A program made the position numbers and the translations under genes. From the NCBI GenBank assembly GCA_017512405.1, contig JAFWGJ010000148.1, positions 1-38,951 on the forward strand: a stretch of DNA of 38,951 nt. The letters are read 5' to 3'. How positions within the stretch are numbered: position 1 is the stretch's first letter; each line of letters starts with the position of its first letter. The notes beneath the pieces are model-generated. The model saw only the letters and a list, made by a program, of their open reading frames with translations. It was not told where the DNA came from and did not search any database. Source of the DNA: a bacterium (GTDB lineage: Bacteria > Cyanobacteriota > Vampirovibrionia > Gastranaerophilales > Gastranaerophilaceae). This document shows, one piece after another, positions 1-38,951 of the stretch.

Positions 1-56
1 TATTTAACCTTTTCGCCTGTTTTTGTTTTAATCCGTTTTTTGCTTATGCCTGCCAT
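1..56 (-). CDS. int: Integrase, 5' fragment (duplicate of 38811-38866)
   Basis: The complement of 54-56 is the ATG of the tyrosine integrase. Only its first 18 or so codons are present here because the circle was opened inside the gene. The full copy is at 37715-38866. Confidence 0.9.
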   Translation of the reverse strand, partial: MAGISKKRIKTKTGEKVK

Positions 57-141
57 TTATATATATCTTTCTAAAATATCTCTTATTTTTATTAACGACC
101 TTATTTTAATTTCTAAATCCCGTTGTTTCCATGATGGTTGA
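1..141. repeat. Terminal direct repeat, left copy (circular overlap)
   Basis: Bases 1-141 are identical to 38811-38951. The repeat cuts through the integrase start and the 3' end of the next gene, so it is not a functional repeat. It is what an assembler produces when it closes a circular or circularly permuted genome. The non-redundant length is 38,810 bp. Confidence 0.95.
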
Positions 142-296
142 CCAGCATGTAAGTCGCTTTTGTATTTATCTATTCTTTTTTCAAGTTTAAGACATTCATT
201 TTGTAAAAACTCGTTTTCAGAATTTTCAAATTTTAAACTATCGTCTTCCGGTTCAAAATTGAAAAACCTATCGCAATATTTACATTTAATTTGCAT
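57..296 (-). CDS. Small protein with one CxxC and a coiled coil
   Basis: This 79-residue protein starts MQIKCKYCDRFF, giving one CxxC pair (Cys5, Cys8). A charged, helix-forming stretch follows (about 25-79). A half zinc ribbon that completes by dimerising is possible, but this is inference. Its ATG has a good SD (GGAGATAAAA). Its TAA directly abuts the integrase ATG, so the two are probably co-translated. It overlaps the start region of the upstream gene by about 11 bases. No family is recognised. The last 85 bases reappear at 38867-38951 because of the terminal overlap. Confidence 0.75.
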   Translation of the reverse strand: MQIKCKYCDRFFNFEPEDDSLKFENSENEFLQNECLKLEKRIDKYKSDLHAGQPSWKQRDLEIKIRSLIKIRDILERYI

Positions 297-663
297 TTTT
301 ATCTCCTAAGAATATAGTTGGCGGTGTTTTTATGTCTTCTTTAAGATTTCGCCAAAGATGTAAACAGTTTTGGTGAATATTAACATACTCGGCTTTTGGC
401 GGATGAAATTGAACTACGGTTTCATTGTCATTAAAAAATAAATCCTTAATTTTGCTCATAACTTTCCAACTCGGAATATGTTTTTCATTTGAAACAGATA
501 CATGTTCCCAACCTCCGCCATTCGAAGCTATTATATTATAAGTTTTGCCGTCAATTTTGACTTCAAAAACTCCGTTGCCCTCATCACCAAAAGAGCCATA
601 GTATTTTTTGGCAAAGTCGTAATTTCTGAATTTATCAAATTCTTTTGAAAGCAAATTCTTCAT
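286..663 (-). CDS. Conserved phage protein, DUF7694-like
   Basis: This 125-residue protein carries a recognisable phage-family core: GGGWEHVSVS (about 49-58), PSWKVMSKIKDLFF (about 64-77), VVQFHPPKAEYVN (about 83-95) and CLHLWR (about 100-105), ending TPPTIFLG. That pattern is shared by a widespread small phage protein of unknown function, which I recall as DUF7694. The domain name is from memory and the match is to the motif order. Invariant-looking Trp, His and Pro residues suggest a compact binding fold rather than an enzyme. It lies in the early operon between the excisionase candidate and the integrase. Confidence 0.8.
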   Translation of the reverse strand: MKNLLSKEFDKFRNYDFAKKYYGSFGDEGNGVFEVKIDGKTYNIIASNGGGWEHVSVSNEKHIPSWKVMSKIKDLFFNDNETVVQFHPPKAEYVNIHQNCLHLWRNLKEDIKTPPTIFLGDKNAN

Positions 664-664
664 C

Positions 665-865
665 TTATACCCCCATAACCCTTAATGCTTCCGATTCAGA
701 CACCCTGAAAGAGCCTATTTTATATAGTGTCAACTTTCCCCTATCTCTTAATTTATAAGGGTAACTCCTATCTACTTTATACTTTTTAACAAACTCCCCG
801 ATTTTCATTAAATCATCGGGCAAACTATCAACCGGTGATGTTTTAAATTTTATCACTTTTGACAT
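665..865 (-). CDS. xis: Putative excisionase / MerR-like HTH protein
   Basis: This 66-residue protein has the layout of the HTH_17/excisionase family. The segment MKIGEFVKKYKVDRSYPYKLRDRGKLTLYKIGSFRVSESEA reads as a winged helix-turn-helix: strand, helix, turn, recognition helix, then a basic wing (GKLTLYKIGSFRV) and a final helix. Its place two genes upstream of int, in the same operon, suits directionality control of attP recombination. The ATG has the SD AAAGGAT. Other small early DNA-binding roles, such as repressing the lysogeny promoter, are not excluded. Confidence 0.7.
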   Translation of the reverse strand: MSKVIKFKTSPVDSLPDDLMKIGEFVKKYKVDRSYPYKLRDRGKLTLYKIGSFRVSESEALRVMGV

Positions 866-867
866 AT

Positions 868-1077
868 TTATATCCTTTCTTTAACAATATTTCTTAATAA
901 ACCCCGATTCCATGAATTAGTCATGATTCCGGGGTTTTTGGTTTGTAAAGTTTTTATTTTATACTCAAGCTCTGCAATAATCTCTTTTGCTTCTTGGTTT
1001 TCTTGCTCTAGTATCGTGTATTCTTCTTCCGAATACCAAGTAACCGATTCGCCTTTATAATTATTTGTTTTCCACAT
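868..1077 (-). CDS. Small coiled-coil early protein
   Basis: This 69-residue protein is mostly one acidic/basic coiled coil: residues 16-45 are rich in Glu, Leu, Ile and Lys with heptad spacing. The ATG at 1077 has the SD GAGGA eight bases upstream. It is in tandem with the neighbouring early genes. Its 3' third contains the hairpin described at 899-939, so the last 25 or so residues may be shaped by that DNA or RNA element. No family is recognised. Confidence 0.6.
   Translation of the reverse strand: MWKTNNYKGESVTWYSEEEYTILEQENQEAKEIIAELEYKIKTLQTKNPGIMTNSWNRGLLRNIVKERI
899..939 (+). terminator. Hairpin with T-run (plus-strand terminator-like)
   Basis: AAACCCCG (899-906) pairs with CGGGGTTT (930-937), and CATGA (911-915) pairs with TCATG (921-925), with a small internal loop. 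TTTTTGG follows on the plus strand. Read in minus, the run after the stem is only TTTATT. It sits inside a minus-strand CDS, so it may stop antisense plus-strand transcripts or act weakly both ways. Confidence 0.45.
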
Positions 1078-1125
1078 CTTCGCTGTCCTCTAAAACCCAA
1101 TTTAAAACATCTATTACCGTAGATA

Positions 1126-1254
1126 TTAATCATTATCTGTATAATAAGAGTTATTCCCTGTCAATACACTTATATTTATAGGTGTTCGTGGTAAATTGTT
1201 TAATTCTGTTTTTAATTTTTCTATTTTTTCCTTTATTTCTTCAACTGTTTTCAT
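1126..1254 (-). CDS. 42-residue early protein
   Basis: This is a short ORF starting MKTVEEIKEKIEKLKTELNN and ending SYYTDND. Its ATG (complement of 1252-1254) overlaps the TGA of the upstream gene as ATGA, typical of translational coupling. The first 20 residues form an amphipathic, Lys/Glu-rich helix. No family is recognised. The coupling is the main evidence that it is translated. Confidence 0.55.
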   Translation of the reverse strand: MKTVEEIKEKIEKLKTELNNLPRTPINISVLTGNNSYYTDND

Positions 1255-1436
1255 TTATATATCCTTCTCCTTATCTCCATTAATTCTTTATTGAGTTCAA
1301 CCCTCAATCTGTCAAACTTTGCTCTTGCAGGGCTTTGATAAACATAATTATTATCTTGACTTGCAATATCTTTCAAAGCGTTAACTATTTGCTTTGTCAT
1401 TTGCTCAATGTAGGTAATTTCTTCTTTTTTAAGCAT
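1251..1436 (-). CDS. Small basic early protein
   Basis: This 61-residue protein is helical and has a basic C-terminal half (ARAKFDRLRVELNKELMEIRRRIYK). The SD AGGAA precedes the ATG, and the start overlaps the previous gene's stop by 8 bases. The overlaps on both sides place it in a tightly packed operon. The basic helix could bind nucleic acid, but no known motif is visible. Confidence 0.6.
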   Translation of the reverse strand: MLKKEEITYIEQMTKQIVNALKDIASQDNNYVYQSPARAKFDRLRVELNKELMEIRRRIYK

Positions 1437-1782
1437 TTAAAATATTCCTTATTTCCTCTTTTTCTTGATTGGTTAGGGATTGCCAAATTCTGTTTATCAA
1501 ATACGCAAGCGTTTCTTCAAAAGGTTCTTCACAATTACATACAGAATGGCTTAATCGTCTGTTTGTATAATCCCTTATTTCAAAACGATAACTATTATTC
1601 CACTCAACCCAATCAATCCTTAATTCATAGATTTTCGCTAACCACTTAATCAACTTTAGCTGTTTCTCTGCGGTGAAATCAGGGTAAAATAAACCACACT
1701 CGAATAAATTTTGTCTTACTTTTTCCGTTCTTGCCGTTGCATTTATCCCCGCATTTTTATACAATCTTTCAATTTCTGTCAT
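1429..1782 (-). CDS. Hypothetical early protein, 117 aa
   Basis: The protein starts MTEIERLYKNAGI and contains FYPDFTAEKQLKLIKWLAKI (about 33-52), a Trp-rich centre (RIDWVEWNNSYRFEIRDY) and a CNCEEPFEETLAYLINRIWQ segment. I recognise the overall pattern as a small phage protein of unknown function, without a family name. The SD GAGGTGAT is strong. The gene overlaps the upstream one by 14 bases and the downstream one by 8. There are no membrane segments. Confidence 0.7.
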   Translation of the reverse strand: MTEIERLYKNAGINATARTEKVRQNLFECGLFYPDFTAEKQLKLIKWLAKIYELRIDWVEWNNSYRFEIRDYTNRRLSHSVCNCEEPFEETLAYLINRIWQSLTNQEKEEIRNILNA

Positions 1783-2047
1783 CTATCACCTCGTCTATTT
1801 TTTTAATAATTGTGTATAAAATAACCTCATCACCAGTTTCAACGCATTTTTTACACTTCTTACAGTAGTCTCTTATTTCTTCAAGAGCTTGTTTGCATTT
1901 ATCTATTCTGAAATCTTTACCGTCAATAGCTCCTAGCATTTTGACAGTTTCTAAAAACCATTTTTCACAGCATTTTTTCGACTTCTCATTTTCTTCCTGC
2001 AAGCGTTTGAGTTGTTTGAAATAACAATCTTCATGCTCTTTGCACAT
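1769..2047 (-). CDS. Cys-rich early protein (3' part of a frameshifted gene)
   Basis: From the first in-frame ATG (2047) this reads 92 residues with Cys clusters (MCKEHEDC, KKCCEKW, CKKCKKC) on a helical Lys/Glu-rich background, suggesting metal-binding helical pairs. The ATG is poorly placed: AAGGA touches it, leaving almost no spacing. The same frame stays open upstream to about 2149 and encodes more Cys-rich sequence (CSECEFYNDCECDAYRHEYW). A coupled ATG with a strong SD lies one frame away at 2160. The true product is therefore probably longer, about 130 residues. See the next feature. Confidence 0.6.
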   Translation of the reverse strand: MCKEHEDCYFKQLKRLQEENEKSKKCCEKWFLETVKMLGAIDGKDFRIDKCKQALEEIRDYCKKCKKCVETGDEVILYTIIKKIDEVIDDRN

Positions 2048-2160
2048 ATCCTTTGTATTATCCTGTGGCTCCCAATACTCGTGTCTATAAGCATCACATT
2101 CACAGTCATTATAAAACTCGCATTCGCTACATCTATGCCGTTTATTTTGTTATTGTCCAT
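2048..2160 (-). pseudogene. 5' end of the Cys-rich gene, separated by a -1 frameshift
   Basis: The ATG at 2160 has the SD AAAAGGAGAATTA and overlaps the upstream stop as TAATG, exactly like its neighbours. Its own frame begins MDNNK and then loses Cys content. After an AAAA run (about 2145-2148), the -1 frame reads NKRHRCSECEFYNDCEC and joins the 1769-2047 frame without a stop. One missing A, a sequencing indel or recoding would explain this. 2160 to 1769 is 392 bases, one short of a whole number of codons. Confidence 0.55.
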
Positions 2161-2462
2161 TAATTCTCCTTTTCATAATTCTCACAATATACTGAAGTTG
2201 TTTTTATCCCGTCTTTATCAATAAAATGTATATGTTGGTTATTGCAATAATCGTCATCATACCAACTTGCATTTTTGCATTGGCTACAAGACATATACTT
2301 GCAATAAAAGTGTCCGTTCTTTTTATATCTGTTACCCTTTTTATTTGCATTAACAGTAATTGGTAAATCGGTATCATTACTTATTATTCGTTTTTTTATT
2401 ATTTTGTTGCTTAATTCTAATTCTTCTTCTGCCAATTCTCGCATTCTTGATATACTTATCAT
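2160..2462 (-). CDS. Cys-rich small early protein
   Basis: This 100-residue protein has a Lys/Glu helical N-terminal part, then a Cys-rich C-terminal half: FYCKYMSCSQCKNASWYDDDYCNNQHIHF and a final VYCENYE. The spacing C-x4-C-x2-C, then C, H and C, suggests one or two zinc sites. It has a very strong SD (AGGAGGGGGA). Its TAA overlaps the next gene's ATG. It belongs to a local run of Cys-rich proteins (1769-3670). No known family is recognised. Confidence 0.65.
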   Translation of the reverse strand: MISISRMRELAEEELELSNKIIKKRIISNDTDLPITVNANKKGNRYKKNGHFYCKYMSCSQCKNASWYDDDYCNNQHIHFIDKDGIKTTSVYCENYEKEN

Positions 2463-2818
2463 TCCCCCTCCTTAAATAGTTGTTGGATTTGGTGTTTAAA
2501 CAAACTTTGCCATTCAACATTTTTTAATTCTTGCATTTTTATTATTACATCTTGCAAAACTTTTTCTTTAAGTTCTTTTATATTGCAAACATAGATTTCA
2601 TAAGGTTTTATAGTAATAGTACCTACATGGTTAAACATTCCCATATTGTATCTTGATAATATACACACTAACTCCAATAAAACCCTATCTGTGATTTCAG
2701 GGTATTTAAAATATTTGCAATCATAACAAATACCCATACATTTTTCATATTTTTTATCTGAACATTTTTTGCAAATCTTAAACGTCTTAAAAAATTGTTC
2801 TTCAAGTTCGGTTGTCAT
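2459..2818 (-). CDS. Cys-rich early protein, 119 aa
   Basis: An N-terminal Cys cluster (residues 15-37: CKKCSDKKYEKCMGICYDCKYF) looks like a treble-clef or double CxxC zinc site. A mostly hydrophobic/helical part follows (DRVLLELVCILSRYNMGMF) with a Lys/Glu-rich end. The SD GGAG sits seven bases before the ATG. It overlaps both neighbours by 4 bases. The function is unknown. The cluster resembles those of its neighbours, suggesting divergence from a common small zinc protein. Confidence 0.65.
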   Translation of the reverse strand: MTTELEEQFFKTFKICKKCSDKKYEKCMGICYDCKYFKYPEITDRVLLELVCILSRYNMGMFNHVGTITIKPYEIYVCNIKELKEKVLQDVIIKMQELKNVEWQSLFKHQIQQLFKEGE

Positions 2819-3000
2819 TTTATTACTCCTATTTTTTTAAGAAAACCATAAGTGCAGTTTAAACTTTTAGAATCGACATAAAAACTTCTAAAGTCAGACC
2901 AAAAAATACCTAAAAAATAAAGCAAAATATCTATAAAAATTACAACTGGTATAATCAAAATCCAATTTATTGTTCCCTTTATTTTCACAAAGTTATTCAT
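2815..3000 (-). CDS. Single-pass membrane protein, 61 aa
   Basis: One long hydrophobic segment (residues about 11-33, WILIIPVVIFIDILLYFLGIFW) follows a short basic N-terminus. The C-terminal tail is about 27 residues with one Cys and a basic end. It is probably an inner-membrane protein with one helix. It lies inside the early cluster, so a lysis role is unlikely; modification of the host envelope or exclusion of other phages is possible but unproven. The SD GAGG is well spaced. Confidence 0.6.
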   Translation of the reverse strand: MNNFVKIKGTINWILIIPVVIFIDILLYFLGIFWSDFRSFYVDSKSLNCTYGFLKKIGVIK

Positions 3001-3238
3001 TTACTTCCTCGATTTCTAAAACTTGCAAAATCTTTTGTGCAAGAGACATCCCAGATGAATTTAACGGGTCTGTTTCTTGTTCTAGCACGTCATTGCATAA
3101 TTCTGTAATCCGCTTTATAACGCAATCAGAACAGTCTTGACAATATTCGCTTTTTTCTTCCCATTTTTGCCAACACTTTTGTTTATCGTCAATTTCAGAG
3201 TAAAACTTTGCAGGGCAGTTTTTAACAATGTATCCCAT
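2993..3238 (-). CDS. Cys-rich early protein, 81 aa
   Basis: The start is placed at MGYIVKNCPAKF (3238), because GAGGT lies seven bases upstream and the preceding gene stops at 3241. It contains NCP near the N-terminus, a central KCWQKWEEKSEYCQDCSDC cluster and a helical C-terminal part. The C-x8-C-x2-C-x2-C pattern suggests one zinc site. It continues the series of small Cys-rich proteins in this operon. No family is recognised. Confidence 0.65.
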   Translation of the reverse strand: MGYIVKNCPAKFYSEIDDKQKCWQKWEEKSEYCQDCSDCVIKRITELCNDVLEQETDPLNSSGMSLAQKILQVLEIEEVNE

Positions 3239-3240
3239 TT

Positions 3241-3441
3241 TCAACCTCGATTCTTTAAAAACCACACCGCCGCTTTGGTTTTTTTATTTTCACCGTCAAG
3301 CCCAAGTTTTAAATAAATGTTTTTGAAATGGCTTGAAAGCGTCGGCTGTTTTATCCCCATTTTTTCTCTAATTTCAGAGTTGCTTAAACCCTCTGATAGA
3401 AGGCTTAATACTTCCTTTTCTCGATTTGTAAGCTGTACCAT
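3241..3441 (-). CDS. Stand-alone LuxR/GerE-type HTH protein
   Basis: The whole 66-residue protein is one LuxR C-terminal DNA-binding domain. LTNREKEVLSLLSEGLSNSEIREKMGIKQPTLSSHFKNIYLKLGL matches the family pattern LTxREkeVLxLlaeGlsnkeIA-x-LxIs-x-TVxxHxxxIyxKLg. There is no receiver or ligand domain, as in GerE itself. It overlaps the upstream gene by 68 bases but has its own SD (GAGG, nine bases upstream). The likely role is a transcription factor, either for early shut-off or for late gene activation. The target is unknown. Confidence 0.85.
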   Translation of the reverse strand: MVQLTNREKEVLSLLSEGLSNSEIREKMGIKQPTLSSHFKNIYLKLGLDGENKKTKAAVWFLKNRG

Positions 3442-3670
3442 TTTGTTTATCCTCTACATCTTCTTTTGGTTCTCCGAATTTTTTATAAAGCTCCAAAACC
3501 GTTGCTTTCATTTGACAAACGCCGCTTTCCATTATGTAGTACGTTTTACAATGAAGGCAGTCGAATTTTGATTTATAGCACTCAATCGCCCCTTTCGTCC
3601 AATAGCGGATGTTGGACGGTGCATAATTGCCTAATTCGTTAAAACCCAAAACTTTTACTTTTTTAAACAT
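3374..3670 (-). CDS. Cys-rich early protein, 98 aa
   Basis: The N-terminal half reads NIRYWTKGAIECYKSKFDCLHCKTYYIMESGVCQMKATVLELYKKFGEP. Four Cys in the order C-x6-C-x2-C-x10-C suggest a zinc finger followed by a helix. The C-terminal 30 residues are basic and low in complexity and overlap the LuxR-type gene. The SD GAGG sits before the ATG at 3670. The function is unknown. It may be a DNA-binding partner of the neighbouring replication genes. Confidence 0.7.
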   Translation of the reverse strand: MFKKVKVLGFNELGNYAPSNIRYWTKGAIECYKSKFDCLHCKTYYIMESGVCQMKATVLELYKKFGEPKEDVEDKQNGTAYKSRKGSIKPSIRGFKQL

Positions 3671-4052
3671 TGTAAACCTCGACTAATTGCCATCCTTCGC
3701 CCCCGAAGCGTTTTTTATAGGTGTTTAAAATTGCTTGTTCGCTTGTTCCTGCGGGGAAACAATCGGAATTTATAACCGCTTTTTTTATGGGGTTATAGAT
3801 TTTAACGTGCATCCATTTGCCGACATCGGCATTAACACTTTCGGGCTTTTTGCAATTTAAAGCCATTTTTTTTAAAACAGCACCGGGGGGAGGAAAACTT
3901 TCAGTGTATTCGTTTGCGAAAACATCCATCAGTTTTTCAAAATCAGTGCTTTTGGGTAAAACCCTGTTATAGAGGTCATATTGAGCGTTGTTATCCTTTA
4001 TAGCGTGCGGATATAGTGCAATTATACGGTTTATAAAATCGAATTTATCCAC
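3663..4052 (-). CDS. Putative helicase loader (G39P-like)
   Basis: The start is GTG (4052), fixed by the strong SD AAGGAGG at six-base spacing. The 129-residue protein has an N-terminal helical part (FINRIIALYPHAIKDNNAQYDLYNRVLP, then DFEKLMDVFANEYTESFPPPGAVL). In length, helical content and position beside an initiator-like gene this recalls small loaders of replicative helicases such as SPP1 G39P. The similarity is weak and by eye only. No ATPase motif is present. An HHpred search against the G39P family would decide. Confidence 0.55.
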   Translation of the reverse strand: MDKFDFINRIIALYPHAIKDNNAQYDLYNRVLPKSTDFEKLMDVFANEYTESFPPPGAVLKKMALNCKKPESVNADVGKWMHVKIYNPIKKAVINSDCFPAGTSEQAILNTYKKRFGGEGWQLVEVYNV

Positions 4053-4800
4053 TATTAGCCTCCTTCAAGCGATATTGCTCCGTTAGTTTATCAAGTTCAT
4101 CTTTAAACGCTTTTGCTTTGTCGCTTTGTGTTTGCGGTCTTGTTCCGCCGTTTAATTTCCGATAACGCCAGTATTTTCTTAAAATTGCAAAGTGCATATC
4201 GGGGCTTTTATCGTCATAAGGCGGGGCTTTTCCGGTATTGCAAGCTATATTTTCAGACAGTTCGCCTATAACCTCGTTAAGTTTATTTTTGTCTAAGATT
4301 TCATTTAAAAGCAAACCATATTGCCGTTTAGTCAAATGAACGTTTTTGTATTCTCCAAACCACTCGTCTAAATTTGAAAAAACTTCATCTTGTGTGTGCG
4401 TATTAGTAGCTTCACATTTAACATTTACATTTTCATTTACATTTTCATTTACATTTATGGGGTTTTGCGGGGGGGTTATTTTTAAAAACCCCCCGGGGGT
4501 TTTTGGGGGGGTTTTAAAGTCTTCTTTATTTTTTTTGGGGCGACCGCCTAAAGAACCAAACACAGCACCCTTTTTACCGTTTTCAACATCTTTCAAATAT
4601 TGTTCTCTTTTTTGTTCATTGGCTAAAATTTGAGGCTTAATTAATATAAAAAGTTGTTTACAAACTCCATTCAAATCGTCAGTTTCTTCATTTTCCAAAG
4701 CTAATTTTGCAATCGAATCAAACATTTTTAATCGTTTTTTATCGTCTAAATCTTTAATTGCTTCAAAAAAACTGCGATAAAATATAAAACTATCTTTCAT
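4045..4800 (-). CDS. Replication-initiator-like protein, DUF6291 N-terminus
   Basis: The N-terminal 90 residues (FIFYRSFFEAIKDLDDKKR, then QLFILIKPQILANEQKREQY, then GSLGGRPKK) match the DUF6291 type found in phage and plasmid replication proteins. A low-complexity Pro/Asn linker follows (about 100-125). A helical C-terminal domain ends the protein (VHLTKRQYGLLLNEI and PDMHFAILRKYWRYRK), resembling DnaD-like modules. The linker DNA holds three 12-bp repeats, as the lambda O gene holds its origin. The SD AAAGG precedes the ATG at 4800. No helicase, primase or polymerase gene is seen, so the host replisome must be recruited. Confidence 0.7.
   Translation of the reverse strand: MKDSFIFYRSFFEAIKDLDDKKRLKMFDSIAKLALENEETDDLNGVCKQLFILIKPQILANEQKREQYLKDVENGKKGAVFGSLGGRPKKNKEDFKTPPKTPGGFLKITPPQNPINVNENVNENVNVKCEATNTHTQDEVFSNLDEWFGEYKNVHLTKRQYGLLLNEILDKNKLNEVIGELSENIACNTGKAPPYDDKSPDMHFAILRKYWRYRKLNGGTRPQTQSDKAKAFKDELDKLTEQYRLKEANSG
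4422..4457. repeat. Three 12-bp iteron-like repeats (candidate origin)
   Basis: CATTTACATTTT occurs at 4422-4433 and 4434-4445, with a variant ending in A at 4446-4457 and a partial copy at 4415. In the minus reading it encodes NVNENVNENVNV, in the linker of the initiator-like protein. Phage lambda carries its O-binding iterons in the same relative place. An origin role is inference. Confidence 0.5.
4469..4511. repeat. Cluster of homopolymer tracts inside a CDS
   Basis: G7 at 4469-4475, then A5-C6-G5-T5 at 4484-4504 (nearly a perfect palindrome), then G7 at 4505-4511. In the minus reading these encode the Pro/Gly linker PPKTPGGFLKITPPQ of the initiator-like protein. Such runs are prone to replication slippage. 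Confidence 0.7.
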
Positions 4801-4817
4801 TTTTAACCTTTATGTTC

Positions 4818-5642
4818 TCATATTTCTATTAATCTTGAACTATCAATAGGGCTTGTTAAAATTTTATTTTCTAAACAATATTCACAAACTCCGCATTTAT
4901 CCGGTTCAAGATTACCTTTTTTTAATTCAAGAATCCTTTTAACGTTTGATTCAATTCCGATTAAAGAAGCGTCCAGTTGTATTTGATTAATTTGAATAAG
5001 CTCAATTTCAGGAGTTGTTTTTTTATCAACTGCTGCAATATAGCAAGGTAATTTTTGCCCCGTGTTTTTCTCAACTGCAAGCTGATAAATTGCAAGTTGT
5101 AAATCATATCCCCAAGCTTCTATAAAATTAACAAAATAGCCTAAATCTTTTATCCAAGTTCTGTCGTGAATATCTTTGATGTATTTCAAGTCAACTATGC
5201 ATTTGTCAGCATGGTAGCTATCCATTTTAATTTTCCAGTTAGCCCCGAATAATTCAGCCGTCATAATTTTTTGTTTTTCACCTGACATATACAACTTAAA
5301 TAGCTCATCTCTTTGGGTTCTATCGTAAGCGTTTTGAGCTTTTATAAAATCGGCTTTTAATTGCCCTGCGTTTTTGCCTGATGTTAAAAACATTTCAGGA
5401 CGATTGTTTTTAAATTCTTCAAGAGTTCCTTCATAAGCTGAATCAATATATGACCCCATAAGCATATCTTTTGAGGGTTCGGGGGTGTATTCCCCTCTTA
5501 ATTTTGCAAGAGCCGAATATTCGCACCCCTTTTTTGCCATGGTTCCGCAAAAATCTTTATATTGAGAAACACTCAAATATTCAAAATTAGCTTCTTTAGA
5601 ATAGTAATTATCGCTACTTAGTTTTAGAAGTGTTTTTGTCAT
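4818..5642 (-). CDS. PD-(D/E)XK exonuclease, DUF3799 (RecE/YqaJ-like)
   Basis: This 274-residue protein has the signature of phage recombination exonucleases. The segments are LMGSYIDSAYEG (about 60-71), a nuclease core WKIKMDSYHADKCIVDLKYIKD (about 136-157) holding the Asp and the Asp-x-Lys pair, WGYDLQLAIYQLAVE (about 177-191), and a C-terminal CGVCEYC cluster (about 247-253) that may be structural. This fits DUF3799 (PDDEXK_12). It would resect double-stranded ends for the neighbouring annealing protein. It overlaps that gene by 29 bases and has the SD AGAGGA. Confidence 0.85.
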   Translation of the reverse strand: MTKTLLKLSSDNYYSKEANFEYLSVSQYKDFCGTMAKKGCEYSALAKLRGEYTPEPSKDMLMGSYIDSAYEGTLEEFKNNRPEMFLTSGKNAGQLKADFIKAQNAYDRTQRDELFKLYMSGEKQKIMTAELFGANWKIKMDSYHADKCIVDLKYIKDIHDRTWIKDLGYFVNFIEAWGYDLQLAIYQLAVEKNTGQKLPCYIAAVDKKTTPEIELIQINQIQLDASLIGIESNVKRILELKKGNLEPDKCGVCEYCLENKILTSPIDSSRLIEI

Positions 5643-6465
5643 TGGTTGAATCCTCTTGTTTTAGCTGCAAAACATTTTCAGCTTCAATTACTTCTTTTTT
5701 ATCTGTTCCAAAAAAATCATCAACCGATTTAAAATTATCAGTAATTGATTTATAAATTGCCCCTAAATCTAATAGCTGCTTTGGAATCATAGCTTCTGCT
5801 TTACATCCGACACGTTTTTCAATCATATCTTGTGTAACTCCGATTGATTCAAAAGTTTTAATTGTTCTTCTTATTTTTTCAATTAACGGCTCTTTGTTAT
5901 CGCCCAGTAATGTTTTTTCACATTCCGCTAAAAAATCTTCAACAATATCGCTTGGAAGTACACCTAAAATGCAAGCTCTTAATCTTCTTGCCCCGTCATT
6001 AGCCACTTTTTCATAAATATCTCTTGGGTCAGTCAGGGTTATTTTATTGCCTTTAGCAACTCTTGTATGGGTAACTTGGAATACTTTTTCTTCTCTAACA
6101 TTAGTTTCTAAATCCCAAGCATAAGCCATAACTTCAGATGTATGGTTTCTATTGTCTTGCGATAATTCTTTAATTCCAAAAGAAATATTGCCCCAGTATT
6201 TAGCCAAAGTTTCAGCGGTTCTAATTGAAGCACCTTTTACAATCTGCCCGCCTCTAGGGTATGCGTAAGTTGATTGTTTAGCTAGAGTTTCTCGACGTGC
6301 TGCCTGCATTATTTTTTCATAGGCTTTAATTTCATTTCTTGGCATTTTTTGAGCAACTAAGACAGCCGCTTGAACCTCTTGAACTGCCCTTGAAATCTCA
6401 ATTTGCGTTTGAGATGTATTTTCAATAGGCAAATTGTTCGCTTTTTCTACAATTGCATTTTCCAT
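5614..6465 (-). CDS. Putative phage annealing/recombination protein
   Basis: This 283-residue protein belongs to a family often found beside phage exonucleases. Characteristic stretches are GGQIVKGASIRTAETLAKYWGNI, AYAWDLETN, TDPRDIYEKVANDGARRLRACILGVLP and DIVEDFLAECEKTL. Conserved acidic and aromatic positions resemble RecT/Erf-type single-strand annealing proteins in context, although I cannot place it in a named superfamily by sequence alone. The coupled exonuclease at 4818-5642 supports a two-component recombinase. A DNA-end protection or modification role is the main alternative. Confidence 0.7.
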   Translation of the reverse strand: MENAIVEKANNLPIENTSQTQIEISRAVQEVQAAVLVAQKMPRNEIKAYEKIMQAARRETLAKQSTYAYPRGGQIVKGASIRTAETLAKYWGNISFGIKELSQDNRNHTSEVMAYAWDLETNVREEKVFQVTHTRVAKGNKITLTDPRDIYEKVANDGARRLRACILGVLPSDIVEDFLAECEKTLLGDNKEPLIEKIRRTIKTFESIGVTQDMIEKRVGCKAEAMIPKQLLDLGAIYKSITDNFKSVDDFFGTDKKEVIEAENVLQLKQEDSTNDKNTSKTK

Positions 6466-6502
6466 TTTTTTATGTTATCCTTTCGTTATCAAAAAATAGG
6501 TG

Positions 6503-6526
6503 GAGCTTTTTAAAAGCTCTTTTTTT
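6503..6526 (+). terminator. Hairpin with T7 run
   Basis: GAGCTTTT (6503-6510) pairs with AAAAGCTC (6512-6519), followed by T7 on the plus strand. In the minus direction the same stem is followed by CACCTATTTTTT, so it could also attenuate the early operon just upstream of the annealing protein gene. Confidence 0.6.
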
Positions 6527-6650
6527 ATATCTCATCTAAACCCATCCTCAATATTGATTTTATGCGGTCATAAGTCTTTTTGTTTTCGCTAAGCTTTAAA
6601 AGTATTGCTATTAGCTCGCACTTTACGTATTTTTTTAGTAGTTTTTCCAT
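6525..6650 (-). CDS. 41-residue early protein
   Basis: It starts MEKLLKKYVKCELIAILLKL and ends RMGLDEI. It is an amphipathic helical micro-protein. GAGGGG lies about ten bases before the ATG. It overlaps the 3' end of the preceding small ORF in another frame. No family is recognised. The helical, family-like composition supports translation. Confidence 0.55.
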   Translation of the reverse strand: MEKLLKKYVKCELIAILLKLSENKKTYDRIKSILRMGLDEI

Positions 6651-6738
6651 TTTTCAAATTCCCCTCATAATAAAGCTGTCCAACTAATTTTTTTGTATAT
6701 TCGTCAAATTCTTTAACTAATTTCATTATTTCTTCCAT
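6589..6738 (-). CDS. 49-residue early protein
   Basis: The N-terminal 25 residues form an acidic helix (EEIMKLVKEFDEYTKKLVGQL). The C-terminal 20 are basic and overlap the next ORF. The SD-like GGGGGTGAT lies just before the ATG, at the stop of the previous micro-gene. It is likely but not certain to be translated. Confidence 0.45.
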   Translation of the reverse strand: MEEIMKLVKEFDEYTKKLVGQLYYEGNLKNGKTTKKIRKVRANSNTFKA

Positions 6739-6740
6739 AA

Positions 6741-6830
6741 TCACCCCCAACAGTAGCTTTCAATTTCATTTTCTAAAATTTCAATTAGAATTTCTTCAAT
6801 TTCTTCTACATTTTCAAAATCTTCATCCAT
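6741..6830 (-). CDS. 29-residue acidic micro-protein
   Basis: It starts two bases after the previous stop and reads MDEDFENVEEIEEILIEIL, ending SYCWG. Almost half the residues are Asp or Glu, so it is a strongly acidic helix. The RBS is weak, so expression would rely on coupling. Acidic micro-proteins of this kind can act as DNA mimics, but that is speculation here. Confidence 0.4.
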   Translation of the reverse strand: MDEDFENVEEIEEILIEILENEIESYCWG

Positions 6831-6831
6831 A

Positions 6832-6990
6832 TTAACCGTCCAGTCCGCAGGCATATTCTTCCAAATGATACATTGTTTTGCAAAATTCCTTTTCGACATC
6901 GGTTAAAGGTTTATCTTGTTTAGAATAAAATAATTTAAAATAAAGTTCCCTATCGGCTCTATCGCCCCAATTTGGTTTTTCAATCGACAT
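6832..6990 (-). CDS. 52-residue early protein
   Basis: The start is placed at MSIEKPNWGDRADREL (6990), because AAGGAAG lies at the right spacing; the longer frame to 7032 has no SD and overlaps the upstream gene. The sequence is charged and helical (ADRELYFKLFYSKQ, then TDVEKEFCKTMYHLEEYACG). No family is recognised. Confidence 0.6.
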   Translation of the reverse strand: MSIEKPNWGDRADRELYFKLFYSKQDKPLTDVEKEFCKTMYHLEEYACGLDG

Positions 6991-7004
6991 ATTGCTTCCT
7001 TCCA

Positions 7005-7334
7005 TTATGCAGCATAAGCCATAATCCAGCACTTTGTTGTATCTTCAAAGTCATTAAATTCATTTATAATTCCTTCTTTTTTCCATTCCCAAAAAAGATG
7101 CTGGACTTTTGCTAAAATCCTTGTGTCATTTTTCTTTTGCAATAAACCTGTCGTTCTAAGTTCATCGCTTATAATGTAATTTGTTAATGTTGCTAAAGTT
7201 TTTTGCATATTTGAATTTCTTTTAAATGTGATAGCCTTTTGCAAATCTTCAGCTATTGTTTTGTCATCTTGCTGAGAAAAGTTTAGTTTTTCTCTTTTTT
7301 TGCAGAATTTTCCTGCTGTTAACATGTACTTCAT
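7005..7334 (-). CDS. First gene after the structured leader, 109 aa
   Basis: The ATG at 7334 has an excellent SD (AAAGGAGTTTATAT). It directly follows a hairpin plus T8 terminator-like element, with no room for a promoter between, so its expression must depend on readthrough. The protein is basic at the N-terminus and helical (TIAEDLQKAITF, TNYIISDELRTTGLL, RILAKVQHLFWEWKKEGIINEF). No enzyme motif is visible. It is a candidate early regulator or replication accessory protein. Confidence 0.65.
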   Translation of the reverse strand: MKYMLTAGKFCKKREKLNFSQQDDKTIAEDLQKAITFKRNSNMQKTLATLTNYIISDELRTTGLLQKKNDTRILAKVQHLFWEWKKEGIINEFNDFEDTTKCWIMAYAA

Positions 7335-7356
7335 ATATAAACTCCTTTCGTTTGTT

Positions 7357-7384
7357 AAAAAAAAGGCAGGGGTCGGTTCCTGCC
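7357..7384 (-). terminator. Intrinsic terminator upstream of the early operon
   Basis: In the minus reading GGCAGG (7384-7379) and CCTGCC (7370-7365) form a 6-bp stem with an 8-nt loop, followed by exactly eight T (7364-7357). The SD of the 7334 gene starts about 14 bases further on. Confidence 0.75.
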
Positions 7385-7497
7385 AAGAAGAATGTCGATA
7401 CCGTAATTCGAAGATTACGGGAAGAAAACTTTTTAATAAAAACAGGCAAGCTTGTAGCCTACCTGCATGGATAGAATTAGTATAAATTTAGAATATA

Positions 7498-7510
7498 GAG
7501 TATTAAACTT
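7498..7510. repeat. 13-bp repeat after hairpin, copy A
   Basis: GAGTATTAAACTT is repeated exactly at 7570-7582. In the minus reading this copy immediately follows the T-run of the 7518-7556 hairpin. It may be a protein-binding site, a promoter -10 part, or the trace of duplication of a hairpin unit. Confidence 0.7.
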
Positions 7511-7569
7511 AAAAAAAAGTGCCGTTATGACAGAATAATCGGAGTACGACGGCACTATTTAACTTGGTT

Positions 7570-7582
7570 GAGTATTAAACTT
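7570..7582. repeat. 13-bp repeat after hairpin, copy B
   Basis: This is an exact second copy of GAGTATTAAACTT, 72 bp from copy A. In the minus reading it follows the 7590-7641 hairpin and its TTTTATT run, so both copies have the same position relative to a stem. Confidence 0.7.
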
Positions 7583-8019
7583 GAATAAAAAGCGGTTGAA
7601 AAATGACTAAACACCGTTTTAAAGATAAAGTTCAACCGCTTGATGAATACAAAATCCTAATGGCGGGGCATTGTAAAAGAGAAATAATTACTATACCAAT
7701 ACCCCGTTTTAGAACTTAGGTTCTAAAAACCCACGACGAACAATTTTGACGTTCTAACAACATTTTTGACGTTGCCCGTGGGTTCCCCGTCTTTCCGGGG
7801 TGTCAAAAACTTAGAATTGTTGTTTACCTTTTATGTTCTCTGGAACAGCTCTAGCAGACCCCTTGAAACGGACTTACAATAGGGTTTGAACGATTCTCTA
7901 CCAGTCAGGCTCGCTATACTAACGCTGATTTACCCGTTAAATTGTATGCTACGTTATTTTTTCCCATAACGATTTACGCTTTATTCAATTTTCAAAGTTC
8001 AATTTTAAGTATTGTTACT

Positions 8020-8046
8020 AAGCCCTATTGAATATATGGGGCTTTT
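8020..8046 (+). terminator. Hairpin with short T-run near the RHH gene
   Basis: AAGCCC (8020-8025) pairs with GGGCTT (8039-8044), followed by TT and then ATATT in plus. In minus the stem follows the RHH stop codon by about 35 bases but lacks a good T-run. It may be bidirectional or the first helix of the structured RNA. Confidence 0.5.
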
Positions 8047-8079
8047 ATATTAAAATTAGTTATAGTTATAACCATAAAA

Positions 8080-8229
8080 CTATCCGGCATTGTCGGAAAG
8101 TTCATAATTAAAGAATTGAGCAATGATTTCTCTAATTGCTTGTGAGGGTTTCCATTTATGTTCTTTACAGAAACCTTGAAGCAGTTTAAGTAATTCATCA
8201 TCTATTCTTGTATGTACAGGGTTATTCAT
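8080..8229 (-). CDS. Ribbon-helix-helix regulator, 49 aa
   Basis: The sequence starts MNNPVHTRIDDELLKLLQGF and continues KEHKWKPSQAIREIIAQFFNYE. This is an Arc/CopG-type ribbon-helix-helix: strand PVHTRID, helix A DDELLKLLQGFCKEH, turn KWKPS, helix B QAIREIIAQFF. The SD AAGGACAG precedes the ATG. It is the first gene behind the early promoter and is divergent from the repressor, so it sits where Cro does in lambda. It probably represses the lysogeny promoter and tunes its own. RHH dimers are the functional form in this family. Confidence 0.85.
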   Translation of the reverse strand: MNNPVHTRIDDELLKLLQGFCKEHKWKPSQAIREIIAQFFNYELSDNAG

Positions 8230-8250
8230 ATCTGTCCTTCGAATAATCTC

Positions 8251-8278
8251 TTTACTGTATACATAGTATCAATATACT
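8251..8278 (+). promoter_or_regulatory. Putative lysogeny promoter
   Basis: TTTACT (8251-8256), a 16-bp spacer and TATACT (8273-8278) would start transcription near 8285, ahead of the repressor. An alternative, TTGAAA (8298-8303) with 17 bp to TATAAA (8321-8326), overlaps the repressor ATG and would favour the TTG start at 8338. Confidence 0.55.
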
Positions 8279-8291
8279 AATACTTTGTCAA
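8263..8291 (-). promoter_or_regulatory. Early promoter (minus strand)
   Basis: In the minus reading, a consensus -35 TTGACA (8291-8286), a 17-bp spacer and a -10 TACTAT (8268-8263) predict a start near 8256, 27 bases before the RHH gene. It is face to face with the lysogeny promoter, the usual layout of a lysis/lysogeny switch. Confidence 0.75.
8264..8279. promoter_or_regulatory. Candidate operator palindrome
   Basis: TAGTAT-caat-ATACTA is a perfect inverted repeat covering the -10 of the early promoter and the -10 of the lysogeny promoter. A second one, CAATA-ga-TATTG, lies at 8289-8300 over the early -35. Either the RHH protein or the XRE repressor could bind them. Confidence 0.55.
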
Positions 8292-8325
8292 TAGATATTG
8301 AAACTATTTACAAAAATTAATATAA

Positions 8326-8637
8326 ATGGAGTATTCATTGGTAACACAAGGCGAAAGGTTAAAAGACTTAAGAAGAGAGTTGAAACTAACACAAGACGGG
8401 TTAGGAGATTTTTTTAACGTATCTAAACAAGTCGTTTCAAACCTCGAAGCTGATAGAATTTTGTTGAATAATGAAAAATTAGTATCACTATGCGAAAACT
8501 TTAATGTAAATATTAGTTGGCTTTTGTGTGGCAAAGGCACAATGTTCAATGAACCTATGGAAGACACTAAAGAAAAAGAAATGAAAAAGTGGTTTAATGA
8601 AATGGTAAGAGAAGAATTTAAGAAAAGGGGGTTATGA
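8326..8637 (+). CDS. XRE-family repressor (CI-like), 103 aa
   Basis: The N-terminal HTH_3 domain reads GERLKDLRRELKLTQDGLGDFFNVSKQVVSNLEADRILLNNEKLVSLCENFNVNISWLL, with the typical LTQ, VSKQVVSNLE and LLxGKG-like end (LLCGKGTMF). A short acidic/basic helical tail follows. There is no S24 peptidase domain, so induction cannot be by self-cleavage; another signal or antirepressor is implied. The ATG at 8326 lacks an SD, whereas TTG at 8338 has GGAG six bases upstream and gives MVTQGERL, a common XRE start, so the protein may be 99 residues. It is divergent from the RHH gene and heads the lysogeny operon. Confidence 0.85.
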   Translation: MEYSLVTQGERLKDLRRELKLTQDGLGDFFNVSKQVVSNLEADRILLNNEKLVSLCENFNVNISWLLCGKGTMFNEPMEDTKEKEMKKWFNEMVREEFKKRGL

Positions 8638-8930
8638 TGAAATTTTTATCGTGGTTTTTTATGATTTTAGGAATTTTAATTATAATAAACGGTTTAACAA
8701 TTTCAACAGGTTCAGCGATACACCAAATTTATGCACAATCTTTAAATTTAACGGGGTTTATAATCTTCTTTTCGGGTTTAATATTGCCTAAAATTTGCAT
8801 AATAGCGGATAATTTTAAACCAAAAGAAAACAAAGAAAAGGTTATCGAAAATATTAAAAAAGAAGATAAAATACCCACAGCGGAATTATTGATGAAAGGA
8901 GTTAAAGGAGATGAAAAAATTAATAATTAG
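8634..8930 (+). CDS. Two-TM membrane protein of the lysogeny operon
   Basis: This 98-residue protein has two hydrophobic helices (about 4-24 and 37-58), separated by a short loop, then a Lys/Glu-rich cytoplasmic tail. It is translationally coupled to the repressor (ATGATG over its TGA) and has AAGGGGG as SD. Genes expressed with a prophage repressor often block superinfection or change the host surface. That role is inference, and no family is recognised. Confidence 0.7.
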   Translation: MMKFLSWFFMILGILIIINGLTISTGSAIHQIYAQSLNLTGFIIFFSGLILPKICIIADNFKPKENKEKVIENIKKEDKIPTAELLMKGVKGDEKINN

Positions 8931-9471
8931 TTTGGCATTGTTTTTATTAGCCAATGCGGGTGCTATGGCAAAAGATATACCGTACATTACAAACTTACCC
9001 TATAAAGAAAACAATAAAGAAATCAATTTGAACAAAATTGATACTAAAAATTTTAAAAATGATTTGATTGAAATCGAAAAAAATAAGTTTGAATTTAATT
9101 ATATTCAAAAAATGGGCTATGGTTATGAGTACATTCTAACAAATAATACCGATAAAGATATTATTTTAAAAGGAATTAATTCAAATGAATTTTATAATGA
9201 AGATTTATCAAACGAAAGCAACAAACCTTTAAAGAATTTAGCAAAAGCAGCATACACATCAGGGGAAACATACATACCGCTATACGGGCTGTATTTTAGC
9301 GTAAAATGCGATTTAGAAAAAAACAGTTTTATTAGAGATTTTCCGGAAAATAAAACAATTAAAGCGGGCGAAAAAATAAGAATTTTAGCAAGCTCAACAA
9401 AAGAATTTGAAAACCCGCAGGCTGAATTTGTTTTGTTAGTGGACGAAAAGGAAGAAAAAATTATATTTTAA
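8911..9471 (+). CDS. Secreted protein of the lysogeny operon
   Basis: This 186-residue protein starts with a clear signal peptide: MKKLIISLALFLLANAGAMA followed by KDIP, with an AMA/K cleavage site near residue 20. The mature part is Asn/Lys-rich and beta-rich (YEYILTNNTDKDIILKGINSNEF, then IKAGEKIRILASSTKEF), which suits a periplasmic or surface beta protein. There is no lipobox. It ends the repressor operon just before a terminator, so it should be made in lysogens. This makes it a candidate lysogenic-conversion or exclusion factor. Function unknown. Confidence 0.75.
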   Translation: MKKLIISLALFLLANAGAMAKDIPYITNLPYKENNKEINLNKIDTKNFKNDLIEIEKNKFEFNYIQKMGYGYEYILTNNTDKDIILKGINSNEFYNEDLSNESNKPLKNLAKAAYTSGETYIPLYGLYFSVKCDLEKNSFIRDFPENKTIKAGEKIRILASSTKEFENPQAEFVLLVDEKEEKIIF

Positions 9472-9578
9472 ACTGTAACAATCTTTTAACATGTTATTGC
9501 ATGAAATAAAATACCATGGTTACATGTTTCTTAATGAAAAAGAAAAAGTGTAAAAACTTAATAAAGATATAAAAAACA

Positions 9579-9601
9579 GGGGCATTTAAGCCCCTTTTTT
9601 A
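9579..9601 (+). terminator. Terminator of the lysogeny operon
   Basis: GGGGC (9579-9583), loop ATTTAA and GCCCC (9590-9594) are followed by six T. It is a textbook intrinsic terminator about 110 bases after the secreted protein gene. The bases between (9472-9578) hold no ORF or other signal that I can see. Confidence 0.85.
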
Positions 9602-9633
9602 TTGCAATCACCCCATGGACTAAAGGATACAAT

Positions 9634-9750
9634 ATGAAAAAGCTTGAAAAAGTATTATTTGAAGTGTTTAAAGCGTTGTTAATTTGCAAAGGCAAAAACA
9701 AAGGGAGCAAAATCTTTAAAGAATTGCTCTTTTTTATTGATTTTGAATAA
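9634..9750 (+). CDS. 38-residue basic/hydrophobic ORF
   Basis: It reads MKKLEKVLFEVFKALLICKG and ends KELLFFIDFE, with the SD AAAGGAT well placed. It lies between two terminators, and the second stem (9705-9735) falls inside its 3' part. It may be a small membrane-associated peptide, or a small RNA that happens to be open. No promoter is obvious. Confidence 0.4.
   Translation: MKKLEKVLFEVFKALLICKGKNKGSKIFKELLFFIDFE
9705..9735 (+). terminator. Intrinsic terminator
   Basis: GAGCAA (9705-9710) pairs with TTGCTC (9724-9729), with inner TCTTTAAAGA pairing and then six T. It insulates the late promoter at 9803 from upstream transcription. Confidence 0.7.
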
Positions 9751-9802
9751 TATCATAGTTTTTTATTAGTTGTTTTTTACGATAGCCAAAGGCTTTGAAG
9801 GT

Positions 9803-9811
9803 TGGTATAAT
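9803..9811 (+). promoter_or_regulatory. Extended -10 late promoter candidate
   Basis: TGG-TATAAT is a perfect extended -10. No good -35 is visible, which suggests an activator-dependent promoter. The predicted start is near 9818, giving a leader of about 115 nt before the first late gene. Confidence 0.6.
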
Positions 9812-9817
9812 AAAAGT

Positions 9818-9934
9818 GGCCTAGGCAAGTGGGAATTTGTTTGTCAGTCTAGCGAATAGCCTAACATTTTGAGATTTGCCGAATCGGGTGCTAAGTTCTT
9901 GCACTCAAAATAAGGTTAAGAGGGGTTTACATTT
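9818..9934 (+). promoter_or_regulatory. Structured 5' leader of the late operon
   Basis: There are two stems. TAGGC (9822-9826) pairs with GCCTA (9859-9863). ATTTTGAG (9866-9873) pairs with CTCAAAAT (9904-9911), enclosing a small GTGC/GCAC hairpin. GAGGGG (SD) lies just after the second stem. No known riboswitch class is recognised. It may control translation of the TTG-initiated gene or load antitermination factors. Confidence 0.5.
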
Positions 9935-10294
9935 TTGAGAAAATGTCATAATCAAGAGCCGATTGTACTTTTTAAACATAGGGTCTTAAAGCCTGATTAT
10001 ATCTACCTTGCTTATTACGAATGTCCGATTTGTTCCAACAGGTGGTTTGAAGTTTTAAGACAAAATGAGGACGGTTCGGATAAAATCAAATATTACTTTG
10101 ATAAAACGGCAGAAATGCAATATAAAAAATGGCAAAAAAGAATTAATACTCCCCGATACGGTACACAAACCAACCAATCTTTTTATTATGGGACTTATCA
10201 AAAACATAAAAACGTATGGAAAACGTTTAGAACTAATTTTAATAATGAAAAAGAATTAATATCAAAACAAAAAACTTTGATTGAAAAAATATAA
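9935..10294 (+). CDS. Zinc-ribbon-like protein, first late gene
   Basis: It starts at TTG (9935) with GAGGGG nine bases upstream; no ATG is available before residue 60. The 119-residue protein has an N-terminal half resembling a zinc ribbon (KCHNQEP, then YYECPICSNRWFEVLRQ, residues about 28-44), with one full CxxC. The C-terminal part is basic and Tyr/Asn/Lys-rich. As the first gene of the late operon it could be a late regulator or a packaging accessory. No named family is recognised. Confidence 0.6.
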   Translation: MRKCHNQEPIVLFKHRVLKPDYIYLAYYECPICSNRWFEVLRQNEDGSDKIKYYFDKTAEMQYKKWQKRINTPRYGTQTNQSFYYGTYQKHKNVWKTFRTNFNNEKELISKQKTLIEKI

Positions 10295-10311
10295 TAGTAA
10301 TGGTTATAATC

Positions 10312-10343
10312 AACCCTCAATTTTTTTTGGGGGTTTTATTTTT
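10312..10343 (+). terminator. Terminator between the first late gene and terS
   Basis: AACCC (10312-10316) pairs with GGGTT (10331-10335) across a T8-containing loop, followed by TTATTTTTAT. It should partly separate the 9935 gene from the packaging genes, so terS may have its own promoter or need antitermination. Confidence 0.65.
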
Positions 10344-10359
10344 ATATAAAAAGTATATC
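10343..10359. repeat. 17-bp repeat upstream of terS, copy 1
   Basis: TATATAAAAAGTATATC, matching 10417-10433 at 16 of 17 bases. The 74-bp spacing is close to seven helical turns, so proteins at both copies would be on the same DNA face. It may be a late-activator site or a terminase recognition (pac/cos) element. Confidence 0.6.
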
Positions 10360-10416
10360 GGTTTTTGGTTTTGGTATCAAAAATTCCCGAGGTTAGACAA
10401 AAAATTAAGAGATTTG

Positions 10417-10433
10417 TATATAAAGAGTATATC
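10417..10433. repeat. 17-bp repeat upstream of terS, copy 2
   Basis: TATATAAAGAGTATATC, one mismatch from copy 1. It lies 20 bases before the terS ATG. Its TATAAA could also serve as a -10. Confidence 0.6.
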
Positions 10434-10453
10434 AATTTAAGTTATTAAGTTTT

Positions 10454-10798
10454 ATGAACAAACACGGCAAAATAGAAAATTTAAGACCGATTGACAATTC
10501 AGATGAAGCAATTAACCAAGCGAAAAGCAGGGGTAAAATTGAAGCTTCAATTAAAAGAAACTTGCTTGAAACTTTAAGAAGCCGAATTGATGAGCATAAT
10601 TTAATTGATGATATTGTGTCCGGTGTAGTTGAAGAAGTTCAAGAGGGCAAATATAAAAACGCCATTGAACTTTTAAAGATTGCAAAAGAACCGGAAAAAC
10701 AAGAGATTAATTTATCGGCTTCCAACCCTCAAATCATCGTTGCAAGTGAGAGTGATAAAGAACTGTTAAATAAAATCCAAAATGTTAAAACTGACTAA
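10454..10798 (+). CDS. terS: Terminase small-subunit-like protein
   Basis: This 114-residue protein starts MNKHGKIENLRPIDNSDEAINQAKSRG, typical of a small-terminase-type family that opens with an ENLxP motif and a basic GGKASG-like stretch. Helices follow (KRNLLETLRSRIDEHNLIDDIVSGVVEEV, then KNAIELLKIAKEP). It directly precedes and overlaps terL by 17 bases. It would bind packaging-initiation DNA and hand it to the large subunit. The call rests on position plus the N-terminal motif. Confidence 0.75.
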   Translation: MNKHGKIENLRPIDNSDEAINQAKSRGKIEASIKRNLLETLRSRIDEHNLIDDIVSGVVEEVQEGKYKNAIELLKIAKEPEKQEINLSASNPQIIVASESDKELLNKIQNVKTD

Positions 10799-11951
10799 AA
10801 CATTTTATAAAAATGCTGATGCGTATATCAGCCAAAAATATCGCTATATAATTAATCAGGGCGGCTCGTCAAGTTCTAAAACGTTTTCACTACTCCAATT
10901 ATTAACCACAATCGCACTCAACAACAAATTAACAATTGATATTGTTTCAGAATCTATGCCGCATTTAAAGCGTGGTGTTCTCCGTGATTTACCTATTGTT
11001 TTTGAACAATTCGGGCTTAATTTTGAAGCTATGCTTAACCGCTCGGACTATTTTTTAAAATTTAATAGCGGTGCAAAAATAAATTTTATTGCTCTTGATA
11101 ACCCCGGAAAAGCAAGAGGTAGCCGAAGAGATATTTTATTTGTTAATGAAGCAAATTTAATCCCCTATGAAACGGTACAACAATTATTTATCCGTACCCG
11201 AAAAACAATTTTTATAGACTATAACCCAACTAAAGCCTTTTGGGTTCATACTGATACAATCCCGCAAAATCCAAACAATTCGCTTTTAATCAAATCCACT
11301 TATTTAGACAACCAATTTTTAAATGAAATTGAAATAGCAGAAATTGAAAGTCATAAAGGCGACGGCAATAATAATTTTTGGCGGGTTTATGGCTTAGGCG
11401 AATTAGGTATAGCGGAAGGGCTTGTTTTTGAAAACGTTGAAAGCCGAAATATTTTAGATGAAGAAATAGAACGGTTTGATGTTGTTTATCAAGGAATTGA
11501 CTGGGGATATATTCACCCCTTTGTGTTTATAAAATGCTACCTTGATAACGACAGAAAAATTTTATATGTTTTCGATGAAATTTATGAAAAGCATTTATCG
11601 TTAGCAAAATCAATGGAGCTGGTTCGCCCAAAATTAAACCCTTATTCAGAAATCATAGCAGATAGTGCAAACCCTCAATCAATAGGCGATTTTTGGGATA
11701 ATGGTTTTGATATTTACCCTGCTCACAAATCACCGGGTAGCAGGGATTTTGGATATAGATATTTGCAATCTTTAAACAAAATCGTAATTGACCCGATTAG
11801 ATGTCCGAATACTTTAAAAGAATTTTTAACAATGGAGTATTTAAAGGATAAAGACGGCAATTACATTAACGATTATCCGAAAATAAATGACGACGGAATA
11901 GATGCGACACGCTATGCACTCGAAAGAGCAATGCCTTACGGAATTAAATAA
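10782..11951 (+). CDS. terL: Terminase large subunit (PBSX/Terminase_3 type)
   Basis: This 389-residue motor has Walker A GGSSSSKT (27-34), Walker B ILFVNEAN (118-125, catalytic Glu123), coupling motif IDYNPT (145-150) and an RNase-H-like nuclease with Asp240 in GIDWGY, Asp294 in IIADSANP and the late acidic pair in NDDGIDATRYALE. It packages DNA into the prohead through the portal. The ATG overlaps the small subunit gene and has no clear SD, so coupling is likely. The length is slightly short for the family (about 400-450) but all motifs are present. Confidence 0.95.
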   Translation: MLKLTKTFYKNADAYISQKYRYIINQGGSSSSKTFSLLQLLTTIALNNKLTIDIVSESMPHLKRGVLRDLPIVFEQFGLNFEAMLNRSDYFLKFNSGAKINFIALDNPGKARGSRRDILFVNEANLIPYETVQQLFIRTRKTIFIDYNPTKAFWVHTDTIPQNPNNSLLIKSTYLDNQFLNEIEIAEIESHKGDGNNNFWRVYGLGELGIAEGLVFENVESRNILDEEIERFDVVYQGIDWGYIHPFVFIKCYLDNDRKILYVFDEIYEKHLSLAKSMELVRPKLNPYSEIIADSANPQSIGDFWDNGFDIYPAHKSPGSRDFGYRYLQSLNKIVIDPIRCPNTLKEFLTMEYLKDKDGNYINDYPKINDDGIDATRYALERAMPYGIK

Positions 11952-11952
11952 T

Positions 11953-13788
11953 ATGAATTTAAAAGATAAATTTAATAACTACATAAAAAATATTGCTCGT
12001 GAAGTTTTAAATGAAAAGCAAGCAACAACCGACGAATTTAGCGGAAATTATGCTCTCCCTGAAATTGACCGTAACAATTTATTGGCAAAGTCTATTCAAA
12101 AAACTCATAAAGATTTAGTTGCCAGTGTTCCGGTTGGTGTTGCAATGGACGCTTGCTGCAATACTGATAAATTTAACGATTATTATAATATCTCAAACCC
12201 TGTTGATGATATTATCTATACTCATTTTGCAACACAATGCTTTATCGGTTTTCAGGCATGTGCTATATTAACTCAAAACTGGCTTATCAATAAAGCGTGT
12301 TTATTGCCGACAAAAGACGCTATCCGCCCTGATTATGAATTGTCATACGTTACAACGGATGAAACAGAAGTTATAGATAAGGACTTTTTAACAAAAATAA
12401 CCGACTTATCCAACGATGCTAAAAAATTTAATATTAAAGAAGTGGCTAGAACCTTCGCCGAAAAGAAAAGACAATTCGGGCAATGCTTGGCCTATCCTAT
12501 TGTAGAAGGTGCGGATTATTCTAACCCCTTTAATATCGATTCAATTAAACCCGATAGTTACAAGGGAATGACCGTTATCGACCCTGTTTGGTATCAAGCG
12601 ATATTAGATGATGAAGCTATATCAGACCCGACGTCATTACGCTATATGAAACCTACATATTTTCAAATGCCAAACGGGGTTAAGGTTCATCATAGCTGGT
12701 GCATATTTAATACAAACGGCGACGTTCCCGATATTTTAAAACCGACATATCGCTGGGGCGGCTATCCTATCCCGCAATTAATTTATAAACGTGCTTACGC
12801 AGCCGAAAAAACTGCAAACGAAGCTCCGATGTTAGCACAATCAAAACGCTTGTTAATTACGGATATTAACCCTAAGAATTATTTTGTTAATCAAAGAGAA
12901 ACAGAGGAGCAATTAAAAGTTCTTTGTAATTTTAGAGATAATTTCGGGGTTATGACAAAAAGACCGGGTGAAAGTGTTCAACAAATAGATACGTCATTAA
13001 CCGATTTAGATGAAGTTATAATGACGCAATTCCAATTAACCGCAGCAGCCGCAGGAATTACAGCAACAAAATTATTAGAAACTCAACCCAAAGGCTTTAA
13101 TTCAACTGGCGACTATGAGGATAAGAATTATAAGCTAACTTGCGTTTCTATTCAAAAAGAAGATTATATCCCGATACTTGATTTTCATTATCGTTTATTA
13201 TCGATGTCAAAATACGGTATTAAAAGAGATTATACGATTAACTTTAAAGAAATCGATACTCCAACCGAAAAAGAAAGAGCAGAAATAAACGAAATTAAAG
13301 CCAGAACCGACGCTACATATATTGACGCAGGAATTTTAACGCAGGACGAAGTAAGAGATAATCTAATCAAAAGCCCGAATAGCGATTATGCGGATATATC
13401 AAATGATATAGATGAGGAATATCCCGAAGAAGAACAGGGAGGTAGCGAAACCTCGCAAAGCCCTTTCAAATCACAAGATAAATGGGAAGAAGGCGACCCA
13501 CGTAGAGCAAACGGACAGTTTGGCGAAGGAAGTGGCGAATCATCAAGCGAAAATTACAAACCCTCTGAACGTCATAATAGGGTAAAAAACAGACCCCGTA
13601 AATCTATACGCTTGCCGTATAATGAACATAAAAGATTAGAAACCGCAATATTTGAAAATCAATTTAACGATAAAGAAAAAGAATCAGGAGTTGCAATTAG
13701 GTTTACAAGCGATTATAAATATATGGTTAAGATTGATAATGCGGACGATTTAAGTTATACTGTTATCCAAAGGTGGAAAAATACTTAA
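11953..13788 (+). CDS. Portal protein (DUF1073) with C-terminal extension
   Basis: The start is set at MNLKDKFNNYIK (11953), right after the terL stop; the longer frame from 11902 only overlaps terL. Residues 1-475 match the DUF1073 phage portal pattern (GVAMDACCNTDKFNDYY, ATQCFIGFQACAILTQNWLINKACLLP, then LLETQPKGFNSTGDYEDKNYK). After a Gly/Ser/Glu-rich linker (DPRRANGQFGEGSGESSSENY), a separate domain of about 65 residues follows (KSIRLPYNEHKRLETAIF, then DYKYMVKIDNADDLSYTVIQRWKN). Portals of this family usually end before it. Such tails on portal or MuF proteins can be virion-delivered effectors, but no catalytic motif is visible here. Confidence 0.9.
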   Translation: MNLKDKFNNYIKNIAREVLNEKQATTDEFSGNYALPEIDRNNLLAKSIQKTHKDLVASVPVGVAMDACCNTDKFNDYYNISNPVDDIIYTHFATQCFIGFQACAILTQNWLINKACLLPTKDAIRPDYELSYVTTDETEVIDKDFLTKITDLSNDAKKFNIKEVARTFAEKKRQFGQCLAYPIVEGADYSNPFNIDSIKPDSYKGMTVIDPVWYQAILDDEAISDPTSLRYMKPTYFQMPNGVKVHHSWCIFNTNGDVPDILKPTYRWGGYPIPQLIYKRAYAAEKTANEAPMLAQSKRLLITDINPKNYFVNQRETEEQLKVLCNFRDNFGVMTKRPGESVQQIDTSLTDLDEVIMTQFQLTAAAAGITATKLLETQPKGFNSTGDYEDKNYKLTCVSIQKEDYIPILDFHYRLLSMSKYGIKRDYTINFKEIDTPTEKERAEINEIKARTDATYIDAGILTQDEVRDNLIKSPNSDYADISNDIDEEYPEEEQGGSETSQSPFKSQDKWEEGDPRRANGQFGEGSGESSSENYKPSERHNRVKNRPRKSIRLPYNEHKRLETAIFENQFNDKEKESGVAIRFTSDYKYMVKIDNADDLSYTVIQRWKNT

Positions 13789-13789
13789 T

Positions 13790-14002
13790 ATGATGAAATA
13801 TTTAAAAACCGAAACGGATAAAAAATTATATAGCCTGTTAAAAGAAATTTGGGACGATAACAATTTTCTTGAAGGCATATCAACCCTATTAACCGATGAT
13901 AAACAAAAACAGATTTTAATTGATGAAATCCAAAACGGATTAAAAGATATTAAAATAATAATGTATATGGCAAGCGATATTGCTGACGGCTTAGAGGTTT
14001 GA
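13790..14002 (+). CDS. Small protein following the portal, 70 aa
   Basis: It starts one base after the portal stop and reads MMKYLKTETDKKLYSLLKEIWDDNNFLEGISTLLTDDKQKQILIDEI, then GLKDIKIIMYMASDIADGLEV. It is helical and acidic, with no TM segment. Its close placement behind the portal's extra C-terminal domain suggests a partner, for example an inhibitor. That is inference from position only, and no family is recognised. Confidence 0.65.
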   Translation: MMKYLKTETDKKLYSLLKEIWDDNNFLEGISTLLTDDKQKQILIDEIQNGLKDIKIIMYMASDIADGLEV

Positions 14003-14025
14003 AAAGAGGAAGCGTAAACTTCCCC
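14002..14025 (-). terminator. Terminator of the minus-strand peptide unit
   Basis: In minus, GGGGAAG (14025-14019) pairs with CTTCCTC (14012-14006), using one G-U pair, followed by TTTTC. In plus that wobble would be a C-A mismatch, so the stem suits minus-strand RNA better. Confidence 0.5.
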
Positions 14026-14032
14026 TTATAAA

Positions 14033-14095
14033 TTACAATTTAATCGCAATTACCAAAGCTAAGATTGATAATAACAATAATATTATAATTCTCAT
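14033..14095 (-). CDS. 20-residue hydrophobic peptide (type I toxin-like)
   Basis: The peptide is Met-Arg followed by sixteen mostly Ile, Leu, Val or Ala residues and a final Lys-Leu, ideal for a short transmembrane helix. It has a perfect SD (AAGGAGG, five bases before ATG), its own extended -10 promoter (14158-14166), a leader of about 55 nt and a terminator. It runs against the late head operon. Size and composition resemble Ibs-type and other type I toxins, whose partner is an antisense RNA; here plus-strand late transcription would be the antisense. The function is inferred from form only. Confidence 0.55.
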   Translation of the reverse strand: MRIIILLLLSILALVIAIKL

Positions 14096-14157
14096 TGTTG
14101 CCTCCTTCGCACGTTGTATGACGTACAAACAGCAGCAATCAATATCAAGTTAATGGA

Positions 14158-14166
14158 ATTATAACA
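14158..14166 (-). promoter_or_regulatory. Extended -10 promoter of the peptide unit
   Basis: In minus, TGT-TATAAT (14166-14158) is a perfect extended -10. TTGTGG, about 18 bases further upstream, is a weak -35. The predicted start is near 14151. Confidence 0.6.
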
Positions 14167-14205
14167 CTTTAAACCCATGCCCCACAAGGGCTTGGGAGTT
14201 TTATT

Positions 14206-15048
14206 ATGAAAAGAAATTATTTATCCACAAAGCCTTTAAACTTTAACGTCGGCTTGCAAAGGTGGTATGCTAGAGAATTAACAAAACTTGTTGACGATTT
14301 AACAACGGAAGTTTTTGAAGAAATTAAACCGTTGTATAAAGAATATCAATATCAAATATCACTCGACGCAAGCATATCATCGCAAGCAAGAATTAAATTA
14401 AACTCCCTAAGAGAACTCTTTGAAAAGAAATTTAAAGACAGGGGCAAAAAATTCGCTGAAAATATGGTTAGAAAAACTAACCGATATAGCCAGCAGACTT
14501 TTTGGCGAATGATGAAAGAAATGTTTAAGGACAAAACCGAACTCAAAAAAGAGGGCGGTTATTTGTTAAAAGGCTCGATTATAACCCCCGAAAAAGAAGA
14601 AGTTATAAAAGCTCTCGTATATGAAAATGTTAATTTAATAACAAATCTGCAAACGCATTATTTTGAACAAATAACAGGTGCTGTTATGCGTTCAATTCAA
14701 TCGGGTGAAGGTGTTAGCTACGTTGAAAAGGAGCTTTTAAAATACAAGGGAATGACAAAACGCAGGGCAAGAAATGTAGCCCTTGACCAAACCCGAAAAG
14801 CATATAACTCAATTAATATGAGAAATATGCAAGATGCAGGGGTTAAAAAGTTTGAGTGGATTCATTCAGGCGGAAGCCAAAAGCCCCGTAAATATCACAT
14901 GGAAAATTACCCGAAAGGATTAAACCATGGGATTTTTGATTTAGATAAGGGTGCTCCGAACGAAAAAGGCGACGGTTATATTTACCCCGGTCAAGAGCCA
15001 TATTGCCATTGCAGGATGGCAGCAGTTATAGAATTTGATTTAAGTTAA
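14206..15048 (+). CDS. MuF-type head morphogenesis protein
   Basis: This 280-residue protein has its Phage_Mu_F domain in the C-terminal part: GMTKRRARNVALDQTRKAYNSINMRNMQDAGVKKFEWIHSGGSQKPRKYH (about 185-235), then YIYPGQEPYCHCRMAAVIEF with the typical C-x-C/His set. It acts as a minor capsid protein near the portal and may be injected. A hairpin (CCCATGCCC against GGGCTTGGG, about 14173-14195) lies immediately before its SD GGGAG and may modulate translation. There is no fused toxin domain. The start ATG at 14206 is clear. Confidence 0.9.
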   Translation: MKRNYLSTKPLNFNVGLQRWYARELTKLVDDLTTEVFEEIKPLYKEYQYQISLDASISSQARIKLNSLRELFEKKFKDRGKKFAENMVRKTNRYSQQTFWRMMKEMFKDKTELKKEGGYLLKGSIITPEKEEVIKALVYENVNLITNLQTHYFEQITGAVMRSIQSGEGVSYVEKELLKYKGMTKRRARNVALDQTRKAYNSINMRNMQDAGVKKFEWIHSGGSQKPRKYHMENYPKGLNHGIFDLDKGAPNEKGDGYIYPGQEPYCHCRMAAVIEFDLS

Positions 15049-15053
15049 ATCGC

Positions 15054-15101
15054 AATTGGGGGGTGCGAGTTTGCGACTATTTAATATAGCCCCCTGCAAT
15101 T
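15054..15101 (+). promoter_or_regulatory. Intergenic hairpin before the DUF2213 gene
   Basis: AATTG-GGGGG (15054-15063) pairs with CCCCC-tg-CAATT (15090-15101), with a two-base bulge, 14 bases before the next ATG. There is no T-run, so a role in mRNA stability or translation is more likely than termination. Confidence 0.5.
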
Positions 15102-15114
15102 TAAAGGATATAAA

Positions 15115-16332
15115 ATGTACGCAACAGATAAAAAAGAAATCGACCATAACGAATTTTGGTATATAAAAAACAATCCCCTATCAAAAGTGGGGGTTTTTCC
15201 GTATTTAGGCAGACAAATATCGCCTGAACTTGAACCCGATAAAATATATCAGGTTTTAAGACCGGAAGAAGAACTAAATAACGAAGAAACTTTAAACAGC
15301 TGTAAACTAATCCCGATTATAAACGACCACGTTATGCTCGGTACAAAGCCCGGAATGATGAAACCCGAAGAAAAAGGAATTGACGGCATTTCAGGGGAAG
15401 AAGTTTATTTTAAAGACGGCACAATATTTGACGATTTAAAAATATTTGCTGAAAGTATGAAAAACGACATTGAAAACGGCAAAAAAGAGCTTTCAATGGG
15501 CTATTTTTGCGATTATGAACTTACCGAAGGGGAATATAACGGCGAACCCTATCAGGCAATACAGAGAAATATAAGATTTAATCATATAGCACTTGTCGAC
15601 GAAGGACGCATGGGAGCTGACGTTCGAGTTATGGACAAGAGCATTACGTTTGACACAATTAAGGAGATTAAAGAAATGCAAAAGAAACAAACAAAATCTC
15701 TTGGCAAATCAGCACTCGATGAAGACATTGAAGAAATCGTAAAAGACGAGTGCAATACCCAAGATGAAGTTGTTGATAAGAGAGCTCTTATCGACGAAAT
15801 CGGCGGCATCTTAAAAGATAAAGTCGATGAAGAACTTTTAAGAACAATCTTAAAAAAAGCTGAAGAATTGGCTTACAACGATTCAACCGAATCAGCAGAC
15901 GATGAAGATGTTAAAGAAGATGAGCCAAAAGAAGAAGCTAAAGATGAAGAAATTATTGAAGAACCTTTGGCAGTAACCGAAGAAAAGAAAGACGAAGAAC
16001 CCGCAGCAGAAGTTACGGTTTCAAACGGTGAAGCAGAAGTTACGGTATCTTTAGACGAAATGGTTAAACAAATCGGTCAAAGAGATGCTTTAGTTGATGC
16101 AATTAAGCCAATCATAGGCGATAACAAAAACTATAAAACAATGACCACATCACAAGTTGCAAAATACGCTTGCGATAAATTGGATTTAAAAGTTTCAAAA
16201 GGTCAGGAAGTTTCTGTTATTCGCGGATATATTGCAGGACATAAAAAATCAAATGTTACATACTCTATCGATAATGCAATTTCATCAGCACCTAAAAAAG
16301 ATGAAGCATTTGAAAGATACATAGGAGGTTAA
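15115..16332 (+). CDS. DUF2213 prohead protease/scaffold protein
   Basis: This 405-residue protein has an N-terminal DUF2213 domain (residues about 40-180), visible in DHVMLGTKPGMM, KKELSMGYFCDYELTEGEYNGEPYQAIQRNIRFNHIALVDEGRMGADVRVMD. The last segment (FNHIALVDEGR) is typical of head maturation proteases. A long, very acidic central region (about 215-305) then looks like a scaffold, and a helical C-terminal end follows. The family lies between MuF and the DUF2184 capsid gene in related myoviruses, as here. It is likely to direct prohead assembly and cleave itself. Confidence 0.88.
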   Translation: MYATDKKEIDHNEFWYIKNNPLSKVGVFPYLGRQISPELEPDKIYQVLRPEEELNNEETLNSCKLIPIINDHVMLGTKPGMMKPEEKGIDGISGEEVYFKDGTIFDDLKIFAESMKNDIENGKKELSMGYFCDYELTEGEYNGEPYQAIQRNIRFNHIALVDEGRMGADVRVMDKSITFDTIKEIKEMQKKQTKSLGKSALDEDIEEIVKDECNTQDEVVDKRALIDEIGGILKDKVDEELLRTILKKAEELAYNDSTESADDEDVKEDEPKEEAKDEEIIEEPLAVTEEKKDEEPAAEVTVSNGEAEVTVSLDEMVKQIGQRDALVDAIKPIIGDNKNYKTMTTSQVAKYACDKLDLKVSKGQEVSVIRGYIAGHKKSNVTYSIDNAISSAPKKDEAFERYIGG

Positions 16333-16334
16333 TT

Positions 16335-16838
16335 ATGACAGTACAAACAACAGTTAATAAATATCAGGTTTTAGGTGTACCGGGTGAATTTGCAGATGAT
16401 TCCCCAAGCAGAGTTACACCTTTTTCTTGTTTAGCAAATGAAACCGCTCAACCAACGGTTGGATATGCTTTTACGCAAGGAACAGCAGACAACGAAGCAG
16501 TTGTTGGCGGAACAGGAGCATTTTTAGGAGTTTTAGTTGAACCGAAACAATATGCTAACTATGCAAACTTAAACGCTAGTTTAGTAGTTAAAGCAGGAAC
16601 AAACGGCGAAATATGCGATATGGGTCATATTTACGTTAAATCAGCAACCGAAGTTAAACCCGGTTATGTTGCAGCATTTGCAAACGCTACCGGAGCAATT
16701 TCAGCTTATGCAACCGCAGCTTCAATTCCTGAAACTTCAACACAAATTCCCGGCAAGTTTATAAAGGTATCAGCAGCTGCTAATCAAGTTGCAATTTTAG
16801 AACTTGGCTCATTCACAGTAACCCCGGCTTCAACATAG
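16335..16838 (+). CDS. Head decoration/structural protein
   Basis: This 167-residue, Ala/Thr/Gly-rich beta protein (FLGVLVEPKQYANY, GEICDMGHIYVKSATEVKPGYVAAF, KFIKVSAAANQVAILELGS) occupies the slot of the structural cement protein between DUF2213 and the major capsid gene. The repeated VxxGxVA-like strands suggest a beta-tulip or Ig-like fold. It is expected to be abundant in virions. AGGAGG precedes the ATG. Confidence 0.75.
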   Translation: MTVQTTVNKYQVLGVPGEFADDSPSRVTPFSCLANETAQPTVGYAFTQGTADNEAVVGGTGAFLGVLVEPKQYANYANLNASLVVKAGTNGEICDMGHIYVKSATEVKPGYVAAFANATGAISAYATAASIPETSTQIPGKFIKVSAAANQVAILELGSFTVTPAST

Positions 16839-16859
16839 TAATTATAGGAGACAATATAA

Positions 16860-17954
16860 ATGAATAAAAAAGTTACAGAGATTAGAAGCCACATCCCTGC
16901 TTCTAAAGTACACTCTTTTGCATGGGATTCTAAAACAACCGAAAGCACCTTAGACAAATTAGGTATCGGTTACGAAAAATCAGCATTAAAAGAAATGCAA
17001 TCATTTTATGGTATGGATGCGGCAGTTACAGGAATTACAACTCCGACTGTTACAACTCCGATTCAATTTTTACAACATTGGTTGCCAAACGTTGTTGAAG
17101 TTGTAACCGCAGCTAAAGAAATTGATGCTATTGCAGGCCGTACAATGGCAGGTAATTGGTACGATGAAGAAATCGTTATGCAAGTTCTTGAAAGAACAGG
17201 GCAAGCTGTTCCTTATGGCGACCATACAAACATTCCTCTATCAAGCTGGAACTTAAACTACGAAACTCGTGATATTGTTCGTTTTGAAGAAGGAATACAA
17301 GTTGGTGTGCTTGAAGAAATGAGAGCAGGAGCGATGAATATTTCTTCACAAACAAGAAAAAGAGAAGCTGCTGCTGAATCTTTAGCAATCGAATTGAATA
17401 ATATCGGTTTCTTTGGATATAACGAAGGAAACAATAAAACTTATGGCTTCCTGAATGACCCTAATCTTCCAGCTTATACAACCGTTGCAACAAACGGTGC
17501 AGGCACACCTTCAACACAATGGAAAGACAAAACCTACGCTCAAATCGTAAACGATTTAAGAACAGCGTTTGCAGCTTTAAGAGTTCAATCAGGTAATTTA
17601 TTTAAACCTGAAAGAGACGCTGCAAAATTGGTTATTCCCGTTGCTTGTATGGAATATTTGAACGTTGAAAACGATTTCGGTAAATCTGTTTATGATTTCT
17701 TAAAACAAAACTATCCGAATGTAACCATCGAATCAGCAGTTCAATTAGACGGTGCAAATGGCGGAGCGAATGTATTCTATCTATTTGCCGAATCAATCAA
17801 CGGAAACCCTGTATTAAATCAATATGTTCAAGATGTATTCCATTTGGTTGGTGCTGAAAAGAGAGCAAAAGTATTTGTTGAAGATTACTCAAACGCTTCA
17901 GCGGGTATTTTAGTTTCTCAACCTGTTGGTATCGTAAGATATTCAGGAATATAA
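16860..17954 (+). CDS. Major capsid protein (DUF2184)
   Basis: This 364-residue protein matches the DUF2184 major capsid family in order and motifs: QFLQHWLPNVVEVVTAAKEIDAIAGRTMAGNWYDEEIVMQVLERTGQAVPYGDHTNIPLSSWN (about 60-125), EGIQVGVLEEMRAGAM and FFGYNEGNNKTYGFLNDPNLP. This is an HK97-type fold. The adjacent protease and decoration genes and a partial terminator right behind fit high expression. The SD AGGAG precedes the ATG. Confidence 0.92.
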   Translation: MNKKVTEIRSHIPASKVHSFAWDSKTTESTLDKLGIGYEKSALKEMQSFYGMDAAVTGITTPTVTTPIQFLQHWLPNVVEVVTAAKEIDAIAGRTMAGNWYDEEIVMQVLERTGQAVPYGDHTNIPLSSWNLNYETRDIVRFEEGIQVGVLEEMRAGAMNISSQTRKREAAAESLAIELNNIGFFGYNEGNNKTYGFLNDPNLPAYTTVATNGAGTPSTQWKDKTYAQIVNDLRTAFAALRVQSGNLFKPERDAAKLVIPVACMEYLNVENDFGKSVYDFLKQNYPNVTIESAVQLDGANGGANVFYLFAESINGNPVLNQYVQDVFHLVGAEKRAKVFVEDYSNASAGILVSQPVGIVRYSGI

Positions 17955-17990
17955 TTTTTTCCTCGATATAATGTATTACGAATGAAAGAA

Positions 17991-18030
17991 AAGTCCTTTC
18001 CCCTTGCTTTTTGCAGGGGAGGGGCTTTTT
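17991..18030 (+). terminator. Partial terminator after the capsid gene
   Basis: CCCCTTGC (18000-18007) and GCAGGGG (18013-18019) form the core of a longer imperfect stem that includes AAG and CTT at its base, followed by TTTTT. Some transcripts would end here, raising the capsid-to-tail mRNA ratio. A TATAAT at about 17966-17971 might be a weak promoter, but no -35 is seen. Confidence 0.65.
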
Positions 18031-18059
18031 GATTAATTTTTATAGAAAGGACTTTTATA

Positions 18060-18422
18060 ATGAGTTTTATAACAAGCAGATTAGCAACATCAGTTAATTA
18101 TACTTTTTACACAAAAGGTGCGAATAATATTAACGTTGTTACAGACACAATAACAGTAAAAGGCGGAGCAGATGTAATTAATAAAAAATCATTGGAAACC
18201 CCGCAAGGTGTAGTAACTGAATTAACGGATGAACAAATTGATAAATTAAAATCACATCCCGTATTTAAACAACATTTAGAAGGCGGATATATTACTATTG
18301 TTTCAACTGAAAAGGAAGCTAAAAAAGTTGAAACTGAGCTTCAAGAGGATAAATCAAAACAATTAACACCAAAAGATTACACTAAAAAAGGTAAAAAAAG
18401 CCCAAAATCTAAAAAGGATTAA
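18060..18422 (+). CDS. Small head-region protein, 120 aa
   Basis: An N-terminal beta part (NYTFYTKGANNINVVTDTITVKGGADVINKKSLETPQGVVTELTDEQIDKLKSHPVFKQHLEGGYITIVST) is followed by a Lys-rich tail. This ITVKGGA...LTDEQxxxLxxHPVFxxHxxxGxI pattern recurs in myovirus head modules just after the capsid gene, as a small protein of unknown role. It may be a head-associated or fibre-like decoration. The SD GAAAGGAC lies upstream. Confidence 0.7.
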   Translation: MSFITSRLATSVNYTFYTKGANNINVVTDTITVKGGADVINKKSLETPQGVVTELTDEQIDKLKSHPVFKQHLEGGYITIVSTEKEAKKVETELQEDKSKQLTPKDYTKKGKKSPKSKKD

Positions 18423-18425
18423 TAA

Positions 18426-18818
18426 ATGAATCATCCTAATTTAAACGCTGAAATATTTATCGGGCAATTCCCCGAATTTAGCCAAAATGAAAATATTGAT
18501 TTAATGCTATCAAGGGCAGTTAATTACTTTGAAAAACATACATGTTTTTGTGGAAAAGATAAACAATATTTAGTGTTTTTATTAACCGCTCATTTGTTAA
18601 ATCAGCAAAATAATATCAATAACGGTGATACGACAGGCGGTGTTCAACAATCGGCATCAATTGATAAAATAAGCGTATCAAATGCCCCTGCTCCATATAG
18701 TGATAATTTTGATTATTGGCTAAACCAATCCGTATATGGGCAAGAGTTATTGGCATATTTAAATATGAAAGTTGTAACTCCTCAATACGTTGGCGGTTCA
18801 TTTGTTAGGGTTTTATGA
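18426..18818 (+). CDS. DUF4054 head completion/adaptor protein
   Basis: The 130-residue protein has FIGQFPEFSQNENIDLMLSRAVNYF, then LLTAHLLNQQN, and NFDYWLNQSVYGQELLAYLNMKVVTPQYVGGS. These are the hallmarks of DUF4054, the adaptor that binds the portal ring in this group of myoviruses. Helices 1-3 pack like gp6/gp15-type connectors. It overlaps the next gene's ATG by four bases. Confidence 0.88.
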   Translation: MNHPNLNAEIFIGQFPEFSQNENIDLMLSRAVNYFEKHTCFCGKDKQYLVFLLTAHLLNQQNNINNGDTTGGVQQSASIDKISVSNAPAPYSDNFDYWLNQSVYGQELLAYLNMKVVTPQYVGGSFVRVL

Positions 18819-19252
18819 AAAAATTAGCAATATTGGGGAAGCTGGAAACAAAATTTAAAGCCCCGTTTGATAATCCCGATTTTGACATTTGGGGCTTTAA
18901 TTATCATAAAATAATGCCCCCTCGCTATACATTATGGTTTGATTTGCATTCTAATAATCCCAATCCTATCGCCAATATTACACGTAAAAATTTTCCGTTT
19001 ACTAAATGCGTTAATTTATTGGGCGGAAACTATTTTAACAATACTGTATCTTACTTAATCGCCTATGCAATTTTAAAAGGATATAAGGAAATCTATTTAT
19101 ACGGAATGAGATTTTTTGACGATGGTGAAAGAAGAAAAAGAGAATTTCAAAATGTCCGTGAGCTTATATTCTTTGCAAAAGGCAAAGGAATAACAATAAA
19201 AGCTCCGGTTGATGAAATTATGTTGGTTGAATATCCTACTTATGGGTTATGA
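18815..19252 (+). CDS. Conserved phage protein, DUF115/Rossmann-like
   Basis: This 145-residue protein has the order KKLAILGKLET, APFDNPDFDIWGFNYH, RYTLWFDLHS, NYFNNTVSYLIAYAILKGYKEIYLYGMRF and FAKGKGITIKAP. It matches a common phage-encoded small protein located among head or neck genes, whose fold recalls the Rossmann-like DUF115/sugar-binding group. No catalytic residues can be named. Its place between DUF4054 and the neck protein is conserved in relatives, but a structural role is not established. Confidence 0.7.
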   Translation: MKKLAILGKLETKFKAPFDNPDFDIWGFNYHKIMPPRYTLWFDLHSNNPNPIANITRKNFPFTKCVNLLGGNYFNNTVSYLIAYAILKGYKEIYLYGMRFFDDGERRKREFQNVRELIFFAKGKGITIKAPVDEIMLVEYPTYGL

Positions 19253-19806
19253 AAAGAAAAAGAAACGATAAAATCTATAACGCTTTAACTCAAAAAATGT
19301 CCGATTATTTGATTAAGGCAGGCTGGTTTGAAGAAAGCAAATATAATGATAATACTCCAATAGGTGGAATTGCAGCCGTTCAGAATTATGGAGCAACCAT
19401 AAATCAAGCAGTAACCCCAAAACAAAGAGCTTTACTTCATTATTTGGGTATTCACTTAAAAAAAGAAACTGATAATTTGACTATTGTTATTCCGCCTACG
19501 CATTTTATGGAAAATTGCCAAAATAAAAATAAAGACAAGTGGAAAAATTTAATAAAAAATCTTTCTGCAATGATTTTTTTAGGCAATATTTCAGCCGATA
19601 AAGCAATGGAGCAAATAGGAATGATAATAGAACGGGATATTGCAAACGAAATAGCAGACGGCAACTACCCGCCGGATAAACCATCAACTGTTCAGGCAAA
19701 ATTAAGCAAATACAAAGACAAAAAAACTGTAGGCAACTTAGACAAAAGATTAATAAATACAGCAATAATGCTTGATAGCGTTTCTCATCAGGTAACTAAA
19801 TTATGA
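19249..19806 (+). CDS. Neck/virion morphogenesis protein (gp10-like)
   Basis: The 185-residue protein contains GWFEESKYNDNTPIGGIAAVQNYGATI and IVIPPTHFMENC, the pattern GWFExxxYxDGTPVAxVAxxQEFG...IPPRPF known from tail-completion or neck proteins of HK97-gp10 and virion morphogenesis type. A helical C-terminal part ends RLINTAIMLDSVSHQV, also typical (LxdTGxMxxSIxyxV). It would join head and tail. It overlaps both neighbours by four bases. Confidence 0.8.
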   Translation: MKRKRNDKIYNALTQKMSDYLIKAGWFEESKYNDNTPIGGIAAVQNYGATINQAVTPKQRALLHYLGIHLKKETDNLTIVIPPTHFMENCQNKNKDKWKNLIKNLSAMIFLGNISADKAMEQIGMIIERDIANEIADGNYPPDKPSTVQAKLSKYKDKKTVGNLDKRLINTAIMLDSVSHQVTKL

Positions 19807-20192
19807 CACTTTTAAGAAGCAATTTATTAAAAAAAGCACTTAAATTAATACCTCCCGAAAGTTATTTGTATTATCAATATCAGGGCGAATCGGTTAATGA
19901 AATAGGAATTAGCGTTCCGACCTACGCTGACCCGATAACAATAACGGGTTCGGTACAATCGCCTGAAAACTCTATGTATAACCAATTAGGGCTTAGTTTA
20001 GATAAGAATTATAAAATATTTTACGGTGCAATTTCAATTAACGGAAATGAAACTCAAAACCAACCCGACAGATTTTTATATGACGGCAGATTATTTGAAA
20101 CCGTTAAAAATACAAACTGGTTTAATTATGACGGCTGGAGCGGAGTTTTAGCGGTTGAACTGAAAGAAACAAGAGAAAATGAACCTACTTAA
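19803..20192 (+). CDS. Collar/head-tail joining protein
   Basis: The 129-residue protein is beta-rich: YYQYQGESVNEIGISVPTYADPITITGSVQSPENSMYNQLGLSLDKNYKIFYGAI and RFLYDGRLFETVKNTNWFNYDGWSGVLAVEL. This matches the small collar-type protein that follows the gp10-like protein in DUF3383 myoviruses. It presumably forms part of the neck ring. It overlaps the next gene by 14 bases. Confidence 0.78.
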   Translation: MTLLRSNLLKKALKLIPPESYLYYQYQGESVNEIGISVPTYADPITITGSVQSPENSMYNQLGLSLDKNYKIFYGAISINGNETQNQPDRFLYDGRLFETVKNTNWFNYDGWSGVLAVELKETRENEPT

Positions 20193-20724
20193 ATCTGAAA
20201 ATCAAATATATGCCGATATTATAGGTTTTATTAATCAGGCTTTATCTGATTTACAAATTTCAAATTGGCAAGTTATGCAGCTAAAACAGCCTGTTAAATT
20301 AACAGAAATTAAACCGACAATATACATTACAATCGCAAATAAAAACCGATTAGGCTGGCAAAGCAGATATTATCCGATTATTGATGATGATTTAAAAATT
20401 AAAGAAAAATTTAAGGTTGAACTTGATTGCCAAATATCAGCCCTACGCAGACGTAATTTATCCGATACAGTTAATACAATCGGCTCAACTGATATATTGG
20501 AAAACTTAAAAACTTATTTTTTAAATCCAAATAACATTGTTAAATTAAGGCAATTAGGTTATTTAATTTTTCAACCCTCGTCTATTCAGTCGCCTGATTT
20601 TATAGACGATAGCGATAATTTTGAATTTATGCCGTTTTTTAATGTTTCGTTCATCTTAGAACAAACATTAATCAGCGCCCAAACGGCAATAGATGATACC
20701 ACATTAAAAATAGAAAGGTTATAA
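20179..20724 (+). CDS. Neck terminator / tail completion protein (gp12-like)
   Basis: The 181-residue protein has ENQIYADIIGFINQAL, NKNRLGWQSRYY, KEKFKVELDCQISALRRRN and the end FEFMPFFNVSFILEQT. It fits the phage neck terminator family (LIC_12616-like), which caps the tail tube and sheath before head joining. It sits immediately before the sheath gene, the standard location. There are no unusual features. Confidence 0.78.
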   Translation: MNLLKSENQIYADIIGFINQALSDLQISNWQVMQLKQPVKLTEIKPTIYITIANKNRLGWQSRYYPIIDDDLKIKEKFKVELDCQISALRRRNLSDTVNTIGSTDILENLKTYFLNPNNIVKLRQLGYLIFQPSSIQSPDFIDDSDNFEFMPFFNVSFILEQTLISAQTAIDDTTLKIERL

Positions 20725-20726
20725 GT

Positions 20727-22247
20727 ATGCCCATAGCACAATCAAAGTATGCTAGTATAACCTCCGGAATTGGCGGAGCTAGTGCGGCAAGTCGTAAAAA
20801 CCTTATTTTAAGAGTTTTTACAACAAATCCGTTATTTCCCGCAAATACAATTCTTGAATATCCTAGCGACACAGACGTTGCTAATTTTGCAGGTTCTAAC
20901 TCCCTTGAAGCACAAATTGCAACCGCTTATTTTGGTTGGGTGTCAAAAACAATTAACACTCCATCTTTAATATCGTTTATGCGTTATTCGCTAAACGAAG
21001 CGACTGCTCCTGTTTTAAGGTCTACAATTGAACTTGCGTCCTTAGCAACTTATCAAGCAATTACAAGCGGCTCAATGGTGATTAATCTTGCAAATACAAG
21101 CTATACATTGAGCGGTCTTAATTTTTCAACTGCTACATCTTACGCTGATATTGCAACCGCAATAGAAACCGCTATAAATGAAAATACCGCAGGCGGTGAT
21201 AGTTATACCGCAGCAACCGTTGAATATAATGCGGAAACATCCTCATTTATATTAACAGGCGGAGCAACGGGGGATTATCAAATCTCTTACGCTGAAGCTG
21301 CTGCAAGCGGAGTTGATGTATCAGCCGTTATCGGTTGGGATGAAAATTCTAACCCTGTTATTTCGGATGGAACAGTAGCAACAACATTAACCGACACATT
21401 AAATAAATCGGTTGAATTATCAGACAATTTTGCATCATACGGTTTCTTAAATCTTGATTTAGATGTAAATGTTATTGATGAAATCGGAGCTTGGAACACA
21501 GCTCAAAATTATAAATTTATGTTCGTAGGTGATGTTAACGCTGATAACTACGAAGATATAATTACGGAAGCTGCTAAATATCAAGGTATGGCAATTAATT
21601 ATAATCCATATCAAGCTATTAGCGGAAATCTTCCCGCATGGTTAATGCCTGCAACAATTTTAGCTGCAACAAATTATAATAACGTAAATGGAACTGTAAA
21701 CTATATGTATCAACAATTCCCTTATCAAGCAGTTGCAGTAAACACTAACACATTAGCTCAAACATTAGACCCCTTACATATCAATTATAACGGACAAACA
21801 CAAAAAGCAGGAACAAATATCACATTCTATCAAGACGGATATTTAGCAGACGGCACAGATATTGCAGTTTATGCAAATGAAATCTGGTTAAAAGATGCAA
21901 TGATAACCGAAATAATTAACCTCGAAATTGCGCTTGATAAAATCCCTGCAAACTATGACGGATTAGGATTGATTCAGGCAGTTTTAGAAGCGGTTATCGG
22001 TGAAGCTAAAAACAATGGAACAATCTCTATCGGTAAAGCCTTAACCAATACCCAAAAAGCGTATATTACGCAATTAACAGGCGACAATACCGCTTGGCAA
22101 ACAGTAGAACTTAATGGCTACATTTTAACTTTAGAATTAACTCAACAAATAATTAACGGAGCAACAAAATATATTGCTAACTACACTCTGATTTATTCTA
22201 AAGGCGATGTAATCAGAAAAGTTGAAGGCAGACACATTTTAATTTAG
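20727..22247 (+). CDS. Tail sheath protein (DUF3383)
   Basis: This 506-residue protein has an N-terminal Gly/Ala-rich start, NLILRVFTTNPLFPANTILEYPSDTDVANFAG, a central EIGAWNTAQNYKFMFVGDVNADNY and a C-terminal ALTNTQKAYITQLTGDNTAWQTVELNGYILTLEL. These define DUF3383, the contractile sheath of this myovirus group. Residues about 115-215 form an Ala/Thr-rich inserted domain, exposed on the sheath in relatives. Contraction drives the tube through the envelope. Confidence 0.93.
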   Translation: MPIAQSKYASITSGIGGASAASRKNLILRVFTTNPLFPANTILEYPSDTDVANFAGSNSLEAQIATAYFGWVSKTINTPSLISFMRYSLNEATAPVLRSTIELASLATYQAITSGSMVINLANTSYTLSGLNFSTATSYADIATAIETAINENTAGGDSYTAATVEYNAETSSFILTGGATGDYQISYAEAAASGVDVSAVIGWDENSNPVISDGTVATTLTDTLNKSVELSDNFASYGFLNLDLDVNVIDEIGAWNTAQNYKFMFVGDVNADNYEDIITEAAKYQGMAINYNPYQAISGNLPAWLMPATILAATNYNNVNGTVNYMYQQFPYQAVAVNTNTLAQTLDPLHINYNGQTQKAGTNITFYQDGYLADGTDIAVYANEIWLKDAMITEIINLEIALDKIPANYDGLGLIQAVLEAVIGEAKNNGTISIGKALTNTQKAYITQLTGDNTAWQTVELNGYILTLELTQQIINGATKYIANYTLIYSKGDVIRKVEGRHILI

Positions 22248-22259
22248 GAGCAACAATAA

Positions 22260-22697
22260 ATGAAAGATATATCAGGAACAGGGTTATCAATTATTGTTAA
22301 AGCATCTAACACATTTCCGCAAGGGATTTTATGCACATCTTTTCCGGATGATACAGACCCGTTAGACTTTCCCGAAGTTACAATAACCGAATACGGTATG
22401 GGGTTAAACGGCGACTTAATCACCTGGACAAGCCCTCAACCTTTACCGTTTAGCTTGTCTTTAATTCCTGGAACGGAAGAAGAAATTGCAATGGCATTTC
22501 TTTTTGAAGCTAACCGTGTAGCAAAAGGAAAGAAAAGTGCAAAAGATGAAATTACAATAGTTGTAAATTACCCTGACGGCACAATTAAAACTTTAAGACC
22601 CGGTCGAATCGTATCAGGTCAAACAGGCAAAGGCATTGCTTCGGGCGGAAGAACAAAAACTCCAACCTATGGCTTTGTTTTTGAAAATAAGGTATAG
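22260..22697 (+). CDS. Tail tube protein (DUF3277)
   Basis: The 145-residue protein matches DUF3277 tube proteins: DISGTGLSIIVKASNTFPQGILCTSFPDDTDPLDFPEVTITEYGMGLNGDLITWTSPQPLPFSLSLIPGTEEE and VVNYPDGTIKTLRPGRIVSG. It is directly downstream of the sheath gene. It forms the inner tube through which DNA passes. It is followed by the first copy of the repeated RNA element. Confidence 0.92.
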   Translation: MKDISGTGLSIIVKASNTFPQGILCTSFPDDTDPLDFPEVTITEYGMGLNGDLITWTSPQPLPFSLSLIPGTEEEIAMAFLFEANRVAKGKKSAKDEITIVVNYPDGTIKTLRPGRIVSGQTGKGIASGGRTKTPTYGFVFENKV

Positions 22698-22700
22698 ACA

Positions 22701-22810
22701 GCCGCAAGCCGAAGCGTTGAGCTTTGGCTGAGGTACTGCTCTTAGGCGACGTGCGAATTTTAATTCGCTCAGGAGCTTTACGCCTGTGAAATCAGAGATT
22801 TCAAACGGCG
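22701..22810 (+). promoter_or_regulatory. Repeated RNA element, copy 1
   Basis: GCCGCAA; stem P1 AGCCGAAGC (22707-22715) with GCTTTGGCT (22721-22729) around loop GTTGA; GAGGTAC (22730-22736); GCGACGT (22746-22752); stem P2 GCGAATT (22753-22759) with AATTCGC (22762-22768); CAGGAGC (22770-22776). This copy adds a third stem (TGAAATC/GATTTCA, 22787-22803) inside CGCC/GGCG. The chaperone gene starts 25 bases later. Confidence 0.8.
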
Positions 22811-22834
22811 GTTACGCAATGAAAGGACTTTTTT

Positions 22835-23269
22835 ATGTTAATAGACCCAAAAGAAATCACGATTGACTATGAGGGCGAGGAGTTAAAATTTAATATAGGA
22901 AAATTCCCCGCCACCGTAGGACGTGAAATTATAACAAAATATCCTGTTGCAAATATGCCAAAAATTGGCGATTATGCAGCAAGCGAAGAAACAATGCTAA
23001 AATTAATGAGCTATGTTGAGCGTGTCTATCCGGATAGAGTTCAACCGCTCATTAACAAAGCATTGGTTGATAACCACATCCCAAGTTGGGAAGTTTTAGC
23101 AAGAATTGAAGTAGAAACAATAAATTATAATTGTACTTTTTTCAGGAATGGCAAGGCCTTAGATTTCTTGAAGAAATCGATGTCCCTTGCCGAACCGAAG
23201 ATTATAGAAATGTTGACGGCTTTATCGGGTCAATTATCGCAAGCGAAAAAGCAACCCTCCAAGAACTAA
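22835..23269 (+). CDS. Tail assembly chaperone (G-type)
   Basis: The 144-residue protein starts LIDPKEITIDYEGEELKFNIGKFPATVGREIITKYPVANMPKIGDYAASEETMLKLMSYV, a pattern known from the upstream chaperone of myovirus tail assembly. It lies between tube and tape-measure genes, as lambda G does. Its 3' end contains GAAAAAG, allowing a -1 shift into the next frame. It binds the tape measure protein during tail assembly. The SD AAAGGAC precedes the ATG. Confidence 0.87.
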   Translation: MLIDPKEITIDYEGEELKFNIGKFPATVGREIITKYPVANMPKIGDYAASEETMLKLMSYVERVYPDRVQPLINKALVDNHIPSWEVLARIEVETINYNCTFFRNGKALDFLKKSMSLAEPKIIEMLTALSGQLSQAKKQPSKN

Positions 23270-23382
23270 AAACAGTTTACAGTTTAGAAGATGCAATGAT
23301 TATTTGGGAATCTGATATTATTCCAAAATTCAATGAATACAAAATAAATGAATATTACGCAAAAAAGGTAAAAACTAAATGA
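22835..23382 (+). CDS. Frameshifted chaperone (GT-type fusion)
   Basis: At 23245-23251 the heptamer G-AAA-AAG is in the zero frame (AAA-AAG codons). A -1 slip leads into ATLQELKTVYSLEDAMIIWESDIIPKFNEYKINEYYAKKVKTK, ending at 23382, for about 182 residues in total. The -1 frame has no own start with an SD. Its stop overlaps the tape-measure ATG, as in lambda G/GT. The ratio of the two products is normally critical for tail assembly. The slip site is read from sequence; its use is inferred. Confidence 0.82.
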
Positions 23383-24740
23383 CATTATTAGATACGTTTA
23401 TAATGAGTTTTGGAACAGAGGGCTTGGGCGAAATCGCAAAAGAAATTACAGATACCGAGCAAAAAGTCGATGAACTTGAAAAAAAAGAAAAACAATTAAA
23501 CAAAACAATAGAAGAAGGTAAAGACGATACCACAAAAGCAAGAGTTGAACTTGCTAAAGTTAAAAAAGAATTATCGGAAACTACCGATAAATTAAACAAA
23601 GCTAAAAATTCAACGGGTGGAGTTTTACTGCAATTAAAAAACATTGCAGGAGTTGCGGCAAAAGTCGGAGCTTCTTTTATCGCTTTTAAAAAAGCTGTTG
23701 ATTTTTCTTCTGATTTCGCTGAACAAGCCTTAGAAATGGAAGAAGCTGCTAAAAAGGCAGGTTTAACCATTGATGAATTTCAAAAGAAAAATGGCAGATA
23801 TACAATATTTACAAAGGAAGATGTAAATAACGCTAAAATTTACGAACAAACTATGCGGGATATTCGCATGGGAACGGCTGCAATCGGAGCGAATTTAGCA
23901 CAATTACTATTGCCTGTTATGATTAATGTTGCTAAAGTCGTAAGAAACGTTGTTGATTTCTTTGTAGACCACGGAGCATTTATAAAAGCGGCAATTATAG
24001 GAATAGGAGCAGTATTAACGGCAATAGCCATTCCTTCAATAATTAAAATGGGTGTTGCTTTATGGACAGCTCTTGCTCCTGTTTTACCGATAATTTTAGC
24101 AGTAACCGCCGCTATTGTAGCATTTAGCTTAATAGCAGAAGATATTTATAAATGGATTCATGGCGAACCCTCGCTTGCCGAATTAATTTTTGGCGATTTT
24201 AAAACATTTGTAGAAAATTTTAAAAACGGTTTTCAGCAAATTAAAGATGCTTTTAAAGTTTCTTTTGCAGAAGGTTTAAAAACAATTTGGAACAATTTAT
24301 TAGATTTCTTTAAAAGCAGTTGGACAAATTTATGGAATAATATTATTTCAAAAATTCCGCTTGTTCAAAAAATGACTGCAAGTAAAACCCCCGATGGCTC
24401 TCACGCTTCGGGATTAGACTATGTACCTTTTGACGGTTACATAGCTGAACTTCATAAAGGCGAAAGAGTACAGACCGCTCGTGAAGCAAGCGACTGGCGG
24501 GCTAATCTTATGGCAGCAAAAAAAGCGGTTAATTTTACGGCAAATTATCCTCTAAATGCAATTCCAAACGGAGCGGTTTCAAACGCTTATAACAATTCAT
24601 CCAACGCAAATAACCAAAATATAAATATATCGGGAATAACAATAAACACGGCTGCAACAGATGCACAAGGAATCGCAAACGATTTAGCGGGGTATATTAA
24701 ACAAGCATTTATCAGCCTTGATGATGGCATGCTTGCATAA
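23379..24740 (+). CDS. Tape measure protein
   Basis: This 453-residue protein has an N-terminal coiled coil (15-75, ITDTEQKVDELEKKEKQLNKTIEE), a hydrophobic centre (about 150-235, with AAIIGIGAVLTAIAIPSIIKMGVALW and VLPIILAVTAAIVAFSLIAEDIYKWIHG) and a C-terminal DGSHASGLDYVPFDGYIAELHKGERVQTAREA motif that is common in tape measures. It is quite short for a tape measure, so a short contractile tail is expected. It overlaps the frameshifted chaperone stop. Confidence 0.9.
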   Translation: MTLLDTFIMSFGTEGLGEIAKEITDTEQKVDELEKKEKQLNKTIEEGKDDTTKARVELAKVKKELSETTDKLNKAKNSTGGVLLQLKNIAGVAAKVGASFIAFKKAVDFSSDFAEQALEMEEAAKKAGLTIDEFQKKNGRYTIFTKEDVNNAKIYEQTMRDIRMGTAAIGANLAQLLLPVMINVAKVVRNVVDFFVDHGAFIKAAIIGIGAVLTAIAIPSIIKMGVALWTALAPVLPIILAVTAAIVAFSLIAEDIYKWIHGEPSLAELIFGDFKTFVENFKNGFQQIKDAFKVSFAEGLKTIWNNLLDFFKSSWTNLWNNIISKIPLVQKMTASKTPDGSHASGLDYVPFDGYIAELHKGERVQTAREASDWRANLMAAKKAVNFTANYPLNAIPNGAVSNAYNNSSNANNQNINISGITINTAATDAQGIANDLAGYIKQAFISLDDGMLA

Positions 24741-24751
24741 ATAGGAAAAAT

Positions 24752-25324
24752 ATGTCAATTTTATCAACATTTACGAATATAGTTTTACATATTAAACAAA
24801 AATCCGATTTTAAAAATATTGCTATTTATGAGCAAAAAAATAATAACGAGGTTTTTCAAAATGTAAAATATTTGGACGGTTCTGTTTCGGACGATTTAAA
24901 GGTTATGGAACATCCTAAAGAAGATGGTGCTACAATAGTAGACCATGTTGTTGATGACCCGAAAACTGCCGTAATAAGATTAATTATAGCTGATGACGAT
25001 GTTGAAAGTTTAAACGAAATTCTAAATTATTATAAAGATAGAACACCGCTAACAATCAAAATTAAAAACGAAATCTATTCAAATTTTATAATTTCGGCTA
25101 AACCCCTAAAAGCAGATGTTGAACACTATGACAAAACCGTTTACGACTTATCTTTTAAAGAAGTTATGGTTGCAAAGACTGTATATGTCAAAATGAGCGT
25201 TCCACAGGTTAAAAATAAAACCAACGCAAGTAAGATAAAAACAGGACAAAAACAAGGTATAAAAACCAAAGCCAAACCCTCAATTTTAAGAACATGGACA
25301 AATAAAATCACGGGGCGTAAATAA
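24752..25324 (+). CDS. Dit-like baseplate/tail protein
   Basis: The 190-residue protein has a beta-rich N-terminal part: QNVKYLDGSVSDDLKVMEHPKEDGATIVDHVVDDPKTAVIRLIIADDD, then LNYYKDRTPLTIKIKNEIYSNFIISAKPLKADVEHYDKTVYDLSFKEVMVA. This matches the Dit-like N-terminal domain of myovirus baseplates, linking the tube end to the hub. The C-terminal 45 residues are Lys-rich and probably flexible. Confidence 0.8.
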   Translation: MSILSTFTNIVLHIKQKSDFKNIAIYEQKNNNEVFQNVKYLDGSVSDDLKVMEHPKEDGATIVDHVVDDPKTAVIRLIIADDDVESLNEILNYYKDRTPLTIKIKNEIYSNFIISAKPLKADVEHYDKTVYDLSFKEVMVAKTVYVKMSVPQVKNKTNASKIKTGQKQGIKTKAKPSILRTWTNKITGRK

Positions 25325-25647
25325 TGCAAATAGATTTCAATTTACAAAATATCCCAAATCAATCATTTACAGCCACAATTAACAATATTGATATGGAAAT
25401 CACTTTAAAACTTGCGGATGAAAACTATCCGCATTTGTTATTTGCAATAGAAACAAATAACGGTTACTTATGCCCATATATTCCGATATTCGCTAATCAG
25501 GGCTTATTACCATATAACTATATGATTCAGGAACTTGGCGGACAATTCTTTATTGAAACCGAGAACGACGAATACCCAGATTATACAAAATTCGGCGATA
25601 CGCAAAATTTAAGTTTTATAACAATAGACGAGCTAAACAATGGATAA
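25324..25647 (+). CDS. Baseplate plug protein (Pam3 gp18-like)
   Basis: The 107-residue protein reads SFTATINNIDMEITLKLADE, then LLFAIETNNGYLCPYIPIFANQGLLPYNYMIQELGGQFFIETENDEYPDYTKFGDTQNLSFI. This is the small plug domain family described from cyanophage Pam3 (Asn/Gly/Phe pattern with FGxTxxLxF near the end). It closes the tail tube lumen before contraction. It overlaps the next gene by eight bases. Confidence 0.8.
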   Translation: MQIDFNLQNIPNQSFTATINNIDMEITLKLADENYPHLLFAIETNNGYLCPYIPIFANQGLLPYNYMIQELGGQFFIETENDEYPDYTKFGDTQNLSFITIDELNNG

Positions 25648-26506
25648 ACGCATTTGTTATGTACAAATACAAACACCGTCGGGCGACAAAGAAATACATA
25701 ATATTTCAATGCGTGGAAGAATAACCCGCAAAATGTCAGAAACAGGCTCAACCGCAAAAATATCCATTGCAAACTTATCTCGTGATGATGTTGAATATTT
25801 AACAACTTATGTTAGCCCTTATGTGGACCAGTCCAAAAGAAAAAGAATAAATATTTTTGCAGGTTATGAATCAACGGGGGTTGCTCAAATATTCGGCGGT
25901 GATATATATTCGGCACTGCCTGATGGTATGCCCGATACTTGGTTAAATATTGAAGCTAAAACCGAGTATTTTAATCAGCAGAATATTATAACTTTTTCAA
26001 CCTCAAACACAAACACAAAAACTTTAGCCACGAGCGTTGCAAACCAATTAGGGGTTAATCTTGTTTGGCGGTCAAAAAGTCAAAAATTAATTGATGCTTT
26101 TAATTTTGCAGGTGCAAAGGCTAAATTATTATATAAATTAAATTTAGTTGATAATTTTAGAGCATTTATAGATAACGGCAATTTGTATATCGTTGATAAG
26201 GATGAAGAACCGCCAACCGATAACGAAAATCAAACCTCCGATAATTCTGCAACAAAGAAAAAGGGATATATAAAATATGTTACTCCTGATAGCGGTTTAA
26301 TCGGAATACCACAACCCGATGAATTTGGAGTTAAGGTCAAAGTTTTATTAGACCCTGCGGTTCAATTAGGGGATTGGTTCAAATTAGAAAGCAAACGTTT
26401 GCCTATTGTAAACGGTTTTTATCAGGTTTATGAAATGACATACGATTTTGCAACCCGAGAACCACAATATTATATTGAAATTTACGGTAAAAATAAAAGA
26501 ATATAA
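25640..26506 (+). CDS. Baseplate hub protein (gp44/gpD-like)
   Basis: The 288-residue protein shows a hub layout: an N-terminal beta barrel (SMRGRITRKMSETGSTAKISIANLSRDDVEYL, FAGYESTGVAQIFGGDI), then a lysin-like/beta domain and a C-terminal LLDPAVQLGDWFKLESKRLPIVNGFYQVYEMTYDFATREPQYYIEIYG. The order plug, hub, spike matches related myoviruses. A disordered Asp/Asn/Lys stretch (about 190-210) separates the domains. Copy 2 of the RNA element starts immediately after its stop. Confidence 0.82.
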   Translation: MDKRICYVQIQTPSGDKEIHNISMRGRITRKMSETGSTAKISIANLSRDDVEYLTTYVSPYVDQSKRKRINIFAGYESTGVAQIFGGDIYSALPDGMPDTWLNIEAKTEYFNQQNIITFSTSNTNTKTLATSVANQLGVNLVWRSKSQKLIDAFNFAGAKAKLLYKLNLVDNFRAFIDNGNLYIVDKDEEPPTDNENQTSDNSATKKKGYIKYVTPDSGLIGIPQPDEFGVKVKVLLDPAVQLGDWFKLESKRLPIVNGFYQVYEMTYDFATREPQYYIEIYGKNKRI

Positions 26507-26589
26507 AGTGCCGCAAAAACCAAAATGTTGAATTTTGGTTTTGAGGTACACATTTTAAGCGACGTAGAAATCTTTGATTTCACAGGAGC
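26507..26589 (+). promoter_or_regulatory. Repeated RNA element, copy 2
   Basis: AGTGCCGCAA directly follows the hub stop codon. P1 is a perfect 11-bp stem (26516-26526 with 26532-26542) around loop GTTGA. Then come GAGGTAC (26543-26549), GCGACGT (26559-26565), P2 GAAATC/GATTTC (26567-26572, 26576-26581) and CAGGAGC (26583-26589), which serves as SD for the spike gene at 26600. Confidence 0.8.
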
Positions 26590-26599
26590 AAGTTTAACT

Positions 26600-27259
26600 A
26601 TGGAAATAACTAAAACCATACCGTCTAATAACCCTGCGGATTGCAACACGCTTGACGGGTTAAATAATACTTTAATCGATAAAATTTTTTTGAATTTAAA
26701 AAAAGTATGCCCCGGAATTGTCCAAAGCTACAATCGTCAAACAAATAGAGCTGTTATAAAACCTGCTATAACAGGAATTGCAAGTCAGGGGCAAAAAGTT
26801 CCAAAAGATAATCTTGTTAATATCCCCGTTTTAAATTTATCGGGGGGCGGAATTGTTTTATCATTTCCGATTAAACAAGGCGATACGGGGTGGTTAATCG
26901 CAGCAGACCGCAATATTTCAATATTCAAACAAAATTTAGTTGAATCCGCTCCGAATGATTATAGAAAACATTGTTTTGAAGATAGTTTTTTTATTCCCGA
27001 TAAAATTAACGACTTAAATATTTTAGATAATGATAGTTTTATAATCCAAACCATTGACGGCACTACATCAATCAGTTTAAAGGAAAATTTATTAACTCTT
27101 ATCGCAACTGCGATAAATTTAACAGGAGCAACCACAATAACAGGCGATACATCCGTTGTTGGGAATTTAACCGTTTCAACCGGAGCGACGGGAGTATTTA
27201 CAAGTGCAGACAGTAAAACCATCACCGTAACAAACGGTATTATAACAGGAATTAATTAA
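26600..27259 (+). CDS. Baseplate spike protein (gp138/gpV-like)
   Basis: The start is MEITKTIPSNNPADC (26600), because AGGAG of the RNA element precedes it; the longer frame from 26525 only reads through that element. The protein is 219 residues. The N-terminal OB-like Gp138 domain contains VQSYNRQTNRAVIKPAITG, NIPVLNLSGGGIVLSFPIKQGDTGWLIAADRNISIF and RKHCFEDSFFIPD. The Thr/Gly-rich C-terminal repeats (TGATTITGDTSVVGNLTVSTGATGVF) form the beta-helical spike that pierces the outer membrane. Confidence 0.87.
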   Translation: MEITKTIPSNNPADCNTLDGLNNTLIDKIFLNLKKVCPGIVQSYNRQTNRAVIKPAITGIASQGQKVPKDNLVNIPVLNLSGGGIVLSFPIKQGDTGWLIAADRNISIFKQNLVESAPNDYRKHCFEDSFFIPDKINDLNILDNDSFIIQTIDGTTSISLKENLLTLIATAINLTGATTITGDTSVVGNLTVSTGATGVFTSADSKTITVTNGIITGIN

Positions 27260-27603
27260 TGCAAACAATTTCAATAAATCAAAACAACGATATTTACGTT
27301 GATACAAGCGGAAATATTGCAATGGGCAAAGACAAATACGCTTTATCGGACATTTGCAAAAACAAAGTTTTAACCACATTAGGAGAACCCGAATATAATC
27401 AGACGGCGGGCATACCATATTTTGAAACGGTATTTTGCGACACTCCGAAAATCGATTTATTTCAAACCGCAGTAATAGAAACAATAGAACAAACCGATAA
27501 TGTTAATCGGGTTACAAACTTTGATTATGACCAAAATAACGGGGTCTTATCGTATTCATTAATAATTAATACAGATTTTGGGGACATTCAATTAAATGGC
27601 TAG
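27259..27603 (+). CDS. Baseplate wedge protein (gp25/W-like)
   Basis: The 114-residue protein has DIYVDTSGNIAMGKDKYALSDICKNKVLTTLGEPEYNQTAGIPYFETVF, then LFQTAVIETIEQTDNVNRVTNFDYDQNNGVLSYSLIINTDFGDIQL. This is the gp25-like wedge fold common to contractile injection systems. It initiates sheath assembly with baseplate J. The short overlap with the J gene is typical. Confidence 0.85.
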   Translation: MQTISINQNNDIYVDTSGNIAMGKDKYALSDICKNKVLTTLGEPEYNQTAGIPYFETVFCDTPKIDLFQTAVIETIEQTDNVNRVTNFDYDQNNGVLSYSLIINTDFGDIQLNG

Positions 27604-28786
27604 TAATTACATATTTTTAGATAATAACGGCATAGTAGTAGCTGACACAGCCGATATTAAAGAAACTGTACAAAACGAATTTTTGGCGGCTTTAGGTTCG
27701 GATTTATCGCTTGAAGATTCAACACCGCAAGGAAGATTAATCGATATTGAAACAAATTGCAGAACGGCAGTCATTAATAATAATGTTGCTATTGCAAACA
27801 GTATCAATTTTAATTTAGCGTCAGGAATTACGCTCGATGCTTGGGGAGCAAATTTTGATTTAGAAAGAGACCCCGCAACAAGCTCGAGTGTTATTGCAAC
27901 CGTAACGGGAGTGGCAGGAACAGTAATATCATCAGGTTCAACTGCTCAAACTCAAAACGGCGATTTATTCTATGCTGAAAACAATATTACAATTCCCCAA
28001 TCGGGTAGTATTACAGCAACGTTTTTATCCGTTGAAAAAGGGGAAATCGCTTGTCCTGTTGGAAGTCTAACAAAAATTATAGATGGAACTTTAGGTTGGG
28101 AAACGATAACAAATTTAGCCCCTGCAACTTTAGGAACTTTACAACAATCGGATGCAAGCTATAAGCAAGAATTTTATGATAACGGCTTATTTAACGGAAT
28201 GTCATTAATTGAAGATTATGATAACGCTTTAATGCGTGTGGATAACGTAATTTCAGCAAGAGTAATCGAAAACGGACTATCTACAAGTAAAGTTGTTGAT
28301 AATATAACCTTATTACCTCATAGCGTTTATGCTTGTGTAGATGGTGGAAACAATACGGATGTTGCAAATGCTTTATTTTATCGAAAATCAGCAGGTTCAA
28401 ACTGGACAGGATTAACAGGGCAAACAGTAACTGTTGATGTAGTTGAGCCAACTTATGGCGATATATATCAGGTTATATTTAACCGCCCAAATGAAATTCA
28501 AATTTATGCAAGCGTAACCGCAAATTCAGGAACGGCAACATCTTCCGATTTATCGGACGATATTAAAACTGCAATTACAAAATACATAAATATTCATAAA
28601 ATCGGGGAAGATGTTTCGATTTTACAACTGGCACAAGCAATAAATTCAGCGATACCGGGAATTGCTCTTAATTCTATCGCAATTGGCACATCCTCCGGTT
28701 CGCAATCTGCCGCAAATATAACAATACATGTAAATCAAGTTGCAAAAGTTTCAGCAGAAAATATAACGGTAACAATAAATGCCTAA
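27596..28786 (+). CDS. Baseplate J-like wedge protein
   Basis: The 396-residue protein has the Baseplate_J pattern: EFLAALGSDLSLEDSTPQGRLIDIETNCRTAVINNNVAIANSINFNLASGITLDAWGANFDLERDPATSS at the N-terminus, then ATVTGVAGTVISSGSTAQTQNGDLFYAENNITIPQSG, and VDNVISARVIENGLS in the middle. It builds the wedge ring together with the gp25-like and DUF2612 proteins. There are no odd features. Confidence 0.9.
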   Translation: MASNYIFLDNNGIVVADTADIKETVQNEFLAALGSDLSLEDSTPQGRLIDIETNCRTAVINNNVAIANSINFNLASGITLDAWGANFDLERDPATSSSVIATVTGVAGTVISSGSTAQTQNGDLFYAENNITIPQSGSITATFLSVEKGEIACPVGSLTKIIDGTLGWETITNLAPATLGTLQQSDASYKQEFYDNGLFNGMSLIEDYDNALMRVDNVISARVIENGLSTSKVVDNITLLPHSVYACVDGGNNTDVANALFYRKSAGSNWTGLTGQTVTVDVVEPTYGDIYQVIFNRPNEIQIYASVTANSGTATSSDLSDDIKTAITKYINIHKIGEDVSILQLAQAINSAIPGIALNSIAIGTSSGSQSAANITIHVNQVAKVSAENITVTINA

Positions 28787-29375
28787 TACAATTTTAAATT
28801 ATGACCCAAGCGTTGATTTAACTAAACATATTTTTTGGCAGTATAATAACGCTCCTGCAATTAATAGTTTAATTAACACTAAACAAAATTGGTTTAATAA
28901 AAACCAAACCGAATTTTGGAACGACTGGGTTAAAAATGTTTTAAATATTACTACCGCAAATGATTACGGTTTATCAATTTGGGGAGCATTGCTTCAAGTG
29001 CCAAGAGTTTACAACGTTGAAGGTGATGATATAACACTTACGACTAATCAATATAGAACAGTACTTTTAGCAAGACTAAAACTGTTACATACCAGAGCAA
29101 CCGTACCCGAAATAAATAAGTTGTTGAAATTTTTATTCGGACAATACGGAAAAGCCTATGTTGTTGATAATTTTGATATGACAATAACTTATAGATTTAA
29201 TTTTAATTTATCTGCTCTGCAATTAGCAGTTTTACAAAATGTAACACTATTACCCCGTCCGGCAGGAGTTCAAGCGGTTATTGTTGCAAGCGATAATGTT
29301 GTATTCGGCTTTAACGGTTCAAGTGCTCAGCCTTTTGATAACGCACCATTTGCAACTTATATCCATAACGTATAA
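28779..29375 (+). CDS. DUF2612 baseplate protein (gpI-like)
   Basis: The 198-residue protein contains QNWFNKNQTEFWNDWVKNVLNITTANDYGLSIWGALLQVPRVYN, YRTVLLARLKLLHTRATVPEINKLLKFLFGQYGKAYVVDNFDMTITYRFNFNLSALQLAVLQNVTLLPRPAGVQA and FGFNGSSAQPFDNAPFA. These features define DUF2612, the gpI-like wedge piece between J and the tail fibre. Copy 3 of the RNA element follows its stop. Confidence 0.87.
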   Translation: MPNTILNYDPSVDLTKHIFWQYNNAPAINSLINTKQNWFNKNQTEFWNDWVKNVLNITTANDYGLSIWGALLQVPRVYNVEGDDITLTTNQYRTVLLARLKLLHTRATVPEINKLLKFLFGQYGKAYVVDNFDMTITYRFNFNLSALQLAVLQNVTLLPRPAGVQAVIVASDNVVFGFNGSSAQPFDNAPFATYIHNV

Positions 29376-29380
29376 CAGAT

Positions 29381-29435
29381 AGTGCCGCAAAAACCGAAGC
29401 GTTGAGCTTTGATTTTGAGGTACACATATTAGGAG
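29381..29435 (+). promoter_or_regulatory. Repeated RNA element, copy 3 (short form)
   Basis: AGTGCCGCAA, P1 (29390-29400 with 29406-29416) around loop GTTGA, then GAGGTACACAT and TTAGGAG. The GCGACGT-P2-CAGGAG part of copies 1 and 2 is absent, as if deleted between short AGG repeats. The AGGAG serves as SD for the fibre gene at 29444. Confidence 0.8.
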
Positions 29436-29443
29436 TTTTTTAA

Positions 29444-30286
29444 ATGCAAAGCACAGAATTAGTCGCACCTTTAGCGATTCAGACACCTATTGCAATAAAC
29501 GGTGATAAAAATATCCCAAAACAAAACGCACAAGGAACAGATACATCCTCAATTAGTTTAGGGTTTTTACCTATAACGTCAGAACCATTGGACGACGGCG
29601 GCATTGCACCCGAAAGAATTGATTTTAACGGGATGTTTTATTTATCAACGGACCAGAGAACATATTTACAAAACGGAGGTTATATAACCTATAACGTAGA
29701 AGTTGCAACTGCAATAGGCGGATATCCGCAGGGGGCAATTTTAAATTATCTTGATTCAAGCGGTAATTTTAGCCAAGTTCAATCTTTAATTGATAACAAT
29801 CAATATAATTTTGTAACAACTCCAAGTTATATTAACAACACTTATTGGAAATTTGTTTCAGGGAAACCAACCGTAATATCAGTTTTAGAACAGGTTTACC
29901 CTATCGGAGCAATTTTTATAGGAACAACTTCATCCTGCCCTATGGCTGCGATATTTGGAACTTGGGAATTAGTTGCAGAAGATAGATGTTTACAAGGTTC
30001 TAGTGAAAATCACCAACCTAATACTACAATACCGGCAAGTTTACCAAATGTAAAAGGTGGTTGGTATTTAGGAAATGGTGGTTATTATGATGACCATAAA
30101 TCTACCGCTTCAGGAGCAATAAAAGTTTCAAAAGGAGGTTATGGTAATAACGGTGCTAGATTATCAGGACAAGGTTCAAAATTTACTCTGGATGTTTCTG
30201 CAAATTTAAACTCAATTTATTCTGATAATACAACCACGGTTCAACCCTCGGCTTATGTAGTTAATGTTTGGAGGAGAACAGCATAG
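29444..30286 (+). CDS. Tail fibre/collar protein
   Basis: The 280-residue protein ends with a short-tail-fibre type knob: VYPIGAIFIGTTSSCPMAAIFGTWELVAEDRCLQGSS, then a Gly/Asn-rich loop region and PSAYVVNVWRRTA. The VYPxGxIYxT...GTWExxxxxRxLxG and final xxVxxWxRTA are typical of phage fibre ends that contact the receptor. The N-terminal part (about 1-60) presumably docks to the baseplate. It is likely a host-recognition protein. Confidence 0.82.
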   Translation: MQSTELVAPLAIQTPIAINGDKNIPKQNAQGTDTSSISLGFLPITSEPLDDGGIAPERIDFNGMFYLSTDQRTYLQNGGYITYNVEVATAIGGYPQGAILNYLDSSGNFSQVQSLIDNNQYNFVTTPSYINNTYWKFVSGKPTVISVLEQVYPIGAIFIGTTSSCPMAAIFGTWELVAEDRCLQGSSENHQPNTTIPASLPNVKGGWYLGNGGYYDDHKSTASGAIKVSKGGYGNNGARLSGQGSKFTLDVSANLNSIYSDNTTTVQPSAYVVNVWRRTA

Positions 30287-30287
30287 T

Positions 30288-30827
30288 ATGATTAAATATT
30301 GTTTTATAACAGATGAAGAAACAGGAACAGTCCAGCTTGGTGTCGGTTGCTCGGATGAATACTATAAAGAAATTGGAATGAAACAAAGAGATGTTGAACA
30401 ATCCGAGGTTGATTTTCAATGGTATTTAGCTGAAAAATGTCCGCACTATACGGATGAAGAAAAACTTGCTATTGCAAAAGAAGAAAAATACAAAGAAGCA
30501 AACAATAAAGCAAACTATTTTTTAGACCACGAAGCATTGTTTGAACTTTATCCCGATTTTCATATTGAAACAACTCAAGAACATATTAACACTTTTGCAA
30601 CCGCCGCAAACGGAATTGAAAGAGGAATAATACCTTATCAAGAGTGGACTTCAAAAGAAGATAATAAACGGCAGTTAAATGCAGAAGAATGTTTAACGGT
30701 TTCTTTCGGTATTGGTGCAATCCAAAATGAGGTTTGGAATAACCAATATTACGCATATAAAACGGCAATCGATAAAGCCCAAACAGTAGCGGAAGTTGAA
30801 AGGATAGTAATTAATTATGTCAACTAA
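30288..30827 (+). CDS. Tail fibre assembly-like protein (DUF4376-type)
   Basis: The start is MIKYCFITDEETG (30288), just after the fibre stop; the frame from 30264 only overlaps the fibre gene. GGAGGAG lies upstream inside the fibre end. The 179-residue protein is helical in its second half (LNAEECLTVSFGIGAIQNEVWNNQYYAYKTAIDKAQTVAEVERIVINY), as in DUF4376 fibre-associated proteins. The likely role is folding or attachment of the fibre. The family match is moderate. Confidence 0.65.
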   Translation: MIKYCFITDEETGTVQLGVGCSDEYYKEIGMKQRDVEQSEVDFQWYLAEKCPHYTDEEKLAIAKEEKYKEANNKANYFLDHEALFELYPDFHIETTQEHINTFATAANGIERGIIPYQEWTSKEDNKRQLNAEECLTVSFGIGAIQNEVWNNQYYAYKTAIDKAQTVAEVERIVINYVN

Positions 30828-31128
30828 CACTATTCCATACAAAGGCGACAATTCGCAAGCATACAATAAACATTTTTTAGAAATAGATTTAGAACTTGAC
30901 GAGGGGGCAAAACCGCCCTCGAAGGTTGAATTTGTAACAGGATGTATCGTTAAACCATTTGTTAATCCTCAATTTCCGATTTATGTAGATTTTAGCGAAT
31001 CTGAAAGTGCAAAACTCAACTATATAAACGTAGGTTATTTAATAACATACGACGACAAAGGGCGGAGAGAAACCGCCGAAGGTTCAATCACATTTAAGTA
31101 CAAAAACGGAGTAATCTGCCAATGTTAA
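30817..31128 (+). CDS. Small fibre-associated beta protein
   Basis: The 103-residue protein reads YNKHFLEIDLELDEGAKPPSKVEFVTGCIVKPFVNPQFPIYVDFSESESAKLNYINVGYLITYDDKGRRETAEGSITFKYKNGVI. It is a compact beta sandwich in appearance. The same order, with a small beta protein before a long fibre, occurs in other phages whose BppU-like N-domains attach fibres to the baseplate. No family match is certain. Confidence 0.65.
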   Translation: MSTNTIPYKGDNSQAYNKHFLEIDLELDEGAKPPSKVEFVTGCIVKPFVNPQFPIYVDFSESESAKLNYINVGYLITYDDKGRRETAEGSITFKYKNGVICQC

Positions 31129-32453
31129 AAGCAACTTTTAAAATAGTTTCGGGAAATTCCATTTGGGGTGGAATTGGAGGCAATATAGAAAATCAAAAAG
31201 ACTTAGTTGATTTTGTTGACACTGAAATTTCAGCTTTGGGCGGGGATATTGAAACTCAAATTGCCACTTTAGATAGCAAAATTGATTCGGTTCAATCTGT
31301 TTTAGAGGATGAAATATCAGCTTTTGAAACCGATTTAAACGGAAAAATTGATGAAGAGCAAAGTGCAAGAATTGAAGCCGATAATACTTTACAAGACAAT
31401 ATTGATACTTTAGATAATAAAATAGATACGCATATTGCAGATAAAACCAACCCCCATGAAGTTACAAAAACCCAAGTCGGCTTAGGCAACGTTGATAATA
31501 CAAGCGATTTAAATAAACCTATATCAACAGCAACTCAAACCGCACTTAATGATATTTCAAACACAGTTAGCAACAATTATAATGCTTTAAATGAAAAAAT
31601 CGGAACAAATACATCGAATCTAAACAGCTTATCAACTACCGTAACAAACAATTATAATACCCTCGACGGTAGGATTACAAGCGAAGTTTCAACGCTAAAT
31701 ACTGCAATAGGAACAGAGGCGACAAACCGCCAAAATGCAGATAATAATTTACAAAGCCAAATTGATGCCATTGTATCATCATCTGATGTTTTTGATATTG
31801 TAGGAACTTACGCAGAATTACAAGCTTATGAAATTTCAACCGTTCCTGTTAACGATATAATTAAAGTTTTGGTTGATAGTACGCACAATAATGCAGCGAC
31901 ATATTACCGTTGCATTGAAACGGCAGGAGTAAAATCTTGGAGCTATATTGGAACAGAGGGAGCATATTATACAAAATCAGAATCCGATAGCTTATTTGTT
32001 AAAAAAACTACAACCATAAACGATAAACCATTATCAAATAATATAACTTTAACCGCAGCAGACGTTGGAGCGTTACCATCATCAACCACAATCGGAAATG
32101 GTATTTTAACAATTCAAAATAACGGGGTTGATGTTGATACTTTTAACGCTAATTCTACAACAAATAAAATAATTAATCTTGTTACACCAACCAAAATAAG
32201 CGATTTAGCGGACGACACCGCAACAAATCCTATCGACAAAGCTGAAACTTTAACAGGTTTAACAGCTACCATAACGGAGTTGAATTATGTTGATGGTGTT
32301 ACAAGTTCTATTCAAACGCAATTAAACGGAAAACAAACTACCGCCAATCTTGTAACTTCGGTTTCAAGTTCTTCAACCGATAGCCAATATCCATCTGCAA
32401 AGCTCTTTTACGACACTTGCGGAGATATTGAAACACTTATAAACGCTTTATAA
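31122..32453 (+). CDS. Long tail fibre with coiled coils
   Basis: The 443-residue protein has several coiled-coil stretches (about 30-110 and 140-215: ETQIATLDSKIDSVQSVL, NTLQDNIDTLDNKID). It carries the fibre motif HIADKTNPHEVTKTQVGLGNVDNTSDLNKPISTATQTAL (about 107-145), used in many tail fibres for trimerisation. A beta domain follows (VFDIVGTYAELQAYEIS). The C-terminal DSQYPSAKLFYDTCGDIETLINAL is also a common fibre ending. It is probably a trimeric host-binding fibre. Confidence 0.82.
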   Translation: MLKATFKIVSGNSIWGGIGGNIENQKDLVDFVDTEISALGGDIETQIATLDSKIDSVQSVLEDEISAFETDLNGKIDEEQSARIEADNTLQDNIDTLDNKIDTHIADKTNPHEVTKTQVGLGNVDNTSDLNKPISTATQTALNDISNTVSNNYNALNEKIGTNTSNLNSLSTTVTNNYNTLDGRITSEVSTLNTAIGTEATNRQNADNNLQSQIDAIVSSSDVFDIVGTYAELQAYEISTVPVNDIIKVLVDSTHNNAATYYRCIETAGVKSWSYIGTEGAYYTKSESDSLFVKKTTTINDKPLSNNITLTAADVGALPSSTTIGNGILTIQNNGVDVDTFNANSTTNKIINLVTPTKISDLADDTATNPIDKAETLTGLTATITELNYVDGVTSSIQTQLNGKQTTANLVTSVSSSSTDSQYPSAKLFYDTCGDIETLINAL

Positions 32454-32469
32454 AAAAGGATAAATATAA

Positions 32470-34107
32470 ATGTCAATTCAAACAGCTATTGAAAACGCTC
32501 AACAAAAAGTAGAAAATGCTTACACCGCCGTACAGAATAAAGGCGGAACAATGCCTGCAACACAGAATCTAAGTAATTTACCAACAGCAATAAATTCGAT
32601 TTCAACAGCAGGCACAGTTGAAGAATTAAATATAACTCCGACAACTTCCGCTCAAACTATAACACCATCAGCAGGGGTTGACGGTTTTAATCCTGTTAAA
32701 GTAGCAGCCGTTACATCTGCTATTGATAGCGATATTAAAGCAAGTAATATAAAAAGCGGAGTAAATATTTTAGGGGTCAACGGTTCTGTTGTTGAACTTA
32801 ATGGACAAACTAAAACTGTAAATCCGACAACATCTCAACAAACAATTACTCCAGATAGTCCAAAGAATGGTTTAACAAGTGTTACCATTAATGCAGTAAC
32901 GGCTGCGATAGATAGCGATATTCAGCCTGCTAATATTAAAAAGAATGTTAATATACTCGGAGTAACAGGAACTCTTGAAGAAGGGATAACCCCAACAGGA
33001 ATAATTTCAATCACAGAAAACGGACAATTTGATGTTGCTAATTATGCAACTGCAAATGTTAATGTTTCAGGTGGTGGTGGGGGTGGTGAAGGTCGATATC
33101 TTGTTCGGGTTATAGATTATGACGGAACGGTCTTAAAATCAGAAAAACTTGATACCGGCAATACTTTTACTCTACCATCAAACCCTTCGCATAGCGGTTT
33201 AGTTTTTCAAAGCTGGAGTTCACCGGTAACAATTACAAATAATACAGTTACCGTTACTGATAGCGATATAACAATAGGTGCAACTTATACAACCGCAAGC
33301 GGATTAAGCGAATTTGATATTACTTTAACCGCTGTAACGGGTTTATCTGTTACTCTTAATATGGATGGAACTAAAAATTGGGGCGATGGCACAAGCGATA
33401 CTTCAACAACCCATACTTATGCAAGCGAAGGGAATTATACAATAACTTGTGATGGTACAACCATGACAACAAGTTCATCAAGCGGAATTATGGGGCAAAG
33501 TTCAAGCAATAATGCAAGATACATTTTAACTTCCGCAAGAATGGCAAATGTTACAAGTATAGGGGGTTATGCGTTTGCATATTGTTATTCCCTAGCTTCA
33601 ATAACAATACCGAGTGGTGTTACAAGTATAGGGGGTTATGCGTTTGCATATTGTTGTTCCCTAACTTTAATAATAATCCCAAGCAGTGTTACAAGTATAG
33701 GAAATGCTACGTTTCAAGGTTGTTATTCCCTAGCTTCAATAACAATACCGAGTGGTGTTACAAGTATAGGGAATGCTATGTTTACCTATTGTTTTCCCCT
33801 ACCTTTAATAATTATCCCAAGCAGTGTTACAAGCATAGGATATTCTGCGTTTCAAAATTGTTATTCCCTAACTTTAATAATAATCCCAAGCAGTGTTACA
33901 AGTATAGAAAGTAGTGCGTTTAACAGTTGTCATTCCATTATTGAATACGATTTTAGTAGCCACACATCAGTTCCAACACTTTCAAGCACTAATGCTTTTA
34001 ATAATATCAACGGAATTTGCAAAATTAAAGTACCTGCAAGGTTGGAAGCAAGATGGAAAGCTGCAACAAACTGGTCAACATACGCAAATTATATCGTAGG
34101 AGTATAA
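32470..34107 (+). CDS. Tail fibre with BspA-type leucine-rich repeats
   Basis: The 545-residue protein has distinct parts. The N-terminal region (1-185) holds two copies of a fibre repeat (PTTSxQTITP...IDSDIxxxNIKxxVNILGVxG). A Gly stretch at about 200 is followed by a domain ending WSSPVTITNNTVTVTDSDITIGATY (about 205-280) and a PKD-like domain (LNMDGTKNWGDGTSDTSTTHTYASEGNYTITCDG, about 296-330). Six 23-residue BspA/Treponema-type leucine-rich repeats follow (360-498, consensus VTSIGxxAFxxCxSLxxIxIPSS). LRRs of this type bind surface molecules in gut bacteria, so this is a strong candidate adhesin or receptor binder. Confidence 0.85.
   Translation: MSIQTAIENAQQKVENAYTAVQNKGGTMPATQNLSNLPTAINSISTAGTVEELNITPTTSAQTITPSAGVDGFNPVKVAAVTSAIDSDIKASNIKSGVNILGVNGSVVELNGQTKTVNPTTSQQTITPDSPKNGLTSVTINAVTAAIDSDIQPANIKKNVNILGVTGTLEEGITPTGIISITENGQFDVANYATANVNVSGGGGGGEGRYLVRVIDYDGTVLKSEKLDTGNTFTLPSNPSHSGLVFQSWSSPVTITNNTVTVTDSDITIGATYTTASGLSEFDITLTAVTGLSVTLNMDGTKNWGDGTSDTSTTHTYASEGNYTITCDGTTMTTSSSSGIMGQSSSNNARYILTSARMANVTSIGGYAFAYCYSLASITIPSGVTSIGGYAFAYCCSLTLIIIPSSVTSIGNATFQGCYSLASITIPSGVTSIGNAMFTYCFPLPLIIIPSSVTSIGYSAFQNCYSLTLIIIPSSVTSIESSAFNSCHSIIEYDFSSHTSVPTLSSTNAFNNINGICKIKVPARLEARWKAATNWSTYANYIVGV
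33550..33963 (+). repeat. Six tandem 69-bp repeats encoding LRR units
   Basis: Units start at 33550, 33619, 33688, 33757, 33826 and 33895, each beginning GTTACAAG(T/C)ATAG. Units 1-2 are nearly identical at the DNA level and share the TATGCGTTTGCATATTGT segment. Copy number should be able to change by recombination or slippage. Confidence 0.9.
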
Positions 34108-34110
34108 ATT

Positions 34111-34566
34111 ATGATAATTACAGAAACAGTAACAATTAATGACAAAAAATTTAAACATACATATTCAGATAGCGGTTTTTATATCCAAAAAGAAGATACG
34201 GAAGAAAAATACGCAGAAGCTTATGATGTCATAGATAGTGATTATACTTATATTGAAACAGAGGAGAAGATTCCAATGGATGAAGAAAATGCTCTTAAAT
34301 TAACAAGAGGTGATGTATTCAGAGGTATTTTTCAAGCAAAAGGCATTAAAAGGGAACAAATAAGAGCCTTAATTCAGGCTATGGCAGAAACAACAGAAGA
34401 AGAAAAAATTGCAAAAGAACTTGCTTCAATAGATTTTGACGAAGCTCTTTATTTTTATCGTCAAAACCCGCTTATTGATAAAATCGGAAAGCAATTAGGG
34501 ATTAGTTCTTATCAAATGACAAAGTTTTTTGAAACAAATGATTGGCAAGAATTAAATAAGGAGTAG
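34111..34566 (+). CDS. Fibre-associated hypothetical protein, 151 aa
   Basis: It starts MIITETVTINDKKFKHTYSDSGFYIQKEDTEEKYAEAYDVIDSDYTYIETEEKI, a pattern (MIIxxxxxInGkxFxxTYSDxG) seen in small proteins behind phage fibre genes. The C-terminal half is helical (ALKLTRGDVFRGIFQAKGIKREQIRALIQAMAETTEEEKI). It may help fibre folding. It starts four bases after the LRR fibre stop. Exact role unknown. Confidence 0.65.
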   Translation: MIITETVTINDKKFKHTYSDSGFYIQKEDTEEKYAEAYDVIDSDYTYIETEEKIPMDEENALKLTRGDVFRGIFQAKGIKREQIRALIQAMAETTEEEKIAKELASIDFDEALYFYRQNPLIDKIGKQLGISSYQMTKFFETNDWQELNKE

Positions 34567-34569
34567 TTT

Positions 34570-34794
34570 ATGAACATCTTTAAAAAAATAACTAAAAAAA
34601 TCATTTTAGTAAATAAAATCGAAAAAGCTTTCAAAAAAGCAAAAACTATGATAGATAATAACCAAGGTTTGGCTGTGAGCGTAAAGAACAGGCTTTTTTA
34701 TTTAAAAACGGATATTGAAGAAATACTACAACTATTACCACAGTTTAAGCCGATATACAAAGAGGTTATGGAAATTGTCAAAGAAGTTTTTTAA
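34570..34794 (+). CDS. Small helical protein, 74 aa
   Basis: It is Lys- and Ile-rich and entirely helical by composition (NIFKKITKKIILVNKIEKAFKKAKTM, then TDIEEILQLLPQFKPIYKEVMEIVKEVF). The first 20 residues form a basic amphipathic helix that could touch membranes. It opens the lysis-side cluster. No family is recognised. The SD AAGGAG lies nine bases before the ATG. Confidence 0.55.
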   Translation: MNIFKKITKKIILVNKIEKAFKKAKTMIDNNQGLAVSVKNRLFYLKTDIEEILQLLPQFKPIYKEVMEIVKEVF

Positions 34795-35278
34795 TTTCAA
34801 ATCAAAACTTGATAATTCTTGTGTCGTAACAGGCAGAAACGATTTATTAATCAGGTTTAATGAGCAAATTCCCGAAGATTTATTGCTCGATAAATCGCTT
34901 GTTGGATTAACAAATGGTGAATTAAAAGAAGCTTTGAAGAAACCTTTTTATTTATCCAAGGATTTACTTATCGGGATAGAATTTGAAGGCGAAAGCTACT
35001 CTTTTATAATCCCCGAGGGATACGATTGGAACGGGGCGAATGTACCTTTTTTTGCTTGGCTAACTATCGGACAGCAAAAAGAACCCCGCTTCAAGCTTGC
35101 AAGCTGTGTGCATGATTATTTATGCGAACACAAAGAAGTTATTAATTACAATCGCTATCTTTCAACATTAATTTTTGAAACACTTTGTGAATACTTTGGA
35201 AGATTTAATGCTGTTAAACGCTGGGCGATGTTTCATAGTGTAGATAATTTTCAAAAGCTGCAAAAGGGGTGGAAATGA
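34775..35278 (+). CDS. DUF1353 protein
   Basis: The start is placed at TTG 34775 (MSKKFFNFKSKL), with GAGG nine bases upstream; the frame runs further 5' to another TTG at 34715, but that overlaps the previous gene without an SD. Residues of the 167-aa product include IPEGYDWNGANVPFFAWLTIGQQKEPRFKLASCVHDYLCEHKEVINYNRYLSTLIFETLCEYFG, a clear DUF1353 core. These small phage proteins sit near lysis or tail genes. Their function is unknown. Confidence 0.8.
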   Translation: MSKKFFNFKSKLDNSCVVTGRNDLLIRFNEQIPEDLLLDKSLVGLTNGELKEALKKPFYLSKDLLIGIEFEGESYSFIIPEGYDWNGANVPFFAWLTIGQQKEPRFKLASCVHDYLCEHKEVINYNRYLSTLIFETLCEYFGRFNAVKRWAMFHSVDNFQKLQKGWK

Positions 35279-35649
35279 AAATAAACCCAATTTGCCCTAT
35301 TGTTTTTACGCATTATAAAAATACTCTTAAAAAAGAATGGTTAAAGGGCAATATGCCCTCTGTTAAACATGATATAGGCGGAAACCTTTTAACCCCTGAA
35401 AACGCAACCAACGGACACATGCTTGCAAAATCCAAAGGCGGGGCAACAACATTAAAGAATTTAACCCTTGAAACGGCTGATTATAACCAATTAAAAGGCA
35501 ACAAGCCATTTAGTTGGTTTTTTGATGTTAAAAGTTTTATGCAATATTGTGATGAGGTCGCACAGGTAAAATTGAAGAACTTTGACGGGCTTGAATACGT
35601 AAGGGGCATAATTGAAAATGCTTTTGGGTTATTGAAAGAGGGGAAATAG
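35275..35649 (+). CDS. HNH-like nuclease in the lysis region
   Basis: The ATG at 35275 overlaps the DUF1353 stop as ATGA and has AAGGGG upstream. The 124-residue protein contains NATNGHMLAKSKGGATTLKNLTLETADYNQLKGNKPF, with His48, Asn62 and Asn71 in the spacing of an HNH-type nuclease (GHxxxKskGG...NLxL....N..KG). No second zinc-binding motif is seen. HNH proteins usually assist terminase near terL; this one lies 23 kb away among lysis genes, so homing or DNA-processing roles are also possible. Confidence 0.68.
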   Translation: MKINPICPIVFTHYKNTLKKEWLKGNMPSVKHDIGGNLLTPENATNGHMLAKSKGGATTLKNLTLETADYNQLKGNKPFSWFFDVKSFMQYCDEVAQVKLKNFDGLEYVRGIIENAFGLLKEGK

Positions 35650-35847
35650 ATGAGCTTAGAATTAGCAGGAATCCTTTTAACGGTTATTATCCAAGGGCTT
35701 TATGTCGCTTTTAAATTGGGTAAATTTGAAGAAAAGCTTGTAACCCTTGAAAAGAAACAGGATAGACACAATAACCTAATTGAACGAATGGTGCGGGTTG
35801 AAGATAGCGTTAAATCCGCTCATAAAAGAATTGACGATATAAAATAA
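35650..35847 (+). CDS. Holin-like membrane protein
   Basis: The 65-residue protein has one N-terminal TM helix (ELAGILLTVIIQGLYVAFKLG) followed by a charged coiled-coil tail (FEEKLVTLEKKQDRHNNLIERMVRVEDSVKSAHKRIDDIK). This layout resembles small XhlA/holin-type or Bdr-like phage membrane proteins. It lies directly before the M15 endolysin gene. A spanin or scaffold role is less likely. Holin function is inferred from form and position. Confidence 0.65.
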   Translation: MSLELAGILLTVIIQGLYVAFKLGKFEEKLVTLEKKQDRHNNLIERMVRVEDSVKSAHKRIDDIK

Positions 35848-35877
35848 CTCTTTCCTTTATTTTTTGCAATAAAAATG

Positions 35878-35902
35878 AGCTGTCAAGTAATCCTTGACAG
35901 CT
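35878..35902 (+). terminator. Perfect 10-bp hairpin before the endolysin
   Basis: AGCTGTCAAG (35878-35887), loop TAATC and CTTGACAGCT (35893-35902). It is followed only by TTGTACTT, so it is either a weak terminator limiting endolysin expression or an mRNA-stabilising stem. The endolysin SD AAAAAGGAG is 10 bases further on. Confidence 0.55.
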
Positions 35903-35924
35903 TTGTACTTAAAAAGGAGACAAA

Positions 35925-36326
35925 ATGCAGTTAAATTTTTCAATTACAGAGTTGGTACATAGCGACAATGCGATTAAATCCGGCATAGATAATACACCGA
36001 ACATTGAACAGGTTGACAATCTTTTGAACCTTATATTTTACTGCCTGCAACCTATAAGAGATAAGCTAAAAAAACCGATGATAATAACATCCGGGTTTCG
36101 TAATCTTAAAGTTAATTTTTTAGCAGGTGGCAAAGCAAATTCTCAACACCTCGAAGGCAAAGCAGCGGATTTTATCGTTAAGGGTATGTTTCCAAGCCAA
36201 ATAATTGATTTTATCGTTAAAAGCGGAATCGAATATGACCAGTTAATCAACGAATACAATAAATGGGTTCATATCTCGTTCAACAAAGGCAAAAACCGCA
36301 AACAACCACCGGTTAAAATAGGCTAA
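35925..36326 (+). CDS. Endolysin, peptidase M15 family
   Basis: The 133-residue protein matches M15_3 peptidases: TSGFRNLKVNFLAGGKANSQHLEGKAADFIV, then IEYDQLINEYNKWVHISF. Zinc ligands His75, Asp82 and His116 are present, with Asp105 in the usual catalytic area. It cuts peptide crosslinks of peptidoglycan at the end of the lytic cycle. It lacks a signal peptide or a wall-binding domain, so it needs the holin for access. It is the last late gene before the main terminator. Confidence 0.9.
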   Translation: MQLNFSITELVHSDNAIKSGIDNTPNIEQVDNLLNLIFYCLQPIRDKLKKPMIITSGFRNLKVNFLAGGKANSQHLEGKAADFIVKGMFPSQIIDFIVKSGIEYDQLINEYNKWVHISFNKGKNRKQPPVKIG

Positions 36327-36337
36327 TTTTTTCATTA

Positions 36338-36416
36338 CGGGGTCTCATATCCCCGCTCCTCTTTTTATAACTTAACTGGATGATAACCCCTCTAATTAAT
36401 TTTAGAGGGGTTTTTT
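36338..36416 (+). terminator. Tandem late terminators
   Basis: First hairpin: CGGGG (36338-36342) with CCCCG (36351-36355), then CTCCTCTTTTT. Second, stronger hairpin: CCCCTCTAA (36387-36395) with TTAGAGGGG (36402-36410), followed by six T. Together they end the late transcript before the converging methyltransferase gene. The rest of 36417-36651 holds no gene that I can support. Confidence 0.88.
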
Positions 36417-36423
36417 GTTGCTT

Positions 36424-36445
36424 ATTCTCTCGATTTCGAGAGAAT
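36424..36445. promoter_or_regulatory. 22-bp perfect palindrome
   Basis: ATTCTCTCGA-TT-TCGAGAGAAT is fully symmetric. It has no T-run on either side of the terminator type. It may be an operator or a nuclease/methyltransferase target. It lies eight bases past the main late terminator. Confidence 0.55.
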
Positions 36446-36565
36446 TAAAAACAACGTAGTTTCTTATTCACATTTCCGTAGTTTTTTGTTAATAAGTCGT
36501 TCGCTAAAATGCAATAATAATGCTAAAAGTCGTTAAAAAATGTGGATTTCTATTCCAAAATAAAC

Positions 36566-36602
36566 GGTTTTTGTAGAAAATATTACAAAAACCTGTTATA
36601 AT
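36566..36602 (+). promoter_or_regulatory. Inverted repeat with extended -10 promoter
   Basis: GGTTTTTGTA (36566-36575) pairs with TACAAAAACC (36584-36593), and TGT-TATAAT follows at 36594-36602. A plus-strand transcript would start near 36609 and run antisense into the methyltransferase 3' end. A hairpin with GCGGCA/TGCCGC arms (about 36615-36650) would be its 5' part. The palindrome could be the binding site of its regulator. Confidence 0.5.
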
Positions 36603-36651
36603 AACATCACCAGTGGCGGCAAAGCCTCTTAACCATGCTCAAATGCCGCAC

Positions 36652-37482
36652 TTAAATTATCTTTAATTGCTCGCTTTTACAGTTTTTCTGCGTTGCTGAA
36701 TATGAAAATATATTTAACTCTACGTTAGTATTTAACTTGTCATAAAATCCTTTGACGAATTCTTTTTTTATTTCAAAACCATATCCCCTGCGATTTAATT
36801 GTTTGCATGCTAAAAGTGTGCTCCCGCTTCCAGCACAAGGGTCTATTACAACATCACCCACATCAGTAAATAGTTCTATTAAATCTTTCAAAACAAATAT
36901 TGATTTTTGGGTAGGGTGTATTTTAGGCGTTGTTGTGTCTTTCACGAACGGGCGATTATTAAATATCATTTGACCGTTGTTGTTGAATTTAGGTAATTTA
37001 TCACGATAAAGAATAACTGCATATTCAGTATTACCAACAATTCTCATATTCGCTTTTAAAACTTGCGGAGAATAATTTTTATAAAATTGAATCGGAATAT
37101 AATTTTTAAAACCAAAGTTTTTTGCAATTTCAACAAGCTCAAATTGTTGTTCCCATGCACAAAAAACTATAATACAACCTGCCTTGTTTGTTTCTTTAGG
37201 CTCTGGTTTCAAAAGTTTTGAACAAAAATGGAAAAATTCGTTTAAATTAAAATTTTTATCAGTATCAAAAAATTGTTTATTTGCTTTATCGCTTTGCCCG
37301 TTTTTTATGTCATTTCCTTTATACCAACAAGCTTGCGAAGCATAAGCATTATTACCTACATTGTACGGTATATCCGCAATTACTAATTGTGCTTTTGGTA
37401 TATTATATTGTTTCCTGTTTTGAAAACTGTCGTTAATAAGATAAACTTGCTCTTTTGCAATTAAATCTCTGTCTAGTTCCAT
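36652..37482 (-). CDS. Orphan DNA methyltransferase (N6-A/N4-C, beta-type order)
   Basis: The start is MELDRDLIAKEQ (37482), with GAGGGG five bases upstream; the frame to 37524 has no SD. The 276-residue protein has catalytic motif IV as DIPY (37-40, instead of the usual DPPY), IHPTQK at 188-193 and the SAM-binding motif DPCAGSGS (214-221). This order, IV before I, is the N4/N6 MTase class of PF01555. There is no partner nuclease, so it probably protects phage DNA or alters host regulation. It lies beyond attP, next to the late terminator, and runs toward the late genes. Confidence 0.9.
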   Translation of the reverse strand: MELDRDLIAKEQVYLINDSFQNRKQYNIPKAQLVIADIPYNVGNNAYASQACWYKGNDIKNGQSDKANKQFFDTDKNFNLNEFFHFCSKLLKPEPKETNKAGCIIVFCAWEQQFELVEIAKNFGFKNYIPIQFYKNYSPQVLKANMRIVGNTEYAVILYRDKLPKFNNNGQMIFNNRPFVKDTTTPKIHPTQKSIFVLKDLIELFTDVGDVVIDPCAGSGSTLLACKQLNRRGYGFEIKKEFVKGFYDKLNTNVELNIFSYSATQKNCKSEQLKII

Positions 37483-37528
37483 TATTCCCCTCATTTCTAA
37501 TAAAAAATTCATAAGAATTGACAAAAAA

Positions 37529-37554
37529 TTTTGCTGATTTTTTGCTGATTTTTT
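37529..37554. repeat. Paired GCTGA boxes left of attP (arm-site candidate)
   Basis: Two GCTGA boxes set in T-runs, 11 bp apart. The same 26 bp recur exactly at 37780-37805 on the other side of the attP core. In the minus reading each box is ATCAGCA-like. Confidence 0.75.
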
Positions 37555-37564
37555 CTGTCAAAAC

Positions 37565-37664
37565 TATCAAAAATATCAAAATCCGCTAAAGTTAAAATTC
37601 GTTCAAGAACCCTAATTTTAAAGGATTTTGTCAATATTATCAAAAGTATCAAAAATAGCCAAAA
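37565..37664. repeat. TATCAAAA repeats beside attP
   Basis: TATCAAAA units occur in phase at 9 bp: 37565 and 37574, then 37638 and 37647, with a TAGCCAAAA variant at 37656. They may bind integrase, Xis or a host bending protein. Confidence 0.6.
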
Positions 37665-37668
37665 TGTA

Positions 37669-37710
37669 TTGGGGTGGTAGGGGTCGCAGGTTCAAATCCT
37701 GTCGTTCCGA
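37669..37710 (+). other. attP core: 3' half of tRNA-Pro(GGG)
   Basis: Read in order: TTGGGGT (anticodon loop with GGG), GGTAG (anticodon stem 3' strand), GGGTC (variable loop), GCAGG-TTCAAAT-CCTGT (T arm), CGTTCCG (acceptor 3' strand) and A (discriminator). The 5' half is missing, and the bases upstream (ATGTA) do not pair with GGTAG, so identity to the host tRNA starts in the anticodon loop. Integration would restore the tRNA 3' end. It sits four bases past the integrase stop. Confidence 0.88.
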
Positions 37711-37714
37711 AATC

Positions 37715-38866
37715 TTAAAAGATAATTCCAGACTGCTTTTTGCGGAATGGAATTATTTTATTATTTCCCTCATTTTTTATTTTGCTGATTTTTTGCTGAT
37801 TTTTTTGAAAATAAGTATTGAGCTGACTGGTTGCGGCGGTTATCATATCAGAATTATTTTGAGCATAAACATTTAATGTTGTTTCCGTTCTTGCATGTCC
37901 TACTTGGTTCTGTGCAAATTTAACACTTAAACCGCTTGATAAAACCATATCAATATATGAACCTCTTAAATCGTGAAGCCTTACCCGTTTATTTATTCCG
38001 CATAATTTCAAGATTTTATAAAAACACCGTTTGCGGAAATTTTCCCCTCTTAAATAAGTCCCCGCTTTGCTTGGAAACAATAATGGGTTATCGGGTTTTA
38101 ATGTCTTTATATGCTCTTTTAAAACCTCTTTTAATTCGTCAAATAAAAAAATTTTACGGTTTGACGATTCCGTTTTGGTTTTATAAACCAGTCTCGCTTG
38201 GGTGAATTGCTTTGTAATTTCAATATAACCTTGTTCATAGTCGAAATCCGTCTTTTCAAGAGCCAATATTTCGCCCTCTCTTGCACCTGTTCCGATAAAA
38301 GTAAACAATAAAGGGTAATATTCCCGATAGCATTTTTTACAACATTCAAGAACATTTTTTAGCTCCTCTATCGTTAAGTGGTTTATATCCGCCTTTGGCG
38401 GTTTCGGTTTTTCAACCTCATTAAAAATATTTTTTTCAATCAGTTTATGCTTGATTGCGTAATTCGTTGAAGCTCTTGTAAGTTTTAAGCAATGCATTGC
38501 AACGTGCGGAGTTGAGTTTTTCTCAAGGTCATAGAAAAAACCTTGAATGGCAATAGAATTGACACTATCGTATTTTATGCCGTCTAATTGTTTTAAATAT
38601 TTATTGTAATAAATATTGTAGGTATCATAAGTTGACATAGCATATTTTATTTTTGCCTTATCTAAAAAGAGCTTGAAAATCTGCCCAAAAGTTATGTTTT
38701 TGTCGGTCTTTACTTCTTCAAATTTCCATAAATCCCTTTTGGCTTCTTTCAAGGTGTCATAATATCCCGATGTGTGCCGTTTGCCGAATATATCAGTGTA
38801 GGTTATTGTGTATTTAACCTTTTCGCCTGTTTTTGTTTTAATCCGTTTTTTGCTTATGCCTGCCAT
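37715..38866 (-). CDS. int: Tyrosine-recombinase integrase
   Basis: The 383-residue protein has an N-terminal arm-binding domain (about 1-50, RIKTKTGEKVKYTITYTDIFGKRHTSGYYDTLKEA), a SAM-like core-binding domain (about 58-145) and a catalytic domain with Arg196 (GTGAREGE), Lys229 or nearby, His298-x-x-Arg301 (HDLRGS), His324 (GHARTE) and nucleophile Tyr334 (NVYAQ). All are present. It integrates at attP (37669-37710), immediately downstream, and its 3' end contains one pair of GCTGA arm-like boxes. It is last in the early operon after the putative xis gene. The SD is weak (AAAGA). Confidence 0.95.
   Translation of the reverse strand: MAGISKKRIKTKTGEKVKYTITYTDIFGKRHTSGYYDTLKEAKRDLWKFEEVKTDKNITFGQIFKLFLDKAKIKYAMSTYDTYNIYYNKYLKQLDGIKYDSVNSIAIQGFFYDLEKNSTPHVAMHCLKLTRASTNYAIKHKLIEKNIFNEVEKPKPPKADINHLTIEELKNVLECCKKCYREYYPLLFTFIGTGAREGEILALEKTDFDYEQGYIEITKQFTQARLVYKTKTESSNRKIFLFDELKEVLKEHIKTLKPDNPLLFPSKAGTYLRGENFRKRCFYKILKLCGINKRVRLHDLRGSYIDMVLSSGLSVKFAQNQVGHARTETTLNVYAQNNSDMITAATSQLNTYFQKNQQKISKIKNEGNNKIIPFRKKQSGIIF
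37780..37805. repeat. Paired GCTGA boxes right of attP, inside int
   Basis: An exact second copy of the 26 bp at 37529-37554, in the same orientation, encoding part of the Gln/Lys-rich int C-terminus (QKNQQKISKIKN). The distance to the attP core is about 70 bp here and 115 bp on the other side. Confidence 0.75.
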
Positions 38867-38951
38867 TTATATATATCTTTCTAAAATATCTCTTATTTTT
38901 ATTAACGACCTTATTTTAATTTCTAAATCCCGTTGTTTCCATGATGGTTGA
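38811..38951. repeat. Terminal direct repeat, right copy
   Basis: Identical to bases 1-141. It contains the int start and, at 38867-38951, the 3' end of the 79-residue CxxC protein gene annotated in full at 57-296. Confidence 0.95.

Follow-up and report, generated by a model that had tools for sequence, protein, structure and literature searches.

Hairpin elements between prophage tail genes are probably insertions of modular, mobile REP/BOX-like repeats found in one bacterial family

Introduction

The described repeats closest to those reported here include the REPs, which carry GTAG or CGTC tags (Di Nocera et al., 2013, PMC3733652), and the BOX elements of Streptococcus pneumoniae (Croucher et al., 2011, PMC3049150). 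The CGTC REPs, which include RPE-4 and RPE-6, are recognized by an unpaired CGTC (or TGTC/CCTC) tag, a stem of 8-9 bp that opens with two A-T pairs, a loop of 4-5 nt and a CCA tail (PMC3733652). REP-like repeats that lack a transposase of their own are still puzzling, and no such enzyme is known for the CGTC type (PMC3733652). BOX elements are transcribed and can affect neighboring genes (PMC3049150).

Here we analyzed a stretch of 38,951 nt (the window; G000:C85:1-38951) from a bacterial assembly of 1.93 Mb. The window contains a contractile-tail prophage with genes for terminase, portal, protease, sheath, tail tube, baseplate hub, wedge, fiber and integrase. Three related hairpins lie between its tail genes, and a sequence-only reading of this DNA had taken them for a covarying RNA element under selection for its structure. 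In our analysis, the three sites are probably insertions of modular REP/BOX-like small mobile palindromes that inhabit both the phages and the chromosomes of a single bacterial family.

Results

Hairpins in the tail operon

The three copies of the hairpin, here called module A, were confirmed at the places between tail genes and with the sequences that had been reported (Table 1). The strict pattern GCCGCAA-N6-14-GTTGA-N6-14-GAGGTAC matched three times in the window and never in 100 shuffles, with no match outside the window in the 1.93 Mb host assembly. A module A covariance model run on the window with filters off returned the three known copies and nothing else above noise. When 228 kb of the host assembly were sampled, no repeat like the window copies was seen, so these do not merely represent a repeat that is common in the host. 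In agreement with the sequence-only reading, which knew of no named motif with this consensus, no Rfam 15 family matched module A by gathering score or E-value.

Table 1. Repeat modules and adjacent genes in the window
Feature	Position	Strand	Description
Tail gene 5' of copy 1	22260..22697	+	phrog_2420, labelled tail fiber
Module A, copy 1	22698..22739	+	9-bp stem, GTTGA loop, outer helix CAG-CC/GG-UA-CUG; 54.7 bits
Module B, copy 1	22746..22776	+	GCGACGT-GCGAAT/ATTCGC-CAGGAGC
Module C, copy 1	22781..22811	-	CCGCCGTTT-GAAATC/GATTTC-ACAGGCG, minus-strand reading
Baseplate hub gene 5' of copy 2	25640..26506	+	phrog_196
Module A, copy 2	26507..26552	+	perfect 11-bp stem; 70.9 bits
Module B, copy 2	26559..26589	+	GCGACGT-AGAAATC/GATTTCA-CAGGAGC
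Gene 3' of copy 2	26600..27259	+	Pfam xxxxx_N phage protein; "spike" in the sequence-only reading
Module A, copy 3	29381..29426	+	5 nt 3' of TAA stop; 69.1 bits
Tail fiber gene 3' of copy 3	29444..30286	+	

Copies 1 and 2 begin immediately past the stop codons of the tail-tube (TAG) and baseplate-hub (TAA) genes. All three copies share GCCGCA, the GTTGA loop and GAGGTAC, and their stems differ yet pair, the stem of copy 3 having one C.A mismatch and one G.U. Compared with their own shuffles, they folded with z-scores of -3.0 (copy 1), -5.0 (copy 2) and -4.1 (copy 3). The inner stem carries the pentaloop at its tip and borders on an internal loop (GCA/GA). Around this stem, an outer helix is formed in which GUG-CC pairs with GG-(UA)-CAC, the UA being bulged. 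The outer helix is paired in all five sequences used as a starting set and covaries, with CAG/CUG in copy 1 and GUG/CAC in the other starting sequences, and with CUG/CAG in the copies of genome G205. An unbulged 5-bp outer helix was rejected, being broken in copy 1 whereas the bulged version pairs throughout. The pentaloop is GNNGA in all copies but one (GTTGA, GATGA, GAGGA, GGTGA).

From its placement 3' of the sheath gene, the gene preceding copy 1 likely encodes the tail tube; its counterpart in one annotated relative is a tail tube protein. Just 5' of the tape-measure gene (22835-23382), the overlapping frames 22835-23269 and 23131-23382 resemble a tail-chaperone frameshift pair. The longest ORF of the gene that follows copy 2 (26525-27259) begins at an ATG inside the hairpin, in the loop region (A-ATG-TTGA), and automatic annotation may extend this gene into the repeat. 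A start at 26600, with AGGAG upstream, is likelier than one at 26525. That AGGAG belongs to module B and is likely the Shine-Dalgarno (SD) sequence of the gene. The element had been credited with the SD of the next gene at both copies 2 and 3; this holds for copy 2, through the CAGGAGC of module B, but not for copy 3, where AGGAG lies 3' of the conserved element. At copy 1, an SD-like AAAGGAC is located 3' of module C.

Covariation and spread of module A

Among 20 distinct copies of module A, 96.4% of pair cells were paired, both partners had changed in 13 of 16 pairs and the covariation score was 0.57 (shuffles, 0.19; slid controls, at most 0.18), in an alignment that was fitted to the covariance model and is hence biased towards structure. 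The first five sequences, aligned with MAFFT without the model, gave 97.4% pairing and eight double-changed pairs. The claim that stems differ between copies and remain paired was therefore upheld, compensatory change being far above the shuffled and slid controls. On the motif strand, G.T outnumbered A.C by 16 to 7, and G.T recurred at one position in 9 of the 20 copies. Such an excess fits a single-stranded form of that strand, either RNA or DNA.

A covariance-model search, which the sequence-only reading had proposed, detected module A in further phages and in some chromosomes of the host's family. At E ≤ 1e-5, module A was present in 13 of 383 genomes of this family, a few of the matches being partial or weak and the counts being somewhat inflated by kinship among repeat copies. 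A phylum-wide draw of 386 genomes from 142 genera gave matches in the host's family only. Genome G231 had seven copies, of which three formed a tandem array, and G205 had four. Several copies sit in phage regions, adjoining terminase, portal, capsid or baseplate genes; others appear chromosomal, such as those of G231 near SpoIIE-like and ferredoxin-type genes (C1) and near a carboxypeptidase-like gene (C19). In viral contigs, the only real matches to the pattern GTGCCGCAA...GAGGTACAC were L010 and L030, both of which carry module A, and two more patterns added L312 and its duplicate L318 and nothing else. A loose hairpin pattern gave at least 115 matches in genome contigs, with no convincing paired hairpin among the matches listed, as chance predicts, and a DNA similarity search with copy 2 found none in named phages. 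In genome G128 (L225-L230), about 25 dispersed copies of the hairpin AGTATTAAAGTGGAAATGTTGAATTTTCACTTTAATACG, also with a GTTGA loop, are joined to another repeated palindrome; they are a further chromosomal relative or a look-alike.

Orientation and orthologous sites

Module A is in sense orientation to its neighboring genes in the window, L030, L218 and L255, and antisense in L219 (two copies), L223, L256, L010 and one copy of L221. Neither the constant orientation nor the conserved neighbors of a cis-regulatory RNA were found. Three copies (L221, L223, L256), all antisense, lie in frame within small ORFs and encode the same antisense peptide, VPRNESS..FLRQS; those of L223 and L256 represent one shared ancestral insertion. 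Rickettsia palindromic elements (RPEs) can also sit in frame inside ORFs. They differ from module A in sequence, host and tag, and here only these three antisense copies in small ORFs were seen.

The syntenic phage L166, with a tail-tube protein 78% identical, lacks module A at all three window sites, and L165 (83%) likewise lacks copy 1. At the site of copy 2, the hub and spike genes of L166 overlap by 4 nt (ATGA), while 93 bp separate stop from start in the window. Occupied and empty orthologous sites were thus observed in relatives that are only about 70% identical in DNA, too diverged for reading junctions, so that gain and loss are indistinguishable site by site. No insertion with exact junctions or target duplication was caught among the relatives compared. 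At the site of copy 1, L165 (3073-3155) and L166 (8432-8545) have other hairpins of their own (CTTTCTTTACCCCTC...GAGGGGTGAGAAAG and CTTTCTTTCCCC...GGGGTGGAAAG), this gap therefore being occupied by different palindromes in different phages.

With respect to selection on RNA structure, the sequence-only reading was right that pairing has been kept, but a dedicated RNA element tied to tail-gene starts does not agree with copies that are dispersed, of mixed orientation and missing in L166. A dispersed repeat unrelated to gene starts, the outcome it had itself set against its proposal, is what we observed, in either orientation and near capsid, terminase-region and chromosomal genes.

Modules B and C

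The second stem noted in copies 1 and 2 (GCGACGT...CAGGAGC) is present and paired, but it is a separate repeat, module B, which is dispersed independently of module A. In the host's family, 96 of 239 genomes contained its pattern, with up to 18 copies per genome, against only a handful of matches for a reversed control in the 239 genomes. Of 54 distinct inner sequences, 37 had a perfectly paired stem of 5 bp or longer, compared with 5% of shuffles, and many of the remaining inserts had longer, interrupted stems. The stems are nearly perfectly Watson-Crick, with very few G.T pairs and no G.T excess. Based on mechanical ORF calls, the genes on either side of module B were in tandem in 25 gaps, convergent in 13 and divergent in 5, and module B was sense in 20 and antisense in 5 of the tandem pairs (p = 0.004). 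The module A G.T excess and this sense bias allow for a role at the RNA level.

In 6 of 91 module B copies (one doubtful), an ORF with an ATG start opens 3-14 nt 3' of CAGGAGC, and none does so at the opposite end. To judge from this spacing, CAGGAGC can serve as a portable SD sequence when it falls a few nucleotides before a start codon, as at copy 2 and in four or five further copies. Module B was also found within a ribosomal-protein operon, upstream of rpsM. In L258 / L237 (G335), a long series of hairpin modules, B among them, lies between an rpmJ-like frame and rpsM inside this operon, and another module B lies between rpsM and rpsK. In the B-rich genera (G194, G161, G162, G278; L400-L438), module B is usually 3' of a different hairpin, flanked by sequences such as GTAAGCCGGTGC...GCACTACGA, and pairs of that hairpin and module B, of about 100 nt, are tandemly repeated.

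Among the window copies, a third, inverted hairpin (module C) was found only at copy 1. Its flanks recur with other stems in L312 and L218; in L312 it lies on the same strand as a module A, the opposite relative orientation to copy 1. The combinations seen were A, A+B, A+B+inverted C and A+C. The A+B composite of L030 has a spacing identical to that of copy 2, and the window and L030 were the only real matches to the A+B junction pattern in viral contigs. Copy 3 lacks module B and has only TATTAGGAG between the hairpin and the fiber gene; it could be an A+B composite that lost the hairpin of B.

Search for a mobilizing enzyme

No Y1 transposase was found in G000, G231, G205, G146 or G184, and one was found in G128, the genomes being drafts in which the absence of a gene is weak evidence. 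Of the 18 genomes with at least five module B copies, 3 had a Y1 match (72 of 239 overall) and 8 had a reverse transcriptase (100 of 239 overall). Both enzymes were rejected as the mover, neither tracking copy number.

Discussion

Origin and maintenance of the repeats

The repeats are dispersed and modular, occur in either orientation, are absent from orthologous sites and covary. We infer that they are mobile and that stem pairing has been kept because the folded single strand is recognized. The probable identification of the window sites as mobile repeats draws on the presence of module A in 13 of 383 genomes of one family and, across the phylum, in that family only, the tandem array of G231, the mixed orientation, the in-ORF copies and the empty sites of L166, together with the dispersal and paired stems of module B, the recurrence of module C in the other orientation and an intergenic placement like that of REPs (PMC3733652). 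Against it stand the want of an insertion with exact junctions and of a mover, the sense bias of module B and the G.T excess of module A.

Every module is a hairpin whose flanks are fixed while its stem varies, and in module A the pentaloop is fixed as well and an outer helix is present. The modules are found singly or in combination (A, A+B, A+B+inverted C), for the most part in short gaps directly 3' of stop codons. The recognized form would be a folded single strand, DNA during mobilization or RNA after transcription, with sequence-specific contacts made through the flanks and loop. Once inserted, a module could take on a side role, as the CAGGAGC of module B may do as a ribosome-binding site a few nucleotides 5' of the start codon at copy 2. 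A fuller proposal, which we hold only tentatively and regard as rather doubtful, is that phage-vectored hairpins spread as folded single-stranded nucleic acid by machinery other than a Y1 transposase or a reverse transcriptase, with stems free to vary, flanks, loop and outer helix recognized, and one module carrying a ribosome-binding site to the next gene.

The same covariation could reflect a dedicated cis-acting RNA regulator of phage tail genes, namely a leader, translational coupler or antitermination site. The strong signal in module A, the likely SD contributed by copy 2 and the position of the window copies, all sense and directly between co-transcribed genes, speak for such a regulator, which we nevertheless consider quite unlikely given that a syntenic phage does without all three sites, that antisense copies are found in five other contigs (L010 and L219 among them) and that the neighboring genes are functionally unrelated, with some copies inside ORFs. 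An RNA function of the REP type could also be the main force keeping the stems, if the spread were DNA-borne and copies persisted since transcripts are stabilized, processed or ended there. The 20:5 sense bias of module B, the preference for G.T over A.C in module A and a location 3' of genes, in convergent more than divergent gaps, agree with this explanation; it remains unlikely, as module B stems show no G.T excess, about half of the phage contexts of module A are antisense and the hairpins have no T-run on their 3' side. Finally, pairing could be a mutational by-product, with template switching perfecting imperfect palindromes whose structure is unselected. The nearly perfect Watson-Crick stems of module B are what this process would yield, but it leaves unexplained the fixed flanks and pentaloop, the covarying outer helix, the spread between genomes and the recurrent G.T at one module A position, and is highly improbable. 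More generally, strong covariation among copies within one genome is alone no proof of a dedicated RNA regulator.

Comparison with known repeats

Like the modules described here, REPs are short hairpins placed mostly between tandem or convergent genes, 3' of coding regions and sometimes intragenic; their stems contain G.T pairs and differ between subfamilies by complementary changes (PMC3733652). They differ in that the stems here are nearly free to vary while the flanks and the loop of module A are fixed, and in the fixed A+B composites and the copies in phage late operons. GTAG is absent from module A, whose complement has only CCTC. In module B, the conserved block is GCGACGT, with GCGAC preceding GT, and the tetranucleotide at the foot is GT[AG]G in 70% of the 91 copies (GTAG 46, GTGG 18; the rest GTAA, GTTT and GTGC), not in >90% as in GTAG REPs; the Y1 tyrosine transposase (RAYT) associated with GTAG REPs was not found to accompany the modules. 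The complement of module A resembles CGTC REPs in having CCTC at its foot and a loop of 5 nt, and departs from them in a tag region that lies within the outer helix, a first pair that is mostly G-C and the lack of a CCA tail; in module B, GACG is on the wrong side.

BOX elements are likewise composites of hairpin modules (boxA, boxB and boxC) dispersed between genes, with a fixed A-Bn-C order, terminal inverted repeats and an IS that has been proposed to move them (PMC3049150). Their sequences differ from those of our modules, which occur alone, joined or inverted, and for which neither terminal inverted repeats, a fixed order nor a mover was found. Hairpins derived from IS200/IS605 and REPtrons with Y1 (TnpA) are recognized as single strands through short guide sequences at the foot (PMC6006769), and recognition of this type would explain a structure that is kept while the stem sequence is free. 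Unlike in those systems, no Y1 was found in the host of the window or in four of the five other element-bearing genomes, and none is enriched where module B is common.

As dispersed short palindromes that are mostly extragenic and lie in tandem or convergent gaps, modules A, B and C agree with REP-like repeats in the broad sense. We file them among REP/BOX-like repeats; an earlier description of these modules may exist, our literature search having been limited. To the REP-like repeats that lack a dedicated transposase, the family adds a case with near-free stems set against a fixed loop, flanks and outer helix, modules combined in either orientation, carriage by phages and an example of a dispersed repeat that would supply an SD sequence to the adjacent gene.
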